Source: Geothrix paludis (lineage in GTDB: Bacteria; Acidobacteriota; Holophagae; Holophagales; Holophagaceae). From it: a DNA stretch of 64,000 bases. The DNA is taken from positions 434,001 to 498,000 of the forward strand of contig NZ_JAKZLC010000002.1 of the NCBI RefSeq assembly GCF_022808815.1, given 5' to 3'. This document shows positions 1 to 64,000 of this stretch, in pieces; positions within the stretch are counted from its first letter, which is position 1, and each line of letters begins with the position of its first letter. A program made the position numbers and the translations under genes. A model generated the notes under the pieces. That model saw only the letters and a program-made list of their open reading frames with translations. It was not told the origin of the DNA and did no database searches.

Positions 1-1
1 C

Positions 2-1438
2 CTCTACGAGGCGCCGGAGGAGGCGGCCCTGCGGAAGGCCTTCGAGGCCCTGCTGGCGGATCCCGTCCACCGGGAGCTGGCCGCGCGGGTGGAACCTCAC
101 GCCGACGTGCTGCGCGCCCATGGCCAGCCAGTCTCGGACGAGCGCCAGCTGCTGGCGGACCTGGGCCGCCTGGCGCCCTCGGCTGCCTCGGCCCTGGCCC
201 TCTACGACCTGCTCTTCGTGTGGAAGAAGCGCCGCCGGGTCACCCGCCACCTCCAGGAGCTGGTGCAGGCCATCCGCGAGTCCCAGAAGGAGGGCGGGCG
301 CGTCTTCCTGGTGGCCTCGGGCACCTCGTACCACGCGGCCCTGGTGGCGGCCACCTTCTTCAACAACCTGGCGGGCGTGGCCGTCTTCCCCTGCAACCCG
401 GGCCAGTTCCGGTCCATGTACCTGAACGCGGTCCAGCCGCACGACCTGCTCATCGGCATCACCCAGTCCGGCGAGACCAAGGACCTGGTGGACATCTTCC
501 AGGACGTGCGCGCCCGCGTGCCGGCCCTGCGCCGCATCGCGCTGGTGAACAACGAGAACAGCCGCATCCCCCAGGAGCTCTCCGAGTTCTACCTGCCCAT
601 CCTCTGCGGCCCCGAGATCGCCGTGGCCGCCACCAAGAGCTTCCTCAACCAGGTGGCCATCCTCTACGTGCTGGCCGCCTCCTTCTCGCTCACGGAGCGC
701 AAGATCGCCGCGAACCTGGAGCGCGCGAAGGACCTCATTGCCGAGACCCTGCGCTCCTGCGAGGCCGATGTGGAAGAGGCCGCGAAGCGCCTCTACCTGG
801 AGCCCTCGCTCCACATCCTGGGCACGGGCCTCATCGGCCTGGCCCGGGAGGGCGCCCTCAAGATCCGCGAGGTGGTGCTCAACCACGCCGAGGGCTACGA
901 CGCCGCCGAGTTCAAGCACGGCCCCAACACCATCCTGGGGAAGAACACGCTGTTCTCCATCCAGGACCTCGCGGGCCTGCTGGAGGTCTACGAGCAGCAC
1001 CGCGACGGCCGCCCCTTCGCCGGCGGCATCGAGGCCCTCCAGGCCTGGCCCGAGCTGGTGGAGACGCGCTTCTCCAACTACCCGCTGCTCTTCGTGTGCC
1101 CCGCCGAAGAGCGGGACGTGCGCATCACCATCAGCCAGATCCACACCCACAAGATCCGCGGCGCGGACATCCTCCTCATCGCCGAGAAGAACCCCGAGCT
1201 GGCCCTGGCCGTCTCCGGGAAGCCCATGGGCCAAGACCGCTACTGGTCCAAGTACATCGAGGTGCCCCCCAACGGCGATGCCAACCTCTTCGTCTTCGCG
1301 GCCTCCGTGGCCCTCCAGCGCCTGGCCTTCCGGATGTCGGTGCTGAAGATGGAGTACCTGGACCGCCTGGCGGTGGCGGACCACGGGGTCCACCCCGACG
1401 CCCCCAAGAACGTGTCCAAGTCCATCACGGTGGACTAA
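2..1438 (+). CDS. GlmS-type double-SIS sugar isomerase, 5' partial
   Basis: The frame is open to the left window edge, so the true start lies outside. The first in-frame GTG is at 89 but has no convincing ribosome site. Two SIS domains are visible: the first contains SGTSYHAAL and later SGETKDL, the second contains GTGLIGLAREGALKIRE. Equivalents of the GlmS isomerase catalytic residues are present: Glu in KIREVVL, His in EFKHGPN, and Lys in the C-terminal KSITVD. The protein therefore probably isomerises or deaminates a sugar phosphate, as in amino-sugar synthesis. The part from the first SIS motif to the C-terminus is about 60 residues longer than in E. coli GlmS, and the roughly 100 residues before it do not look like the usual linker. 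Whether a glutaminase domain lies upstream cannot be seen. It could be a divergent GlmS or a dedicated SIS isomerase. Confidence 0.8.
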   Translation, partial: LYEAPEEAALRKAFEALLADPVHRELAARVEPHADVLRAHGQPVSDERQLLADLGRLAPSAASALALYDLLFVWKKRRRVTRHLQELVQAIRESQKEGGRVFLVASGTSYHAALVAATFFNNLAGVAVFPCNPGQFRSMYLNAVQPHDLLIGITQSGETKDLVDIFQDVRARVPALRRIALVNNENSRIPQELSEFYLPILCGPEIAVAATKSFLNQVAILYVLAASFSLTERKIAANLERAKDLIAETLRSCEADVEEAAKRLYLEPSLHILGTGLIGLAREGALKIREVVLNHAEGYDAAEFKHGPNTILGKNTLFSIQDLAGLLEVYEQHRDGRPFAGGIEALQAWPELVETRFSNYPLLFVCPAEERDVRITISQIHTHKIRGADILLIAEKNPELALAVSGKPMGQDRYWSKYIEVPPNGDANLFVFAASVALQRLAFRMSVLKMEYLDRLAVADHGVHPDAPKNVSKSITVD

Positions 1439-1447
1439 AAACAACGC

Positions 1448-1463
1448 ATTCAACAGTTTGAAT
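1448..1463. repeat. Perfect 6-bp inverted repeat upstream of ric
   Basis: ATTCAA-CAGT-TTGAAT is a perfect palindrome with a 4-nt spacer in the AT-rich stretch between the SIS gene and ric. Its right half is also the proposed -35 element (TTGAAT) of the ric promoter. It may be a regulator site. It is not a terminator, as it has no GC-rich stem or T-run. The half-site orientation is opposite to an FNR box. Confidence 0.4.
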
Positions 1464-1509
1464 ATGACATTCGAGTTATTTAAGAAAATTTGACCTTTTT
1501 AGTCAAGAT
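1458..1509 (+). promoter_or_regulatory. ric promoter with IscR-like operator
   Basis: A possible sigma70 promoter is TTGAAT at 1458-1463, a 17-bp spacer, and TAAGAA at 1481-1486. Just downstream, at about the expected transcription start, lies TTGAC-N7-GTCAA (1490-1506), a perfect 5-bp inverted repeat. The extended 20-mer at 1490-1509 matches 17 of 20 bases with the site in the suf promoter at 42691-42710. Its core fits the IscR type-1 pattern YYGACTRDWWYAGTCRR, recalled from E. coli, except at two positions. Repression by a Fe-S-sensing Rrf2 regulator is inferred. Confidence 0.6.
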
Positions 1510-1578
1510 GTGACTTCCCTCACGGCCCGAAGGCCCCATCTTGGGTGCCAGGGGGTGGTCCCCATCGATGGAGCCGTC

Positions 1579-2295
1579 ATGAACGTGGAACTGGACACCA
1601 AGGTGGGCGAGCTGGTGATGGCGCGGCCCGAGACCATGCGCTACTTCGAGCGCCTGGGCATCGACTACTGCTGCGGGGGCCACCGGAGCCTCGGCGAGGC
1701 CTGCGGCCTGGCGAAGCAGGACGCGGGCAAGGTCCTGGCGGACCTGGCCACCCTGGAGCCGCCCGTGGCGGGCGTGCCCTCCCTGAAGGACTGGGCCACG
1801 GCCTCTCTGGCGGACCTCATCCAGCACATCGTGCCCACGCACCACGACTACCTCCGCGAGGAAATGCCCCGCCTGGAGTTTCTGCTCGCGAAGGTGCTCC
1901 GAGCCCACGGCGAGCGGCATCCCGAGCTGGCCCGCGTGGGCGAGCTCTACCGGGCCATGGTGGCCGACCTCATGCCGCACATGATGAAGGAAGAGCAGAT
2001 CCTCTTCCCCTACATCACCCAGATGGAGCGGGGCCAGTCAGGCTCCTCCTGCTTCGGGAGCGTCCAGAGCCCCATCCGCGTCATGGAGATGGAGCATGAG
2101 GCCGTGGGGGCCCTTCTGGCCGAGCTGCGGGAGCTCACGGACAGCTACACCGTGCCCGCCGACGGCTGCAACACCTTCCGCGCCTTCTACGACGGCCTGG
2201 AGACCATGGAGCGGGATCTGCACCTGCACATCTACCTGGAGAACCAGATCCTCCATCCCCGCGCCCTGGCGATGGAAGGCGCCGTCAAGGTCTGA
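1579..2295 (+). CDS. ric: Iron-sulfur cluster repair di-iron protein (RIC/ScdA/YtfE family)
   Basis: This 238-residue protein has the two-part layout of the RIC family. A short N-terminal ScdA_N domain carries the paired cysteines (IDYCCGGHRSL near residue 30). A hemerythrin-like four-helix bundle follows, with the expected metal-binding histidines (QHIVPTHHDYL, MPHMMKEEQILFPYI, MEMEHEAVG, DLHLHIYLENQILHPRA). In other bacteria the protein uses a di-iron centre to restore Fe-S clusters after nitric oxide or oxidative damage in the cytoplasm. I chose the ATG at 1579, preceded by GGAG with 5-nt spacing. An in-frame GTG at 1510 would give a non-conserved extension and overlap the operator. The upstream operator shared with the suf operon fits the role. 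A strong bidirectional hairpin follows the gene. Confidence 0.93.
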   Translation: MNVELDTKVGELVMARPETMRYFERLGIDYCCGGHRSLGEACGLAKQDAGKVLADLATLEPPVAGVPSLKDWATASLADLIQHIVPTHHDYLREEMPRLEFLLAKVLRAHGERHPELARVGELYRAMVADLMPHMMKEEQILFPYITQMERGQSGSSCFGSVQSPIRVMEMEHEAVGALLAELRELTDSYTVPADGCNTFRAFYDGLETMERDLHLHIYLENQILHPRALAMEGAVKV

Positions 2296-2320
2296 TCCGG
2301 GCCATTCCCGGGCCCCGCGA

Positions 2321-2358
2321 CGAAGCGGCCCGATGCCACCAGGCATCGGGCCGCTTCG
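2321..2358. terminator. Hairpin terminator between ric and a convergent small gene
   Basis: A perfect 17-bp stem (2321-2337 pairing with 2342-2358) closes an ACCA loop between the convergent ends of ric and the 72-residue gene. There is no clear T-run, but the stem is GC-rich and symmetrical, so it could serve both strands. Confidence 0.75.
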
Positions 2359-2370
2359 CGTCCGGCGACC

Positions 2371-2589
2371 TCAGTGCGCGTCTTGGAGGCTCCACCGGTC
2401 CGTGCAGCCGTGGCTCTCGACCACCTGCCGCGCCTTCCGCAGGCGCAGGGCGTGCTGGACGTTCTGCATGACGGTGAAGAGCCGGTCGTGGATGCCCAGG
2501 CGCGCCAGGTCTTCCGCGGTGAACCAGGTGACGCCGTCGTGGTCCTTCCGCGTGGCGTGATCAGCCAGGATCTGCTCGGTGATGCCCAC
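2371..2589 (-). CDS. Small hypothetical protein, 72 residues
   Basis: I do not recognise this protein. It starts at a GTG (2587-2589) preceded by GGAGG with 6-nt spacing, which is the best argument that it is real. It lies convergent with ric across a strong hairpin and divergent from plsC. The sequence is polar and probably helical, with ILADHATRKDHDGVTWFTAEDL near the N-terminus and two cysteine-poor helices after it. There is no signal peptide or membrane segment. It may be a small regulatory or DNA-binding protein, but nothing visible proves that. Confidence 0.55.
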   Translation of the reverse strand: MGITEQILADHATRKDHDGVTWFTAEDLARLGIHDRLFTVMQNVQHALRLRKARQVVESHGCTDRWSLQDAH

Positions 2590-2634
2590 GGGAAACCTCC
2601 GGAACTGATAGGTTGAATATCACGGAGGGGCATC

Positions 2635-3381
2635 GTGGCCAACTGGCGAAACACGGGATGGGGCGCAGTTGTGATGGCGGTCTGGGGCATGGTCCTGGTG
2701 CCGGTCGTCGTCCTCGGCATCCTGCTGGCCGTTCCCTTCCTCGGGCGCCGCCGCGCCTTTTTCGGCATCGGGCCGCTCTACGCCAAGGGGTTGGGCTGGT
2801 TCTGCCGGATCCCGCTGGCCCTGACGGGCTGGGAGCGGCTGCCGGAGGCCGTCCGGGAGGGACGGCAGCCCGTGATCTTCATGTCGAACCACGAGAGCCA
2901 GCTGGATCCCCCGGTGCTCATCGGGATCCTGCCCGTGCCGGCGGTCTACATCGCCAAGAAGGAGGTCAAGTACCTCCCCTTCGTGGGCTGGGCGGCCTGG
3001 GTCGCGGGCGTGATCTTCATCGATCGCCGCGACCGGGAACGGGCCATCAGGAGCATCCGCGAGGCCACCGCCGAGATCCGGGGCGGCAAGAACGTGGTGA
3101 TCTTCCCGGAAGGCACCCGCAGCCGCACCGGCGAGATGCTCCCCTTCAAGAAGGGCGGCTTCGCCCTGGCCCTGGACGCCGGCGTGCCCATCGTCCCCAT
3201 GGCCACCGTGGGCGGCCGGGAAGTGCTGCCGCCGGGAAGCCTCCGCCTCCGCCCGGGCAAGTACGTGGTGGCGGTGGGCGAGCCGGTGGATCCGTCGGCG
3301 CTGGCCGATCGGGAGGCCCTCATGACCGAGGTCCGCGGCCGCATCGAAGCCCTCATGACCGAGGCCAGGAAGGCGCTCTGA
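2635..3381 (+). CDS. plsC: 1-acyl-sn-glycerol-3-phosphate acyltransferase (PlsC family)
   Basis: A 248-residue membrane-anchored acyltransferase. Residues 8-32 form an N-terminal hydrophobic segment. The acyltransferase motif I, NHESQLD (HX4D), lies near residue 85, and the substrate-binding motif FPEGTRSR near residue 160. Family members transfer an acyl chain to lysophosphatidate to make phosphatidate for membrane phospholipids. The GTG start at 2635 has GGAGGGG just upstream. The gene ends 4 bp before the stop of the convergent kinase gene, so there is no room for a separate terminator. Acyl specificity cannot be read from the sequence. Confidence 0.88.
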   Translation: MANWRNTGWGAVVMAVWGMVLVPVVVLGILLAVPFLGRRRAFFGIGPLYAKGLGWFCRIPLALTGWERLPEAVREGRQPVIFMSNHESQLDPPVLIGILPVPAVYIAKKEVKYLPFVGWAAWVAGVIFIDRRDRERAIRSIREATAEIRGGKNVVIFPEGTRSRTGEMLPFKKGGFALALDAGVPIVPMATVGGREVLPPGSLRLRPGKYVVAVGEPVDPSALADREALMTEVRGRIEALMTEARKAL

Positions 3382-3385
3382 CCGC

Positions 3386-5917
3386 TCAGCGGAAGGCGGG
3401 GTCCTGCTGGGCGACCCGGCGCTTGCCGGGATGCAGGCGGTCCGCCAGCTCCAGCAGGTCCCGGGCCTCGGCCACGTTCCCCAGCTTCGCGGCCATGCGG
3501 GCCATGAAATAGAGGTTCACCGAGAGCACCCGCCGCTCGTTGTGCTTCTTGGCCGCCAGATCCGAGGCGAGGACCTTCTGCCGGTGGGCCTCGAACAGGG
3601 CCAGGGCTCCGGCGAAGTCTCCCGCGAGGGCCTTCTTCAGCCCCGCCAGCAGGACGGTGCTGGAGTGGTCCGGAGGCCAGGCCCCTTCCAGCTCCCGCAG
3701 GTAGCCTTCGGCGGTGCCGGTGTCCTGCAGGTCCCAGGCCGCATAGACCATGAGGCTGCGCAGGACGTTGGAGCCCGGCACCTCCCGGAGGCCCGCCCGC
3801 AGCCGGAATTCGGCTTCCCCCGACCGGCCCATCCACAGCAGCGCATCGGCGGCGGTGACATAGGCGTACTCGGCCGCGGGGCGCAGGGCGATGGCGCGAT
3901 CCGCATGCTGGAGCGCCGCCGCCAGGTCGCCTTCGTTCTGCAGCAGCACCCCGTAGCGGTGGTGGGCCTGCCAGCCTTCCGGAAAGAGCTCCAGGGACTT
4001 CTCGAAGTAGCGGCGGGCGGCCGCGTGGTTGTCCGCCCCCTCCAGCCCGGCGAAGACATCCGCCAGCACGTCATAGGCCCGGTGGTCGGCCGGATCCAGG
4101 CGCACGGCCTGGAGCGCCGAACGGCTGGCGCCCTCCAGATCTCCTAGGCGCAGGAGGATGGAGCCCAGGGCCCGGTAGGCCTGCGAGGCGCCGGGATCCA
4201 GGGCGATGGCGGCCTCGGCGGCCGCCTTCCCCTGGCGCAGCAGGGCCTGCCCCTCCGCGAAGCGTCCCTGGCTGAGGGCGCGGGTGGCGCCCAGCTCCGC
4301 CAGGGTCCAGGCGTACTCGGCGCGTGCCGGCGCGTAATCCGGTTCGATCTCGATGGCGGACTGCAGGAGCGAGTTGGCCAGCTGGACCGAATCCTGGTTG
4401 CCCTCAGTGAGCACCTGCTGCGCCTTGGTGTAGAGCTCCCGGGTGCGGGGGTTCCGGGCCTGGATCCTGGGCGCGCCGGCCTCGCCGGCCAGGCCCATCT
4501 CCTGCGGCAGGCGCTGCTGCAGCTCGTCCTCGATCTTCAGGAGGTCCCCCACGGGACGGTCGAGCTGGAACTGGTGCGTGGTGGCTCCCTGGGTGGCGTC
4601 CACCACCCGCACGCCCATGCGGATCTGCCCGCCCACCACCTGGAAGCTGCCCAGCACCAGCAGCTCGGCCTTGAGCTGGCGCCCCAGCTCGCCCAGAGCC
4701 TTCGGGGCCCGCCCCGGCGTGTCGCCCAGCTGGTTCATGGCCTCCACCACCCGCAGGCGGTCCACCACCAGCATGTCCTCCCGCCGGACGAGCCCGTAGG
4801 CCATGGCGTCGGCGAAGCTGTTGCTGAGCCAGGCATGTTCCGCGTCGGGCTGCAGCTGCTCCAGGGGCAGGATGGCCACCACGCGCCGGCCCCTGGTGAA
4901 ATCCATCCGGGAGGCCCGTCGCGCCTCGCCCAGCCCCGTGGCCAGGGCCCGGCGCACCAGCAGCCCGCTGACGACCCCTCCGACCACCAGCACCAGCGCC
5001 GCCGACACCAGCAGCCACCGGCGCCGGGTCCGCTGGATCCGCACCGCCGACAGGCTGAGGTGCGGGATGGTGGCCGTGGGGTTGTCCTCGGCCAACCCGG
5101 CGGCCAGGGCCTGCAGGCTGGGGAAGCGGTCCTTGGCGGACTTGGCCATCAGGCGGTGGATGGCGTCCTGGAGGGTGCGGGAAAGGTCCGGCCGCAGCTC
5201 CGACAGGGGCCGAGGCTCGTCCCGCGTCACCGCGTAGAGCGTGTCCACCAGGCTGGCCCGGCGGAAGGGGTGGGTCGCCGTGGCCAGCTCGTAGAGCACC
5301 ACGCCCAGGCTGAACTGGTCGGACTGGCCCGTGAGCGGCTGGCCGTTGGCCTGCTCCGGGCTCATGTAGGCCGGCGTCCCCTGGCTGTAGCCCGGCGCCG
5401 TGCTTTCCACCAGGGTCATGTGGTGGGAGGTCTGGCCCATGGGAAGGTCCTCGACCCCGCGGCGCGCGATGCCGAAATCCAGGATCTTGAGCTGGCCATC
5501 GTCCGTGAGCAGCATGTTCTCGGGCTTGATGTCCCGGTGGACGATCCCCTTCTGGTGGGCGTGGAAGAGGGCCGAGGCCGCCTGACGCGCCAGGTCCTGG
5601 AGGGCGCTCCCATCCAGGGGGTGGCCCACCAGGGTGCGGAGGGTCTGCCCCTCCACCAGCTCCATGGCGATGTAGGGGGTGCCGTCCACCTCCCCGGCGT
5701 CGTAGATGTGGGCGATGTTCGGGTGGTTGAGCTGGCAGGCCAGCTTGGCCTCGCCGATGAGCGCCTTGCGGCGCAGGTCGTCGGCATCTTTGAGGATCTT
5801 GAGAGCCACTTCCCGCTCGAGGCGCAGGTCCAGGGCCTTCCAGACCTCGCCCATGGCTCCTTCGCCCAGCCGGGCAAGCAGACGGTAGGAACCGAAATGT
5901 GAGGCGTCAGAGGTCAA
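3386..5917 (-). CDS. Transmembrane Ser/Thr protein kinase with TolB-like and TPR extracytoplasmic region
   Basis: An 843-residue Hanks-type kinase. The cytoplasmic kinase domain (about 10-275) has the glycine loop GEGAMGEVW, Lys40 in VALKIL, HRDIKPEN near 127, DFG near 147 and MSPEQ near 185. A single membrane span follows at about 301-323. Outside it are a TolB-N/FlgO-like segment (VVAILPLEQLQPDAEHAWLS onward) and then a long array of TPR helices, ending at GKRRVAQQDPAFR. I chose the TTG at 5915-5917 because AAGGA precedes it by 5 nt. The open frame continues far upstream, but only as antisense to the next gene. A TATACT -10-like box (5941-5946, minus strand) lies 24 bp upstream. The gene is divergent from a sigma54 activator, suggesting a shared signalling locus. 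Confidence 0.9.
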   Translation of the reverse strand: MTSDASHFGSYRLLARLGEGAMGEVWKALDLRLEREVALKILKDADDLRRKALIGEAKLACQLNHPNIAHIYDAGEVDGTPYIAMELVEGQTLRTLVGHPLDGSALQDLARQAASALFHAHQKGIVHRDIKPENMLLTDDGQLKILDFGIARRGVEDLPMGQTSHHMTLVESTAPGYSQGTPAYMSPEQANGQPLTGQSDQFSLGVVLYELATATHPFRRASLVDTLYAVTRDEPRPLSELRPDLSRTLQDAIHRLMAKSAKDRFPSLQALAAGLAEDNPTATIPHLSLSAVRIQRTRRRWLLVSAALVLVVGGVVSGLLVRRALATGLGEARRASRMDFTRGRRVVAILPLEQLQPDAEHAWLSNSFADAMAYGLVRREDMLVVDRLRVVEAMNQLGDTPGRAPKALGELGRQLKAELLVLGSFQVVGGQIRMGVRVVDATQGATTHQFQLDRPVGDLLKIEDELQQRLPQEMGLAGEAGAPRIQARNPRTRELYTKAQQVLTEGNQDSVQLANSLLQSAIEIEPDYAPARAEYAWTLAELGATRALSQGRFAEGQALLRQGKAAAEAAIALDPGASQAYRALGSILLRLGDLEGASRSALQAVRLDPADHRAYDVLADVFAGLEGADNHAAARRYFEKSLELFPEGWQAHHRYGVLLQNEGDLAAALQHADRAIALRPAAEYAYVTAADALLWMGRSGEAEFRLRAGLREVPGSNVLRSLMVYAAWDLQDTGTAEGYLRELEGAWPPDHSSTVLLAGLKKALAGDFAGALALFEAHRQKVLASDLAAKKHNERRVLSVNLYFMARMAAKLGNVAEARDLLELADRLHPGKRRVAQQDPAFR

Positions 5918-5998
5918 GCGTGTCCTTGCGGAGGTAAGGCAGTATACCGATCGGACTAGGCGAGGGATTAGCTCCCGGTCGACCGGCGGGTTGACTGA

Positions 5999-6018
5999 AT
6001 TCTCGAAATCTCGAGAAT
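5999..6018. promoter_or_regulatory. Perfect 20-bp palindrome between kinase and sigma54 activator genes
   Basis: ATTCTCGA-AATC-TCGAGAAT is a perfect 8-bp inverted repeat with a 4-nt spacer, lying 5 bp before the Shine-Dalgarno site of the activator gene and about 80 bp upstream of the divergent kinase start. The position and symmetry suggest an operator for a dimeric regulator, possibly autoregulation. Alternatively it could form a small RNA hairpin occluding the ribosome site. Confidence 0.55.
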
Positions 6019-6034
6019 CGTACGGGAGGTGCCC

Positions 6035-7573
6035 GTGGCCGCGCTGGATCTCGAGACTGCCCTCACCGGAGCCCGGCTGGTGGAAGAGGCAGGCGCCCTC
6101 CTCACCCTCGGCGAAGAGCCGGAGCGCATGGTGGCCCACGCCTTCGAGCGTCTGGGCCAGCTGGTGCCCTACGATCTGGCCACCGTCCTGCTCCGGGAGG
6201 GGGAAGCCCTCCGGGTGGCCTACGCCGTGGGTCCCCTGGCCACGCCCCAGCTCGCGAAGGCCCTCATCCCCGTCCGGGGCAACCTCCGCCTGCTGAACGC
6301 GCTCAAGGCCCGGTCCAAGCCCGCCACCTTCGAAGAGGAGGATCCCGGCGAGGACACCTTCCACGGCCTCCTCGACATGCCCCGCGGCCACAGCTGCCTG
6401 GTGGCCCCCCTGCGCAGCCAGGGCGAGACCTTCGGCCTCATGACCCTGGACGCCATGGTGTGCCGCCAGTACCCCGAGAGCGTGCTGCATCATGTGAGCG
6501 TCTTCGCCTCGCTGCTGGCGCTGGGCATCAAGCAGGCCGAACACCTGGGCCGCCTGGCCGAACGGGAGCGGAGCCTGGCCGAGGAGGTCAGCTACTTCCG
6601 GGAGGTCCAGCGCCGGGATGTCCTGCAGGAGCCCCTGCGGGCCGAGAGCCCCGCCATGCGCGCCATCCTGGACCAGCTGAGGCAAGTGGCCCCCACGGTG
6701 ACCACGGTGCTCGTCACCGGCGAGACCGGCACGGGCAAGGAGAAGGTGGCCCAGACTCTCCACCATCTCTCGCCCCGCCGCGAGCGGCCCTTCATCAAGG
6801 TGAACTGCAGTGCCCTGCCCGCGACGCTCATCGAGTCCGAGCTGTTCGGCCACGTGAAGGGGGCCTTCAGCGGCGCCGCGTCGGCGCGGAAGGGGAGGTT
6901 CGAACTGGCGGACGGCGGCACTCTCTTCCTGGACGAGATCGGCGACCTGCCCCTGGACCTCCAGCCCAAGCTGCTGCGGGCCATCCAGGAGAAGGAGATC
7001 GACCCGCTGGGCGCCGAGAAGCCCCGGAAGGTGGATGTGCGCCTGGTGGCCGCCACCCACACGGACCTGCGCAAGGCCGTGGCCGAGGGGCGGTTCCGCG
7101 AGGACCTCTTCTATCGCCTCAGCGTGTTCCCCATCCATCTCCCGCCCCTTCGCGAGCGGCCGGGCGACATCGCCGCCCTGGCGGAGAGCTTCCTCGACAA
7201 GTTCGCCCGGGAGAACCGAGTCGCGGCCATCCACCTGCCGTCCCCGGTCCTGGAGCAACTGGAGGCCTACCCATGGCCCGGCAACGTGCGGGAGCTGAAC
7301 AACGTCCTCGAGCGGGCCGCCATCCTCTCGACGGGCCGGGAGCTGCGGCTGCCCCCCGGCGCCCTGGCCGCGCGCGGTGGCGCCGAGAGATCGGGACGCC
7401 CCCACACATGGGAGGCCCAGGAGCGGGCCTACCTGGAGCGGCTGCTCCACCACACCCGCGGCAAGATCGCCGGCGCCGACGGCGCGGCGGCGGTCGCCGG
7501 TCTGGCCCCCTCCACCCTGCTCTCGCGCCTGGAGAAACTGGGCCTCAGGCCCAAGGATTTCAAGGAATCGTGA
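6035..7573 (+). CDS. GAF-domain sigma54-dependent transcriptional activator
   Basis: A 512-residue enhancer-binding protein. Residues 10-170 form a GAF-type sensor domain. Residues about 200-425 are the AAA+ domain, with Walker A GETGTGKE near 229, the sigma54-contacting loop near 275 reading GAFSGA instead of GAFTGA, and Walker B GGTLFLDEIG. The C-terminus is a Fis-type helix-turn-helix (GLAPSTLLSRLEKLGL). Such proteins hydrolyse ATP to open sigma54 promoters in response to a ligand bound by GAF, much like FhlA or NorR. There is no receiver domain, so it is not a classical two-component regulator. The GTG at 6035 is chosen because GGGAGG lies 5 nt before it. The target genes and ligand are unknown. 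Confidence 0.92.
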   Translation: MAALDLETALTGARLVEEAGALLTLGEEPERMVAHAFERLGQLVPYDLATVLLREGEALRVAYAVGPLATPQLAKALIPVRGNLRLLNALKARSKPATFEEEDPGEDTFHGLLDMPRGHSCLVAPLRSQGETFGLMTLDAMVCRQYPESVLHHVSVFASLLALGIKQAEHLGRLAERERSLAEEVSYFREVQRRDVLQEPLRAESPAMRAILDQLRQVAPTVTTVLVTGETGTGKEKVAQTLHHLSPRRERPFIKVNCSALPATLIESELFGHVKGAFSGAASARKGRFELADGGTLFLDEIGDLPLDLQPKLLRAIQEKEIDPLGAEKPRKVDVRLVAATHTDLRKAVAEGRFREDLFYRLSVFPIHLPPLRERPGDIAALAESFLDKFARENRVAAIHLPSPVLEQLEAYPWPGNVRELNNVLERAAILSTGRELRLPPGALAARGGAERSGRPHTWEAQERAYLERLLHHTRGKIAGADGAAAVAGLAPSTLLSRLEKLGLRPKDFKES

Positions 7574-7603
7574 TAGGTTAGGCACTCCCCTCCGGAGCGA
7601 CGG

Positions 7604-8347
7604 ATGAGCGACATCCCAGGCCCGACCGATCCCCTGACACCGCTGGGCGCACCGCCTTCCCCTGACCCGGGGCCGGTCCCAGCTCAGACACCGGCCGCCC
7701 TCCGCCCCATCCCCTTCGAGGACCTCGAAGCCATCCCCGGTTTCTGGGCCCGGGTGGGCGCTATGTTCCGGCTGGTCTTCAGCAACCCCATGGAGCTCTT
7801 CGACCGGGTTCCGACCACCGGCGGCCTCGGCGCCCCGTGGCGCTTCCTCCTCCTGATGTCGGTCCCCGTCTTCCTCGTCACGGCCCTGCTGTTCTTCCTC
7901 CTCGGCATGGGCATCATGGTCGCGGCCCTGGAAGAGGCCGGCAAACCCGAAGGCCGGGTCATCGCCGCCGCCATGCCCCTCGTCTTCGGGGCCCTGCTGC
8001 TGCTCATGCCCCTCTTCACCTTCCTGGGCATGGTGGTCTTCGGCGCCCTGAGCCACGCCTTCCTCTGGATGTGGGGCGGCCTCAAGCCCGGGGTGGGCGT
8101 GGGCCAGAGCATCCGCGCCTACGGCTACGCTTCGGCCTTCATCCAGCTCGGCGCCTGGATTCCCACCCTCGGCTTCCTGATCCAGATCGCCGGCCTGGTC
8201 GTGATCGGAATGGGCCTGGCGCGGATGCACAAAACGGAGGCTTGGCGCGGGATCTGCGCCGTGATGACGCCTCTCGTGCTCATCTGCTGCTGCGGCTTCA
8301 TGCTCATCATGGCCGTCCCTGCGATCCTCGCGGCGGTGGGACGGTAG
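7604..8347 (+). CDS. YIP1-family integral membrane protein
   Basis: A 247-residue protein with a proline-rich cytoplasmic N-terminus (residues 1-45), then a conserved entry motif (GFWARVGAMFRLVFSNPMELFDRV) typical of bacterial YIP1 proteins, followed by about five hydrophobic segments. A double cysteine pair (ICCCGF) lies in the last segment. The function of bacterial YIP1 proteins is not established. A second YIP1 gene lies at 23739. The gene follows the sigma54 activator by 30 bp and may be co-transcribed with it. Its 3' end overlaps the convergent crotonase-like gene by 41 bp. Confidence 0.8.
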   Translation: MSDIPGPTDPLTPLGAPPSPDPGPVPAQTPAALRPIPFEDLEAIPGFWARVGAMFRLVFSNPMELFDRVPTTGGLGAPWRFLLLMSVPVFLVTALLFFLLGMGIMVAALEEAGKPEGRVIAAAMPLVFGALLLLMPLFTFLGMVVFGALSHAFLWMWGGLKPGVGVGQSIRAYGYASAFIQLGAWIPTLGFLIQIAGLVVIGMGLARMHKTEAWRGICAVMTPLVLICCCGFMLIMAVPAILAAVGR

Positions 8348-8996
8348 CTTCGAGCCAGACCCGTACGGCCGGGCCGGCCGAATCCGCCTCCAGCACCCGG
8401 TGGACCGCGCCGGCGGCCAGGGCCTCGGCCGCGCCCCAGGTCTCGAAATGCCGGAACAACCGGTCCGCGCCGTCGCGGCCCAGGATCTCCGGCAGGCGGA
8501 CGGTTCCGCCGAAGCCGGTCAGGATGCCATGCTTCGCCGCGGGGTGCGCCAGGCGGAGGCCGCCCTTGCCCGCGGCGGGATCCGCCGCCACCGCCCAGCG
8601 TTCCTGGCCGTGCAGGGCCAGGTCGCAGCCGCCGCCCATGGCCACGCCCGAGATCAGCGTGAGGGTGCGCCAGCCGGGCCAGAGCAGGTGGTTCATCACG
8701 CGCTGGCCCCGGCGCGAGAAGGGCTCCGCCGACATGGGGTCGAGGGCGCCTACTTCATGGAGGTCCGCGCCCGCGGTGAAGTGATGGCCCCGGCCCATCA
8801 TCCAGGCGGAGCCGCTGAGGGCCACCCGGCGCGCGCCGCCGCCCCGCAGCTCAATGAAGAGTCGGTCCAGGGCCACCAGCAGGTCGCTGTGGAGGCGGTT
8901 GAGGCCGTCACCGGAGCGCAGCCCGATCCAGGCCCAGTCCGGCCCGCGCAGCAGATCCAGGGAGGTGCGCCCCTCGTGCCAGGCGGTCGGCGTCAT
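8307..8996 (-). CDS. Enoyl-CoA hydratase/isomerase (crotonase) superfamily protein
   Basis: A 229-residue crotonase-fold protein. The oxyanion-hole segment HHFTAGADLHEVG and the second conserved loop GVAMGGGCDLALHG are clear, as is HGILTGFGGTVRLPEILG. The two glutamates that do acid-base chemistry in true enoyl-CoA hydratases appear to be replaced: the first position is Asp in GGGCDLAL, and the second region reads AHPAAKHG where PE is usual. It may therefore be an isomerase, a hydrolase or another crotonase-fold activity. The ATG at 8996 overlaps the miaA stop as ATGA, so translation is probably coupled. The product has no obvious link to tRNA modification. Confidence 0.85.
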   Translation of the reverse strand: MTPTAWHEGRTSLDLLRGPDWAWIGLRSGDGLNRLHSDLLVALDRLFIELRGGGARRVALSGSAWMMGRGHHFTAGADLHEVGALDPMSAEPFSRRGQRVMNHLLWPGWRTLTLISGVAMGGGCDLALHGQERWAVAADPAAGKGGLRLAHPAAKHGILTGFGGTVRLPEILGRDGADRLFRHFETWGAAEALAAGAVHRVLEADSAGPAVRVWLEATVPPPRGSQGRP

Positions 8997-9874
8997 GCCA
9001 GCCCCAGCCGGGTGAAGGCCGCTTCCAGGGGCTCGGCGTCGGGGTCCCACGCCGGCGCCCCGGGCAGCTGGTTGCGGAACCAGGTGGCCTGCCGCTTGGC
9101 GTAGGCCTGGGTCTCCTGCACCACGGCGGCCTGGAGGGCCGCGGGATCGCCTCCGGCCATCCAGGCCGCGTAGCCCAGGGGCCTCAGGGCCTCGAGATCA
9201 TCCCCGTGGCCCGCGGCCACCAGGTCCGCCACCTCCCGTGGCCAGCCGGCGGCTACCTGGGCGGCCACCCGCGCGGCGACGCGCTCCCGCTGGCGCTCGC
9301 GCCCCGGCGCGACCACCAGCACCCGCCAGCCCGCGGGAACGCCCGTGTCCGGGCCGGACAGGAAGCTCGAAGGAGCCTGGCCGGAAGCGAGATGGAGGGC
9401 CAGGGCGCGCTGGACCCGGGCGCTGTCGTTGGGGTGGAGGGCCGCGGCCCGGGCCGGGTCCACCGCAGCCAGGAAGCGGTGCAGCGCGGGGGTGCCGAGG
9501 GTCGCGCCCCAGCGCCGCACGCGATCCACCAGGACGGCCGGCACCTCCGGCAGGGCGCTGAGCTGGTCCCAGATGCCCCGCAGGTACAGGCCCGAGCCCG
9601 TCACCAGCACCGGCTCGCGGCAGGCCGAGAGCCACTCCCGCACCCAGGCGCCGAAGGCCGTGGGGTTGGGGCGGGTCGAGAGGGGCAGCTCTCCGTAGCC
9701 CAGGTGGGGCACCCCGCCCCGTTCCGCCTCGTCCGGCTGGCCGGTGCCGATGGCGAGGCCGGCGATGGCCTGGTACGGGTCCCCGTTCACCACGGTGCCG
9801 CCGACGCGTCGGGCCACGGCCACGGCCACGGCGGACTTGCCGGAGGCCGTGGGTCCGAGGATCGCGATGGGCAT
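8993..9874 (-). CDS. miaA: tRNA dimethylallyltransferase MiaA
   Basis: A 293-residue enzyme that adds a dimethylallyl group to N6 of A37 in tRNAs reading UNN codons. The P-loop GPTASGKS is at residues 7-14. The following catalytic-Asp motif reads NGDPYQAI rather than the usual DSMQVYR. The conserved GSGLYLRGIWD and the C-terminal YAKRQATWFRNQ are present and typical. Start ATG at 9874. The 3' end is fused by an ATGA overlap to the crotonase-like gene. Immediately upstream lies a short period-7 repeat region separating it from a divergent exported-protein gene. Confidence 0.95.
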   Translation of the reverse strand: MPIAILGPTASGKSAVAVAVARRVGGTVVNGDPYQAIAGLAIGTGQPDEAERGGVPHLGYGELPLSTRPNPTAFGAWVREWLSACREPVLVTGSGLYLRGIWDQLSALPEVPAVLVDRVRRWGATLGTPALHRFLAAVDPARAAALHPNDSARVQRALALHLASGQAPSSFLSGPDTGVPAGWRVLVVAPGRERQRERVAARVAAQVAAGWPREVADLVAAGHGDDLEALRPLGYAAWMAGGDPAALQAAVVQETQAYAKRQATWFRNQLPGAPAWDPDAEPLEAAFTRLGLA

Positions 9875-9881
9875 GGGTTGA

Positions 9882-9961
9882 AGCTATCAGCTATCAGCTA
9901 TCAGCCGTCAGCTCTCCGTGAAAGCAGGAGGCGGCCACTCGCAGCTGAGAGCTGACAGCTG
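9882..9961. repeat. Period-7 extragenic repeat with inverted arms
   Basis: Three tandem copies of AGCTATC (9882-9902) run into CAGCCGTCAGCTCTC (9902-9916). The last 15 bases pair, with one mismatch, with GAGAGCTGACAGCTG at 9947-9961. The result is a potential stem of about 15 bp around a 30-nt loop between miaA and the divergent gene at 10003. It resembles dispersed extragenic palindromes seen in other genomes, but only one copy is in this window. Confidence 0.6.
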
Positions 9962-10002
9962 CCCCCCGGGAACCTTCGGAGCCCACGGCTCACACCAAGG
10001 CC

Positions 10003-10398
10003 ATGCGCCACCTGGTCTGCCTCTGCCTCGCCTCCAGCCTCCTGGCCGGGGGGAAGCCTGCTTCCGAAGTGCCCGAGCCCGGAAAGGACCGGGCCTTCCT
10101 GTCGCGGATCACGGGTGACAGCGAGGGCGGGGCCCGTCCCTGGCATACCTACAAGGCCCCCCCGGAATCGGCTTCCGCCGTAGTGGAGGTCATCGGCGAG
10201 CTCACCCGGGAGGAGCTCCGTCAGGTCGCCTTCCAGGAGTTCATCGTCTGGTTCCGGGAGGATCTCCGCCGCTTCCTGAAAGCCCATGGCGGCGTCCTGC
10301 CCGAACCCACCAGCCTGGCCTCCGCCACCCTGCCCGTGGACCGGTTCGGCGGCAACCCCGTGCCCCGGAACGTGCCCCTGGGACGCGTGGGCTTCTGA
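10003..10398 (+). CDS. Hypothetical exported protein, 131 residues
   Basis: I do not recognise this protein. It begins with a plausible signal peptide (MRHLVCLCLASSLLAGG) and continues as a polar, soluble domain with an amphipathic central part (ELTREELRQVAFQEFIVWFREDLRRFL) and a proline-rich tail. The cysteine at position 6 does not form a standard lipobox. It lies alone between the miaA repeat and a period-9 hairpin element. The ribosome site is weak. Confidence 0.6.
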   Translation: MRHLVCLCLASSLLAGGKPASEVPEPGKDRAFLSRITGDSEGGARPWHTYKAPPESASAVVEVIGELTREELRQVAFQEFIVWFREDLRRFLKAHGGVLPEPTSLASATLPVDRFGGNPVPRNVPLGRVGF

Positions 10399-10421
10399 TC
10401 GCCCTTCCCGTGGAAAAAGCG

Positions 10422-10518
10422 GAACGCGAAGGGCGCGAAGCCGCCTGCGGCGGAGCGAAGGGCTTCCCCATTTGAACCACCCTCCGCGCTCTTCGCCTTC
10501 TTAGCGCCCTTCGCGTTC
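10422..10518. repeat. Period-9 hairpin element (a), CGCGAAGGG type
   Basis: Perfect 15-bp arms, GAACGCGAAGGGCGC at 10422-10436 and its reverse complement at 10504-10518, flank a loop of about 67 nt containing a smaller GC-rich hairpin (GCCGCCTGCGGCGG). The arms are built from roughly 9-nt units such as CGCGAAGGG and CGCGAAGCC. The element lies between the convergent ends of the 131-residue exported protein and the 115-residue protein gene. It belongs to the architecture shared with elements at 16730, 44186, 47571, 48161 and 54999. Confidence 0.75.
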
Positions 10519-10538
10519 TTCATTTCTGTTCGGGCCGT

Positions 10539-10886
10539 CTACTCCATGAGCCTCGGCAGCAGCAGGGCGGCCTGGTCGCGAGCCAGGCGGGCGGCCTCCA
10601 GGGCGTTGCGGGCCGCGTCCTCGGGGGACTGGCGGGGCGTGAGCAAGGCCTCGAGTTGGCCCCGGAGACGGGTGGTCTCCCCTTCCGGATCGGAGAGGTG
10701 TCGCTGGGCCGCCGTCTCGAAGACCACCAGGAAGCACTGGATGGCATCGCAAGCAGCCGAGACGATGGCTCCGCTGTGCCGGCGGTCGATGTCCAGGGCC
10801 AGGGCCGCGGCCAGGAAGCGCAGGCCGTCCTCGAAGCGGTCCTGGGAGGGGTTCGAGGGCCCGGATCCGCTCATGGATCCGCTCAT
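10539..10886 (-). CDS. Small helical hypothetical protein, 115 residues
   Basis: Not recognised. The protein is predicted to be almost entirely helical (DRFEDGLRFLAAALALDIDRR, then AACDAIQCFLVVFETAAQ, then a C-terminal pair of helices), with no signal peptide or membrane span. The start ATG at 10886 overlaps the stop of the upstream NRDE gene as ATGA, which supports both the start and co-translation. The four-helix character recalls small HEPN-like or regulatory proteins, but no diagnostic motif is visible. Confidence 0.65.
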   Translation of the reverse strand: MSGSMSGSGPSNPSQDRFEDGLRFLAAALALDIDRRHSGAIVSAACDAIQCFLVVFETAAQRHLSDPEGETTRLRGQLEALLTPRQSPEDAARNALEAARLARDQAALLLPRLME

Positions 10887-11668
10887 GGCCGACCGCCTGC
10901 GGGGGCCGCGGTCCAGCGGGTGTCCGTGCGCCCGGCGAGCTGGCCCGCGGGATCGAAGCGCCATTCCCTGAACCGCACCGCGCCGTCCCTTCCCAGGGTG
11001 GCGATCGTCGTGCAGCGGGTTCCGTAGGTCGGATCGACGATGAAGGCCGGCGACAGCTTGCGCTCCAGTTCCAGGCCCACGCCGGTGTCCGGCAGGTCGG
11101 CATCGGCGGCGGGCGTCGGATCCGCCAGCGCGGCCAGAAGGGGCGCCTCGTCACCATCCCCGGAGACCACCCAGGCCGTCATGGCCCGCCGGAGCTTCTC
11201 GGTCTTGGGCCAGGGCGTGTCCAGGTCCGCGTTGGAGACCACATGCACCCCCGGCGGCACCTCCCGGGAGAGAAACCGCGGGTGGTTGTTCAGGTAGCGC
11301 AGGTCCGTCCCGTCCCAGAGCAGCAGGTTGAACCCCGCGAAGGCCATGGCCCGCTCGCGGAGCTCGTCCGCGAAGGCCCGGGCCGGCTGCCGGCCGCGCA
11401 CGAACGAAGCCACCAGGCCGCCCCGGGATGGCGCGCCGGGGTCCGGCGCCACCATGCGCCTCACGTTGGTGACACAGGCCAGGCGGCCCCGCTTCGACAG
11501 GGCCAGCCAGCTGCCGCCCTGGGACAGGTCGCGGCCCCCGAACACCTCGGGGGCGTCCTCCCAGGGGCCGGCGGGGGCCGTGGGACGCGCGTGGTACTCG
11601 TCGCGGTTGGCGGCGATGACGAGCTCGAAGTCGGGATGGGCGCGGTAGGCGAGCGCGATGAGGCACAT
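10883..11668 (-). CDS. NRDE (TANGO2-family) protein
   Basis: A 261-residue protein of the NRDE/TANGO2 family. It begins MCLIALAYRAHP with Cys2, the family's predicted N-terminal nucleophile position, and the name-giving motif AANRDEYHARPT lies near residue 20. GGRDLSQGGSWLAL, VTNVR and the terminal TRCTTIA segments also fit. Bacterial members are uncharacterised, and eukaryotic TANGO2 has been linked to lipid or haem handling. The next gene starts within its stop codon. Confidence 0.88.
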   Translation of the reverse strand: MCLIALAYRAHPDFELVIAANRDEYHARPTAPAGPWEDAPEVFGGRDLSQGGSWLALSKRGRLACVTNVRRMVAPDPGAPSRGGLVASFVRGRQPARAFADELRERAMAFAGFNLLLWDGTDLRYLNNHPRFLSREVPPGVHVVSNADLDTPWPKTEKLRRAMTAWVVSGDGDEAPLLAALADPTPAADADLPDTGVGLELERKLSPAFIVDPTYGTRCTTIATLGRDGAVRFREWRFDPAGQLAGRTDTRWTAAPAGGRP

Positions 11669-11781
11669 GGCTTCCCATCATAGGCCCCATGCCCCGGTTC
11701 AATCCCCGGCTCAGCCCCGCCTCAACCTCTGGCTCAACCCCTGAGAGGGCCCCCCGTAATCCTCCCATCCGAGGTGATTCC

Positions 11782-12498
11782 ATGCGTCCTGGCCTGCCCC
11801 TGCCCCTGGCCCTGCTGCTCTGCGGCGCCCTGCTCCGGGCCGACGGCCTTTCAGACCTGAAGGCCGCGCTCAAGGGCCTGCCGGCTCCGGCGAAGGTCAA
11901 GGTGAAGGTGGAGGCGGAGAGCCTCGAACGGGAGTCCGGTAAGGACAGCACGGAACGCCGGACCACCGTGGTGGAGGATGGCTCGGAGGGGCTGCGGATC
12001 CTGGAGGACAGCCGCCCCGCGGCCGCCCCGGCGAAGGCGAAGGAGAAAGGAGGCACCCGGGCCCCGGGAGCGGCTAAGAAGGGCTCCGGCGAGTTCCACG
12101 ACGAGCTGCGGCCCGCCGAGGGCCTGCTGGAGCAGCTGGAGAAGGCGCGGCTGCTGGAGGAGAAGGCCGAGGCCTACGAAGGCCGGCCCGCCCGCCGGCT
12201 GCGGCTGGCCATGGACCTGGACCTAGACGCCGAGGCCCGCAGCCACCTGAAGAAGGCCGACTACGAGGCCACGGTCTGGGTCGGACCCGACGGCCTACCC
12301 CTGGCCATGGATCACCGCATCGAGGTCCGGGCGCGGGTGCTGCTCCTCGCCAGCGTCTGGACGAAGGTCGACATCCGGCGCCGCTTCCAGCGCGTCCAGA
12401 ACCGGCTACTGGTGCTCGAAGAGCATGCGGACGTCCAGGGCGCGGCCCTGGGGAAGTCATTCAGCGCGAAGGAGACGACCCGCTGCACCGTGCTGTGA
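11782..12498 (+). CDS. Hypothetical exported protein, 238 residues
   Basis: Not recognised by family. The ATG at 11782 follows GAGGTGA closely and yields a clear signal peptide (MRPGLPLPLALLLCGALLRADG). An in-frame upstream ATG at 11689 would bury it. The mature part is highly charged, with a lysine- and alanine-rich low-complexity stretch (about 75-110). A beta-rich C-terminal half follows (YEATVWVGPDGLPLAMDHRI, then VWTKVDIRRRFQRVQN), reminiscent of lipoprotein-carrier-like domains. It is probably periplasmic. It converges on purF with a 6-bp gap. Confidence 0.65.
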   Translation: MRPGLPLPLALLLCGALLRADGLSDLKAALKGLPAPAKVKVKVEAESLERESGKDSTERRTTVVEDGSEGLRILEDSRPAAAPAKAKEKGGTRAPGAAKKGSGEFHDELRPAEGLLEQLEKARLLEEKAEAYEGRPARRLRLAMDLDLDAEARSHLKKADYEATVWVGPDGLPLAMDHRIEVRARVLLLASVWTKVDIRRRFQRVQNRLLVLEEHADVQGAALGKSFSAKETTRCTVL

Positions 12499-12504
12499 AC
12501 GGCG

Positions 12505-13875
12505 TTACGGCTTGGTTTCGGGCACCACCGGGTAGTCGCCGGTGAAGCAGGCGTAGCAGTATCCATGGCCGTCGTCGCCCATGCAGGATTCCAGGTCCTT
12601 CAGGTCCAGGTAGCCGAGGCTGTCGGCCTCCACGAAGCCCTCGATCTCCTTCAGCGACATGTACGAGGCGATGAGGTGCTGCCGCTTGGGCGTGTCGATG
12701 CCGTAGAAGCAGGAATGCGTCGTGGGCGGGCAGGCGATGCGCAGGTGCACTTCCTTGGCGCCGGCCTCGCGGACCATCTGCACGATCTTCTTGCTGGTGG
12801 TGCCGCGCACGATGCTGTCGTCCACCAGCACCACCCGCTTGCCCGCCAGCAGGTGCCGCACGGGGTTCAGCTTCACCTTCACCCCGAAGCTGCGGATGGT
12901 CTGCTTGGGCTCGATGAAGGTGCGGCCCACGTAGTGGTTGCGGATGATGCCGAAGTCGAAGGGGATGCCGGACTGCTCGGAGTAGCCTAGGGCCGCGCTC
13001 ACGCCGCTGTCGGGCACGGGCACGATGAGATCCGCCTCCACGGGATGGCGCAGGGCCAGGAGCCGTCCCATCTCGCGGCGGGCCACCATGACGCTCTTGC
13101 CGTACACCAGCGAATCGGGCCGGGCGAAGTAGATGTGCTCGAACACGCAGGGTTTCGGCTGGACCTTGGGCAGGGGGAAGACGGAGCGGAGCGTGCTGCC
13201 GTCCCGGGGCACCACCACCATCTCGCCGGGGGCCACGTCGCGGATGTAGGCCGCGCCCACCAGGTCGAAGGCGCAAGTCTCCGAGCTGAACACGGTGGTG
13301 CCGTTCATGTGTCCCATGGCCAGGGGCCGGAATCCATGCGGATCCCGGGCCGCGATGAGGGTGTGGTCCGTCAGGATGAGCAGGGAGTACGCCCCCTCGG
13401 CCTGCCGGAGGGCCGAGACCACGGCATCCTCCAGCGTGTCCGCCTGGGCCCGGTTGATGAGGGCCAGCAGCACCTCGGAATCCGAGGGGCTGGTGAAGGT
13501 GTGGCCGTCCGCGATCAGGGCGGCGCGCAGGGTCTCCGTGTTGGTCAGGTTCCCGTTGTGGCAGAGGGCCACCTGGCCGAAGCGGCCGTGGATGAGGAAG
13601 GGATGGGCGGCGGAGGCCACGTTGCCGCCGGTGGTGGAGTATCGCGTGTGGCCGATGGCCGCGTCGCCCGGCAGGGCATCCAGCACCGCTTCGGAGAACA
13701 CGTCCGCCACGTAGCCCAGGGCCTTGTGCAGGTGCAGCCCTTCGGCGTCGCCGGAGCAGATGCCGGCCGCCTCCTGGCCCCGGTGCTGCAGGGCGTAGAG
13801 GCCCAAATAGGTCTGCCGCGAAGCTTCCGTCTGGGGACAGATCCCGAATACCCCGCACTCGTCCCTGAACGGCAT
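12505..13875 (-). CDS. purF: Amidophosphoribosyltransferase PurF
   Basis: A 456-residue enzyme for the first committed step of purine synthesis, forming phosphoribosylamine from PRPP and glutamine. A 6-residue propeptide precedes Cys7 (MPFRDECGVFGI), the glutaminase nucleophile after processing. The PRPP loop reads VVLVDDSIVRGTTS. Cysteines in KPCVFEHIYFARPDS, THSCFYGID and YCYACFTGDYPV match the 4Fe-4S ligands of the Bacillus-type enzyme, so it should be an Fe-S form that is matured and sensitive to oxygen. The ATG at 13875 has GGAGG 4 nt upstream. No other purine genes are nearby. Confidence 0.96.
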   Translation of the reverse strand: MPFRDECGVFGICPQTEASRQTYLGLYALQHRGQEAAGICSGDAEGLHLHKALGYVADVFSEAVLDALPGDAAIGHTRYSTTGGNVASAAHPFLIHGRFGQVALCHNGNLTNTETLRAALIADGHTFTSPSDSEVLLALINRAQADTLEDAVVSALRQAEGAYSLLILTDHTLIAARDPHGFRPLAMGHMNGTTVFSSETCAFDLVGAAYIRDVAPGEMVVVPRDGSTLRSVFPLPKVQPKPCVFEHIYFARPDSLVYGKSVMVARREMGRLLALRHPVEADLIVPVPDSGVSAALGYSEQSGIPFDFGIIRNHYVGRTFIEPKQTIRSFGVKVKLNPVRHLLAGKRVVLVDDSIVRGTTSKKIVQMVREAGAKEVHLRIACPPTTHSCFYGIDTPKRQHLIASYMSLKEIEGFVEADSLGYLDLKDLESCMGDDGHGYCYACFTGDYPVVPETKP

Positions 13876-13970
13876 GACCCCTCCGAGCCTTCCAGATTAA
13901 ACCCTGGGGGCCCGAACACCCAGATCGGATGCCGAAGGCCACGACCCTCAGTGGGATGCGTCCACCCCGG

Positions 13971-14558
13971 TCAGCGGACCGTGCTGCCGTCCTCGGGGTC
14001 CTGGCGGGCCTCCTGGGCCCAGCTCCTCAGGGTGCTGAGCAGCACGGTCCCGGCCTCGGCGGGGGCCAGGGAACCGGAGCCGTCCAGGCTCTCCAGGTGC
14101 AGCTCGATCCGGGCCAGGTCGCCCTGCTCGAAGCGGGCGCTGAGGTCGCAGAGGGCCAGCAGGCCCGGCGCCACCTCCACCAGCACCGTGGAAGCATGCA
14201 GCCCCTTGGGCATCTCCAGGCTCCAGACCGGCACGCTCCGGGCACCGAAACGCAGGGCGATGGGCTCCGCGTGGGTCTGCGGCGAAGGACCCGCGAGATA
14301 GAGCAGGCGCTCGGCCCGGCCCAGGAGGAGCGCCTGGGAATAGGGCGTGCCCTGGCCGCGGTCCGCCTCCAGCCGCCAGCCGCCCATGCGGGGCTTCTTC
14401 ACGCGGTTGTGGCTGGTGGTGCCCTCGGTGGCCACGAGGCGGAACCGGGTCTCCAGCGGCGCGGCCTCGCCGCGCAGCCACATCTGCATGCGGTACCGGA
14501 GCCCTTCCTGTGCCGCCGCGGGAAGGGAGAGAGCCAGAAGGAGCGCCAATCGGATCAA
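13971..14558 (-). CDS. Hypothetical exported protein, 195 residues
   Basis: Not recognised. A TTG at 14556-14558, preceded by GGTGG, starts a compact signal peptide (LIRLALLLALSLPAAAQ). The ATG at 14583-14585 is an alternative that adds nine residues and narrows the gap to the divergent HAD gene. The mature protein is beta-rich (YRMQMWLRGEAAPLETRFRL, then VPVWSLEMPKGLH) and resembles, in style only, periplasmic outer-membrane-lipoprotein-carrier-like folds. It lies upstream of purF with a gap of about 95 bp. Confidence 0.6.
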   Translation of the reverse strand: MIRLALLLALSLPAAAQEGLRYRMQMWLRGEAAPLETRFRLVATEGTTSHNRVKKPRMGGWRLEADRGQGTPYSQALLLGRAERLLYLAGPSPQTHAEPIALRFGARSVPVWSLEMPKGLHASTVLVEVAPGLLALCDLSARFEQGDLARIELHLESLDGSGSLAPAEAGTVLLSTLRSWAQEARQDPEDGSTVR

Positions 14559-14608
14559 GGAACCACCATCCTCACCTTCGAGCATGCCATCTCATGCGAT
14601 CCTGGGCC

Positions 14609-15244
14609 ATGCCGCTCTGCTTCGACCTCGACGGGACCCTGGGCCACTTCAGTTCCGGATTCGTGCTGCTGAGGGAGGCCCTGGGCGATCTCTGGGGCGC
14701 GCCACCCACCGCGGAGGACCTGGGCCGCTGCTCGGGCTCCACCGACTGGGAGATCGTGGACGAGCTGCACCGCATGCGCTTCGGCCCGGCGCTGGACGAA
14801 GCCGGCTACGAGGCCTACCAGGCCGCCTGCGTGTCGCGCTTCCGGGCGGCTTTCGCGCCCGGCGGACGGGAGGCTGTGGCCTATGGCGGCATCCTCGCCG
14901 CCCTGCACCGCCTGGCGGAGCGCCACGCCGTCTGGGTGGTCTCGGGCAACGCGCCGGATCTGTTGGCCTTCAAGGCCGACACCCTGGGCATCGACCCGGC
15001 CATCCCCCGCCTGGGCTCCCTGCCCCGCCACGACCGCGCGGATCTGCTGCGGCGGGCCCTACTGGGCTGCCCCGGCCCCCACCTCTACGTCGGGGACCGC
15101 CCCCACGACCTGGCGGCCGCCCAGGCCGCGGGCCTGCCCTTCCTGGGCGTGGGGCCCGCCGTGCCGGGCGACCACCTCAGCCTTCCCCCGGACGCCGCGC
15201 CCGAGCAAGTCATCGCCTCCGTAACCGGGCAAATGAGGGCCTGA
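14609..15244 (+). CDS. HAD-superfamily hydrolase (phosphoglycolate phosphatase-like)
   Basis: A 211-residue HAD phosphatase. Motif I is CFDLDGTLGHF at the N-terminus with both catalytic aspartates. Motif II is VVSGN, and motif IV is YVGDRPHDLAAAQAAG. An alpha-helical cap lies between motifs I and II, as in phosphoglycolate or pyrophosphatase-type members. I chose the ATG at 14609 because the motif-I strand normally begins there. The ATG at 14594 is also possible. The substrate cannot be assigned. Confidence 0.85.
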   Translation: MPLCFDLDGTLGHFSSGFVLLREALGDLWGAPPTAEDLGRCSGSTDWEIVDELHRMRFGPALDEAGYEAYQAACVSRFRAAFAPGGREAVAYGGILAALHRLAERHAVWVVSGNAPDLLAFKADTLGIDPAIPRLGSLPRHDRADLLRRALLGCPGPHLYVGDRPHDLAAAQAAGLPFLGVGPAVPGDHLSLPPDAAPEQVIASVTGQMRA

Positions 15245-15299
15245 AGCCTCACCGGATGCGACCCGGGCGCGAGACTTCTTCGCCCAGCGGGCAACCTCG

Positions 15300-15845
15300 T
15301 CAGTGTCCCTGCAGGGCCTCGTCCAGCGCCCGCTTCGCCATGCCTTCGCCGTAGCCCGCCCAGCGCTTGACCACCCGGCCCTCGCGGTCGATGACGAAGG
15401 TGGTCGGAATGCCGCGGATCTCGCCCAGGGGTTCCAGCCCGCCCTTTCCATCTGGCACGTAGGCATTGAGTCCCAGCTGGGGATTTTTCGAGAGGAAGGG
15501 CGTCACGTCGGCCCAGCCGTTCCGGTCCACCGAGATGGGAAGCACCACGTAGCGGTCGCCGCCGGCTCTCTGGAGCTCCGCCACTTCCGGCAGGGACCTG
15601 CGGCAGGGCGGGCACCAGGTGGCCCACACATCCACCAGCACCACCTTGCCCTTGTACTCGGCCACGGTGTGTCGCGTCCCCTCGGCGTCGAGGAAGGCCA
15701 CCCGGCTCACGTCCGTGCCCGTGGACGCCCCGTCCCCGCGGAGGGTCCGGAAGCCCATCACCCCCGCCAGCAGCAGGCCGCCGCCCACCAGGGCCACCGC
15801 GGCAGCCGTGCGCCAGCGCGATTCGGGAACGTAGGCATCGGACAT
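15300..15845 (-). CDS. Membrane-anchored TlpA/ResA-like thioredoxin
   Basis: A 181-residue protein with an N-terminal signal anchor (about residues 14-34) and a periplasmic thioredoxin domain with active site WCPPC (VWATWCPPCRRSLPE) and the cis-proline segment GIPTTFVID. Family members reduce or oxidise periplasmic cysteines, for example apocytochrome c. The ATG at 15845 is preceded by GGGAG at 5 nt. The partner is unknown because no cytochrome genes are nearby. The divergent neighbour is a rhodanese. Confidence 0.9.
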   Translation of the reverse strand: MSDAYVPESRWRTAAAVALVGGGLLLAGVMGFRTLRGDGASTGTDVSRVAFLDAEGTRHTVAEYKGKVVLVDVWATWCPPCRRSLPEVAELQRAGGDRYVVLPISVDRNGWADVTPFLSKNPQLGLNAYVPDGKGGLEPLGEIRGIPTTFVIDREGRVVKRWAGYGEGMAKRALDEALQGH

Positions 15846-15906
15846 GGGAACTCCCGCCAGCAAGTCTTCAGGGTACTGTCCCGCTCCGGGACTTCATACT
15901 GGTTCG

Positions 15907-16749
15907 ATGCCGCTGATCTCCGCTTCCGACCTCCGCGACCGCCTCGCCTCGATCCGCCTGCTGGACGCCCGCCAGGATCCCGCCGACTATGCCGCCGGCC
16001 ACCTGCCTGGAGCCTTCCACGCGGACCTGAACCGCCAGCTCAGCGCGGCCAGCGATCTGGACCACGACCCGGCCCGGGGCGGGCGCCATCCTCTGCCGCC
16101 CCTGGCGCGCTTCGCCGCCCAGCTCGGCGCCTGGGACATCGGACCGGACACCGAGGTGGTGGCCTACGATGCCGCGGGTGGAAGCAACGCCTCTGCCCGG
16201 CTCTGGTGGATGCTGCGGGCGCTGGGACATGAGCGGGTCGCCGTCCTGGACGGGGGCCTGCCCGCGGCCCTGGAGGCTGGCTTGACATTGACTGTCGATA
16301 TTCCCACCGCGAGCACCCTTCCGCCCCATCCCGCGGACCGCTGGCGGCTGCCCCTGGTGGACGCGGAAGCGGTGGAGGCCATCCGCCGCGACCCCGCGCG
16401 GAAGCTGATGGACGCCCGCTCCCCCGAGCGCTGGCGCGGCGAGAACGAGACCCTCGACCCCGTTCCCGGCCACATCCCCGGATCCGTGAACCTCTACTGG
16501 GCCGACAACCTGGGCCCCGATGGCCGCTTCAAGTCCCCGGAGGCCCTGCGGGCCCAGTACGAGGCGGCCCTGGGCGGCGTGTCGCCGGATCGCCTGGCCA
16601 TCCACTGCGGCAGCGGCGTCACCGCCTGCCACAACCTGCTGGCCATGGCCGTGGCCGGCCTCCCGGGCGCGGCCCTCTACGTGGGGAGCTGGAGCGAGTG
16701 GTGCCGGTCTTCACGAGAGAAAAGCGGGCCCACGAAGGACACGAAGTAA
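15907..16749 (+). CDS. Two-domain rhodanese-type sulfurtransferase
   Basis: A 280-residue protein with tandem rhodanese domains. The N-terminal domain (YDAAGGSNASARLWWMLR) lacks a catalytic cysteine. The C-terminal domain has the active-site loop HCGSGVTACHN, of the thiosulfate or mercaptopyruvate sulfurtransferase type. It transfers sulfane sulfur to thiols or cyanide in the cytoplasm or periplasm. After the usual GSWSEWC end, the last residues (GPTKDTK) and the stop are encoded by the left arm of a period-9 repeat element. The native C-terminus therefore seems to have been replaced by repeat sequence. Confidence 0.88.
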   Translation: MPLISASDLRDRLASIRLLDARQDPADYAAGHLPGAFHADLNRQLSAASDLDHDPARGGRHPLPPLARFAAQLGAWDIGPDTEVVAYDAAGGSNASARLWWMLRALGHERVAVLDGGLPAALEAGLTLTVDIPTASTLPPHPADRWRLPLVDAEAVEAIRRDPARKLMDARSPERWRGENETLDPVPGHIPGSVNLYWADNLGPDGRFKSPEALRAQYEAALGGVSPDRLAIHCGSGVTACHNLLAMAVAGLPGAALYVGSWSEWCRSSREKSGPTKDTK

Positions 16750-16851
16750 AGAAGGTATGGCCGCGAAGAAAGGTCGACGCCACCCGCTCCACCTGCCCCA
16801 TCCCCCTTCGTGTTCTTGATTCATGTCTTGGTGCCCTTCGTGGAGATCCTT
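16730..16851. repeat. Period-9 hairpin element (b), CACGAAGGA type
   Basis: The left arm CCACGAAGGACACGAAG (16730-16746) pairs with 16827-16843 at 15 of 17 positions. Units of about 9 nt (CACGAAGGA) recur in both arms. The right half, 16805-16851, read on the minus strand, aligns with the left half of element (d) (47571-47615) at about 41 of 45 positions plus a 2-nt gap. The left arm is identical to the right arm of (d). Elements (b) and (d) are therefore copies of one dispersed repeat. The left arm overlaps the end of the rhodanese gene. Confidence 0.85.
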
Positions 16852-16857
16852 AAATCT

Positions 16858-18048
16858 ATGAATCCCTGGCGCGGCCTCCGAGGCCTCCCCCGCGAAGTGT
16901 GGCTGGTATGTGCCAGTACGCTGGTGAACCGGCTGGGTACCATGGCCCTGCCCTTCCTGGTGCTCTACCTCACGGAAGCCCGCCGCTGGACGCCGGAGCA
17001 GGCAGCCTTCGGCATGATGGTCTACGGCACCGGCGCGCTGACGGCGGGCCCCTTCGCCGGCCGGCTGGCGGACCGTCTGGGTCACGTCCGGGTGCTGAAG
17101 GCCAGCCTCTGGATCTCCGGCGCGCTGATGCTGGTGCTGCCCTTCGCGGGCGCGCGCCCCCTCCTCTTCGTGCTCATCTTCCTCTGGGCGGCCTTCACCC
17201 AGGCCTTCTGGCCCAGCGCCATGGCCCTGCTGGCGGACCTCGCCGCGCCGGAGCAGCGCAAGGCGGTCTACGCCCTGCACCGGTTGTCGGTGAACCTGGG
17301 CATGGCCGTGGGCCCGGCCCTGGGCGGCGTCATCGCCCACCACAGCTACACCTGGGTGTTCTGGACCGACGGCCTCAGCACCCTGGCCGGCGCCGTGCTG
17401 CTGGGCCTGCTGTTCACCGCGGCTCCCCGTCCCACAGCTCCCCAGGGGCATGCGCCGGGCGCGAGCCCCTGGCGGGACCGCCGCCTGGCCTTCCTGCTGC
17501 TGCCCTTCATCCCCATGCTGATGGTGTTCTTCCAGATCGAGGGCACGCTGCCGCTCTGGGTGGTGCGCGACCTGGGCCTGGGCAGCCGCTTCTACGGCCT
17601 GCTGTTCACCGTGAATACCCTCCTCATCGTGGCCCTGGAGGTGGCCCTCAACCTGGCCATGGCCCGCTGGCCCCATGGACGCCAGCTCTTCCTGGGCTCG
17701 CTGTTCCTCGCCTTCGGCTTCGGCCTCACGGCCTGGGCCACGGGACACGCCACGCTGATCCTCACCACGATGATCTGGACCTTCGGCGAGATGACCCTCT
17801 TCCCGGCCATGAGCGACGCCGTGGCCACCCTGGCCCCGCCAGATCGGCGGGGCGAGTACATGGGCCTGCTCTCGCTCTGCTTCGCCGTGGGCCTGGCCCT
17901 GGGCCCCTGGCTGGGCGTGCTGGCCTACGCCAAGGCCGGGCCGCGGGCCCTGTGGATCGCCACCTTCGGCATCTCCCTCGCCGCGGGCCTGATGCTGGCG
18001 AGGTTCCGGACGCCGATGACCCAGAAGGCGCCTGGACCGACCGGCTAG
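16858..18048 (+). CDS. Major facilitator superfamily transporter
   Basis: A 396-residue, 12-segment membrane protein. The MFS loop 2-3 motif is recognisable in GRLADRLGHVRVLK, and a related motif occurs in the second half. Similar proteins (MdtH-like) export drugs or small metabolites by proton antiport, but substrate and direction cannot be deduced. The ATG at 16858 follows a period-9 repeat. GGAG within the repeat lies 12 nt upstream, so translation initiation may be weak or may depend on the repeat. A permease gene follows 42 bp later. Confidence 0.88.
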   Translation: MNPWRGLRGLPREVWLVCASTLVNRLGTMALPFLVLYLTEARRWTPEQAAFGMMVYGTGALTAGPFAGRLADRLGHVRVLKASLWISGALMLVLPFAGARPLLFVLIFLWAAFTQAFWPSAMALLADLAAPEQRKAVYALHRLSVNLGMAVGPALGGVIAHHSYTWVFWTDGLSTLAGAVLLGLLFTAAPRPTAPQGHAPGASPWRDRRLAFLLLPFIPMLMVFFQIEGTLPLWVVRDLGLGSRFYGLLFTVNTLLIVALEVALNLAMARWPHGRQLFLGSLFLAFGFGLTAWATGHATLILTTMIWTFGEMTLFPAMSDAVATLAPPDRRGEYMGLLSLCFAVGLALGPWLGVLAYAKAGPRALWIATFGISLAAGLMLARFRTPMTQKAPGPTG

Positions 18049-18090
18049 AATGGTCTCCAGCGGGAACATAGCGGGATTCGGGAGGCGCCC

Positions 18091-19314
18091 ATGGGGGTTC
18101 TCGAATTGCTCAAGGAAGCCCTGGTAGCCACGGCGCGGAACAAGCTCCGGGCCATGCTGACCATGCTCGGAATCATCATCGGCGTGGGCGCCGTCATCGC
18201 AATGATCGGCATCGGCGAGGGGTCCAAGCGGGCCTCGGTCGCGATCATCCGGAACATGGGCTCCAACATGCTGACCATCTTCCCGGGTGCCCCCGGAACC
18301 CACACCCACCATGGCCCTCAGGCCATGGGCAGCGCCGAGATCCTCAAGGACGACGACGCCGCGCTGATCCAGACGGAGCTGCAGGATTCCAGCGTGCGGG
18401 CCGCGACGCCCCAGGTCCAGACCACGCGCCCGGTGATCTACCAGAACGCCACCTTCATCACCCATGTCCAGGGGACCGGGCCCGAGTTCCAGACCATCCG
18501 CGCCTGGGAACTGGAGGCCGGGCGCTTCTTCACCGAAGGCGAAGTGAAGGGCCAGGCCCTGGTCTGCGTCATCGGCCAGACCGTCAAGGCCACCCTCTTC
18601 CCGTACGGGGATGATCCGCTGGGGCAGACCATCCGCGTCGGCACGCTCCCCTTCCAGGTCGTCGGGCTGCTGGAGCGCAAGGGTGCCGGCATGTGGGGCG
18701 ATCAGGACGACCTCGTCGTGGCCCCCTACACGACGGTGATGCGCAAGGTCATGGGACGGACCACCATCCAGCGGATCGTGGTCAGCGCGCACGAGGGCGA
18801 GACAGGCCTCGCCGAGGCGGAGATCACCGCCCTGCTCCGGCAGCACCTGAAGGTGCCCCTCAGCCAGGTGACGCCCTTCAACATCCGGAAGCAGGACGAG
18901 ATGGTCCAGGCCATGGAGCGGCAGGCAGGCATCCTCACGGCCCTTCTCGCGGTCGCCGCAAGCATCTCCCTGGTGGTCGGCGGCATCGGCATCTCGAACA
19001 TCATGCTCGTGAGCGTGACCGAGCGGACCCGGGAGATCGGCATGCGCCGGGCCGTGGGCGCCACGAGACGGGCCATCCTCTGGCAGTTCCTCTCGGAGAC
19101 CGTGGCCCTCGCTGGGCTTGGCGGGGTCCTCGGCGTCGCGCTCGCCTTCGTGGCCATCGCCCTCCTGGCCCGTTTGCAGGTCCCGGCGGTCACGGAGGGA
19201 TGGGCCATCCTGCTGGGCCTGGGCTTCAGTGGCGCGGTCGGCCTCGTGGCCGGCCTCCTGCCCGCGCTGAAAGCCGCCCGCCTGGACGTGATCGACGCGC
19301 TGAGATACGAGTGA
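18091..19314 (+). CDS. MacB/FtsX-type ABC transporter permease
   Basis: A 407-residue permease with one N-terminal membrane span (residues about 16-40, MLTMLGIIIGVGAVIAMIGI), a large periplasmic MacB-type domain, and three C-terminal spans with the FtsX signature (ERTREIGMRRAVGA). It ends in ALRYE, like its paralogues at 25727 and 28421. The ATPase domain that is fused in MacB is absent and no separate ATPase gene is in the window. The start has GGGAGG at 5 nt. It converges on the acyl-CoA synthetase gene with a 6-bp gap. Confidence 0.9.
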   Translation: MGVLELLKEALVATARNKLRAMLTMLGIIIGVGAVIAMIGIGEGSKRASVAIIRNMGSNMLTIFPGAPGTHTHHGPQAMGSAEILKDDDAALIQTELQDSSVRAATPQVQTTRPVIYQNATFITHVQGTGPEFQTIRAWELEAGRFFTEGEVKGQALVCVIGQTVKATLFPYGDDPLGQTIRVGTLPFQVVGLLERKGAGMWGDQDDLVVAPYTTVMRKVMGRTTIQRIVVSAHEGETGLAEAEITALLRQHLKVPLSQVTPFNIRKQDEMVQAMERQAGILTALLAVAASISLVVGGIGISNIMLVSVTERTREIGMRRAVGATRRAILWQFLSETVALAGLGGVLGVALAFVAIALLARLQVPAVTEGWAILLGLGFSGAVGLVAGLLPALKAARLDVIDALRYE

Positions 19315-19320
19315 GCGGGG

Positions 19321-20958
19321 CTACTTCAACGCCTCCGTGGACTTCATGCGCTGCCGCAGGACGTACTTCTGGATCTTGCCCGTGGAGGTCTTGGGGATGG
19401 GGCCGAAGACCACCATGGGCGGCACCTTGAAGCGCGCCAGGTGGGCCCGGCAGTGGGCGATGATGTCCTCCTCCTTCGTCGTGGCGCCGTCCTTCAGCTC
19501 CACGAAGGCGCAGGGCACCTCGCCCCACTTGGGATCAGGCTTGGCCACGATGGCGGCCACCAGCACGTCGGGGTGGCGGTAGAGCACGTCCTCCACCTCC
19601 AGCGAGGAGATGTTCTCGCCGCCGGAGATGATGATGTCCTTGCTGCGGTCCTTGATCTTCACGTAGCCGTCGGGCTCCAGCACCGCCAGGTCCCCGGTGT
19701 GGAACCAGCCGCCGGCGAAGGCCTCCTCCGTGGCGGCGGGATTCTTGAGGTAGCCCTTCATGACGATGTTGCCGCGGAACATGATCTCGCCCATGGTCTG
19801 GCCGTCGGCAGGCACGGGCTGCATGGTGGTCGGGTCCATCACGGTCATGGCCTCCTGCAGCAGGTAGGGGATGCCTTGGCGTCCATTCAGGCGGGCGCGC
19901 TCGCCAAGGGGCAGGTCGGCCCACTCTTCCCGCTTCACGCAGACGCCCGCGGGGCCGTAGGTCTCCGTGAGGCCGTAGACGTGGGTGATGCTGAGGCCCA
20001 GCTTCTCCATGCCCTCGATGATGGCGGCCGGCGGCGCGGCCCCGGCCACGGCGGCGGACACCGGGTGGCCCAGGCCCTCGGGGATGAGGTGGGCGGCGTT
20101 GATGAGCATGCCGAGGACCACGGGGGCCCCGCAGAAGTGGGTGACGCCGTGGCGCTGGATCAGGTCGAAGATGGCCTTGGGGTCCACCTGGCGCAGGCAG
20201 ACGTTGACACCGGAGAGGGCCGCCACGGTCCAGGGGAAGCACCAGCCGTTGCAGTGGAACATGGGCAGGGTCCACAGGTAGACCGAGTGGGGCGGCATGT
20301 TCCAGCTGAGGACGTTGGCCACGGCGTTGAGGTAGGCGCCCCGGTGGTGGTAGACCACGCCCTTGGGGTTCCCCGTGGTGCCCGAGGTGTAGTTGAGGGA
20401 GATGGCGTCCCACTCGTCCGCGGGCAGCCGCCACTCGAAGTCGGGATCGCCCTCCCGGAGGAACTGCTCGTACTCGATGGAACCCAGCAGGTCGCCCTTG
20501 GCCGCCGGATCGTCCACGTCCACCACCAGGATCTCCCGGACCTCCAGCAGCTCCAGGGCCCGGCGGATGGTCGGGGCGAAGTCCCGGTCCGTGAGCAGCA
20601 CCTTCGCCTCACCGTGCTTGAGCATGAAGGCGATGGATTCGGCATCAAGGCGGGTGTTGAGCGTGTTGAGCACGGCCCCGGCCATGGGCACGCCGAAGTG
20701 GGCCTCGAACATGGCGGGCACGTTGGGCAGCATGGCCGCCACGGTGTCTCCGGGCTGGACACCCCGGCGGATCAGGGCCGAGGCCAGGCGCCGGCAGCGG
20801 GCGTAGGTCTCGGACCAGGTGATGGTCCGGTCGCCGTGGACGATGGCCTTCTTGCGCGGGAAGACCATGGCGGCGCGCTCCATGAAGGTGAGCGGCGACA
20901 GCTGCACGTGGTTGGCCTGGTTCTTGTCTAGACCCGTGGCGAAGGGGTTGAGGCCCAT
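19321..20958 (-). CDS. AMP-dependent acyl-CoA synthetase
   Basis: A 545-residue adenylate-forming enzyme. The AMP-binding motif reads YTSGTTGNPKG, followed by YGLTETYGP, the hinge region GYVKIKDRSKDIIISGGEN and the catalytic lysine motif PKTSTGKIQKYVLR. These ligate a carboxylic acid to CoA via an acyl-adenylate. The sequence resembles medium- to long-chain fatty-acyl or plant acyl-activating types, and the actual substrate is unknown. The ATG at 20958 is favoured because GGAGG lies 6 nt before it. The ATG at 20964 directly abuts the GGAGG. Confidence 0.92.
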   Translation of the reverse strand: MGLNPFATGLDKNQANHVQLSPLTFMERAAMVFPRKKAIVHGDRTITWSETYARCRRLASALIRRGVQPGDTVAAMLPNVPAMFEAHFGVPMAGAVLNTLNTRLDAESIAFMLKHGEAKVLLTDRDFAPTIRRALELLEVREILVVDVDDPAAKGDLLGSIEYEQFLREGDPDFEWRLPADEWDAISLNYTSGTTGNPKGVVYHHRGAYLNAVANVLSWNMPPHSVYLWTLPMFHCNGWCFPWTVAALSGVNVCLRQVDPKAIFDLIQRHGVTHFCGAPVVLGMLINAAHLIPEGLGHPVSAAVAGAAPPAAIIEGMEKLGLSITHVYGLTETYGPAGVCVKREEWADLPLGERARLNGRQGIPYLLQEAMTVMDPTTMQPVPADGQTMGEIMFRGNIVMKGYLKNPAATEEAFAGGWFHTGDLAVLEPDGYVKIKDRSKDIIISGGENISSLEVEDVLYRHPDVLVAAIVAKPDPKWGEVPCAFVELKDGATTKEEDIIAHCRAHLARFKVPPMVVFGPIPKTSTGKIQKYVLRQRMKSTEALK

Positions 20959-21115
20959 GGTCATCCTCCAAGGGAGCAGTTCGCGGCGATGGTGTGCGGG
21001 GTGATCTGGTTGCAAGCCTACCCCGGGATCCGGGGCCTCACAACGGCCACCCGCCACCCGGGGCCGCGATCCACCCTGCCCCTCCAGCGCGGCACGGGTG
21101 GTCTCTCTGGCTGGG

Positions 21116-21697
21116 CTAGGTGTGCCGGTCGAGCAGCGTCAGGATGTCCGACGTGGTCCCGATTTCTCCAAGCCGCGGGAAGATGGTACCGACCGCCCGT
21201 TCATGGGCTTCCGCCACGCGGTCCGTCATCGCGTCCACGGCGAAGGCGAGGTGGTACGACCGCTCCCAGGCATCCCGTGCCGTGGACTCCACCCCGATGC
21301 TGGTGGCGATGCCGCAGAGCACCAGGTTGGTGATGTGCCTGCGACGCAACTGCAAATCCAGATCGGTACCGTAGAAGGCGCCCCACTGGCGCTTCTGCAC
21401 CAGGATGTCCCGCCGCGGATCGGCGCACAGCTCCTCCAGGTAGTCCGAGAACCCCGGGGCCGGCGCGCCTGCGGGCGGGGGCACATCGGTCCGGGTGCGG
21501 ATGACATCAAGGCGATCCTCCGCCCAGCCCACTCGGACGAGCACGACGGGCCGCGCCCGCTTGCGGAAGGCGTCAACCAGCCGGACCGCGTTCGCGATCA
21601 CCTCCCGTACCGGGTGGACGACCGGCATGGCGACGATGCCCTTCTGCAGGTCGATGACGACCAGAGCGGTTCCCGGATCCAGGGTTGTCACGGGCAT
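21116..21697 (-). CDS. Isochorismatase-family cysteine-less hydrolase
   Basis: A 193-residue protein with the isochorismatase/nicotinamidase fold. The catalytic Asp is in ALVVIDLQKGI and the Lys in VQKRQWGAFYGT. The position of the usual nucleophilic cysteine (TNICVE in nicotinamidases) is glycine here, in ATSIGVESTARDA. This is seen in isochorismatase-like hydrolases that do not use a thiol, so nicotinamidase activity is unlikely. The start has GGAG upstream. There is no siderophore or phenazine gene nearby to suggest a substrate. Confidence 0.85.
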   Translation of the reverse strand: MPVTTLDPGTALVVIDLQKGIVAMPVVHPVREVIANAVRLVDAFRKRARPVVLVRVGWAEDRLDVIRTRTDVPPPAGAPAPGFSDYLEELCADPRRDILVQKRQWGAFYGTDLDLQLRRRHITNLVLCGIATSIGVESTARDAWERSYHLAFAVDAMTDRVAEAHERAVGTIFPRLGEIGTTSDILTLLDRHT

Positions 21698-21787
21698 GGG
21701 GCGCTCCTCCGGGTCTGGCCAGTCATTCGATCATGGCCTCCGCCGGGAACCAATGCCCGGAGAGGTGGGACCTCCCGTCAGGCGCGA

Positions 21788-22198
21788 TCACTCCCGGATC
21801 AGATCCCGACGATCCACCAGCTTGAAGACCCGCCCCTTACACCGGGCCGCGGTGGGCTCGATCACGAGGTCGGTGGGGGCGATCCGCTCGGCCTTGGCCT
21901 TCCCCCTCACCATCGGGAACAGGAACACCTGCTCGATCTCGCGGAACTCCTCCCTCCCCTCCGGGAACATCACGTACCGCACCAGCCATTGGGTTTCGCC
22001 CGCATAGACCTCGTAGCCATAGTGGCGGCAGTCCGGGTCGGCCAGGGCATGGGAGTCCAGCCGCACCCAGTCCGGGGGCGCGGGTTCTCCCCGGTACGCG
22101 GGGATGGTGCCGGAGAGGTGGACTCCGGCCGGCTCCAGGGGCGGAGCGGCCTGCGCGGAAGCCAGGGCCACCAAACAGGTCAGGAGGGTTTCGAGCAT
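21788..22198 (-). CDS. Hypothetical exported protein, 136 residues
   Basis: Not recognised. The ATG at 22198, with GAGG 7 nt upstream, opens a signal peptide (MLETLLTCLVALASAQA). The mature part contains two cysteines (PDCRHYGYEVY and ARCKGRVFKLV) that could form a disulfide. It is beta-rich and carries YGYEVYAGETQWLVRYVMF. It is probably periplasmic. A longer in-frame start at 22276 would hide the signal peptide. Confidence 0.65.
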   Translation of the reverse strand: MLETLLTCLVALASAQAAPPLEPAGVHLSGTIPAYRGEPAPPDWVRLDSHALADPDCRHYGYEVYAGETQWLVRYVMFPEGREEFREIEQVFLFPMVRGKAKAERIAPTDLVIEPTAARCKGRVFKLVDRRDLIRE

Positions 22199-22299
22199 GG
22201 GAAGGCCTCGTCGAGGGATGTGAAATTCCCGTCTCAGAGGCCTATTTTCCCATTTCCCCGAGACCATGTCAGTCACGGGGTTGTGACTTCGAGGTTCGA

Positions 22300-23511
22300 T
22301 CAGGCCTGGAGCACGGCCTCGAGCTGGTCCACGGCCCAGTCGACCTGCTCCTTGGTGATGACGAGGGGGGGCGCCAGGCGGATGGTGTCCACGTGGGTGT
22401 CCTTGCAGAGCATGCCGCGGTCCTTGAGCAGGTAGCAGTACTTGCGGGCGCCGCCGGCCTCGGGCTTGAGCTGCACGCCGGCCCAGAGGCCGATGACGCG
22501 GACCTCCTTGAGCTTGTCGGTCTTCATGCCCTTGAGGCGGGCCTCCAGGTGCTTGCCCAGCTCGGCGGTCTTCTCCACCAGCTTCTCGTCCACCAGCACG
22601 TCGAGGGCGGCGCTGGCCACGGCGCAGGCCAGGGGATTGCCGCCGTAGGTGCTGCCGTGGATGCCGGGGGTGAAGACATCCATCACCTCGTCATTGGCCA
22701 GGAAGGCGCTCACGGGGTAGTAGCCGCCGCTGAGGGCCTTGCCGATGGTGACGCCGTCGGGGCGGATGCCCTCGTGCTCGAAGGCGAAGAGCTTGCCCGT
22801 GCGGCCCAGGCCCGACTGGATCTCGTCCAGCACCAGGAGCAGGTTGTTCTGGTCCGCCACCTCGCGCAGGCCCTTGAGGAAGCCCTTGGGCGGGATGATG
22901 ACGCCGCCCTCACCCTGGATGGGCTCCATGAAGATGGCGCAGGTGTTCTTGTTGACAGCCTTCTTCACGGCGTCGAGGTCGCCGTAGGGCACGATGACAA
23001 AGCCGGGCGTGAAGGGGCCGAAGCGGCTGGTGCTGTCGGGATCCGTGCTGAAGCCCACGATGGTGGTGGTGCGACCGTGGAAGTTGCCGTCGGCCACGAT
23101 GATCTCGGCCTTGCCGTACTCGATGCCCTTCTTGTCGTAGCCCCACTTGCGCATGGCCTTCAGGGCGGTTTCGACGGCCTCGGCCCCGCTGTTCATCATC
23201 AGGGCCTTCTGGAAGCCCGTGAGCTTGCAGAGCTTCTCGAGCAGGGGCGGGAACTGGTCGTTGCGGAAGGCGCGGCTGGTGAGGGCCAGGGTCTTCACCT
23301 GGGCGATCATGGCCTCGCCGATCTTCGGGTGGTTGTGGCCCTGGTTCACGGCGGAGTAGGCGGCCAGGAAGTCCATGTACTTCTTGCCGTCCACGTCGGT
23401 GAGGAAAACGCCCTCGCCCTTGGTGCAGACCACGTCCAGCGGATGGTAGTTGTGGGCGCCGAACTGGTTCTCCTGCTGGATCAGGGCTTCGGACTTGGTG
23501 GAAGTGGCCAT
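22300..23511 (-). CDS. rocD: Ornithine aminotransferase (class III, PLP)
   Basis: A 403-residue class-III aminotransferase. The N-terminus (ENQFGAHNYHPLDVVCTKGEG) closely fits the ornithine-oxo-acid transaminase type. The PLP motif LLVLDEIQSGLGRTG and the Schiff-base lysine in GVTIGKALSGGYYPVSA are present, as is HGSTYGGNPLACAVA. It converts ornithine and 2-oxoglutarate to glutamate semialdehyde and glutamate, linking arginine and proline metabolism. The start has GGAG at 5 nt. The upstream 227-bp gap is shared with the divergent YIP1 gene and holds no clear promoter by eye. Confidence 0.93.
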   Translation of the reverse strand: MATSTKSEALIQQENQFGAHNYHPLDVVCTKGEGVFLTDVDGKKYMDFLAAYSAVNQGHNHPKIGEAMIAQVKTLALTSRAFRNDQFPPLLEKLCKLTGFQKALMMNSGAEAVETALKAMRKWGYDKKGIEYGKAEIIVADGNFHGRTTTIVGFSTDPDSTSRFGPFTPGFVIVPYGDLDAVKKAVNKNTCAIFMEPIQGEGGVIIPPKGFLKGLREVADQNNLLLVLDEIQSGLGRTGKLFAFEHEGIRPDGVTIGKALSGGYYPVSAFLANDEVMDVFTPGIHGSTYGGNPLACAVASAALDVLVDEKLVEKTAELGKHLEARLKGMKTDKLKEVRVIGLWAGVQLKPEAGGARKYCYLLKDRGMLCKDTHVDTIRLAPPLVITKEQVDWAVDQLEAVLQA

Positions 23512-23738
23512 GGGATCTCCGAAAGGGGAAGGATGAAGAGGCTCTGGGGGAAAAGGCCCATTTTAGGCCCGGCGGGCCAGTCCACCAGGATTCCCCGGAA
23601 GGTCTTGACGAAGTGTCATTCCCGGAAAGACCCGCTTCCGCGCCGCAGACGGGAGATGGACGGGAGATCTGGCCATCACAAGAAGAGGTGAGACAATGCC
23701 GTCTTCTATCCCTGCCGCCATGCCCCTGGAGACTCCCC

Positions 23739-24479
23739 ATGACTGAGCAGCCCTCCTCCCTGTACGGCACCCAGCCCGAATCGCCCCGACCGCAGCCGCC
23801 GGGCCTGGTGGACCAGATCGCCGGCGTGTTCACGGCCCCCGTGGAGCTCTTCCAGCGCCTCAACAAGGCCCCCAGCTGGGGCTGGGCCCTGGGCGCCATC
23901 ATCGTCGTCAGCCTGGTGGTGGCCGTGATCTGGGGCCTGAAGGTGGACGTGGACGAGATGCTGCGGCCCATCCTGGAGCGGAACCCCCAGGTCCAGTCCG
24001 CCCAGATCGACACGATCATCGAGATGCAGAAGAAGTTCATCATGCCCTTCGGCATCCTGGGCGCCCTGTTCGGCACCCCCGCGGTGCTGGCCGTGCTGGG
24101 CCTCTTCTACTGGCTGGTGGGCAAGGCCCTGCCCCAGGATGAGAGCCCCTCCTACCTCCAGGCCTTCAGCGCTGCGGTGGTGCCCGGCCTGGTGAAGCTG
24201 CCCCTCATGCTCCTCATCGCCGCGATCTGCCTGATGCGGCCCATCGGCGGCCTCACGCCCGATCGGATCGCGCCAACGTCCCTGGGCTACTTCCTGCGCC
24301 CGGAGAGTCTGCGCCTCCAGGCCGCCCTCTTCAACGTGGAGCTGTTCCGGCTGGCCGAAGCGGTCCTGGCCTTCCTGGCACTCCGCTACCTGGTCCGCAT
24401 GAAGACTGCCGGCGCCCTGATCTGTGTGCTGCTGCCCCTGCTCCTCTCCCTCGGCTTCGGCCTGATGAGGGCGCAGTAG
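23739..24479 (+). CDS. YIP1-family integral membrane protein
   Basis: A 246-residue protein with a short proline-rich N-terminus, the YIP1 entry motif (GLVDQIAGVFTAPVELFQRL), and about five hydrophobic segments. The ATG at 23739 has GGAG at 7 nt. The gene ends exactly one base before the adaptor gene at 24480 (TAG followed by ATG). It heads what looks like a transporter operon, and may therefore assist membrane placement of the efflux complex, but this is inference. Confidence 0.8.
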   Translation: MTEQPSSLYGTQPESPRPQPPGLVDQIAGVFTAPVELFQRLNKAPSWGWALGAIIVVSLVVAVIWGLKVDVDEMLRPILERNPQVQSAQIDTIIEMQKKFIMPFGILGALFGTPAVLAVLGLFYWLVGKALPQDESPSYLQAFSAAVVPGLVKLPLMLLIAAICLMRPIGGLTPDRIAPTSLGYFLRPESLRLQAALFNVELFRLAEAVLAFLALRYLVRMKTAGALICVLLPLLLSLGFGLMRAQ

Positions 24480-25726
24480 ATGGCCTCCAGGAACACCAAG
24501 CTCCTCCTCAGCGGCGGCGCCGCCCTCCTGGTCCTGATCGTCCTGGGTCTCGCCTTCGGCGGCGCCCGGGACGAGGACAGCGCCTACTCCTGGGACGCGG
24601 TGGGCCGCGGCGACATCCGCGAAACCATCAGCGCCAGCGGCGAGATCCGCGCCAAGACCCAGATCAACATCGGCACCTCCGTGGCCGGCGAAATCAAGGC
24701 CATCCACGTGAAGGACGGCCAGGACGTGAAGGCCGGCGACCTGCTCGTGACCATCGACCAGGAGCGCCTGAAGCAGGCCATGGTCCAGGCCCAGGCCGCC
24801 GTCGAGGCCGCCCGCCAGGACGCCTCCCGCCTGGAGGCCGCCATGAAGCGCTCCGTGGACAGCTTCCCCCGCTATGAAGCCCTGCGCCGGGACGGCCTCA
24901 TGTCCGACGAGGACTTCCGCCAGCAGAAGCTGGCCAAGGAGAGCGCCGTGCTGTCGTACAGCAGCGCGCGCGCCGCCGTGGCCCAGAGCGAGGCCAACCT
25001 GAAGGGCATGCAGGACGGCCTCTCCAAGGCCACGCTGCGCGCCCCCATCACGGGCCGCGTCACAAGCCTCAAGGCGGAGAAGGGCGAGACGGCCATCCCT
25101 GGCATGAGCAACCTGCCCGGCGCCACGCTCATGATCATCTCCGACATGAGCGAGATGCAGGCGGAGATCAAGGTCAACGAAAGCGAGGTGGTCCGCACCA
25201 AGGTGGGCCAGACCGCCCAGGTGACGGTGGAATCGCTGCCCGGCAAGCTCTTCCAGGGCTCGGTCATCGAGGTGGCCACGGGCACCGAGAAGACCGGCAC
25301 CGACGCCAACCTCTACAAGGTGAAGGTGGTGCTCCAGGGCCATCGGGAGGATCTGGACAACCTGCGGCCCGGCATGAGCGCCCGCGCCGTCATCCTCACC
25401 CACGAGGTCAAGGGCGTCCTGCGCGTGCCCCTCCAGGCCGTGTTGGAGCGCGAAGGCAGCCTGGAGGAGGCCCAGAAGCAGGGCCTTCTGGCCCCGGCGT
25501 CGCGCAACATCGTGATGGTCTTCCGAGGCGGCAAGGCCGAGGAGCGCACCGTGCAGGTGGGCATCGCCAACACCCAGTTCTTCGAGCTGAAGGAGGGCCT
25601 GGCCGAGGGCGACAAGGTGCTCACGGGCCCCATCCGCAAGCTGAAGGAGTTGAAGGACAGGGCCTCCGTGAGTCTGCGGGTCAGGTCCGACAGCGAGCTG
25701 GCCCGGACCAAGGACGTGAAGAAGTA

Positions 25727-25727
<1 letters not shown>
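24480..25727 (+). CDS. MacA/HlyD-type periplasmic adaptor protein
   Basis: A 415-residue membrane-fusion protein. It has an N-terminal anchor (residues 8-27), a lipoyl-like half (AGEIKAIHVKDGQDVKAGDLLVTID), a coiled-coil hairpin (about 85-165), the second lipoyl half (TLRAPITGRVTSLKAEKGE), a beta-barrel domain and a membrane-proximal domain with RPGMSARAVI. Adaptors of this type connect an inner-membrane permease to an outer-membrane channel. The stop overlaps the next start by one base, so it is co-translated with the permease at 25727. It is a paralogue of the gene at 27192. Confidence 0.92.
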
Positions 25728-26950
<1,223 letters not shown>

Positions 26951-26995
26951 CTCCGCGCCCCTGGATCCCGCGGCTCCGCCGACAACCCCCAGATC

Positions 26996-27016
26996 GGACA
27001 CGCCCCCGGCGTGTCC
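26996..27016. terminator. Hairpin after first adaptor-permease pair
   Basis: GGACACGCC-CCC-GGCGTGTCC is a perfect 9-bp stem with a 3-nt loop, 45 bp after the permease stop. No T-run follows, so it may be a processing or mRNA-stabilising hairpin rather than a full terminator. Confidence 0.45.
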
Positions 27017-27050
27017 TCCCGTTCGCCTCCGGCTCACGGATGGGGCCCCG

Positions 27051-27078
27051 TCCCATCGAGGCGCTGCGCTACGAGTAG
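27051..27078 (+). pseudogene. Duplicated 3' tail of a MacB-type permease
   Basis: These 28 bp, ending in a stop codon, match 26923-26950 at 27 of 28 positions and would encode PIEALRYE. There is no open frame leading into them. They are probably the scar of a lost permease copy or a tail duplication, which fits the tandem duplication of the whole adaptor-permease pair on either side. Confidence 0.6.
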
Positions 27079-27191
27079 GGGCGGGCTCCGGCACTGTTTT
27101 TCCAAACATAGGCGATGCAAATGTCCTAAAATGGGCAAATTCGCCACTTCAATAAGACTCCATCGATCGACGCCTGTTTCAGGAAGAACCC

Positions 27192-28424
27192 ATGACGCGC
27201 AGAAAATGGCTCTACATCAGTGGCGCCGCCCTTCTCGTGGGAGGGGCCATCACGTGGAAGGCCTACGCGGGCCCTTCGGTGGCCGACCTGGCCTTCACGG
27301 TGGAGACCGTCCGCCGGCAGGACGTAAAGGAGAGCGTCACGGCGAACGGTGAGATCCAGGCCCTGTCGAAGGTGAATGTCGGCACGACCGTCACTGGGGA
27401 GATCAAGCAGATCCACGTGAAGGACGGCCAGACGGTGAGGGCCGGCGACCTCCTCGTGACCCTGGACCAGGAGCGCTTCAAGCAGGACCTGAACCGCGCC
27501 GATCTGAGCCTGCGCATGGCCCACCAGGATCGGGAGAACGCCGAGGCGGTCTACCGGAAGCAGCAGGGCAGCTTCCAGCGCCAGGAGGCCCTCTTCAAGC
27601 AGGATCTGCTTTCCCTGGATCAGTACCAGGACGCCAAGCTCGCCCGCGACAACGCCGACATCGCGCTCCAGCGGGCCAAGGTGGCCGTGCAGCAGGCCGA
27701 GGCCCAGGTGGCCCTCTCGAGGGATGCCCTGGACAAGACCGTGCTGCGCGCTCCCATGGCTGGCCGGGTGACGGGCCTCAAGGCCGAGAAGGGGGAGATG
27801 GCCATCGCCGGCCAGACCTCCATCGCCGGGGCCGTGCTCATGGTGATCTCGGACCTGGGCGAGATCCTCGCCGAGGCGAAGGTGGGCGAGCTGGAAGTCT
27901 CCAAGCTGCGGCTGGGCCAGCCGGCGGAAGTGCAGGTGGACGCCCTTCCCGGAGTCGTCTTCCAGGCCAAGGTGTTCAACGTGGCCAGCAGCTCTGATCG
28001 CGGCCAGAACCAGAGCCTCTTCGGTGGCAGCAACCAGGAGCCTCAGAACTACAAGGTGCGGGTCATCCTGCAGGGCGACCGCGCGGACCTGGACCGCCTC
28101 CGTCCCGGCATGAGCGCCCGCGTGGCGGTGCTGGCCAACGAGATCAAGAACACGCTCGCGGTACCTCTCCAGGCCGTGATGGAACGGGAGGACCGATCCG
28201 GAGGGCTGGGTCTCATGCCGCGCACCCGAACCACGGTCTTCCTGGTGAAGGACGGAACCGCCGAGGAACGCACCATCCGCCTGGGGGCCTCCACCCGCCG
28301 CACGGCCGAAGTGCTGGAAGGGCTGAAAGAAGGCGAGACCCTCATCACCGGCCCGGCCAAAGGCCTGAACGGACTGGCCGCCGGCCAGAAGGTGAAGCTG
28401 GCGAAGGCCGGGGCGGCCAAGTGA
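27192..28424 (+). CDS. MacA/HlyD-type periplasmic adaptor protein
   Basis: A 410-residue adaptor, paralogous to the gene at 24480 with the same domain order: N-terminal anchor, first lipoyl half (VTGEIKQIHVKDGQTVRAGD), coiled coil, second lipoyl half (VLRAPMAGRVTGLKAEKGE) and beta barrel. It differs by a polar insertion near residue 275 (SSSDRGQNQSLFGGSNQE). The ATG at 27192 follows AGGA at 7 nt, and the preceding 70 bp are unusually AT-rich, suggesting its own promoter. The stop overlaps the next start as GTGA. Confidence 0.92.
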   Translation: MTRRKWLYISGAALLVGGAITWKAYAGPSVADLAFTVETVRRQDVKESVTANGEIQALSKVNVGTTVTGEIKQIHVKDGQTVRAGDLLVTLDQERFKQDLNRADLSLRMAHQDRENAEAVYRKQQGSFQRQEALFKQDLLSLDQYQDAKLARDNADIALQRAKVAVQQAEAQVALSRDALDKTVLRAPMAGRVTGLKAEKGEMAIAGQTSIAGAVLMVISDLGEILAEAKVGELEVSKLRLGQPAEVQVDALPGVVFQAKVFNVASSSDRGQNQSLFGGSNQEPQNYKVRVILQGDRADLDRLRPGMSARVAVLANEIKNTLAVPLQAVMEREDRSGGLGLMPRTRTTVFLVKDGTAEERTIRLGASTRRTAEVLEGLKEGETLITGPAKGLNGLAAGQKVKLAKAGAAK

Positions 28425-29686
28425 TCGCCTGGCGCTTCCGGGCCCAGGAGCAGCTCCGCGCGGCCCTCCAGAGCATCTGGTCCCACCGCCTGCGGTCGGT
28501 GCTCACGACCCTGGGCATCATCATCGGCGTGGCTTCCGTCATCACCGTGGTGAACCTCACCAAGAGCCTCGAGGCCCGCATCATGGCCGATGTGAACCAG
28601 GAGGGCAGCCTCACGTTTTTCCTGAGTCCAGGCATGTCCAACAAGGACTGGCGGGCCGGCAAGAAGATCAAGCGCCAGCCGCTGGATGCGGAGACCATCC
28701 GCGACCTTCGCACGATGGTGCCGCAGATCCGGGAGGTGTCCCCCGACGTCATGATCTGGGGCCGCAATGTGGCCAAGGCGGGTGATGTGAGCCGCCGAGT
28801 GCTGCTGCACGCCATCGGCGAGAACGGGCTGGACCTCGCCAACCTCAAGCTCGCGGAGGGGCGCCCCTTCACCCCCACAGACCGCAGCACCCGCGCCCCG
28901 GTGGTCGTCCTCGGCGCCAAGATCGCCGAAGAGATGGGCCTGGAGCACGCGGTCGGGAAGACCTTCACCATCAACGGCCAGACCGCCGAGGTCATCGGCA
29001 TCCTCAAGAAGCAGGGGGATATCCCCTTCCAGGCCTCGCAGGACGACGAGGCCATGTGGGGCACCGACAATGAGGTGCTCATTCCCTTCGGCAGCTTCAA
29101 GGAGTTCATGCAGCCCTGGATGTGGGACAACATCAGCTACCGGTTGCAGGTCGATCCCTCCCTCAAGATGGTCGAGGCTGAAGAGCTTCTCCGCACCAGC
29201 CTGCGCCGCGCGCGGGGACTTCGGGGCGATGACGTGGACAACTTCGATCTGTCCACCAACCAGAAGCAGGTGGAGATGGTCGAGAAACTGACCAGCAGCC
29301 TCATGCTGGCAGCCGGGGGGATGGTCTCCATCAGCCTGCTGGTAGGCGGCATCGGCGTCATGAACATCATGTTGGTGAGCGTCACCGAGCGAACCCGCGA
29401 GATCGGCATCCGCAAGGCCCTGGGCGCACGACGCCGCACCATCCTCCTCCAGTTCCTCATCGAGGCCACCCTGCTGTGTCTCGTGGGTGGGCTCATCGGC
29501 CTTGGGCTCGGCCTTTCGTTGGGCGGCGTCCTCAGCCAGGTGCTGCTCAAGCAGGTGGGCCTTGTACCCCCCTGGACCGTGGCCTCGGCCTTCCTCGTCC
29601 CCGCCGCGGTCGGGCTGGGCTTCGGCCTCTACCCCGCCGCCAAGGCCAGCAAGCTGGATCCCATCGAGGCCCTGAGGTACGAGTGA
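28421..29686 (+). CDS. MacB/FtsX-type ABC transporter permease
   Basis: A 421-residue permease, coupled to the preceding adaptor by a GTGA overlap. The layout matches the 25727 gene: one N-terminal span (TTLGIIIGVASVITVVNL), a periplasmic domain longer by about 15 residues, and three FtsX spans with ERTREIGIRKALGARR. The end is PIEALRYE. It has no ATPase domain. The next gene starts inside its stop codon, so three genes (27192, 28421, 29683) form one translationally coupled block. Confidence 0.92.
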   Translation: MIAWRFRAQEQLRAALQSIWSHRLRSVLTTLGIIIGVASVITVVNLTKSLEARIMADVNQEGSLTFFLSPGMSNKDWRAGKKIKRQPLDAETIRDLRTMVPQIREVSPDVMIWGRNVAKAGDVSRRVLLHAIGENGLDLANLKLAEGRPFTPTDRSTRAPVVVLGAKIAEEMGLEHAVGKTFTINGQTAEVIGILKKQGDIPFQASQDDEAMWGTDNEVLIPFGSFKEFMQPWMWDNISYRLQVDPSLKMVEAEELLRTSLRRARGLRGDDVDNFDLSTNQKQVEMVEKLTSSLMLAAGGMVSISLLVGGIGVMNIMLVSVTERTREIGIRKALGARRRTILLQFLIEATLLCLVGGLIGLGLGLSLGGVLSQVLLKQVGLVPPWTVASAFLVPAAVGLGFGLYPAAKASKLDPIEALRYE

Positions 29687-30288
29687 GGTCTCGGGTCGCC
29701 CTCCTCCTATTCGCAGCGCTCAGGCTGATCGGAGCGCCTCTGCCCGGGCTGCGTGAGGGGGACATCCTCTTCCAGACCTCCCGCTCCCCGCAGAGCCGGG
29801 CCATCCAACTGGCCACCCACTCCCGGTACAGCCACATGGGGATCCTCTTCCGGGACGGGCGGCGCTGGCTGGTGTACGAAGCCGTCCAGCCCGTGAAGCG
29901 GACGCCCCTCCAGGCGTGGATCGACCGGGGGGTCGGGGGCCATGTGGTGGTCAAGCGCCTGAAGGACCGCGACCAGCGGCTGACGCCCGAGGTGCTGGGC
30001 CACATGCGGTCCATCGGCGCGCACTTCCTCGGCCGTCCCTACGACCTGACCTTCGAGTGGTCGGACGACCGCATCTACTGTTCCGAGCTGGTCTGGAAGA
30101 TCTACCGGGAGGGCGCGGGCATCGAGCTGGGCGCCCTCCAGACGCTCCGCGAGTTCGACCTGTCGAACCCGGCGGTGCGCGCCAAGCTCCGGGAGCGCTA
30201 CCAGGGCCGGCCTCCGCTGGACGAGCCCGTGATCTCCCCCCAGCGCATGTTCGAGTGTCCGGAGCTGGAGACCGTGGCCACCCGGTGA
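29683..30288 (+). CDS. YiiX/YebB-like permuted papain-fold peptidase
   Basis: A 201-residue protein whose GTG start overlaps the permease stop as GTGA. A signal peptide (VALLLFAALRLIGAPLPG) precedes a permuted NlpC/P60-type domain. REGDILFQTS and the catalytic-type His in RYSHMGILF come first, and the Cys in IYCSELVWK comes near the end, the order expected for the YiiX group. Such proteins are thought to cleave amide or ester bonds in the cell envelope. Co-translation with an efflux permease is unusual and hints at an envelope-related task for the transporter. Confidence 0.82.
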   Translation: MRSRVALLLFAALRLIGAPLPGLREGDILFQTSRSPQSRAIQLATHSRYSHMGILFRDGRRWLVYEAVQPVKRTPLQAWIDRGVGGHVVVKRLKDRDQRLTPEVLGHMRSIGAHFLGRPYDLTFEWSDDRIYCSELVWKIYREGAGIELGALQTLREFDLSNPAVRAKLRERYQGRPPLDEPVISPQRMFECPELETVATR

Positions 30289-30355
30289 GCCGTCCGCCCC
30301 TTGGCCGATCCGTCCCGGCCGCTAGACTGGAAGTCCGTCTCGATCGGAGTTCCAT

Positions 30356-31714
30356 ATGTCGAAGGTTGTGCGCATCGCCAACGGGCAGGGTTTCTGGGGG
30401 GATAGCATCGACGCCCCGGTGCGGCTGGTGGAAGCGGGGGAGATCGACTACCTCACGCTGGACTACCTCGCGGAAGTGACCCTCTCCATCATGCAGAAGC
30501 AGCGGCGGAAGGACCCGCAGCTGGGCTACGCCAGCGATTTCGTGGACCTCATGAAGCGGGTGCTGCCCCAGCTCAAGGCCAAGGGCATCCGCGTGGTGGC
30601 GAACGCCGGCGGCGTGAACCCGGAGGCATGCCGCACGGCGGTGCTGGAGGTGGCGCGGAAACTCGGCGTGAAGGGCGTGAAGATCGCCACGGTGACCGGC
30701 GACGACGTGCTGGCGCGGCTGCCGGAGTTCAAGGAGAAGGGCCTCAAGCTGGCCAACATGGACACGGGCGAGGGTCTCTTCGACGCGCCCCGGGAGATCC
30801 TCAGCGCCAACGTCTACCTCCAGACCCAGGCCATGGTGGAGGCCCTCGACACCGGCGCGGACATCGTGCTCACCGGCCGCTGCACGGACCCCGGCCTCAC
30901 CCTGGCGCCGCTCATCCATGAGTTCGGCTGGGCCGCGGATGATTGGAACCGGCTCGCCGCGGGCACCGTGGCCGGCCACATCCTGGAGTGCGGCGCCCAG
31001 AGCACCGGCGGCAACTTCACCCGCTGGTGGGAGGTGCCCGAGCTCTGGAACGTGGGCTACCCCATCGCTGAAGTCTCGGAGGATGGCACCTTCGTCATCA
31101 CCAAGCACGCGGGAACCGGCGGCATGGTCACCGTGGACACCGTCAGCGAGCAGCTAGTCTACGAGATGGGGGATCCCCAGAACTACATCACCCCTGACGT
31201 GGTGGCGGACTTCACCAGCATCCGCCTGGACCAGGCGGGTCCCGACCGGGTGCGCGTCTTCGGGGTGACGGGCAAGCCCCGCACGCCCTTCCTCAAGGTG
31301 AGCGGCGCCTACCTCAAGGGCTACAAGGCTTCGGGCCAGCTGACCCTGTGCGGCCCCCGCGCCCTGGAGAAGGCCCGGCTCTGCGCCGACATCGTCTGGA
31401 AGCGCCTGGAGGCGGCGGGCTTCGTCTACGAGCACACGGACGCGGAGTTCCTGGGCGCCAGCACGGTCCACGCGGGCATCGCCCCCGCCCCGGAGGATCC
31501 CGCCGAGATCGTCCTGCGCCTGAGCGTGAAGGACTCGGATCGGAAAAAAGTGGAGCGCTTCGGCCGCGAGATCGCGCCGCTGGTCACCGCTGGCCCCGCG
31601 GGCGTCACCGGCTTCGCCGGGGGCCGGCCCAAGGCCCAGGAGATCGTGGCCTACTGGCCGGCCCTGCTGCCCCGGGAACTGGTCCAGTGGAAGGTGAGCG
31701 TCGAGGCGGTCTGA
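30356..31714 (+). CDS. AtuA-family protein (DUF1446)
   Basis: A 452-residue protein of the acyclic terpene utilisation AtuA family. The typical start (VRIANGQGFWGDSIDAPVRLVE, YLTLDYLAEVTLSIM) and later GRCTDPGLTLAPLIHEFGW are seen. In Pseudomonas, AtuA lies in the citronellol degradation cluster, but its exact chemistry is unclear. The start has GGAG at 6 nt. No other terpene or carboxylase genes of that cluster are in the window, so the role here is open. Confidence 0.85.
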   Translation: MSKVVRIANGQGFWGDSIDAPVRLVEAGEIDYLTLDYLAEVTLSIMQKQRRKDPQLGYASDFVDLMKRVLPQLKAKGIRVVANAGGVNPEACRTAVLEVARKLGVKGVKIATVTGDDVLARLPEFKEKGLKLANMDTGEGLFDAPREILSANVYLQTQAMVEALDTGADIVLTGRCTDPGLTLAPLIHEFGWAADDWNRLAAGTVAGHILECGAQSTGGNFTRWWEVPELWNVGYPIAEVSEDGTFVITKHAGTGGMVTVDTVSEQLVYEMGDPQNYITPDVVADFTSIRLDQAGPDRVRVFGVTGKPRTPFLKVSGAYLKGYKASGQLTLCGPRALEKARLCADIVWKRLEAAGFVYEHTDAEFLGASTVHAGIAPAPEDPAEIVLRLSVKDSDRKKVERFGREIAPLVTAGPAGVTGFAGGRPKAQEIVAYWPALLPRELVQWKVSVEAV

Positions 31715-31814
31715 GGGCTCAACCGCGGGACCTCTCCCGGGGTCCATTCTCCAGCCTTCTTGCAAGTCCGTGGTTCATCGCACATCTTTGTTCCCACAGG
31801 TTCACGGAGCCGCC

Positions 31815-33014
31815 ATGCGCCTACTCCCATCCTTCCTCCTCGGCTCTCTCGGCCTGCTCACCCTCATGGGCTGCTCGGGATCCGACTCCAACGGCGGTCC
31901 CTCGTCCGGCTACCTGGTGAACGCCATCGCCGTGGCGGACATCGATGCCAATGGGCAGCCCGATATCCTCGGCCTGGTCTCCACGGACCTGGGCGGCGTA
32001 GCCACCCAGGGCTATGTGTCGACCCGCCTCCAGGGGCCCGCCGGCACCTTCGCCCTCCCCACCCGCTTCGGCGTCGGCACCGAGCCGGCCAACCTGGTGG
32101 TGGCGGACGTGGACGGGGACGGCCGCCCCGATCTCGTGGTGGCCAACGCGACGGACCAGACCGTGAGCGTGCGGCTGGCCGATCCCGCCAAGCCCGGGTT
32201 CTTCCTGCCCGCCGTCCTGCTCGCCACGCCTGGCCGCACTCCTCTGGACGTGGCGGTGGGTGACCTCAACGGCGACGGGAAGATGGACATCGTGGTGGCG
32301 GCCAGCGGCGCCAATAACGTCATGGTGTTCCTCCAGGGATCCACCCTCGGCACCTTCCTCGCCCCCGTCACGTTCCCTGTGGGCGGCGATCCCCAGGCGG
32401 TCACCGTGGCGGATCTGGACGGGGACGGCACGCTGGACATCGCCGTCGCCACGACCGCGAACACCGTCTCCGTCCTGCGTCAGCTCCAGTTTTCCCCAAC
32501 CCTCGTCGCCCAGAGCGCCGTGGACTACGCCACCGGCGTCCAGCCCGTGGCCATCAAGGCCGCGGACCTCGACGGCGATGGCAAGCTGGACCTGCTCACC
32601 GCCAACTACGGCGCCACCCTCAGCCCCGGCACCCAGGGCCTCAGCGTCCTGCTGCAGGGAGCGACGGCCGGCACCTTCCAGGCGCCGGTCCACTACACCA
32701 CCGGCTACCGCTCCGCCGCCCTGGTGGTGGGGGATCTCAACGGCGACGGCAAGCTGGACGTGGCCGTGGCCAATTCCGGCCTGCCCGGCGATCCCGGCAG
32801 CGTGTCTGTCTTCCTCCAGGATCCTGCCACCCCCGGCGCCCTGCTGACGCCCACGAGCTACCGGGGCGCCTGGGGTCCCATGGGCGTGGCCCTCGGTGAC
32901 ATGAACGGGGATGGCCTTCCGGACCTGGTGCTGGCGGACGGCGACATCGTGGTGCGGTTCAACAACCCGGCCGCTCCCGGGACCTTCGGTCCCCCGCAGT
33001 TCTTCTACAACTGA
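31815..33014 (+). CDS. FG-GAP/VCBS repeat lipoprotein (seven-bladed propeller)
   Basis: A 399-residue lipoprotein. The signal peptide ends in the lipobox LMGC, acylated at Cys20. Seven calcium-loop repeats of the form DxDxDGxxD follow (DIDANGQPD, DVDGDGRPD, DLNGDGKMD, DLDGDGTLD, DLDGDGKLD, DLNGDGKLD, DMNGDGLPD), spaced about 45-60 residues apart, enough for one integrin-like seven-bladed beta-propeller with no additional domain. It probably sits on the outer membrane and binds a partner or surface ligand. The start has GGAG at 5 nt. A strong terminator follows. Confidence 0.88.
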   Translation: MRLLPSFLLGSLGLLTLMGCSGSDSNGGPSSGYLVNAIAVADIDANGQPDILGLVSTDLGGVATQGYVSTRLQGPAGTFALPTRFGVGTEPANLVVADVDGDGRPDLVVANATDQTVSVRLADPAKPGFFLPAVLLATPGRTPLDVAVGDLNGDGKMDIVVAASGANNVMVFLQGSTLGTFLAPVTFPVGGDPQAVTVADLDGDGTLDIAVATTANTVSVLRQLQFSPTLVAQSAVDYATGVQPVAIKAADLDGDGKLDLLTANYGATLSPGTQGLSVLLQGATAGTFQAPVHYTTGYRSAALVVGDLNGDGKLDVAVANSGLPGDPGSVSVFLQDPATPGALLTPTSYRGAWGPMGVALGDMNGDGLPDLVLADGDIVVRFNNPAAPGTFGPPQFFYN

Positions 33015-33015
33015 C

Positions 33016-33050
33016 ACGAAAAGGCCCCGGAGACCGGGGCCTTTTCGTGT
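33016..33050. terminator. Bidirectional rho-independent terminator
   Basis: A perfect 16-bp stem (33016-33031 with 33035-33050) around AGA, with AAAA on one side and TTTT on the other, lies between the convergent propeller lipoprotein and Hsp20 genes. It should work in both directions. Confidence 0.9.
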
Positions 33051-33062
33051 CTGGCGACAACC

Positions 33063-33524
33063 TTATCCGAGGTGGACGCTGATCTTGCGGGGCCGCACCT
33101 CGGGACGCTTCGGCACCATGAGGGTGAGCACGCCGTTGCGGAGCTCGGCCACCACCTTCTCGCCCTCCACGTCCTCCGGAAGGGTGAAGGTGCGGCTGAA
33201 GCGGCCGTGGCTGCGCTCGGCGAGATGGATGCGCTCGCCGTCCTTCACGGCCTCCTCATCGCGCTTGCCGGCGACGGTGAGGCGGGTGCCTTCGAGGCTG
33301 ATCTCCAGGTCCGCCTCGAGGATGCCAGGCAGGTCAGCCCTGAACTGGTAGGCATCCGGGGTCTCCTTCACGTCGAAGCTGGGCATGAAGGCGGCCGCCG
33401 GGGCACCAAGGTCGTAGTCCCGGAGCGGATCCCAGCGCATGAAGTCGCGCATGAAGCGGAAGGGCTCCAGAGAGGCGGCCGTGGCCGGCAGCGCCTGGGG
33501 GTTGCGGGTGCGAAGGATGGTCAT
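33063..33524 (-). CDS. Small heat-shock protein, Hsp20/alpha-crystallin family
   Basis: A 153-residue ATP-independent chaperone that holds unfolding proteins. An N-terminal arm (1-48) precedes the alpha-crystallin domain (MPSFDVKETPDAYQFRADLPG to LRNGVLTLMVPK), which contains the conserved GVLTL signature. The C-terminal tail RPRKISV carries the I-x-V type motif used for oligomer assembly. The start is preceded by a very strong AAAGGAGG at 5 nt. The promoter is at 33599-33626. It is divergent from an HtrA protease. Confidence 0.95.
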   Translation of the reverse strand: MTILRTRNPQALPATAASLEPFRFMRDFMRWDPLRDYDLGAPAAAFMPSFDVKETPDAYQFRADLPGILEADLEISLEGTRLTVAGKRDEEAVKDGERIHLAERSHGRFSRTFTLPEDVEGEKVVAELRNGVLTLMVPKRPEVRPRKISVHLG

Positions 33525-33598
33525 GAGGTCCTCCTTTGAACGTGGATCCGCCCGTTCATGTGCCTGAGACGCAGGCCATGATGGCGTTCCTTAATAAA

Positions 33599-33626
33599 AT
33601 CTTAGTGCATGTAAGTCATATGTCAA
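33599..33626 (-). promoter_or_regulatory. Sigma70-type promoter of hsp20
   Basis: On the minus strand a perfect TTGACA (33621-33626), a 16-bp spacer and TAAGAT (33599-33604) lie about 75 bp upstream of the start codon in a strongly AT-rich patch. I see no CIRCE element and no good sigma32 box. Confidence 0.65.
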
Positions 33627-33667
33627 GTCTCTGGTCTAAAAAATCATAAACACTCGATTACAAAGGG

Positions 33668-33695
33668 TTGACCCGCACGCGGAAGCGGATAGATT
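33668..33695 (+). promoter_or_regulatory. Sigma70-type promoter of htrA
   Basis: TTGACC (33668-33673), a 16-bp spacer and TAGATT (33690-33695) lie 21 bp before the start codon of the HtrA gene. The mRNA leader would be very short. This promoter is back to back with that of hsp20. Confidence 0.55.
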
Positions 33696-33716
33696 GGGTT
33701 CCGCCCTGGAGGTCCC

Positions 33717-34811
33717 ATGCGTCGGAACGTCCTCATCCTCGGCCTGTTGTCGGTGGGCCTCCTCGCCGGCTGGTGCGGGCACGCCCTCGCGCCCAGCCCC
33801 GCGAAGCCCCGGCCCGTGGAGGCCCGGGGGGCCCTCTACGAGTGGGAGAAGATCCAGGTCCAGCGGTTCAAGGAGGCTGCCCCCAGCGTCGTCTACATCA
33901 CCACCACCGAGGAACGGGCCCGGGACTTCTTCGGGCTCGATGTGGTGGAGGTTCCCGCGGGATCCGGCACGGGCTTCATCTGGGATGCCGAAGGGCATGT
34001 GGTGACGAACTTCCACGTGATCCAGGGCGCGGCCCGGGCCTTCATCACGCTGGCGGACGGCAGCCGCCACGAAGCCGCCTACGTGGGAGGCGCCCCGGAC
34101 AAGGATCTGGCCGTGCTCCTCATGACGAAGACCCCGCCCAGGCTGCGGCCCATTCCCCTGGGCGCCAGCGCGGACCTGCAGGTGGGCCAGGCGGTGCTGG
34201 CCATCGGCAACCCCTTCGGCCTGGATCAGACCCTCACCACCGGCGTGGTGTCGGCCCTGGGACGCGAGATCCAGAGTGTGACGCAGCGCCGCATCTCGGG
34301 CGTCATCCAGACCGACGCCGCCATCAACCCCGGCAACAGCGGCGGCCCCCTGTTGGACAGCGCCGGCCGGCTCGTGGGCGTGAACACGGCCATCCAGAGC
34401 CCCAGCGGAGCCAGCGCCGGCATCGGCTTCGCCGTGCCCGTGGACACCGTGAACCGCGTCGTCCCTCAGCTCATCGCCCGCGGGAAGCTGGAGCGGGCGG
34501 ACCTGGGCTTCGAGCCCGTGGCCCCCCGCCTCGTGGAACGCGCCTTCGGCCCCCAGAAGGGCGTGATGGTGGGGAAGGTCTATCGCGGCGGGCCCGCCGC
34601 CCGGGCTGGCCTCCAGGGCGTGGGCGCCGAGGGCCGCCGGGTCCTTCCCGGCGACCTCATCCAGGCCGTGAACGGCAAGGCCATCGAGGACTGGGATTCC
34701 CTGCTGGACGCCATCGAGGCCCTGCCCCTGGGCGGCTCCGCCCAGCTGGACATCCAGCGCGAAGGCCGGCGGATGCGCGTGCCGGTCCGGCTGGAGGCGG
34801 CGCGGGAATAG
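33717..34811 (+). CDS. HtrA/DegP-family periplasmic serine protease with one PDZ domain
   Basis: A 364-residue protease. An N-terminal signal anchor (residues 4-25) precedes a trypsin-like domain with the catalytic triad His (TNFHVIQ), Asp (DKDLAVL) and Ser (GNSGGPLL). A single PDZ domain (about 255-360, with GPAARAGLQG and PGDLIQAVNG) completes it, as in DegS/HhoB-type proteins. It degrades misfolded envelope proteins or senses them to trigger a stress response. The ATG has GGAGG at 4 nt. The divergent hsp20 gene suggests a shared stress locus. Confidence 0.94.
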   Translation: MRRNVLILGLLSVGLLAGWCGHALAPSPAKPRPVEARGALYEWEKIQVQRFKEAAPSVVYITTTEERARDFFGLDVVEVPAGSGTGFIWDAEGHVVTNFHVIQGAARAFITLADGSRHEAAYVGGAPDKDLAVLLMTKTPPRLRPIPLGASADLQVGQAVLAIGNPFGLDQTLTTGVVSALGREIQSVTQRRISGVIQTDAAINPGNSGGPLLDSAGRLVGVNTAIQSPSGASAGIGFAVPVDTVNRVVPQLIARGKLERADLGFEPVAPRLVERAFGPQKGVMVGKVYRGGPAARAGLQGVGAEGRRVLPGDLIQAVNGKAIEDWDSLLDAIEALPLGGSAQLDIQREGRRMRVPVRLEAARE

Positions 34812-34817
34812 GCGCCC

Positions 34818-35252
34818 TCAGCGGCCGTTCTCGAGCGCCTCGGCGATCCGCTTGGTGTGCATCACCGAGCTGCGGATGAGAGCCAGTGGTTCCTCGGGAT
34901 CCCGATCATCCACACAGCCCGGACGGGCCGTCCAATCGAGCTCGAAGGCCAGCTCCACCTCGCCCTCCGGCGAGACCTGGAGCTGGTTCACCACCGTCCC
35001 TTCGTAGACCGGGTGGTCCAGCAAGGTGAAGGTGACGGTCTGCCGACGGGGATCCGCCGTGATGCGCTCCTGGAAGGCCACGCCCCCGGGCAGCACCAGC
35101 TGCCGCACCACGCCCGAGGCGCCCCGCTCCAGGATCTCGGCGTCCAGCGCGTCCTCGATGTAGCGCTGGGGGTGCTCCATCTTGTCCAAGAGGACCGCCC
35201 ACACGGTCTCGGGCGAGGCGTCGACGCGGCTGGTAACCCGGTGCCTGGGCAT
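34818..35252 (-). CDS. SRPBCC-fold protein (DUF1857-like)
   Basis: A 144-residue protein of the START/SRPBCC ligand-binding fold. It begins with the typical strand and helix (VTSRVDASPETVWAVLLDKMEHPQRYI), continues with beta strands, and ends in a long helix (ALIRSSVMHTKRIAEALENG). The layout resembles DUF1857 (AtaL-like) proteins. It may bind a hydrophobic small molecule, but no catalytic residue is evident. It converges on htrA with a 6-bp gap. Confidence 0.75.
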   Translation of the reverse strand: MPRHRVTSRVDASPETVWAVLLDKMEHPQRYIEDALDAEILERGASGVVRQLVLPGGVAFQERITADPRRQTVTFTLLDHPVYEGTVVNQLQVSPEGEVELAFELDWTARPGCVDDRDPEEPLALIRSSVMHTKRIAEALENGR

Positions 35253-35314
35253 GGGATCCCCGGAAGGGACCCCAGGCTACGCCCGCCGGCCCCCCCGTGC
35301 CAGGGCCTACTCCA

Positions 35315-35346
35315 GGATCCTGGCCCTGGATCCTAGCCCTGGATCC
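35315..35346. repeat. 13-bp tandem repeat at the 3' end of mqnD
   Basis: GGATCCTGGCCCT, GGATCCTAGCCCT and a partial GGATCC follow one another. The array includes the stop codon and last residues of mqnD, so slippage here would change the protein's tail. Confidence 0.7.
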
Positions 35347-36142
35347 ACACGGGTTCGAGGCCCAGCAGCTTCTCCACGGCCTCGCGGCCGCGAGGGCCGG
35401 GATCGACCGTGAAGTCGTTCACCCAGGCGTTCACGTAGCGACCGATCATCTCGCGGTCCATGCCGCGGCCGAAGGACTGGCTGTAGTCCACGCTCTCCCA
35501 GTGGCGCGCGCGGGCCATCTCCACGCTCCTGCGCATGAGCACGGCGAAGCGCTGCTTCACGTCCGCAGGCAGGTCGCGCCGGATGGCGTTGCCGCCCATG
35601 GGCAGGGGCAGATCGTAGGCGTGCTTCCACCAGGCGCCCAGATCCACCACCAGGCGCAGGCCGGCATCGTGGTACATGAGCTGGCTCTCGTGGATGAGCA
35701 GGCCCGCCTGGAAGCGGCCCTCGGCCACCGCGGGCAGGATCTGGTCGAAGGGCACCAGCTCGACCTTGGGCTCGAAGCCCAGGGATTTGCACCAGATCCG
35801 CATGGCCAGGTAGGCGCTGGTGCGCCGCCCGGGAATGGCGATGGTGAGCCCCTTCAGCCCCGCGGGCTCCAGGGGCTTCCCGCTTACCACCAGGGGCCCC
35901 GTACCCTCCTGGATGCTGGAGCCGGCCGTCAGCAGGTCGTAGCGGCCCATCAGCTCCGGGTAGGCGCCGAAGCTGATGGCCGTGACGTCGTAGCGGCTCT
36001 CCGTCGCCTCGGCGTTGAGCGTCTCGATGTCCTTGCGGACGAAGGTGATCTCGAACTCCTCCGGGTCCAGCCACCCCAGGGCCAGGGGGGCCATCATGTA
36101 GGCATCGTCGGAATCGGGGCTGTGGGCGATGGTGAACTTCAT
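35333..36142 (-). CDS. mqnD: 1,4-dihydroxy-6-naphthoate synthase (futalosine pathway)
   Basis: A 269-residue periplasmic-binding-protein-fold enzyme. The N-terminus (FTIAHSPDSDDAYMMAPLALG), KDIETLNAEA, VTAISFGAYPEL and LLIHESQL are characteristic of MqnD. It converts cyclic de-hypoxanthine futalosine to dihydroxynaphthoate in menaquinone synthesis. Its presence implies menaquinone made by the futalosine route rather than the classical Men pathway. The ATG has GGAGG at 6 nt. Other mqn genes are not in the window. Some relatives are annotated MqnA, so D is the better but not the only reading. Confidence 0.85.
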   Translation of the reverse strand: MKFTIAHSPDSDDAYMMAPLALGWLDPEEFEITFVRKDIETLNAEATESRYDVTAISFGAYPELMGRYDLLTAGSSIQEGTGPLVVSGKPLEPAGLKGLTIAIPGRRTSAYLAMRIWCKSLGFEPKVELVPFDQILPAVAEGRFQAGLLIHESQLMYHDAGLRLVVDLGAWWKHAYDLPLPMGGNAIRRDLPADVKQRFAVLMRRSVEMARARHWESVDYSQSFGRGMDREMIGRYVNAWVNDFTVDPGPRGREAVEKLLGLEPVWIQG

Positions 36143-36354
36143 GGCGGACCTCCCCTCCAGTTCAGCACAGATTCACAGAGTCCGATCCAGAACCCGGCCC
36201 AGAGGGTCACGGAACAGCCGAATCCGGAAGTGGACAAGGATGGGAACCGCATTCCCGATGCCCTAGTCTATGATGGTCCATTCCCCGCTTTGGAAACGGC
36301 TGTCTATCCCCGCCGGACTTTCGTTCCTCCGGAGCCTGCTTATGCCCGGACCCC

Positions 36355-38181
36355 ATGATCAGACGTCTCCTTACCTTCCTCCTCGCCTTCAGCACCATGA
36401 CGGTCGCCTCCGGCGCGGATGGTCCGGACCTTTCCTATTCGAAGACGATCCACTACCAAATCAAGGGGGGGCCAGCGGGCTACCGTCTGAGCTCAGAAAC
36501 CACGGTCCAGCGGACGGCGCTGACGGAACGGGCCGCCCGAGCTCATGCCTTTGATGTGGTGGAGCAGCCTTTCACCACCATCAGCGGGCTCAGGGGGGAA
36601 AGCCGGGGACGTGATCTGAAGCAGGACCGTATCACCTTCCATTTCCCGCGGCTCGAAGATACGTTCATCCCCCCGGCCCGGGTGCATGAGCTCGAGTTCC
36701 CGGCCGATCTCAAGATCGGCGACACGATCACCTACTCCTGGCATGAGGACTACAAAGACCTGGCGTTTCTTCCGATCGCGAGTATCCCGGCGATCGACCA
36801 GGTGGTCCGATTCGAGATCAGGATCGACCATCCTGCGGATCTCCAGATCACCTTCACGCCTTTCTTCCCGCACGGCGATCTTCCCTTCAAGGAGGACCGT
36901 AGCGCTCCCACCCGGACCGTCCTCGTATTCCAGAACCTTCCCCGGATCGGCCTGTTCCCCTGCGACCCCTATCAGGGCCTACAGGCGGCCGTGCTGTTGG
37001 GCGTCCGCAGGGGGGCCGCGCCCCTCACCCCGGGAACGCCGGACGCCTTCTCGACCTGGTACCTGGGGCTCCTCCGCGACATGCCCAAGCCCAGCGAGGC
37101 CATGAACCAGTTGCTGGCCGAGGAACTCCGCCGGGCCGCGTCCCCCCGGGAGAAGGCCCGGATCCTGTTCGACTACGTGAAATCCGAGATCCGGTACATC
37201 GCGGACGAAGGCGCCATGCACGCCTTCGTCCCCCACGACCCGGCCTCAGTGCTGGAGAAGAAATACGGAGACTGCAAGGACAAGGCCTGGCTCCTGACGG
37301 CCCTGGGCCGGATCCATGGCCTATCCATCCATCCCGTCCTGCTATCCACGGTCCCCTCACCGGATTTCCCGGAGCTGGCCCCCGGGCTCTTCAATCACGT
37401 GATCTGCGCCCTGGAGGAGCAGGGTCAGCTGACCTTCATGGACCCCACGGCCACCTACAGCGAGATGGGGGACCTTCCAGATCCCGACCTCCTGGTGAAA
37501 GCGCTGGTGCTGGACCCCGCCCGGCCACGCATGGTCACCATCCCCTCGCAGCAGCAGTCTGAGGGGGTCGAGATCCAGATCGAAGGCGATCTGGCGAAGC
37601 CCCGCGAGGCCAAGGCCAGGATCACCCTCCGCCACAGTTGGAGGACCCAGGCCATCCGGTCCCGCAGGGACCTGAAATCCATGGACCTGGAAAACACGCT
37701 CTCCAACCGCCTGAACCGGCTGCTGGCCAAGCTATCGCTGGACGGTTTCCGGTTCAAGGACGTGGACCGCGAGAAGGTCGTCCTCGAAGCAAATGCGGAC
37801 CTGACGGATTTCTTCATCCGCACCGACCTTCGTGTCTATGCCCCATCCGCGCCCTTCCGCGCCATCTCGCCGGATTACTTGGAGCGGGAGGGGGACACTC
37901 ACCCACTGGATACCCAAGGACCCGACGCCTATCGCCTCGAGCTTGACCTGAAGTCGGACAGCCTACGCCCGCGGCCGGACCGCCTTTCGCTGGGCCGCAC
38001 GGGTGCGGCGAACCACACCGCCACCTGTTCCGGAAAGGCCGGGAATATCCGTCTCTCCTACACCTTCAGGCAGCCCTTCCGGCTGTTGCCCAAGGGAGCC
38101 AGGGCGGAATTCATGGCGTTCTGCACACAGTACCTCCAGCTGAACCGAAGGCTCTTCGTCCTCCAAAGGAGCGAATCGTGA
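36355..38181 (+). CDS. Exported DUF3857/transglutaminase-like protein
   Basis: A 608-residue exported protein. A signal peptide (MIRRLLTFLLAFSTMTVASG) precedes a DUF3857 beta domain (about 60-240) and a transglutaminase-like domain. The Cys is in KKYGDCKDKAWLL (near 305), the His in FNHVICAL and the Asp in TFMDPTA, so the catalytic triad is complete. A beta-rich C-terminal domain follows. Related proteins are probably envelope peptidases or crosslinkers, and the substrate is unknown. The stop overlaps the next gene's GTG start. The ribosome site before the ATG is weak. The 212-bp upstream gap shows no obvious promoter. Confidence 0.85.
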   Translation: MIRRLLTFLLAFSTMTVASGADGPDLSYSKTIHYQIKGGPAGYRLSSETTVQRTALTERAARAHAFDVVEQPFTTISGLRGESRGRDLKQDRITFHFPRLEDTFIPPARVHELEFPADLKIGDTITYSWHEDYKDLAFLPIASIPAIDQVVRFEIRIDHPADLQITFTPFFPHGDLPFKEDRSAPTRTVLVFQNLPRIGLFPCDPYQGLQAAVLLGVRRGAAPLTPGTPDAFSTWYLGLLRDMPKPSEAMNQLLAEELRRAASPREKARILFDYVKSEIRYIADEGAMHAFVPHDPASVLEKKYGDCKDKAWLLTALGRIHGLSIHPVLLSTVPSPDFPELAPGLFNHVICALEEQGQLTFMDPTATYSEMGDLPDPDLLVKALVLDPARPRMVTIPSQQQSEGVEIQIEGDLAKPREAKARITLRHSWRTQAIRSRRDLKSMDLENTLSNRLNRLLAKLSLDGFRFKDVDREKVVLEANADLTDFFIRTDLRVYAPSAPFRAISPDYLEREGDTHPLDTQGPDAYRLELDLKSDSLRPRPDRLSLGRTGAANHTATCSGKAGNIRLSYTFRQPFRLLPKGARAEFMAFCTQYLQLNRRLFVLQRSES

Positions 38182-40148
38182 AATCCGCCCTCGTCCTCGT
38201 CGCCGCGCTCGCCCTGTTGGCTGTCGGCTGCCAGACCTCCGAACGCCTCATCACGTTCCCCTCCCAGACCGCCGCCGATGTCAAAGCACCACTCGATGTC
38301 CCAGCCCTCGAGAAGCGCTTCCCCGGGCAGGACGGTGTCTACCTTCAACGCGACACGTCCTTCGAACATGTCACCAGTGACGGGTGGCCAGGCGGCATCA
38401 CCTGGACGTTCTTCGAGACCCAGACCCGCAGCTACGTCGTATTCAACCCCGATGCGAAATGGCTCTCCACGTTTGAAGTCCAGGTATCTCCCGGTTCCGA
38501 GCTGGAACGGGTGGCCCTGGAGATCCGCGGAACGGACGGGAAGGCCCGCCAGTTCGGCGTGGGAGACCTCAAGCAGGAGAAGGACTCCAAGGGCCTCGTG
38601 ACCTACAAGCTGGCCTACCCGGACGTCCGGAAGGGCTGCGTCATCACCGAGGCCTACGTCATCAAGAAGGCGAACTGCTGGGCCGCCCCTCCGCTCCATC
38701 ACGAGGTTCCGCTGCAATTCTCGATCCCCTGCCTTCAGGCGAGCTACCGGTTCCTCTATCCCAACTGGTGGGCGACCAAGGTGAAGGCCCTAGGCCCGGG
38801 CCGGACGCTGCCCGTGGAGGTGAAGAAGGATGAGCAGGCGAAAAAGACCATCATGACCTACACCGCCAAGGACATCCCGGCCGTCGAGAAGGAGCCTTTC
38901 TCCCCCTTCTTCAAGGAGGTCTCCAATTACGCGGAGATCATGGTCGTCCAGCTGAGTCTCGGCAAAGCCTATTACGCAGCCCCTTTGACCTGGGAGGCCT
39001 ACGCCAAAGAGTTCAAAGGCTACGTCATGGACAAGAACCCCATCTTCTCGCAGCGGGTGGACCGCACCACCCTCGAGGCCACCCAATCCTGCAAGACGGA
39101 CCGCGAGCGTCTCGAGGCCCTGGTGGGCTGGATCCAGGCCAACATGGAAATCGGCGCCACCAAAGGAAATTTCGCGGATGTGCTGGCCGCCAAGAGGGGC
39201 TCGGTCTACCAGCTCACGGGGCTGGCGCAGAGCATGCTTCGGAAGGCAGGGATCAACAGCCGCTTCCTGCTCATCCACTCCGCGGAAGACGGTTACTTCG
39301 ACAAGGATTTCATCTCCAGTGAAGAGCTCTACATCCCGGCCCTGATGGCCGATCTCGGCGGCCGGTCCTACGTGGTGCTCCCCTACGCCAAGAACCTCCC
39401 CGTGGACATCATCCCCGAGCGGTTCCAGGGGCAGACAGCCCTTGCCATCGAGCCATCCGGCGCGGCCCAGCTCATCACGGTCCCCACCGGCAACCTGGCC
39501 ACCAACGAAGTGTCCGAAGACTACTCGCTCACCTTCTCCGAAGACGGCAAAGTCCGGGTCACCGAAGAGAAGACCTTCCAGGGGTCCAACGCCTACAGCG
39601 TGCGGCGGAGCCTTGCCGACCTGAACCGGGAGGAGACCGAGAAGCTGCTGAAGGGCCTGCTGACCTACACCGAAGGCAAGGTCGAGTTCACGAAGTATGA
39701 ATTCGTGGACCAAAGCGACTACAAGAAACCGCTGAAGGTGCACCTGGAATATGTCATCGACAACCTGGTCACCCTCACCCCAGAGGAGGTCCTCTTCAAT
39801 ACGGGCGGCCTCTTCGCCCCTGCCTCACGGCTGAAGACCAAGGTGGCCCCCAAGGATCGCCAGAACCCGGTCCGCATCTACTACGATGAGGCCTCCAGGA
39901 AGAACATCGTCCTGACCTTCCCCGCCTCCTGGAGGCTCTCCCGTGTCCCCCAGGACTTCCGGTTGGAGAACCGTTTCGGATCGATCAGCGGCTCCTACAA
40001 GAGCAGCTCGCGGAAACTCCAGGTCCAACAAGCCCTGACGCTGAAGAAGAGCTTCGAGTCCAAGGAGCGGATCGAGGAACTCCTGGAACTGACCGGGAAT
40101 CATTCCAAGCTCTATGTCCCCACCCTGGTGTTCAAAGTGAAGGGGTGA
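38178..40148 (+). CDS. DUF3857/transglutaminase-like lipoprotein, probably inactive
   Basis: A 656-residue lipoprotein whose signal peptide ends in the lipobox LAVGC. Its layout parallels the preceding gene, with a DUF3857-type half followed by a transglutaminase-fold half. However, the region where YGDCKDKA should be reads AKRGSVYQLTGLAQSMLRKAGI, so the catalytic cysteine is missing. The start GTG overlaps the upstream stop as GTGA and is preceded by AAAGGAG at 6 nt, so the two are translated together. It may be a membrane-bound partner of its active neighbour. Confidence 0.82.
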   Translation: MKSALVLVAALALLAVGCQTSERLITFPSQTAADVKAPLDVPALEKRFPGQDGVYLQRDTSFEHVTSDGWPGGITWTFFETQTRSYVVFNPDAKWLSTFEVQVSPGSELERVALEIRGTDGKARQFGVGDLKQEKDSKGLVTYKLAYPDVRKGCVITEAYVIKKANCWAAPPLHHEVPLQFSIPCLQASYRFLYPNWWATKVKALGPGRTLPVEVKKDEQAKKTIMTYTAKDIPAVEKEPFSPFFKEVSNYAEIMVVQLSLGKAYYAAPLTWEAYAKEFKGYVMDKNPIFSQRVDRTTLEATQSCKTDRERLEALVGWIQANMEIGATKGNFADVLAAKRGSVYQLTGLAQSMLRKAGINSRFLLIHSAEDGYFDKDFISSEELYIPALMADLGGRSYVVLPYAKNLPVDIIPERFQGQTALAIEPSGAAQLITVPTGNLATNEVSEDYSLTFSEDGKVRVTEEKTFQGSNAYSVRRSLADLNREETEKLLKGLLTYTEGKVEFTKYEFVDQSDYKKPLKVHLEYVIDNLVTLTPEEVLFNTGGLFAPASRLKTKVAPKDRQNPVRIYYDEASRKNIVLTFPASWRLSRVPQDFRLENRFGSISGSYKSSSRKLQVQQALTLKKSFESKERIEELLELTGNHSKLYVPTLVFKVKG

Positions 40149-40220
40149 GTCACCGGACGGCCAACCAGCCGCCCAGTTCCGCTCCGCGGCCTGGGCGTGT
40201 TCGCCGGACGTCATCACCCC

Positions 40221-40742
40221 TCAGCCGATGGTCTCCGGATCCTTCGGCGCCAGTTTGCCCTTGACGCGCTCCACGGCCTTGGCGGCCAGGGTGTAGCGGG
40301 GGTTCTCCTCCAGGGCCTTCCGGTAGTGCTCCAGGGCCTTGTCCAGCTGGCCCTTGGCCTCGTACACGCGGCCCAGGTTGAAGTGGGGGAAGCAGTAGCT
40401 CTCGTAGCGCTTGGCCTTCAGGGCCATGCGCAGCCAGGGGATGGCCTCGTCGGGCTCCCCCTGCTCCACGTAGTAGGCGCCGATGTCGTTGTAGGGGTTC
40501 CCGAACTCGGGGTCCAGGTCGATGGCCCGGTGGCAGTCCTCGATGGCCGAGGCGTAGTCCTTCTCGAAGGACCGCGTCCAGCCCCGGAAGGTGTAGGCCT
40601 CGGCCGTGGGACAGATCTCGATGGACTTGGTGTAGAGGGCGAGGGCCTTCTGGATCTCCCCCTTCATCTGGAGCTGGTAGGCCTTGCCCACCCACTCCAT
40701 GGCCTCCTGCCGCTTGTCCTGGCGTTCCTGCTCGTCGCTCAT
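40221..40742 (-). CDS. TPR protein, 173 residues
   Basis: A small soluble protein made of about four TPR units (residues 15-150): GKAYQLQMKGEIQKALALYTK, AYTFRGWTRSFEKDYASAIED, AYYVEQGEPDEAIPWLRMA and NLGRVYEAKGQLDKALEHY. TPR proteins act as protein-protein adaptors. There is no signal peptide. It is divergent from another TPR gene across 63 bp, suggesting a functional link, but the partner is unknown. Confidence 0.85.
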   Translation of the reverse strand: MSDEQERQDKRQEAMEWVGKAYQLQMKGEIQKALALYTKSIEICPTAEAYTFRGWTRSFEKDYASAIEDCHRAIDLDPEFGNPYNDIGAYYVEQGEPDEAIPWLRMALKAKRYESYCFPHFNLGRVYEAKGQLDKALEHYRKALEENPRYTLAAKAVERVKGKLAPKDPETIG

Positions 40743-40805
40743 GGGCCGCCCTCGCGGGCATCAGGATAAAACCTTCAGCCCCCTGGGGCCAGCTATCCTG
40801 GAATC

Positions 40806-42659
40806 ATGGCCAACGACCTGCCCGGTTCCTATTGCCAGAACTGCCTGACCTGGAACCCCGGGGATCGGGAGACTTGCGTGAAGTGCGGCACCCGCCTGCT
40901 CATCCTCGCCGGGGACCAGACCTGGGAGGACGAGCCCGAGGAGACGGAGGGCGGCGAGGATCTCGAGGAGCACCTCCTGGAGCGCATCACGGGGCTGGAG
41001 GAGACCCTCCGCCGCGTGGAGACCTACCTGGAGACCGTCTCCGACCAGCTGGGCAAGCTGGAGCGCAGCGAGGTGATGCTGCGCAACGGCCTCATGGCCC
41101 TCGTACAGGAGATGGAGCAGAAGCGCCAGTTGGACGCCCACGCCTTCTCGGAACGGTGGGAGAGCCTCGTCGAGGAGAACCTGCACCTCATCAGCGCCCG
41201 GGAGCTGTTCACCCGCTACCGGGCCCGCATCCTGCCCATCGCCCGGCCCAAGTCCATGTCCCAGCTCAAGCGAGCCCTGCTGGAGACCACGGCCCTGCTG
41301 GAGGCGGCCGACCTCCCCGGCGCCGCCCAGCGCCTGGGCCAGGCCCTGCCCCTGGATCCGAAGAACTACGAGCTGATCTTCACGGCGGCCTCCCTGCACG
41401 AGGCCGCCCAGAACTTCGAGGAGGCCGAGAGCCTCGCCCGCAAGGCCGTGGGCCTGAGCCCCCGCCACTTCGAGGCCTGGATGCTGCTGGCCAAGCTGCT
41501 CCAGGAACTGCCCGAGCACGCGGACCAGGCCATCGAGGCCCTGCACCAGGCCTCGGACCTGCGGCCCGAGGATGCCGAGCCCCGCATGCTGCTGGCGGAG
41601 CTTCTGCTGGACGAGGAGGATCTCCAGGGCGCCCTGGAGGCGGCCCAGGAGGCCGTGGCCCGCCGCAAGGACGGTGAGACCCTGCTACTGCTGGGCCAGG
41701 TCCATCTGGCCCGGGGCGAGAGCGGCATGGCCGTCCCCGCCCTCAAGGAGGCCAGCTCCTACCTGCCCGGCGACCTCCACGTGCGCGAGTCCCTGGCCGA
41801 GGCCTACCTCCTCCAGGGCGACCGATCCAAGGCCTTCGCCATCCTCCAGGAGCTGCTCACGCAGAACCCCGGCGATCCCCACCTCCTCCTCATGGTGGAC
41901 GCCGAGGACCACCTCCAGCTACGCGAAGCCCGGGACGGCAAGGCCGGCACCCAGGTCCTGCTGGACGAGGCCGAGACCCTGCTGGATGAGAACCAGCTGG
42001 AATCCGCCGCCATGCTGCTCAAGCGCGCCCGGCGGAAGGGGAAGAGCCAGCGCTCCGAGTGGCTGGACCTGCGCCTCTCCTTCCTCCAGGACCCGGAGAA
42101 GACCCTGCGCTCCGCCCTGGCCTTCGCCTGCTCGGACCGCCACCCGCGCCTCTGCTTCCTGGCCCTGCGCCTGGCCCTGGAGCACCTCATGGCCCAGAAG
42201 CGCGAGGCCGAGATCGCCCGGACCTTGGATGCCTTCCTCACCCGCCACCCCAAGAGCACCGGCGCCTGGGAGGCCGCCCTCATGCGGCAGGCCTACCGCC
42301 TGATGAACGGCCAGGCCACGGAGCAGGACCTGATCGAGGTCCGCCGTCTCCACGCCCACCCCCTGCCGGGCATGGAACCCCGGGCCCGAACCCTGCTGGG
42401 CCAGTACCTCCTGGCCCTCAAGCGGCACCAGGAGGTGCTGGAGCTGATCGACCCCCTCATCGAGAAAGAACCCACCCTCATCAACCACTTCCAGCTCGGC
42501 GCCGCCCTGGCGGGCCTGGGGGAGCGGGAGGAGGCCCGGGTCCTGCTCAAGGCCGGGCTGGACGCGGAGGCCGGCGATCTCAATGACACCCAGGCCAAGG
42601 GTGTGAAGAACCAGATCCGCGGCCTGTTGAAGGAATTGAACGGGGCCGGCGAGGCCTGA
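40806..42659 (+). CDS. Zinc-ribbon TPR protein, 617 residues
   Basis: A cytoplasmic protein. The N-terminal 30 residues hold a zinc-ribbon-like CxxC pair (SYCQNC and TCVKCG). An acidic linker and a coiled coil (about 55-110) follow, and from about 155 to the end a long TPR superhelix (LEAADLPGAAQRLGQALPLD, EAAQNFEEAESLARKAVGLSP and further units). No enzyme motif is visible. It could scaffold a larger complex. It precedes the suf operon but is separated from it by the suf promoter. Confidence 0.82.
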   Translation: MANDLPGSYCQNCLTWNPGDRETCVKCGTRLLILAGDQTWEDEPEETEGGEDLEEHLLERITGLEETLRRVETYLETVSDQLGKLERSEVMLRNGLMALVQEMEQKRQLDAHAFSERWESLVEENLHLISARELFTRYRARILPIARPKSMSQLKRALLETTALLEAADLPGAAQRLGQALPLDPKNYELIFTAASLHEAAQNFEEAESLARKAVGLSPRHFEAWMLLAKLLQELPEHADQAIEALHQASDLRPEDAEPRMLLAELLLDEEDLQGALEAAQEAVARRKDGETLLLLGQVHLARGESGMAVPALKEASSYLPGDLHVRESLAEAYLLQGDRSKAFAILQELLTQNPGDPHLLLMVDAEDHLQLREARDGKAGTQVLLDEAETLLDENQLESAAMLLKRARRKGKSQRSEWLDLRLSFLQDPEKTLRSALAFACSDRHPRLCFLALRLALEHLMAQKREAEIARTLDAFLTRHPKSTGAWEAALMRQAYRLMNGQATEQDLIEVRRLHAHPLPGMEPRARTLLGQYLLALKRHQEVLELIDPLIEKEPTLINHFQLGAALAGLGEREEARVLLKAGLDAEAGDLNDTQAKGVKNQIRGLLKELNGAGEA

Positions 42660-42690
42660 GCAGGCGTGACCGACCTCACCGGGTATTAAG

Positions 42691-42718
42691 TTGACAATTT
42701 TAGTCGAGATTCCAGAAT
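42691..42718 (+). promoter_or_regulatory. suf operon promoter with IscR-like operator
   Basis: TTGACA (42691-42696), a 16-bp spacer and CAGAAT (42713-42718) form a plausible sigma70 promoter. The operator TTGACAATTTTAGTCGAGAT (42691-42710) covers the -35 and spacer. Its core fits the IscR type-1 pattern at 16 of 17 positions (pattern recalled from E. coli). It matches the ric operator at 1490-1509 in 17 of 20 bases. Binding of an Rrf2 Fe-S regulator here should block RNA polymerase. Confidence 0.65.
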
Positions 42719-42739
42719 GGGATGTCTCGGGAGTGGTGT

Positions 42740-44179
<1,440 letters not shown>

Positions 44180-44185
44180 CGATGA

Positions 44186-44259
44186 AACCGCGAAAGACGC
44201 GAATGGACGCGAAATCTCACGGCCATTGCCTTTCGCGAACCTTCGCGCCTTTCGCGGTT
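44186..44259. repeat. Period-9 hairpin element (c), CGCGAAAGA type, between sufB and sufC
   Basis: Two 29-nt arms (44186-44214 and 44231-44259) pair at 25 of 29 positions around a 16-nt loop. Units are CGCGAAAGA, CGCGAATGG, CGCGAAGGT. The purine-rich strand comes first in the transcript. It fills most of the intercistronic space, and the RNA would fold into a long hairpin between the two cistrons. Confidence 0.85.
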
Positions 44260-44283
44260 GATTTGTTGTTCTTGGAGTTTTAG

Positions 44284-45044
<761 letters not shown>

Positions 45045-45048
<4 letters not shown>

Positions 45049-46321
45049 CCACGGCCGTTGTCGGTTCCAGCCTGCTGGTGGATCTGCTCAGCGCGCCCAG
45101 GCCCGCCGAATGGACTTCGCTGCGCGAAGCGGCAGAGCTGCGGTTGGCCGGACGCGCACTGCCCGCGACCCGGGACGAGGACTGGAAGTACACGGACCTG
45201 AAGGCCCTGGCCGCCGGTGCTTTCGGGCCCGCCCCGAAGACCACCGTGGACATCTCCGGGCACCTGCTCCCCGAGATGGTGGGCACGCGCCAGGTCTTCG
45301 TGAACGGGCACCACGCCCCCCACGCGAGCTGCGCCTCCGCCGTGCCGGCCGGGGTGCGCTACTTCCCCATGTCCCATGCGAGCGAGGCCTGCCACGCGCT
45401 GGGCAGCGTCGGCAACGGCGCGGCGAAGGGTCTCTTCGAGGACCTGAACACCGCCCGCTTCGAGGATGGCGCGGTCATCCTCGTGCCCAAGAACCTCAAG
45501 GTGGCCCTGCCCCTGCACCTCCTCTTCGTGACGAAGGCCGAATCCCCCGTGGCCGTGTTCCCCCGCCTCCTGGTGGTGCTGGAGCGGGGCGCGGAGCTGG
45601 AGCTGGTGGAGGAACACCACGGCGAGGGCGCCTACCTCAGCTGTCCCGTGGTCGAGGTGCATGTGGCCGAAGGCGCCGTCCTCCGCCATGAGCGCGTGCA
45701 GCGGGAGAGCCCCGAGGCCTTCCACCTCGCCACCCTCAAGGCCGAGGTCGGCAAGGGCGGCCAGTACCATTCCCGCACCCTCAGCTTCGGCGCCCGCCTC
45801 TCCCGGCAGGAGCCCCGCGTGCGGCTGGCCGAGGGCGCCGAGGCCACCCTGGACGGCCTGGCCCTGCTCGACGGGGTCCAGGTGGCCGATACCCACAGCT
45901 TCCTGCACCACGCCGAACCCGGCGCCACCAGCCGCCAGCTGCACAAGTGCATCGTGGATGGGCGGGCCCGCGCCATCTTCAACGGCCAGGTCCTCGTGGC
46001 CAAGGGCGCCCAGGGCACGGACGCCCAGCAGCAGAGCCGCAACCTGCTGCTCTCCGAGGCCGCCCGCGTGGACACCAAGCCCCAGCTGGAGATCTATGCC
46101 GACGACGTCAAGTGCAGCCACGGCGCCGCCGTGGGCCAGCTCGATCCCGAGGAGCTGTTCTACCTGCAGAGTCGCGGCATGAACGCCGACGACGCCCGCA
46201 ACCTCCTCACCTACGGCTTCGCGGCGGACGTGCTCACCCACGTCCCCGTGGCCAGCCTGCGCCGGAGCCTGCGCCAGCTCGTCATGGCCCGCACCCAGGC
46301 CGGCTCGCTGGGAGACCTGGC

Positions 46322-46325
<4 letters not shown>
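45045..46325 (+). CDS. sufD: Fe-S cluster assembly protein SufD
   Basis: A 426-residue paralogue of SufB that completes the SufBC2D complex and is linked to iron entry. The N-terminal helical part (REAAELRLAGRALPATRDEDWKYTDLK split over about 25-55) precedes the beta-helix core. The C-terminal DDVKCSHGAAVGQLD holds the conserved Cys and His thought to contact SufB. The start and stop overlap both neighbours as ATGA. Confidence 0.95.
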
Positions 46326-47569
<1,244 letters not shown>

Positions 47570-47570
47570 A

Positions 47571-47677
47571 AAGGATCTCCACGAAGAACACGAAGATGAA
47601 TCAAGAGCACGAAGGAAGTGCGTACGAGGCATCCCCGGATCTTCGTGCCCTGCCTTTCCCCTTCGTGTCCTTCGTGG
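47571..47677. repeat. Period-9 hairpin element (d), CACGAAGGA type, between sufS and sufU
   Basis: The left arm CCACGAAGAACACGAAG (47579-47595) and right arm (47661-47677) pair at 16 of 17 positions. The right arm is the exact complement of the left arm of element (b) at 16730-16746. The left half (47571-47615) matches (b) 16805-16851 on the opposite strand at about 41 of 45 positions. This is therefore a second copy of the same dispersed repeat, 31 kb away. Confidence 0.87.
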
Positions 47678-47705
47678 ATGTCTTTTCTACGTCTGGATCT
47701 TCCCG

Positions 47706-48155
47706 ATGACCGACCCGCGCGAGCTGTACCAGCAGGTGATCCTGGAGCACAACAAGAAGCCCCGGAACTTCGGGAAGCTTGAACCCTGCACGCACCACGC
47801 GGAGGGCCACAACCCCCTCTGCGGCGACCAGCTGGACCTGACGCTGGTGGTCGAGGAAGGCGTGGTGCGGGACGTGAAGTTCGAGGGCAGCGGCTGCGCC
47901 ATCGATGTCGCCAGCGCCAGCCTCATGACCAGTGCGGTGAAGGGGAAGCCCGTGGCCGAGGCCGAGGCCATGATCGAGCAGTTCCGCGGCATGGTGCGCG
48001 GCGAGCTCGATCCCGCCACCCAGACGCCCCTGCTGGGCAAGCTCACCCTCTTCAGCGGCGTCAAGGACCTCCCCAGCCGCGTGAAGTGCGCCATCCTCCC
48101 CTGGGCCACCCTCCACGCCGCGCTGAAGGGCGAAGAGGAAGCGAGCACGGAATGA
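47706..48155 (+). CDS. sufU: SufU-type Fe-S/sulfur-transfer protein
   Basis: A 149-residue IscU-fold protein. Three conserved cysteines are in NPLCGDQL, GSGCAID and RVKCAILPW. The insertion between the second and third is characteristic of SufU, which binds zinc and accepts sulfur from SufS in Gram-positive and related systems. The position after sufS fits this partnership. The ribosome site is weak, and the gene is preceded by repeat (d) and followed by repeat (e). Confidence 0.93.
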   Translation: MTDPRELYQQVILEHNKKPRNFGKLEPCTHHAEGHNPLCGDQLDLTLVVEEGVVRDVKFEGSGCAIDVASASLMTSAVKGKPVAEAEAMIEQFRGMVRGELDPATQTPLLGKLTLFSGVKDLPSRVKCAILPWATLHAALKGEEEASTE

Positions 48156-48160
48156 ACCCT

Positions 48161-48233
48161 CACCGCGGAGAGCGCAGAGAACGCCGAGAAAAGAAATCGG
48201 TTCTCCTCTGCGTTCTCCGCGTTCTCTGCGGTG
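48161..48233. repeat. Period-9 hairpin element (e), CGCAGAGAA type, between sufU and nfu
   Basis: 30-nt arms (48161-48190 and 48204-48233) pair at 25 of 30 positions around a 13-nt loop. Units are CGCAGAGAA, CGCGGAGAA, CGCCGAGAA. The last bases (GGTGA) also serve as the likely Shine-Dalgarno site of the next gene, so folding of the element could affect its translation. Confidence 0.85.
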
Positions 48234-48239
48234 AATGCG

Positions 48240-48800
48240 ATGCCTAAGATTGCCGAGATCGAATACACCCCCAACCCCAACGCGGTGAAGTTCGTGCTGA
48301 AGGAGCCCGTGGCCCTGGGCTTCCCGAAGTCCTTCCCCAACGCGGAGACCGCCGAGCAGGACGAGCTGGCCAAGGGCCTCTTCGCCGTGGGGAACGTCAC
48401 CTCGGTGTTCATGCAGGACAAGTTCCTCACCGTCACCAAGACCGACGACAAGGGCTGGCCGGAGATGCTGCCCCTGCTGGCCGCGCCCATTCGGGCCGCG
48501 GCGGGCGCGGGCGGCGGACAGGCTCCGCCTCCTGGCGGTCCCCGGGTCTTCAGCAAGGTGGATGACGAGAACGACCCCATGCTCAAGGACATCCGCATGG
48601 TGCTGGAGAGCGCCATCCTGCCCGCCCTGGCGGCGGACGGTGGCGGCCTGGAACTGATCGGGCGGCACGAAAAGCAGGTGATGATCCGGTACATGGGCGC
48701 CTGCGGCTCCTGCCCCGCTAGCCTCACGGGTACCCTGGTGGCCATCGAGGGCATGCTCCAGAAGGAAGTGGACCCGGAGATCGTGGTCATCTCAGTCTGA
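48240..48800 (+). CDS. Nfu-type Fe-S carrier protein
   Basis: A 186-residue protein with an N-terminal Nfu_N domain (IEYTPNPNAVKFVL, about 1-85), a proline- and glycine-rich linker, and a C-terminal NifU-like domain with the CxxC cluster-binding motif [13 protein letters not shown] (near 161). It carries assembled clusters to apoproteins. I chose the ATG at 48240 with GGTGA upstream, since the GTG at 48231 lies within the repeat arm. A damaged copy of its last 177 bp follows. Confidence 0.93.
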   Translation: MPKIAEIEYTPNPNAVKFVLKEPVALGFPKSFPNAETAEQDELAKGLFAVGNVTSVFMQDKFLTVTKTDDKGWPEMLPLLAAPIRAAAGAGGGQAPPPGGPRVFSKVDDENDPMLKDIRMVLESAILPALAADGGGLELIGRHEKQVMIRYMGACGSCPASLTGTLVAIEGMLQKEVDPEIVVISV

Positions 48801-48823
48801 GAAGGCCTGAACTGCCCCCATCG

Positions 48824-49011
48824 GCCCTCGCCGCGGACGGCGGCGACCTGGAGTTGATCGGGCGGCACGAGAAGCAGGTGATGATCCGGATGGATGCTCA
48901 CATGGGGGCGCCTGCGGCTCCTGCCCCGCCAGCCTCACCGGCACCCTGGTCGCCATCGAGGGCATGCTCCAGAAGGAAGTGGACCCGGAGATCGTGGTGA
49001 TCTCCGTCTGA
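48824..49011 (+). pseudogene. Tandem duplicate of the 3' end of nfu, frameshifted
   Basis: This stretch repeats 48624-48800 exactly 200 bp downstream with high identity through to the stop codon. An 11-bp insertion after ATGATCCGG (about 48891) shifts the frame just before the CxxC codons. There is no start codon or ribosome site, so it is non-functional. It fills part of the 403-bp gap before rpsA, and the rest (49012-49203) is the rpsA leader. Confidence 0.85.
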
Positions 49012-49203
49012 GGCCGTCCACGGGAAAAACAGACGCCAACCGCGGTGAAACAGCCTTTCGAGTCACCCTCCCCCGTCGGCCTTTCCGGATATTTCATGGC
49101 CCCTGAAGGCTTTCTGGGCTAATCTGGGCGTTCTGCCGGACTTCGCGTGCCGGGATTCCAGCGCACCGCCAGAGAGCGGGCGCAACCAAACGAGGTGGAC
49201 TTC

Positions 49204-50958
49204 ATGTCCAAGCTAGAAGCAATCATCAAGGGCCAGGCCCGCAAGCAGGTGGGCCGCATCAGCGTGCTCGACGCGGCGTTCGAAGAGGACAGCCCAGAGA
49301 ACCAGGAGTTCCTGGCCGCGCTGCAGGGTGAGACCCGGGGCCTCCGCGAGGAGGAGGTCGTCCGTGGCGTCGTCGTGGAGATCCGCGGCAAGGACGTCAT
49401 CGTCGACATCGGCTACAAGGGGTCGGGCACCGTCAACCTTGACGAGTTCAACAATCCCGATGGCACCCAGGGCGTCCAGGTGGGCGACGTGGTCGAAGTG
49501 CTGCTCGAGATGCTGGAGGACGCCCACGGCAACGTGCGCCTCAGCCGCGAGCGCGCCGAGAAGATGAAGATCTGGGACGAGGTCGAGAAGGCCTTCCGTT
49601 CCAACATGACCGTGCACGGCACCGTGCTCGAGAAGGTCAAGGGCGGCCTGGCCGTGGACATCGGCATCCGCGCCTTCCTGCCCGGCAGCCAGGTGGACAT
49701 GAAGCCCGTCCGCAACCTGGATCCCTACCTCGGCAAGTCCTTCGACATGAAGGTCATCAAGGTCAACCGCCGCCGGGGCAACATCGTGCTGTCCCGCAAG
49801 CTGTTCCTCGAAACCATCAACGCGAGCCTGAAGGAAGAGACCCTGGCGGGCCTCGAGGAAGGCAAGCTGGTCGAGGGCACCATCAAGAACATCACCGAGT
49901 ACGGCGCCTTCGTCGACCTGGGTGGCGTGGACGGCCTGCTGCACATCACCGACATGTCCTGGGGCCGGCTCAACCACCCCAGCGAGATGTTCCAGGTGGG
50001 CGACAAGGTCGAAGTGGCCGTGCTCAAGTACGACAAGGACACCGAGCGCGTGTCCTTGGGCTACAAGCAGAAGTTCCCGGATCCCTGGCTCTCCGTCGAG
50101 GAGCGCTATCCCATCCAGGCCACCGTCAAGGGCAAGGTCGTCTCGATCACCGACTACGGCGCATTTGTTGAGCTGGAGCCCGGCATCGAGGGCCTGGTCC
50201 ACGTCTCCGAGATGAGCTGGACCAAGAAGGTCAAGTCCGCCAAGGGCATGGTCAACCTGGGCGACCAGGTCGAGGCCCTGATCCTGCAGGTGGATTCCGA
50301 GAACCGCCGCATCAGCCTCGGCATGAAGCAGATCACCCCGAACCCCTGGATGGCCATCGCCGAGAAGTACCAGCCCGGCATGATCGTCACGGGCACCGTG
50401 CGCAACATCACGGAGTTCGGTGCCTTCGTGGAGCTGGAAGAGGGCATCGACGGCCTCATCCACGTCTCCGACTTCAGCTGGACCAAGAAGATCAAGCACC
50501 CCGGCGAGATCGTGAAGAAGGGCGACAGCGTCACCGCCAAGGTCCTCAACCTGGACCCCCTGGCCCAGCGCATGAGCCTCGGCGTGAAGCAGATGGAGCC
50601 CAACGTCTGGGAGATCTTCTTCGAAGGCCACCACGTGGGTGACGTCCTCACCGGCAAGATCGCCCGCCTGACCGACTTCGGCGCCTTCGTCGACCTCGGC
50701 GACGGCATCGAGGGCTTGGTCCACGTCTCCGAGCTCTCCCGCAAGCGGGTGGAGGACATCCAGAAGGAGTTCGCCGCCGGCCAGGATCTCACCATGAAGA
50801 TCGTGAAGCTCGATCCCACCGAGCGCCGCATCGGCCTCTCCGTGAAGCAGCTGGAGCAGGACCAGGAGCGCGGCGACATGGAAGCCGCCAAGGCCCGTCA
50901 GCCCGAGTTCAAAAAGGCGACGCTGGCCGACGCCTTCAACAAGGCCGAGCGCGAGTAG
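49204..50958 (+). CDS. rpsA: 30S ribosomal protein S1
   Basis: A 584-residue protein with six S1 RNA-binding domains, beginning near residues 55, 140, 225, 310, 395 and 480 (examples: GTIKNITEYGAFVDLG, GKVVSITDYGAFVELEPG, GTVRNITEFGAFVELEEG, GKIARLTDFGAFVDLG). The first two are the diverged ribosome-binding domains. It delivers mRNA to the ribosome. The ATG at 49204 has AGGTGG upstream. A longer in-frame start at 49147 is unlikely. In the leader TAATCT (about 49120) could be a -10 box, but no good -35 is seen. A strong terminator follows. Confidence 0.96.
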   Translation: MSKLEAIIKGQARKQVGRISVLDAAFEEDSPENQEFLAALQGETRGLREEEVVRGVVVEIRGKDVIVDIGYKGSGTVNLDEFNNPDGTQGVQVGDVVEVLLEMLEDAHGNVRLSRERAEKMKIWDEVEKAFRSNMTVHGTVLEKVKGGLAVDIGIRAFLPGSQVDMKPVRNLDPYLGKSFDMKVIKVNRRRGNIVLSRKLFLETINASLKEETLAGLEEGKLVEGTIKNITEYGAFVDLGGVDGLLHITDMSWGRLNHPSEMFQVGDKVEVAVLKYDKDTERVSLGYKQKFPDPWLSVEERYPIQATVKGKVVSITDYGAFVELEPGIEGLVHVSEMSWTKKVKSAKGMVNLGDQVEALILQVDSENRRISLGMKQITPNPWMAIAEKYQPGMIVTGTVRNITEFGAFVELEEGIDGLIHVSDFSWTKKIKHPGEIVKKGDSVTAKVLNLDPLAQRMSLGVKQMEPNVWEIFFEGHHVGDVLTGKIARLTDFGAFVDLGDGIEGLVHVSELSRKRVEDIQKEFAAGQDLTMKIVKLDPTERRIGLSVKQLEQDQERGDMEAAKARQPEFKKATLADAFNKAERE

Positions 50959-50975
50959 CGTTCCTTCCTCAACTC

Positions 50976-51013
50976 ATCACGACGAGGCCCCCGCGAGGGG
51001 GCTTCGTCGTGAT
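50976..51013 (+). terminator. Hairpin terminator after rpsA
   Basis: 17-nt arms (50976-50992 and 50997-51013) around GCGA pair at 16 of 17 positions, the exception being a G-T pair. There is no marked T-run, but the stem is long and directly follows rpsA. Confidence 0.8.
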
Positions 51014-51056
51014 GGGATGCGATACTCGGAAGCCCCCTCTGGCTTTCACGGATCCC

Positions 51057-52178
51057 ATGCGCTTCCTCCACACCTCCGACTGGCACCTCGGCAAGACCCT
51101 CTGCAATGCGAACCTCCTGGAAGACCAGGCCCACGCCCTGGACCAGGTGGCGGCCATGGCGAAGGAGACCCGCGCCGAAGCGCTGGTGGTGGCCGGGGAC
51201 CTCTACGACCGCGCGGTGCCGCCCAAGGAGGCCGTGGCCCTGCTGGACGATACCCTCGACCGCCTCGTGCGGGGCCTGGGTGTGCCCGTGCTCATCATCG
51301 CGGGGAACCACGACAGCCCCGAGCGCCTGGGCTTCGCCTCCAGCTTCCTGGGAACCCAGGGTCTCCACGTGGCCGGGCCCCTGGGGCCGCCGGAGCCGGT
51401 CCTCATCGGCAGCGCCGCCTTCCACCTCCTGCCCTACGCGGATCCGGTCATGGCCCGCCACGCCTTCCAGGACGAGGCCATCCGCACCCATCAGGACGCC
51501 CTGGCGGCTCAGCTGGCCCGGGCCCGCGCCGCCCATCCGGAGGGCCGCCGCTTCGTCGCCGTGGCGCACGCCTTCGTGGCCGGAGGCGAGGGCTCGGACT
51601 CCGAGCTGGGCCTGGCCGTGGGCGGCACCGGCGAGGTGGACGCGGCGCTCTTCCGGGACTGCGACTACGCGGCCCTGGGCCACCTCCACCGCCCGCAGGC
51701 GGCCGGCTTCCCCCACGTGCGCTACGCCGGCAGCCTGCTCAAGTACAGCGCCTCCGAGGCCACCCACGCTAAGGCCGTCACCCTGGTGGAGCTGCCGGAA
51801 CGCGGTCCCGCCCACATCGAGTCCCTGCCCCTCACGCCCCGCCGCGACCTGCGGCGCCTGCGCGGCCATTTCGATGACCTGATGCGCGGCCCCCAGGGAA
51901 ACTCCGACGACTACCTGTTCCTGGACCTGCTGGACGAGGGTCCGGTGCTGGACGCCATGGCCCGCCTGCGCCAGGTCTATCCGAACATCCTCGGCCTCCA
52001 GCCCGCTTCGCCGGCGGCAGCGCCCCAGGAGATCGCGCGCGCCGCGGACCGCGACCTGGATCCCGCGGCCCTCTTCGAGGCCTTCTTCCAGGACACCGCC
52101 GGCCGCCCCATGGACGGCGAGGAACGGGCCCTCTTCCAGGACGTGGCCGGGAAGCTGCTCGCCGGGGAGGCCGAATGA
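51057..52178 (+). CDS. sbcD: Exonuclease subunit SbcD (Mre11-type nuclease)
   Basis: A 373-residue metallophosphoesterase nuclease. The metal-binding motifs are HTSDWHLGK, VAGDLYDRA, IIAGNHDSPERL, AHAFVAGG and ALGHLHRPQ. With SbcC it processes hairpins, cruciforms and blocked DNA ends. The ATG at 51057 is chosen because the first motif begins six residues later. The stop overlaps sbcC as ATGA. A hairpin-cutting nuclease is notable in a genome segment full of long inverted repeats. Confidence 0.95.
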   Translation: MRFLHTSDWHLGKTLCNANLLEDQAHALDQVAAMAKETRAEALVVAGDLYDRAVPPKEAVALLDDTLDRLVRGLGVPVLIIAGNHDSPERLGFASSFLGTQGLHVAGPLGPPEPVLIGSAAFHLLPYADPVMARHAFQDEAIRTHQDALAAQLARARAAHPEGRRFVAVAHAFVAGGEGSDSELGLAVGGTGEVDAALFRDCDYAALGHLHRPQAAGFPHVRYAGSLLKYSASEATHAKAVTLVELPERGPAHIESLPLTPRRDLRRLRGHFDDLMRGPQGNSDDYLFLDLLDEGPVLDAMARLRQVYPNILGLQPASPAAAPQEIARAADRDLDPAALFEAFFQDTAGRPMDGEERALFQDVAGKLLAGEAE

Positions 52179-54967
52179 AGCCCCTGCGGCTCAGCCTGGA
52201 AGCCTTCGGTCCCTATGCGGGAAGACAGGATCTGGACTTCGCGGACCTGGGCGACCAGTCCTTCTTCCTCATCCACGGCCCCACGGGCGCCGGCAAGACC
52301 AGCATCCTGGACGGCATCAGCTACGCCCTCTACGGCCAGACCAGCGGCGGCCAGCGGGAGACCCGCGACCTACGCAGCCACTTCGCCCCAGCGGACACGC
52401 CCACCCGCGTGACCTTCGACTTCGCCCTGGGCGCGAAGACCTACCGGGTGGAGCGGACGCCAGAACAGCAGGTGCCGAAGGTGCGCGGCGGCGGCACCAA
52501 GAAGCAGCCCTACGCGGCGCACCTATGGGAGCTGGCGGACGGCGCCGAGGTGCCCCTGGCCACGGAGAAGCCCACGGTGGTGGACGCGGCGGTGGCGGAC
52601 CTGCTGGGCTTCAGGGCCAGCCAGTTCCGGCAGGTGGTCCTGCTGCCCCAGGGCCGCTTCCAGGAGTTCATGCTGGCGGGCTCCGCCGAGCGCCAGGCCA
52701 TCCTCCAGACCCTCTTCCAGACCGCCCGCTACGCCGCCCTCGCCGAGGCCCTGGCGGAGCGGGAGAAGGCCCTGCGGGAGGCCCTGCTCGCGGCCCAGGC
52801 CGAGGAACGCCAGCTCCTCGCCCAGGCCGGCGTGGCCGCCGCCCAGGAGCTGCCGGAGCACCTCGAAGCCACGGCCCAGCTGGTGGAGGCGCGGATCCAA
52901 GAGCAGCAGGAAGCCCAGGGCGCCCTGGATCGGGCGGAGGCTGTCCTGAGCGAGGGGACGCGTTTGGAGGAGGCCCTCGCCCGGGTACACACGCTGGAAC
53001 AGGAGGTCGACCGGCTGGCGGAGGCCGCGGCATCGCGGGCCCTGGCCAACACCAGAGCCGAAGGCGCCCTGGTCGGGGTGGAACGCGAGGAGCCCCGCCG
53101 CGAGGATCTGCGCCGCGCCATCGGCCGGTTGAAGGACCTTGAACCCAAGCTGGCAGCCCTCGAGCAGGCCAGAAAGGAAACCGCGGAGGCTGTCCGGCAG
53201 GACCAGCACCTCAAGCGGCTGGCCGAGGAGCAGACCCGGCGCCGAGATGCCGCCGAACAGGAGGCCGCGCGCCAGAAAGCCCTCCTGCAGGAGCTTCGGA
53301 CCGAGGCTTCCCAGTTGGCAGGCCGCGAGGGTCTGCTCCGCCTGGCCCACCAGAAGCGGACGCAGCGTGGGCAGTTCGATCAGGCCCAGCAGGCGGTCGA
53401 GCGCGCCTCCGCCGCCCTGGACACTGCCCGCGCCGCCCGGGACACCGCCGAGCAGGCCGTGAAGAATGCACGCGACCACTTCCGCGACCTCCAGGAACGA
53501 CGCCTGGCGGCCCAGGCGGCCCATCTGGCCCGGAACCTGAGACCCGGCGAGCCGTGCCCTGTCTGCGGCAGCGAAGCCCATCCCCGGCCAGCCGGGCCCT
53601 CCGTGGATCTACCGGGCGAGCAGGAAATCCGGCAGGCTCAGGCGCAACAGGATGAAGCAGAGGCAACCCTGGCCCGCACCCAGGAGGCCGCCGCCGCCTG
53701 TTCCTCGGCCCGGGAGACCGCCCGCAACCGCCAACAGGATCTGGCTCATCATCTGGGCGAGGCCACGGAGGTTGCCCTCGAGAGCCTGGCGGCCGAGGAG
53801 GTGCGATCCTTGGAAGCTCTGGAACGCAGCCGCCAGGCCGAGACCAGCCTGACCATGGCCGAGCGGATCCTGACCGAGGCAGAGGAGGCTCAGAAGGAGG
53901 CCGAAGCTCAGCTCGCCGCCACCACCCACCGCCTATCGGAGGTGGCGCTTCTGGAGGCCGGCGCGCAGGCGAGGGTGAAGGTCCACGAGGAGGCCCTGTC
54001 GGAGGATCTGCGGGTTCCCGGGGCGCTCGCGGCCCGGCGGGGGAAGGCAGAGGAGGAGCTAGCCCAATCCGAATCCGGACTGAAGGCGGCCCGCGAAGCC
54101 CGGGAAGCGGCCCAGGCCGCGGCCATCGAGGCAGAGGCCGCCCTCAAATCACACAGAGACCGCCTGGAGGCCGCCCGGAGGGAAGCCCGCCGGACGGAAG
54201 CCGAGTTCGCGGCGGCCCTGGCGGCGGCGGGCGGCGAGCCTCCGCCCGAAGGCGTGCCCATGCCGGACCTGCCGGCCCTCCAGGCGGCGCGAAACAGCGC
54301 CCAGGCCCGCTTCGCCCAGACCGGCGAGGCCCTGGGCCATGCCCGATCTGAACAGGCCGCCCTCCAGCGCCTGGAGGCGTCCCTGGCGGAGCTCGGAGCT
54401 CGTCAGGGCGCGGAGGAGCGCCGCCACCGCGCGGCCGCCAGCCTGGCTCGGGTGGCCCGGGGCGAGGAGGGGATCCGCGTCTCCTTCGAACGCTACGTCC
54501 AGGGCGCCCTCCTGGACGAGGTGCTGGTCTCGGCCTCGGAGCGGCTGCGCCGCATGAGCAAGCAGCGCTACGCCCTGCGGCGGGCCACCACCGGCGGCGA
54601 CCTGCGGCGGGCCGGGGGCCTGGAGCTGGAGATCACGGACGCCCACACGGGCCGCGCCCGGGCCGTGAGCTCGCTGTCGGGCGGCGAGGGCTTCCAGGCC
54701 AGCCTGGCCCTGGCCCTGGGCCTCTCGGACGTGGTGCAGCGCCATGCCGGCGGCATCCGGCTGGACACGGTCTTCATCGACGAGGGCTTCGGCAGCCTGG
54801 ACCCCGAGGCCCTGGACCTGGCCCTCCGCACCCTGGAGGACCTCAACCAGGGCGGCCGCCTGGTGGGCCTCATCAGCCACCTGGACGACGTGAAGGCCCG
54901 CATCCCCGCCCGCCTGGAGGTGACGCCCGGGCCCGGTGGCAGCCACGCCCGGTTCCGGGTCGACTGA
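52175..54967 (+). CDS. sbcC: Exonuclease subunit SbcC (Rad50-type ATPase)
   Basis: A 930-residue SMC-like ATPase. Walker A is GPTGAGKTS (residue about 35). A long coiled coil folds at the zinc hook CPVCGSEAHP (near 458). The ABC signature SLSGGEGFQASLALALGLS and Walker B DTVFIDEGFGSLD form the C-terminal half of the head. It clamps DNA and controls SbcD. It is translated together with sbcD through a 4-bp overlap. Confidence 0.96.
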   Translation: MKPLRLSLEAFGPYAGRQDLDFADLGDQSFFLIHGPTGAGKTSILDGISYALYGQTSGGQRETRDLRSHFAPADTPTRVTFDFALGAKTYRVERTPEQQVPKVRGGGTKKQPYAAHLWELADGAEVPLATEKPTVVDAAVADLLGFRASQFRQVVLLPQGRFQEFMLAGSAERQAILQTLFQTARYAALAEALAEREKALREALLAAQAEERQLLAQAGVAAAQELPEHLEATAQLVEARIQEQQEAQGALDRAEAVLSEGTRLEEALARVHTLEQEVDRLAEAAASRALANTRAEGALVGVEREEPRREDLRRAIGRLKDLEPKLAALEQARKETAEAVRQDQHLKRLAEEQTRRRDAAEQEAARQKALLQELRTEASQLAGREGLLRLAHQKRTQRGQFDQAQQAVERASAALDTARAARDTAEQAVKNARDHFRDLQERRLAAQAAHLARNLRPGEPCPVCGSEAHPRPAGPSVDLPGEQEIRQAQAQQDEAEATLARTQEAAAACSSARETARNRQQDLAHHLGEATEVALESLAAEEVRSLEALERSRQAETSLTMAERILTEAEEAQKEAEAQLAATTHRLSEVALLEAGAQARVKVHEEALSEDLRVPGALAARRGKAEEELAQSESGLKAAREAREAAQAAAIEAEAALKSHRDRLEAARREARRTEAEFAAALAAAGGEPPPEGVPMPDLPALQAARNSAQARFAQTGEALGHARSEQAALQRLEASLAELGARQGAEERRHRAAASLARVARGEEGIRVSFERYVQGALLDEVLVSASERLRRMSKQRYALRRATTGGDLRRAGGLELEITDAHTGRARAVSSLSGGEGFQASLALALGLSDVVQRHAGGIRLDTVFIDEGFGSLDPEALDLALRTLEDLNQGGRLVGLISHLDDVKARIPARLEVTPGPGGSHARFRVD

Positions 54968-54998
54968 GCCCAAGGGCCTGAGCGCCACGGCGCAAAAC

Positions 54999-55228
54999 GC
55001 TGGTCACGGAAGCCACGGAAACAAGCTGGAAGACACGGAAAAGGGGTAGGGACGTCCACTCCGAAAGCGCGGGCTGCATCCCGGGGGCGCCGGGGCCGTG
55101 CTTCCGAGGACACGGCGCCCCCGGGATCACTTCCGGCTTCGCCGGAAGCCGCCTCCGGCGGGCCCGAGCGGCGAGAACTACGGACCCTTCCGTGCCTTCC
55201 GTGGAATTCCGTGGCTTCCGTGACCAGC
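54999..55228. repeat. Composite period-9 element (f), CACGGAAGC type
   Basis: Perfect 22-bp arms (54999-55020 and 55207-55228; units CACGGAAGC, CACGGAAAC, CACGGAAGG) enclose about 186 bp. Inside are a nested 14-bp perfect hairpin (55078-55091 with 55114-55127) and a 7-bp hairpin (55131-55137 with 55141-55147). It fills most of the 352-bp gap between sbcC and the S9 peptidase gene. The remaining 90 bp include an AT-rich promoter-like patch, with TATGCT at about 55295 and no clear -35. Confidence 0.85.
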
Positions 55229-55319
55229 ACGAGGACGGAGGGATGGTCGAGGTTTCCAGGAGGTCTCGGCTTTAATACATCGCATAAAGTGGTATGCTCC
55301 CAAAAACCACGGAGTTCCC

Positions 55320-57683
55320 ATGCGGCGCGCCTTCGCTCCCTTCCTGTGCCTGGCGCTCGCCGCCCAGCCCACGTCCTACCAGAAGGCGCCCAAGGCCATC
55401 GAGCGGGTGCTGGATGCGCCGGGCACGCCCTCCCTGCTGGCCAGCCCCACGGGCGACCGCTTCCTGCTGGCGGAGTTCGAGCGCCATCCGCCGATCAAGG
55501 CCCTGGCCCAGCCCATGGCGCGGCTGGCGGGCCTGCGGCTGAACCCCCGCACCCGCGGCCCCCACAACCCGCCGCGGCTGAAGGCCCTGGCCCTCCAGGA
55601 CGTGAAGGGCGGTCCCGCCCGGCTCGTCGCGCTGCCGCCTGACGTGGCGCTGGGCCAGCCCCGCTGGTCGCCGGACGGCACGCGGTTCGCGCTGACGGGA
55701 ACCGCCGCCGGGGCCACGGAGTTGTGGATCGGGGAGGCCGCCACCGGAACGCTCCGCCGGGTGCCAGGCCTGAAGCTCAACGCCGTGCTGGGGGATCCCT
55801 TCGACTGGCTGCCGGACGGCAGCCTCATCGCCAAGGCCGTGCCCGCGGGCCAGGGGCCGGAACCCAAGGCGCCGGAGGTGCCCATCGGCCCCCGCATCCA
55901 GGAGACCGAAGGCAAGTCCGCCCCCGCGCCCACCTACCAGGACCTGCTCAAGGACGCCTTCGACGAGCGCCTGTTCGAGTTCCTGGGCCAGGCCCAGGTG
56001 GTGCGCGTGGAGCCCGCCACCGGGGCGCTGAAGCCCATCGGCCGGCCGGGGCTCTACGCCGACCTCCAGCCCTCCCCCGACGGGAAGCTGCTCCTGGTGG
56101 CGCGCCTCCAGCGCCCCTTCTCCTTCCTGGTGCCGGCCTCCCAGTTCCCCGTCCGCGAGGAGGTCTGGGATCGTGCCGGCAAGCTCGTCCACACCGCCGC
56201 GGACCTGCCCCTGGCTGAAGGGATTCCCATCGAGGGCGTGCGCACGGGGCCGCGCCGCCTGCACTGGCGGCCCACAGAGCCGGCGACCCTGGCTTGGGTG
56301 GAGGCCCTGGACGGCGGCGACCCTCGGCAGAAGGCCGAGTTCCGCGACCACGTGTTGACGCAGGCCGCGCCCTTCCAGATCGCGCCTGCGGAGCTGATCC
56401 GCCTCAAGGCCCGCATGGCGACCCTCGACTGGAGCGAAGGCGGCGGCCTGGCCGTGGTGCGCGAATTCGAGCGCGACCGCCGCTGGACCCGCACCTGGCT
56501 CGTGGATCTCGCGAAGCCCGCGGAGGCCCGCCTGGCCTTCGACCTCAGCGCCAACGACCGCTACAAGGCCCCGGGCACCTTCCTCGCCCGCCTGCTGCCC
56601 AACGGCCACACGGCCCTGCGCGAGGAGGCCGGAAAGCTCTTCCTCACGGGATCCGGCGCCACGCCCTCCGGCGACCGCCCCTTCCTGGCCCGCTTCGATC
56701 CCGCCACCCTCCAGACCGAGCGCCTCTTTCGCTGCGGCGAAGGGGTCTACGAGGCTCCCGTGGCGCTGCTGCGGGACGGCACCTTCATCACGCGGCGCGA
56801 AAGCCCCACGGAAGCGCCGAACTACATCCTGCATGCCTCGGCGCCGGACGCCCGGAAGACGGCGCTCACCGCCTTCACCGACCCCCTGCCCGAGCTGCGG
56901 AAGATCCAGAAGAAGCTCGTGACGTACACGCGGCCCGATGGCGTGGCCCTCAGCTTCACGCTGTACCTGCCGCCCGACTACAAGCCCGGCGAGCGCCGCC
57001 CCGCCGTGGTCTGGGCCTACCCGCTGGAGTTCACGGACGCGGGTACCGCCGGCCAGGTGAGCGGCTCCACGGACCGGTTCACCACCATCGGCGGCATGTC
57101 CCACCTGTTCTTCCTGCTGTCAGGCTACGTGGTGCTCGACAACGCCACCATGCCCGTGGTGGGCGATCCCAAGACCGTGAACGACACCTACCTGGAGCAG
57201 GTCGTGGCCAGCGCCAAGGCCGCCATCGACAAGGCCGACGAGCTGGGCGTCATCGATCCGAAACGCGTGGGCGTGGGCGGCCACAGCTACGGCGCCTTCA
57301 TGACGGCGAACCTGCTGGCGCACTCCAAGCTCTTCAAGGCGGGCATCGCACGCAGCGGCGCCTACAATCGCACCCTGACGCCCTTCGGCTTCCAGAGCGA
57401 GCGACGCACGCTGTGGGAGGCCCCCGAGATGTACCTGAAGGTGTCCCCCTTCATGTCCGCCAGCCACTTCAACGCGCCCATCCTGCTCATCCACGGCGAG
57501 GCGGACAACAATCAGGGCACCTTCCCCATCCAGAGCGAGCGCCTCTACGCCGCCCTCAAGGGCAACGGCCAGACCGCCCGCTACGTCACCCTGCCCCTGG
57601 AGAGCCACGGCTACGTCGCCCGCGAATCCGTCGAGCACACCCTCTGGGAGATGCTCCACTGGTTCGACAAGCACCTGAAGTAG
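55320..57683 (+). CDS. S9-family peptidase (prolyl oligopeptidase type, possibly S9D glutamyl endopeptidase)
   Basis: A 787-residue peptidase with a short signal peptide (MRRAFAPFLCLALAAQPTS), a beta-propeller (about 40-540) and a C-terminal alpha/beta-hydrolase domain. The catalytic Ser is in GGHSYGAFMTANLLAH, Asp in HGEADNNQG and His in LESHGYVARE. The sequence around Ser resembles the glutamyl endopeptidase group. It probably trims peptides in the periplasm. GGAG precedes the ATG by 5 nt. Confidence 0.9.
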   Translation: MRRAFAPFLCLALAAQPTSYQKAPKAIERVLDAPGTPSLLASPTGDRFLLAEFERHPPIKALAQPMARLAGLRLNPRTRGPHNPPRLKALALQDVKGGPARLVALPPDVALGQPRWSPDGTRFALTGTAAGATELWIGEAATGTLRRVPGLKLNAVLGDPFDWLPDGSLIAKAVPAGQGPEPKAPEVPIGPRIQETEGKSAPAPTYQDLLKDAFDERLFEFLGQAQVVRVEPATGALKPIGRPGLYADLQPSPDGKLLLVARLQRPFSFLVPASQFPVREEVWDRAGKLVHTAADLPLAEGIPIEGVRTGPRRLHWRPTEPATLAWVEALDGGDPRQKAEFRDHVLTQAAPFQIAPAELIRLKARMATLDWSEGGGLAVVREFERDRRWTRTWLVDLAKPAEARLAFDLSANDRYKAPGTFLARLLPNGHTALREEAGKLFLTGSGATPSGDRPFLARFDPATLQTERLFRCGEGVYEAPVALLRDGTFITRRESPTEAPNYILHASAPDARKTALTAFTDPLPELRKIQKKLVTYTRPDGVALSFTLYLPPDYKPGERRPAVVWAYPLEFTDAGTAGQVSGSTDRFTTIGGMSHLFFLLSGYVVLDNATMPVVGDPKTVNDTYLEQVVASAKAAIDKADELGVIDPKRVGVGGHSYGAFMTANLLAHSKLFKAGIARSGAYNRTLTPFGFQSERRTLWEAPEMYLKVSPFMSASHFNAPILLIHGEADNNQGTFPIQSERLYAALKGNGQTARYVTLPLESHGYVARESVEHTLWEMLHWFDKHLK

Positions 57684-57722
57684 GGCTCGGGAATCCCATC
57701 GGTTGATTCACCTCGGAATGAC

Positions 57723-59399
57723 CTATTCCCCCACGGCGCCGCTGTCGGACCACCTATTGGTGTCGGCAGCGCCTTCGGCCTGGCCGTGTCGCACCAGGAT
57801 CACCTGGGCGCAACCCTGCTTCGGGACTTCCTTGAGCGTGTGGCCCATGGCCTTCAGGGCCTCGCGGGTGGCGGCGGGGAGGTCCGCTTCCACCTGGATG
57901 CGGTCTGGCAGCCATTGGTGGTGGAAGCGCGGGGCGTCCACGGCGGCGCGGGCGTCCAGGCCGAAGTCCACCACGTTGAGCACGGTGTTCAGCACCGTGG
58001 CGGGGATGGTGCGGCCGCCGGGGCTGCCGCTCACCATGACGACGGACCCGTCCTTCACGAGGATCACGGGGCACATGCTCGACAGAGGTCGCTTGCCCGG
58101 CTGGGCCAGGTTCGGCGCCGTGCCGATGCGGCCCGTGGCGTCCGTGAGGCCGGGCACGGCGTTGAAGTCGCCCAGCTCGTTGTTCAGCAGGAAGCCCGCG
58201 CCGGGAACGACGCGCTTGAGGCCGTAGCTCTCCTCCAGGGTGTAGGTGAGGCTCACGGCATTGCCTGCACGGTCGAGGACGGACAGGTGCGTGGTGTGCG
58301 GGCGGTCCGGCTCCCAGGTGAACCGGGACGGATCCGAGACAGACGCCCGGTCGGGCCGGATGGTGGTACGCAGCTCCGTGGCGTAGTCCTTCGAGAGCAG
58401 GCGCACCATCGGGATGTCCCCGGCGAAGGCAGGATCGCCGAGGAACTGCGCCCGGTCCGCGAAGGCGCGGCGCAGGGCCTCCGCCGCCAGGTGGATCGCC
58501 GCGGGCGAACCCGGACCGGCGGCCTTCAGGTCGAAGCCCTCGAGGAGGTTCAGGGACTCGATCAGCACCTGGCCGCCGGAGCTGGGGGGCGGCGCGGCCA
58601 GAAGCTCGAAGCCGCGGTAGGTTCCGCGCAGGGGCTCGCGCCGCACGGGCCGGTAGCCACGCAGGTCCTTCGCGGTGATCGGACCGCCGTTCGACTTCAT
58701 GTCGTGGACGATCAGGGTTGCGGTCCGGCCGCGGTAGAAGTCGGTCCAGTCCTTGGCCAGCCGCTGCAGGGTTCGGGCCAGGTCCCGCTGCACCAGGCGG
58801 TCCCCGGCGCGGAGGGGTGAGCCCTTCCGGCTGAACTGGGCCAGGGTCGGCGCATGACGGGCGAAGGCGGGCAGCTGCTCCGCGAGGCTGGCGGCCTGGT
58901 TCTCCGACAGCACGAAGCCCTCCTGCGCCAGGCGGATGGAGGACCGCAGCAGCCTCGCCCATGGCAGCCGGCCCTCGCGCCGCCACGCCTCGTGCAGCCC
59001 CGCCACCGTGCCGGGCACACCCACGCTGGCCAGGCTGTCGTGATGCTTCGCCTCATCGTAGGCGCCGTCCGACTTGAGCCACATGCGGGAGTGGGCGGAG
59101 GCCGGCGCCACCTCGCGGAAATCGATGAACGAGGCCTGACCCCGGGTAGGCCTCGACAGCAAGAAGCCGCCCCCGCCCAGGTTGCCGGCGGCGGGATGAA
59201 CGACAGCCAGGGCGAAGGCCGTGGCCACGGCCGCATCCACGGCGCTGCCGCCCTCGCGGAGCACCTGGGCGCCGGCCTCGGAGGCCAGGCGTTCCTGACT
59301 CACCACCATGCCGCGGGGAGGCTGGGCGCCCAATGGCAGGGCGAGGGTCGGCCCGAGAGTCAGGGCGAGAACGAGGGCCAGAAAAGGGCGGAAGGGCAC
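57723..59399 (-). CDS. ggt: Gamma-glutamyltransferase / glutathione hydrolase
   Basis: A 558-residue Ntn-hydrolase. The signal peptide (VPFRPFLALVLALTLGPTLALPLGA) starts at a GTG (59397-59399) with GGAG 5 nt upstream, which I prefer over the ATG at 59435. The autocleavage and nucleophile Thr is in PHTTHLSVLDRAGNAV, and SPGGRTIPATV holds the later conserved glycines. It hydrolyses glutathione and other gamma-glutamyl compounds in the periplasm. The C-terminus is unusual in extending beyond RIQVEADLPAATREAL with a hydrophilic tail. Confidence 0.92.
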   Translation of the reverse strand: MPFRPFLALVLALTLGPTLALPLGAQPPRGMVVSQERLASEAGAQVLREGGSAVDAAVATAFALAVVHPAAGNLGGGGFLLSRPTRGQASFIDFREVAPASAHSRMWLKSDGAYDEAKHHDSLASVGVPGTVAGLHEAWRREGRLPWARLLRSSIRLAQEGFVLSENQAASLAEQLPAFARHAPTLAQFSRKGSPLRAGDRLVQRDLARTLQRLAKDWTDFYRGRTATLIVHDMKSNGGPITAKDLRGYRPVRREPLRGTYRGFELLAAPPPSSGGQVLIESLNLLEGFDLKAAGPGSPAAIHLAAEALRRAFADRAQFLGDPAFAGDIPMVRLLSKDYATELRTTIRPDRASVSDPSRFTWEPDRPHTTHLSVLDRAGNAVSLTYTLEESYGLKRVVPGAGFLLNNELGDFNAVPGLTDATGRIGTAPNLAQPGKRPLSSMCPVILVKDGSVVMVSGSPGGRTIPATVLNTVLNVVDFGLDARAAVDAPRFHHQWLPDRIQVEADLPAATREALKAMGHTLKEVPKQGCAQVILVRHGQAEGAADTNRWSDSGAVGE

Positions 59400-59444
59400 G
59401 GGAGCTCCGAGCAGGGGATGCCTCGAGTCTGTCATCCTTGGGGC

Positions 59445-60203
59445 ATGTCCCGAAGCGCCGTCATTCCCGGCTCGACGCCGCAGACCTCCAGCGAGGAGCT
59501 GGCCAACAGCCTCACGCACGGGCTGGGCGCGGCCCTGGCCATCGCGGGCCTCGTGCTCATGGTGGTGGAGGCCGCCCTCCACGGCACGGCCCGGGACGTG
59601 GTGGGCGCGGCCATCTTCGGCTCGACCCTCATCCTGCTCTACCTCATGAGCACCCTCTACCACGCCTTCCGCGGCCCCCGCGTGAAGCTGGTCTTCAAGG
59701 TCTTCGACCACTCGGCCATCTTCCTGCTCATCGCCGGCACCTACACGCCCTTCTGCCTCTCGGCCCTGGGACGCGTCAGTCCGGGCTGGGGCTGGACCGT
59801 CTTCGGGCTGGTGTGGGCCCTCGCCGCGGCGGGCATCACCTTCAAGGGCGTCTTCTACGGCCGCATCGCCAAGGTGGCCTTGCGCCCCGCCCCGGTGGAC
59901 CACCTGCACGCGCTGCCGGACACCTCCGTGGATCCCGCCTTCGTGAAGCGCATGGGCTGGATCTCCACGGGCATCTACCTGCTCATGGGCTGGATCATCG
60001 TCATCGCCGCGGCGCCCCTGGGCCGCTCGCTGTCCGCCCACGGCCTCTACTGGCTCTTCGGCGGCGGCATCTTCTACAGCGTGGGCGCCGCCATCTACAG
60101 CCTGAAGAAGCTGCGTTTCCACCACGCGCTCTGGCACCTCTTCGTGGTGGCGGGAAGCGCCTGCCACGTCTTCGCGGTGCTCTTCCACGTCATCCCTGGC
60201 TGA
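59445..60203 (+). CDS. Hemolysin III / PAQR-family membrane protein
   Basis: A 252-residue, seven-segment membrane protein. The family's conserved residues are visible in ELANSLTHGLGA, LYHAFRG, FDHSAIFLLIAGTYTPFC and the C-terminal HHALWHLFVVAGSACHVFAV. The histidines probably bind zinc, as in PAQR hydrolases. An extra loop of about 30 residues (VALRPAPVDHLHALPDTSVD) sits between segments 5 and 6. Haemolytic activity is not implied for most members. The end overlaps the convergent methyltransferase gene by 14 bp. Confidence 0.88.
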   Translation: MSRSAVIPGSTPQTSSEELANSLTHGLGAALAIAGLVLMVVEAALHGTARDVVGAAIFGSTLILLYLMSTLYHAFRGPRVKLVFKVFDHSAIFLLIAGTYTPFCLSALGRVSPGWGWTVFGLVWALAAAGITFKGVFYGRIAKVALRPAPVDHLHALPDTSVDPAFVKRMGWISTGIYLLMGWIIVIAAAPLGRSLSAHGLYWLFGGGIFYSVGAAIYSLKKLRFHHALWHLFVVAGSACHVFAVLFHVIPG

Positions 60204-60963
60204 GCTTCTCCACCACCAGCACCAGGTCCGATGAGGCCGGGCTCCAGGGCTCGCCGGTCATGGTGCCGAGGGCCTCGCGCACCTCGAAGCCCGCGGCGGC
60301 GAGCAGGGCCTCCACCTCGGCCCGGCGCCAGGCGCGCAGCTGGACCTCCTCGGCGGACACCACCTCCACGGGCGGCTGGACGCCGGGGCACCAACGCAGG
60401 CGCACGGGCGTGAAGGTCAGTCGGCCGCCGGGCCGGGCGGTCATCAGGCGCAGGAAGACCGTCTCCGCACCGTCCGCTCCGGGCAGGACCACCGCGGGCA
60501 GGGCGCGCTCGCCGCGATCCAGGATCCGATCGTAGTTCAAGGTCTGGAGCAGGAAGAGCCCGCCCGGCAGCAGCCGCGAAGCCAGCCCCTCGAAGCAGCG
60601 GCGCAGGTCCGCCTCCTCCGTGAGGTGGGGCAACGTGTTGCCCACGCAGAGGGCCCCGCCCTGGCCCGCTTCCACCAGGCCCGCCAGATCCGTCAGGCTG
60701 CCCTGGACGTAGCGGCCCTGCGGATCGGCCTCGCGGGCCGCCTCGAGCTGGGCGGGCGAGGCGTCCACGCCGGTGGGCTCGAAGCCCAGCGAGGCCAGCA
60801 GACGGGCGTGCTCTCCGGTGCCGCAGCCCAGGTCCAGCACCCGCCGCGAAGGCGCCCCGGCCAGCACGCGCTGGAGGAGGGGCGCCTCGCGCTTCAGGCG
60901 CTGGGGCCAGTCGATGAGGCTCCGGTAGGCGATGCGGCCGTAGCGGTCGGGCTTGGGTTCCAC
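60190..60963 (-). CDS. Class I SAM-dependent methyltransferase
   Basis: A 257-residue Rossmann-fold methyltransferase. SAM motif I is VLDLGCGTGEHA (near 43-54). GVDASPAQLEAA is the acidic ribose-binding segment, and ALCVGNTLPHL is the family's loop before a C-terminal domain. The GTG at 60963 lies 4 bp after the stop of the upstream membrane protein gene, with GAGGA upstream, so the two are co-transcribed. The substrate is unknown. Confidence 0.85.
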   Translation of the reverse strand: MEPKPDRYGRIAYRSLIDWPQRLKREAPLLQRVLAGAPSRRVLDLGCGTGEHARLLASLGFEPTGVDASPAQLEAAREADPQGRYVQGSLTDLAGLVEAGQGGALCVGNTLPHLTEEADLRRCFEGLASRLLPGGLFLLQTLNYDRILDRGERALPAVVLPGADGAETVFLRLMTARPGGRLTFTPVRLRWCPGVQPPVEVVSAEEVQLRAWRRAEVEALLAAAGFEVREALGTMTGEPWSPASSDLVLVVEKLSQG

Positions 60964-60967
60964 GGCG

Positions 60968-61531
60968 TCAGATCCTCGGCCAGAGCCAGCCGAAGACACC
61001 GGCGCTCAGCAGACCGTAGATGAGGCCGTCCAGCAGATCCTTGAGCACGGCGCCGCAGGGCTTGCCCATCCAGATTCCCGCCTGGACGCTGCCGCCCGCA
61101 TAGGTGAGGAAGGACACCGTGCCCACGACGCGGAACACCTGGAGGTAGTGGGTGCCGGCGCCCAGGGTGTGCCCCGCCACGTAGGCCGCCATGAAGGCCA
61201 CGGCCGCGGCGAAGAGGAACCACTGGATCATGGCCTTGCCCATCTTGGGCACGCCGTTGGGGACCAGCACCAGGAAACCCACGGGGCCTTCCTTGTACTT
61301 CTGCTGGACCTCGGGCTTGCCCATGTCCTTCATGTCGTTGCAACGGGGCATCACGTACTGGCCGGGTTCGGGGGAGCCCTTGCGGATGGCCGCGCGGACC
61401 TCATCCTCGTTGGGCAAGGCGCGGTAGTCCGAGTTGTGCCACTTGAGCACCATGTGGATGAGGCTGCTGGCGACGAAGACGACGACGGCCGACAGCACGA
61501 TGGGCAGCCAGAGATGGGAAAGCGGGACCAT
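60968..61531 (-). CDS. Conserved-looking hypothetical membrane protein, 187 residues
   Basis: Family not named. An N-terminal span (residues 8-28) is followed by a soluble region with MPRCNDMKDM and EGPVGFLVLVPNG, then three more spans to the C-terminus. AGG(AG) at 8 nt supports the ATG at 61531. It precedes the methyltransferase with a 4-bp gap. The role is unknown. Confidence 0.72.
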   Translation of the reverse strand: MVPLSHLWLPIVLSAVVVFVASSLIHMVLKWHNSDYRALPNEDEVRAAIRKGSPEPGQYVMPRCNDMKDMGKPEVQQKYKEGPVGFLVLVPNGVPKMGKAMIQWFLFAAAVAFMAAYVAGHTLGAGTHYLQVFRVVGTVSFLTYAGGSVQAGIWMGKPCGAVLKDLLDGLIYGLLSAGVFGWLWPRI

Positions 61532-61602
61532 GGGGTGGGCTCCTGTGAGGGGTTGGGGTGCCCGTAGGGTGGCCCTGGGCTCCCGGGCGCGTCAAGTCCG
61601 CC

Positions 61603-62127
61603 TCAAGCCTTCGGCCGCCGCGGCTTCCGGGGCCCGGGCGCGGAGCGGTGTCCCGTGTCCGCGTCCACGGCGTCGATCCACCCGGCCCGGGCCTCCGGAA
61701 AGGCGTCCGCGTAGGGCACGTAGGGCTTCAGGTCCAGCACCGGCGTGCCGTCCAGCAGGTCCACGCCCCGCAGGCGCAGGGTGCGGCCCTCCACGGCCAC
61801 CAGCTCCACGCAGGAGAGGCCGATGGGGTTGGGCCGGTGGGGCGAGCGCGTGGCCAGCACGCCGCGCTTGGCCCGGGGCCCCCGCGGCGGTTGCACCAGG
61901 GGCGCCCAGCCTTCGCTCAGGTGGAAGGCGAAGAGGAGCCACACGCGCTCGAAGCCCTCCAGGTCGCGCAGCACCGTCTCCGGCAGCGAGGGGTCCAGCT
62001 CCAGCGTGGCCTCGGCCGGCGCGCCCGTCTCCGTGCCCTCGACCACCGTGGGCTGGTGGGGCGCATCGATGCGCGTCACGTAGGGCGAGCGCAGGATTCC
62101 GATGGGGTGGAAGGTGAAAGAGGCCAT
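61603..62127 (-). CDS. trmO: tRNA (N6-threonylcarbamoyladenosine37-N6)-methyltransferase TrmO
   Basis: A 174-residue protein of the TsaA/TrmO/UPF0066 family. The start FTFHPIGILRSPY and the signature ATRSPHRPNPIGLSCVELV are characteristic. The enzyme methylates t6A37 in certain tRNAs using SAM. This copy is shorter than E. coli TrmO and lacks its C-terminal extension. The Rossmann-free beta barrel core seems complete. It is divergent from the alpha/beta-hydrolase gene across 37 bp. Confidence 0.92.
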   Translation of the reverse strand: MASFTFHPIGILRSPYVTRIDAPHQPTVVEGTETGAPAEATLELDPSLPETVLRDLEGFERVWLLFAFHLSEGWAPLVQPPRGPRAKRGVLATRSPHRPNPIGLSCVELVAVEGRTLRLRGVDLLDGTPVLDLKPYVPYADAFPEARAGWIDAVDADTGHRSAPGPRKPRRPKA

Positions 62128-62164
62128 GTCCGAAGGGTAGCGTCCCGGCGGCTATCCTGGGGCC

Positions 62165-62980
62165 ATGGACGCCCTGAACCCCGCGCGCCGACCTGAGCCC
62201 ATGACTGCGCCGCTGATGCACCTCACCGTCGCCGGCCTGCGCCTCGAATGCTGCGACTTCCCCGCCACCGCCGAAGGGCGGCCCACCCTCGTGCTGCTGC
62301 ACGAAGGCCTCGGCTGCGCAGCCCTGTGGCGGGACTTCCCCCGGAAGCTGGCGGAGGCCACGGGATGCCGGGTGGTGGCGGGATCCCGCGCGGGCTACGG
62401 TGGTTCCGACCCCTACCCCGAGCCGCGCACGCCCCGCTACCTGCACCGCGAGGCGGAGGAGGCCCTGCCCGCCTTCCTCGCGACCCTGGGCATCGAGCAC
62501 CCGGTGCTCATCGGCCACAGCGACGGCGGCAGCATCGCGCTGCTCTTCGCCGGGGCCTTCCCGGACGCGCCTCTGGGCGTGGCCGTCCTGGCCCCCCACG
62601 AATTCGTCGAGGAGGAGACTCTGGCGGGCCTGCGGACGGCCCGGAAGGCCTGGACCGCCACGCACTGGCCCCGGAAGCTGGCCCGCCACCACGCGGACGC
62701 GGCCCGGGTGTTCCACGAGTGGAACGACACCTGGCTGTCGCCGGCCTTCCGCGACTGGAACATCGAGGCCTGCCTGCGCGACATCCGCTGTCCGGTCCTG
62801 GCCATCCAGGGCGAAGACGACGCCTACGCCACCCTGCGGCAGATCGATGTCATCGCCGAGCAGGTGCCGGAGACACGGCTGCTCAAGCTGCCCCGGTGCG
62901 GGCATGCCCCCCACCAGGATCAGGAGGCGCAGGTGCTCGCGGCGCTGGCGGACTTCGTCGGCGGGCTGCCCCGGCGCTGA
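62165..62980 (+). CDS. Alpha/beta-hydrolase
   Basis: A 271-residue hydrolase. The nucleophile elbow is LIGHSDGGSIA, the acid is in QGEDDAYA and the His in CGHAPHQDQE. The oxyanion segment HEGLGCAALWRDF follows the first strand. The sequence is similar in type to proline iminopeptidase or meta-cleavage-product hydrolases. The start could be 62165 or the ATG at 62201. The substrate is unknown. Confidence 0.85.
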   Translation: MDALNPARRPEPMTAPLMHLTVAGLRLECCDFPATAEGRPTLVLLHEGLGCAALWRDFPRKLAEATGCRVVAGSRAGYGGSDPYPEPRTPRYLHREAEEALPAFLATLGIEHPVLIGHSDGGSIALLFAGAFPDAPLGVAVLAPHEFVEEETLAGLRTARKAWTATHWPRKLARHHADAARVFHEWNDTWLSPAFRDWNIEACLRDIRCPVLAIQGEDDAYATLRQIDVIAEQVPETRLLKLPRCGHAPHQDQEAQVLAALADFVGGLPRR

Positions 62981-62987
62981 GGGCGGC

Positions 62988-63998
62988 TTACAAGCGGGAC
63001 GTGGCGCCGCCACTGGCGGCCAGCGCCTTCAGGATCTCCACCACCTCGGCGGCGGACTGGGGCCGGTCCTCCGGGCGCTTCGCCATGAGCCGGGCCACCA
63101 GGAGGCCCAGGTCCGGGGGGAGGTCCGGCACGGCCTCGGCCAGGGAGGGCGGCGGCGCGTCCAGGTGCAGGGCCAGCAGATCCTCGATGCGGGGGGTGTC
63201 GAAGGGCGCGCTGCCGGCGCACAGCTCGAAGAGCATGACCCCCAGCGCGTACAGGTCGGTCCGGGCATCCACCGCCCCGCCCCGGATCTGCTCGGGGGAC
63301 ATGTACCGCGGCGATCCGAGGAGGTTCCCGGAGTCCCCGGGGGCCGGGGTGGTGGCCGGCGCGGCGAGGCCGAAGTCCATGATCTTGGCGTCGCCCCGGG
63401 TGTCGAACAGCACGTTCGCCGGCTTGATGTCCCGGTGGATCACGCCCACGAGGTGGGCCGCCTCCAGGCCCTCGGCGACCTGGCGGGTGATCCGAAGGGC
63501 CAGCGGCAGGGGCAGCCGCCCTCGCCCTTCCAGCAGCTCCCGCAAGGTGGTGCCACGCAGGTATTCCATCGTCACGAAGGGGATGCCCTCGCTCTCGCCG
63601 AAGTCGTGGATGCGGAGCACGTAGCGGTGGGTGATCCGCCGGGCCAGGCGGATCTCCTGCTTGAGCCGGTCGAGGAAAGCCGGGACCGAGGCCAGGGCCG
63701 GTCGGACCACCTTCAGGGCCACCTCCTCGTCGAGCTGCAGGTCGCGCACCTGGAGGACCACGCCCATCCCGCCCCGGCCCAGCAGCCGTTCCACCCTGTA
63801 GCGGCCGGCGAAGGTCCCCCCGATCCGGAGCGGGCCGGGCAGCGGCTCGTCCGCCGGCATGGCCGCGGGCGGCGCCAGGCGCAGGGTGGCCTCGTCGTCG
63901 CGGACCGGCGGGGAAGAGGCGGACGGCCGCCGGGTCGCGGCCAGCAGGGCCAGGAGCTCATCCTTGGCCTTCAGCTCCGCCACCATCGACTTGAAGGT
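62988..63998 (-). CDS. Ser/Thr protein kinase, 5' partial at window edge
   Basis: A Hanks-type kinase. The glycine loop is GRGGMGVV, the lysine is in VALKVV, HRDIKPANVL and DFGLA are intact, and MSPEQ follows. The kinase domain fills most of the visible protein and ends 20 residues before the stop. There is no C-terminal membrane span in the visible part. The ATG at 63986 lacks a ribosome site and the frame stays open to the edge with a helical run (FKSMVAELKAKDELLALLAA), so a sensory or coiled N-terminus probably lies outside. Confidence 0.85.
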   Translation of the reverse strand, partial: TFKSMVAELKAKDELLALLAATRRPSASSPPVRDDEATLRLAPPAAMPADEPLPGPLRIGGTFAGRYRVERLLGRGGMGVVLQVRDLQLDEEVALKVVRPALASVPAFLDRLKQEIRLARRITHRYVLRIHDFGESEGIPFVTMEYLRGTTLRELLEGRGRLPLPLALRITRQVAEGLEAAHLVGVIHRDIKPANVLFDTRGDAKIMDFGLAAPATTPAPGDSGNLLGSPRYMSPEQIRGGAVDARTDLYALGVMLFELCAGSAPFDTPRIEDLLALHLDAPPPSLAEAVPDLPPDLGLLVARLMAKRPEDRPQSAAEVVEILKALAASGGATSRL

Positions 63999-64000
63999 CC

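Follow-up and report, generated by a model that had tools for sequence, protein, structure and literature searches.

What might a bacterium gain by making an enzyme together with a catalytically dead copy of it? The question is raised by two neighbouring genes, ORF1 and ORF2, in a 64,000-nucleotide stretch of Geothrix paludis DNA (the window). ORF1 encodes a transglutaminase-like protein of the live kind, and ORF2 a protein of the same fold that has lost the catalytic residues. A first-pass annotation saw in them an enzyme and an anchored pseudoenzyme that would form a new envelope system. Our preferred reading, to which we give a probability of roughly 0.55, is that the two proteins act as one functional unit, an exported enzyme with a dead membrane-anchored twin.

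Gene layout and active-site residues

The two genes overlap by 4 bp, as had been noted, through a shared GTGA (Table 1). The pattern scan, which does not cover every promoter, found no promoter or terminator pattern, and none 5' of ORF1. A small ORF just upstream of ORF1, with an ATGA overlap, was considered as a further part of the cassette and is not counted as one, because it is kept in relative G018 but not in G013. By domain limits taken from model alignments, ORF1 consists of a signal-peptide-like N-terminus, an N-terminal beta domain (residues 24-222), a transglutaminase-like core (226-399) and a C-terminal part (400-608). ORF2 has a lipobox, an N-terminal beta domain (48-263), a dead transglutaminase-like core (268-438) and a C-terminal part (439-656).

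Table 1. Features of the gene pair, in window coordinates
Feature	Position	Strand	Remarks
ORF1, live partner	36355..38181	+	608 aa, ATG start
ORF2, dead partner	38178..40148	+	656 aa, GTG start
GTGA overlap, ORF1 stop / ORF2 start	38178..38181	+	4 bp
AAAGGAG, ribosome-binding-site-like	38165..38171	+	Within ORF1, 6 nt 5' of the ORF2 GTG; read by eye
ORF1 Cys307 codon (YGDCKDKA)	37273..37275	+	Sequence; invariant column, live alignment
ORF1 His348 codon (FNHV)	37396..37398	+	Sequence; invariant column, live alignment
ORF1 Asp363 codon (MDPT)	37441..37443	+	Sequence; invariant column, live alignment
ORF2 Cys18 codon, presumed lipidated Cys	38229..38231	+	C18 invariant in alignment; lipobox-like in orthologues
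ORF2 Val343 codon, at former catalytic Cys place	39204..39206	+	Orthologues: V, V, P, P, M
ORF2 dead-core loop IHSAEDGYFDKDFIS, residues 366-380	39273..39317	+	Orthologue comparison
Two-gene cassette, DNA missing at the matching site of relative G006	36147..40216		

The complete Cys-His-Asp set claimed for ORF1 is present, and its three columns show no variation across a 41-row alignment of live relatives; by this set ORF1 would count as an active member of the transglutaminase-like superfamily. For ORF2 the annotation was right that the cysteine is gone, KRGSVYQLTG standing at the former site, but it understated the loss, as the His and Asp columns are likewise lost in the alignment. Without any of the three residues, ORF2 is therefore a pseudoenzyme of the superfamily. 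Among dead copies at large the dead state was called by automatic alignment, with a gap in the Cys column scored as loss; calls at His and Asp are less sure. The motif G[DVIAEN]C[KR] occurs in 0 of the 109 dead ORFs.

Could ORF2 have taken up a changed chemistry instead? I366, H367, G372, F374, D375 and S380 of the dead-core loop are invariant in the five orthologues compared, and H367, D375 and S380, which share a loop that follows the old Cys helix, might make up a new site. We consider this very unlikely. To our knowledge no solved enzyme of the transglutaminase-like fold has an H-D-S set such as that of ORF2, residues so near to each other within one loop may merely bind a ligand or metal, and five sequences are few.

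The N-terminus of ORF2, VKSALVLVAALALLAVGC, has a lipobox-like end at Cys18, and a lipobox-like start, read by eye or by a simple pattern, is found in all six ORF2 orthologues, the FLQC of G050 being atypical. ORF2 thus looks like the lipoprotein it had been taken for, and is probably lipid-anchored, to judge from sequence. A lipid anchor as the rule for every dead partner was rejected, since a crude pattern finds one in 11 of 109, the window's type included; lipobox anchoring characterizes the window's subfamily and does not extend to pairs in general.

A common fold and its relatives of known structure

The AlphaFold2 models of ORF1 and ORF2 (pLDDT 88.6 and 84.8) have the same fold, and the similar layout seen by the annotation holds over nearly the whole length of both. 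Structure 3KD4 is the top match of each (Foldseek E 4.7e-23 for ORF1 and 1.6e-30 for ORF2), with Z 24.3 over 479 residues (rmsd 5.2 Å) for ORF1 and Z 19.0 over 482 residues (rmsd 5.6 Å) for ORF2. Beyond a single N-terminal helix at residues 2-17, the ORF2 model is mostly strands and soluble-looking. Pfam Transglut_core, with a curated cut-off of 23 bits, matches ORF1 at 33 bits (residues 254-324) and ORF2 at 26.1 bits (299-364). The flanking domains are harder to see by profile: ORF2 scores 22.2 for DUF3857 (cut-off 24.6) and 20.8 for DUF3858 (cut-off 27), and ORF1 is not listed for either Pfam model at E up to 10. The DUF3857-DUF3858 architecture is present as the whole-chain 3KD4 fold of both proteins, below the Pfam model cut-offs; among relatives, DUF3857 matches at E up to 0.001 in 40 of 41 rows of alignment A4 and 21 of 23 rows of A5. 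NCBIfam gave no match for ORF1 or ORF2, and a single-sequence search of the PDB nothing useful for either.

3KD4 (BDI_1141 of Parabacteroides distasonis, a 'putative protease') has the same three-part DUF3857/Transglut_core/DUF3858 layout as ORF1 and ORF2, at a sequence identity of just 12-15%. It carries YGTPLE at the place of the YGDCKD of live members, and so is itself of the dead kind. Available text of a paper on vasohibin cites it as a homologue.

What might ORF1 do? LapG is a cysteine protease of the periplasm that is held in place by LapD, a membrane protein not known to be a dead copy of LapG. The ORF1 core aligns with LapG (4fgp, 4u65) at Z 11.3 over 136 residues (rmsd 3.7 Å), a likeness of fold only that is tied with the rows for TglA, PNGase and transglutaminase 2. 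LapG differs in being without flanking DUF3857-like domains, and its family model is not among the Pfam matches of ORF1, where at E up to 10 there are only Transglut_core and one chance line. Since LapG stands among the closest solved cores once 3KD4 is set aside, albeit in a tie, a protease or amidase is slightly favoured over a cross-linking enzyme.

Dead cores of this kind are kept elsewhere. The best match of the ORF2 core after 3KD4 is Rad4/XPC (Z 11.7, 148 residues, rmsd 3.3 Å). The available text of PMC10318531 describes Rad4/XPC, EPB42 and menin as dead papain-like or transglutaminase-like cores retained as complex scaffolds; these are eukaryotic and intracellular, with no live paralogue encoded alongside. 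An inactive bacterial envelope transglutaminase with seven transmembrane helices is on record, the disruption of which raises vesicle production, and the accessible part of that report describes no live paired copy. It is an integral membrane protein, whereas ORF2 in the model is beta-rich, with one N-terminal helix in place of seven. In polymorphic toxins, transglutaminase domains with C, H or D lost stand beside a signal peptide, and PMC3482391 proposes that they anchor by binding peptides. There the inactive domain shares its chain with RHS repeats and a toxin domain; Pfam finds neither in ORF2, which stands as a gene of its own beside a live partner.

The toxin proposal bears on another reading, that the dead protein is a separate lipid-anchored receptor for the enzyme's substrate or product, acting in the same pathway without touching the enzyme. 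The conserved loop lies near the old active site while the former Cys position varies, as one would expect of a binding site. We regard this reading as rather doubtful: 4-bp overlaps, found in 26 of 96 neighbouring live-dead pairs, and arrays with several dead copies and one live copy (L196, L219) fit shared assembly at least as well.

In open-licence PubMed Central papers we found no description of live/dead pairing, nothing on transglutaminase in Geothrix or on transglutaminase-like pseudoenzymes, and, in the text available from them, a passing mention only of DUF3857.

Recurrence, trees and movement of the pair

Are the two genes kept together in relatives? All six orthologous pairs found are adjacent, one of them on an Ignavibacteriaceae contig. 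Neither of the two grounds on which the annotation would have given up its idea, unrelated folds or unlinked genes, is thus borne out. A wider survey of Acidobacteriota, selecting mostly on the dead partner, covered 67 regions: the single best-matching place per genome, for the 54 genomes with a match out of 119 searched (the window itself excluded), and 14 further regions. Among the 71 dead genes there, 64 are clustered with a live gene, 57 directly beside it (gap under 600 bp) and seven more in an array with one; five of the remaining seven run up to contig ends. Dead gene L197 is 966 bp away from a live gene, and for dead gene L244 (G088) none is present in the surrounding 5 kb or so. Seen from the other side, a dead neighbour is present at 38 of 80 named loci. 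These loci, selected on the live motif, are the best 80 among 586 confirmed stretches, and the 38 span six phyla by NCBI lineage, with an Aminicenantes contig in addition. The conserved pairing that the annotation wished to see surveyed recurs in several bacterial phyla; the partnership it proposed is supported in part, and the pairing is widespread and not confined to this genome. At the other 42 of these best 80 loci, some cut by contig ends, there is no dead neighbour, and the wider live family therefore needs none.

No common third gene accompanies the 94 paired loci, the commonest neighbour being present in seven, and their neighbourhood gave no pointer to function through substrate or phenotype. 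Live and dead units fused in one chain, which would be direct evidence of a complex, were sought and not found in the ORFs scanned; four ORFs have two model hits above 30 bits, the second merely a C-terminal partial one.

In a tree of 51 pairs live and dead copies separate, the dead ones into large groups of long standing. The live/dead label changes three times in the 51-pair tree (L077 dropped before building), against 34.3 in shuffles, and four times against 48 in a tree of 170 proteins, left from 193 once duplicates or fragments were dropped. That the dead copies all go back to one origin is rejected by the AU test (p 0.008), with the caveat of long branches. The trees of the two partners run parallel (r 0.785 over 51 pairs, with 0 of 2000 permutations as high), and the nearest neighbour is identical in both for 41 of the 51; mirrored trees are, of course, also expected from plain co-inheritance.

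One might think that ORF2, with all three catalytic residues lost, is a decaying duplicate retained by chance. Its frame, however, is open, and its dN/dS (0.107 for G000 against G018, 0.217 for G000 against G013) is lower than that of ORF1 (0.126 and 0.271). The dead core is the best-conserved part of ORF2 (mean identity 36%, against 33% for the live core). The dead copy is under purifying selection, and this together with the depth of the dead groups refutes decay in substance; we give it next to no weight.

Within the genus the pair is gained or lost as one block of 4.07 kb. Relative G006 aligns up to 36146 and resumes from 40217, the two ends lying 30 bp apart in G006. Ten relatives in the genus are without the pair at this site, the flanking genes being directly joined in five of them, and only three of the 47 genomes from the genus carry the window's pair type. 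Linkage, parallel trees and the joint movement of the two genes lend good support to a functional partnership of live and dead copy.

Movement into a place that in relatives is empty or occupied by other DNA might also suggest that the dead twin is a built-in inhibitor or immunity-like partner, the cassette being a mobile enzyme-inhibitor module, and a paralogue of related surface might act by competition. We think this improbable, as many live relatives stand alone (the 42 of the best 80 above), and the PADLOC defence models match ORF2 nowhere and ORF1 only by a weak AbiEi line (E 0.046). The plasmids and viral contigs searched held no relative of ORF2. ORF1 matched 17 plasmid records, all over less than 80% of its length; of two plasmid regions inspected, one has a solo DUF3857 gene and the other carries no annotation.

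A dead partner for a proposed envelope enzyme

How might the unit of enzyme and dead twin work? For export, lipidation, physical contact, activity and substrate we infer the following. ORF1 would be an exported thiol enzyme of transglutaminase-like fold that acts in the envelope on an amide bond in a protein or peptide, by hydrolysis or by transfer. ORF2 would be translated from the same message by coupled translation and lipidated at Cys18, and its conserved dead core and flanking beta domains would tether the enzyme, or else the enzyme's substrate, to the membrane. The action of the enzyme would thereby be limited to places where the twin sits.

A broader proposal is more tentative, and we put it somewhat short of even odds. 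Pairs of live and dead exported DUF3857-transglutaminase proteins may be a general, undescribed two-part envelope enzyme of at least six phyla, with about three origins, in each of which a gene was duplicated in tandem and one of the copies lost its catalysis. They would have given a short type, a long type with TPRs, and a type reading GVC(R/K) or GIC. In all of them the dead subunit would be obligatory and would bring membrane anchoring and substrate choice, and where a live copy is clustered with several dead ones, a single enzyme would have several adaptors.

Enzymes kept beside their own dead copy are known in eukaryotes. Here several bacterial phyla show the same arrangement, which seems to have more than one origin and therefore offers a natural series for asking why a dead partner is kept, be it as adaptor, activator or brake. 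The family's one solved structure, under the label of a putative protease, belongs among the dead members, and so names such as 'transglutaminase domain-containing protein' mislead for half of each pair.

Residues of the pair and its chromosomal site

ORF1 retains the catalytic residues C307, H348 and D363, and in the alignment none of the three is left in ORF2; DUF3857-transglutaminase genes of these two kinds are called live and dead here, the latter from automatic alignment. Both proteins have a Transglut_core domain over the Pfam cut-off, and the DUF3857 and DUF3858 matches of ORF2 are sub-threshold. The genes overlap in the sequence GTGA, with AAAGGAG 6 nt 5' of the ORF2 start codon. Dead transglutaminase domains are contained in bacterial toxins (PMC3482391), and also in a membrane protein linked to vesiculation (PMC12096838). 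Of a conserved live plus dead DUF3857 protein pair we found no description in the open-access literature searched, a search confined to one open collection and therefore no proof that the pairing is undescribed.

Coordinates of the pair and its surroundings in the window
Feature	Position	Strand	Remarks
Menaquinone-biosynthesis-type gene	35333-36142		flank of pair
Variable site	36143-40220		menaquinone-type to TPR gene
DNA additional to relative G006	36147-40216		4.07 kb
Possible promoter element	36261-36282		GATGCCCTAGT...ATG
ORF1 (live)	36355-38181	+	608 aa
ORF2 (dead)	38178-40148	+	656 aa, GTG start
TPR gene	40221-40742		flank of pair

How did the pair come to its site? Among ten relatives with no pair there, the flanks are joined in five (G006, G010, G067, G032, G070), those of G006 adjoining each other with 93.9 (menaquinone-type) and 97.8% (TPR) identity to the window's; the other five (G007, G015, G025, G013, G001) have roughly 0.4 to 3 kb of other DNA, and the G013 pair is on a different contig. 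Both genes were therefore gained or lost together, gain and loss of the cassette being indistinguishable from these comparisons. The intervening DNA differs among relatives, from 0 to about 4 kb, and the site appears to be an insertion hot spot. The stretch 5' of ORF1 listed in the table is found again 5' of the G013 copy, at a different locus, and is perhaps a promoter element.

Spread and history of live-dead pairing

Named genomes were scanned with the live motif and the best 80 of 586 confirmed stretches were kept as loci. A dead gene adjoins the live one in 38 of these best 80, the order being live-then-dead in 35, dead-then-live in 2 and divergent in 1. By NCBI lineage these 38 fall in Bacteroidota (18), Myxococcota (8), Planctomycetota (6), Acidobacteriota (2), Ignavibacteriota (1) and Zixiibacteriota (1), with one Aminicenantes contig and one unnamed contig. 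The 42 without a dead neighbour, part of them cut by contig ends, include Pseudomonadota (5) and Gemmatimonadota (4).

A dead-partner profile, which also catches live genes, matches 54 of 119 Acidobacteriota genomes. Members occur in 66 of 67 Acidobacteriota regions (71 dead, 64 live); 57 of the 71 dead genes immediately adjoin a live gene (<600 bp) and 7 more share an array with one. Five of the remaining 7 reach contig ends (L210, L218, three in L246), one lies 966 bp from a live gene (L197), and that of L244 is a true orphan within its 13 kb. With gaps scored as loss, the 109 dead genes of both sets have lost all three residues (57), two (44) or one (8). L194, L193 and L064 contain dead copies with only Cys replaced (by Asn) and with His and Asp retained; live and dead genes are divergently arranged in L064 and L193.

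Copy number also varies. In clusters L194, L195, L196, L219 and L240 a single live copy is accompanied by two or three dead ones (three in tandem in L196 of genome G177 and L219 of G150), L250 has three consecutive pairs, and three live copies lie in L090. A second, distant pair is present in the window's own genome (L160, 6257-10209, minus strand of contig G000:C1); its dead gene comes first and its genes, too, overlap by 4 bp. G001 carries a pair of this type (L161). In seven Bacteroidota pairs (L056, L059, L069, L076, L095, L097, L114) a protein of ~1100 aa, with repeats named by eye as TPR-like and MORN-like, is encoded upstream of the live gene and ends where that gene starts, the two overlapping by 4 bp in L114; a three-gene operon is possible.

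On a 170-protein tree the live/dead label switches 4 times, versus 48 in shuffles, and on a 51-pair tree built without the catalytic columns 3 times versus 34.3, 3 being forced by starred branches. On the 170-protein tree a Holophagaceae contig (L117) clusters, fully supported, with a genome of the window's family; Holophagaceae is thus the likely family of the window, and its genus may be Geothrix. The 51-pair tree has a large dead group of short type, which includes ORF2, a long-type group (about 1240 aa, N-terminal TPR), and a small group with GVCR or GVCK in its live members (L221, L231, L237). In long-type pairs such as L104 (775-8189) each protein is ~1240 aa, with TPR repeats N-terminal to the DUF3857-transglutaminase part. 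A constraint placing all dead copies in a single clade was rejected (p 0.008), with the caveat of long branches. Live-live and dead-dead partner distances are correlated (r 0.785, 51 pairs), as they are within the 35 short (0.888) and 13 long (0.826) pairs, none of 2000 permutations reaching the observed value in any of the three sets; for six window-type pairs r is 0.969 (13 of 2000 as high). The correlation shows co-inheritance and is no proof of contact.

Orthologous pairs and selection

Both genes are full-length and adjacent in G018 and G013 (window's genus), G050 and G038 (same class, other family) and L050, on an Ignavibacteriaceae contig. An ORF2 profile search found full-length ORF2 in 5 of 93 genomes of the class, including 3 of the 47 within the genus. 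Identities to the window are 96, 76, 37 and 33% for ORF2 and 93, 67, 29 and 26% for ORF1, and dN/dS against G018 and G013 is 0.107 and 0.217 for ORF2 and 0.126 and 0.271 for ORF1; by sequence, ORF2 is the better conserved gene. Its most conserved part in deep comparisons is the dead core, whose mean identity (36%) is slightly above that of ORF1's live core (33%). At the place of the lost Cys the orthologues differ (V, V, P, P, M), and I366, H367, G372, F374, D375 and S380 are unvarying among those compared. A lipobox-like start is common to all six ORF2 orthologues; in G050 it takes an atypical form (FLQC).

Structural relatives and a possible division of roles

AlphaFold2 models (pLDDT 88.6 for ORF1, 84.8 for ORF2) share one top Foldseek match, 3KD4, with others far behind (E 4.7e-23, Z 24.3 for ORF1; E 1.6e-30, Z 19.0 for ORF2). 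3KD4 (BDI_1141), titled 'putative protease', is the family's sole solved structure detectable by sequence, and when aligned by sequence it lacks the catalytic Cys: it has YGTPLE where live members have YGDCKD, and is therefore of the dead kind despite its label. After 3KD4 the closest matches of the live core are LapG (Z 11.3), TglA (11.0) and peptide N-glycanase (10.3), which are tied; those of the dead core are the dead transglutaminase-like scaffold Rad4/XPC (11.7) and PNGase (10.4). The transglutaminase-like domain of Rad4 is inactive (PMC10318531).

What might such a pair do? From these nearest cores, a thiol hydrolase and a scaffold would be the most natural pair of roles, fold likeness itself showing no function. 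The comparisons above establish the fold, the kept and lost residues, gene linkage, co-inheritance and selection, and the export, lipidation, contact, activity and substrate of the pair are inferred. Our best reading is of an exported, active thiol enzyme (ORF1) served by a lipid-anchored dead twin (ORF2), which by contact would hold either the enzyme or the enzyme's substrate at the membrane.
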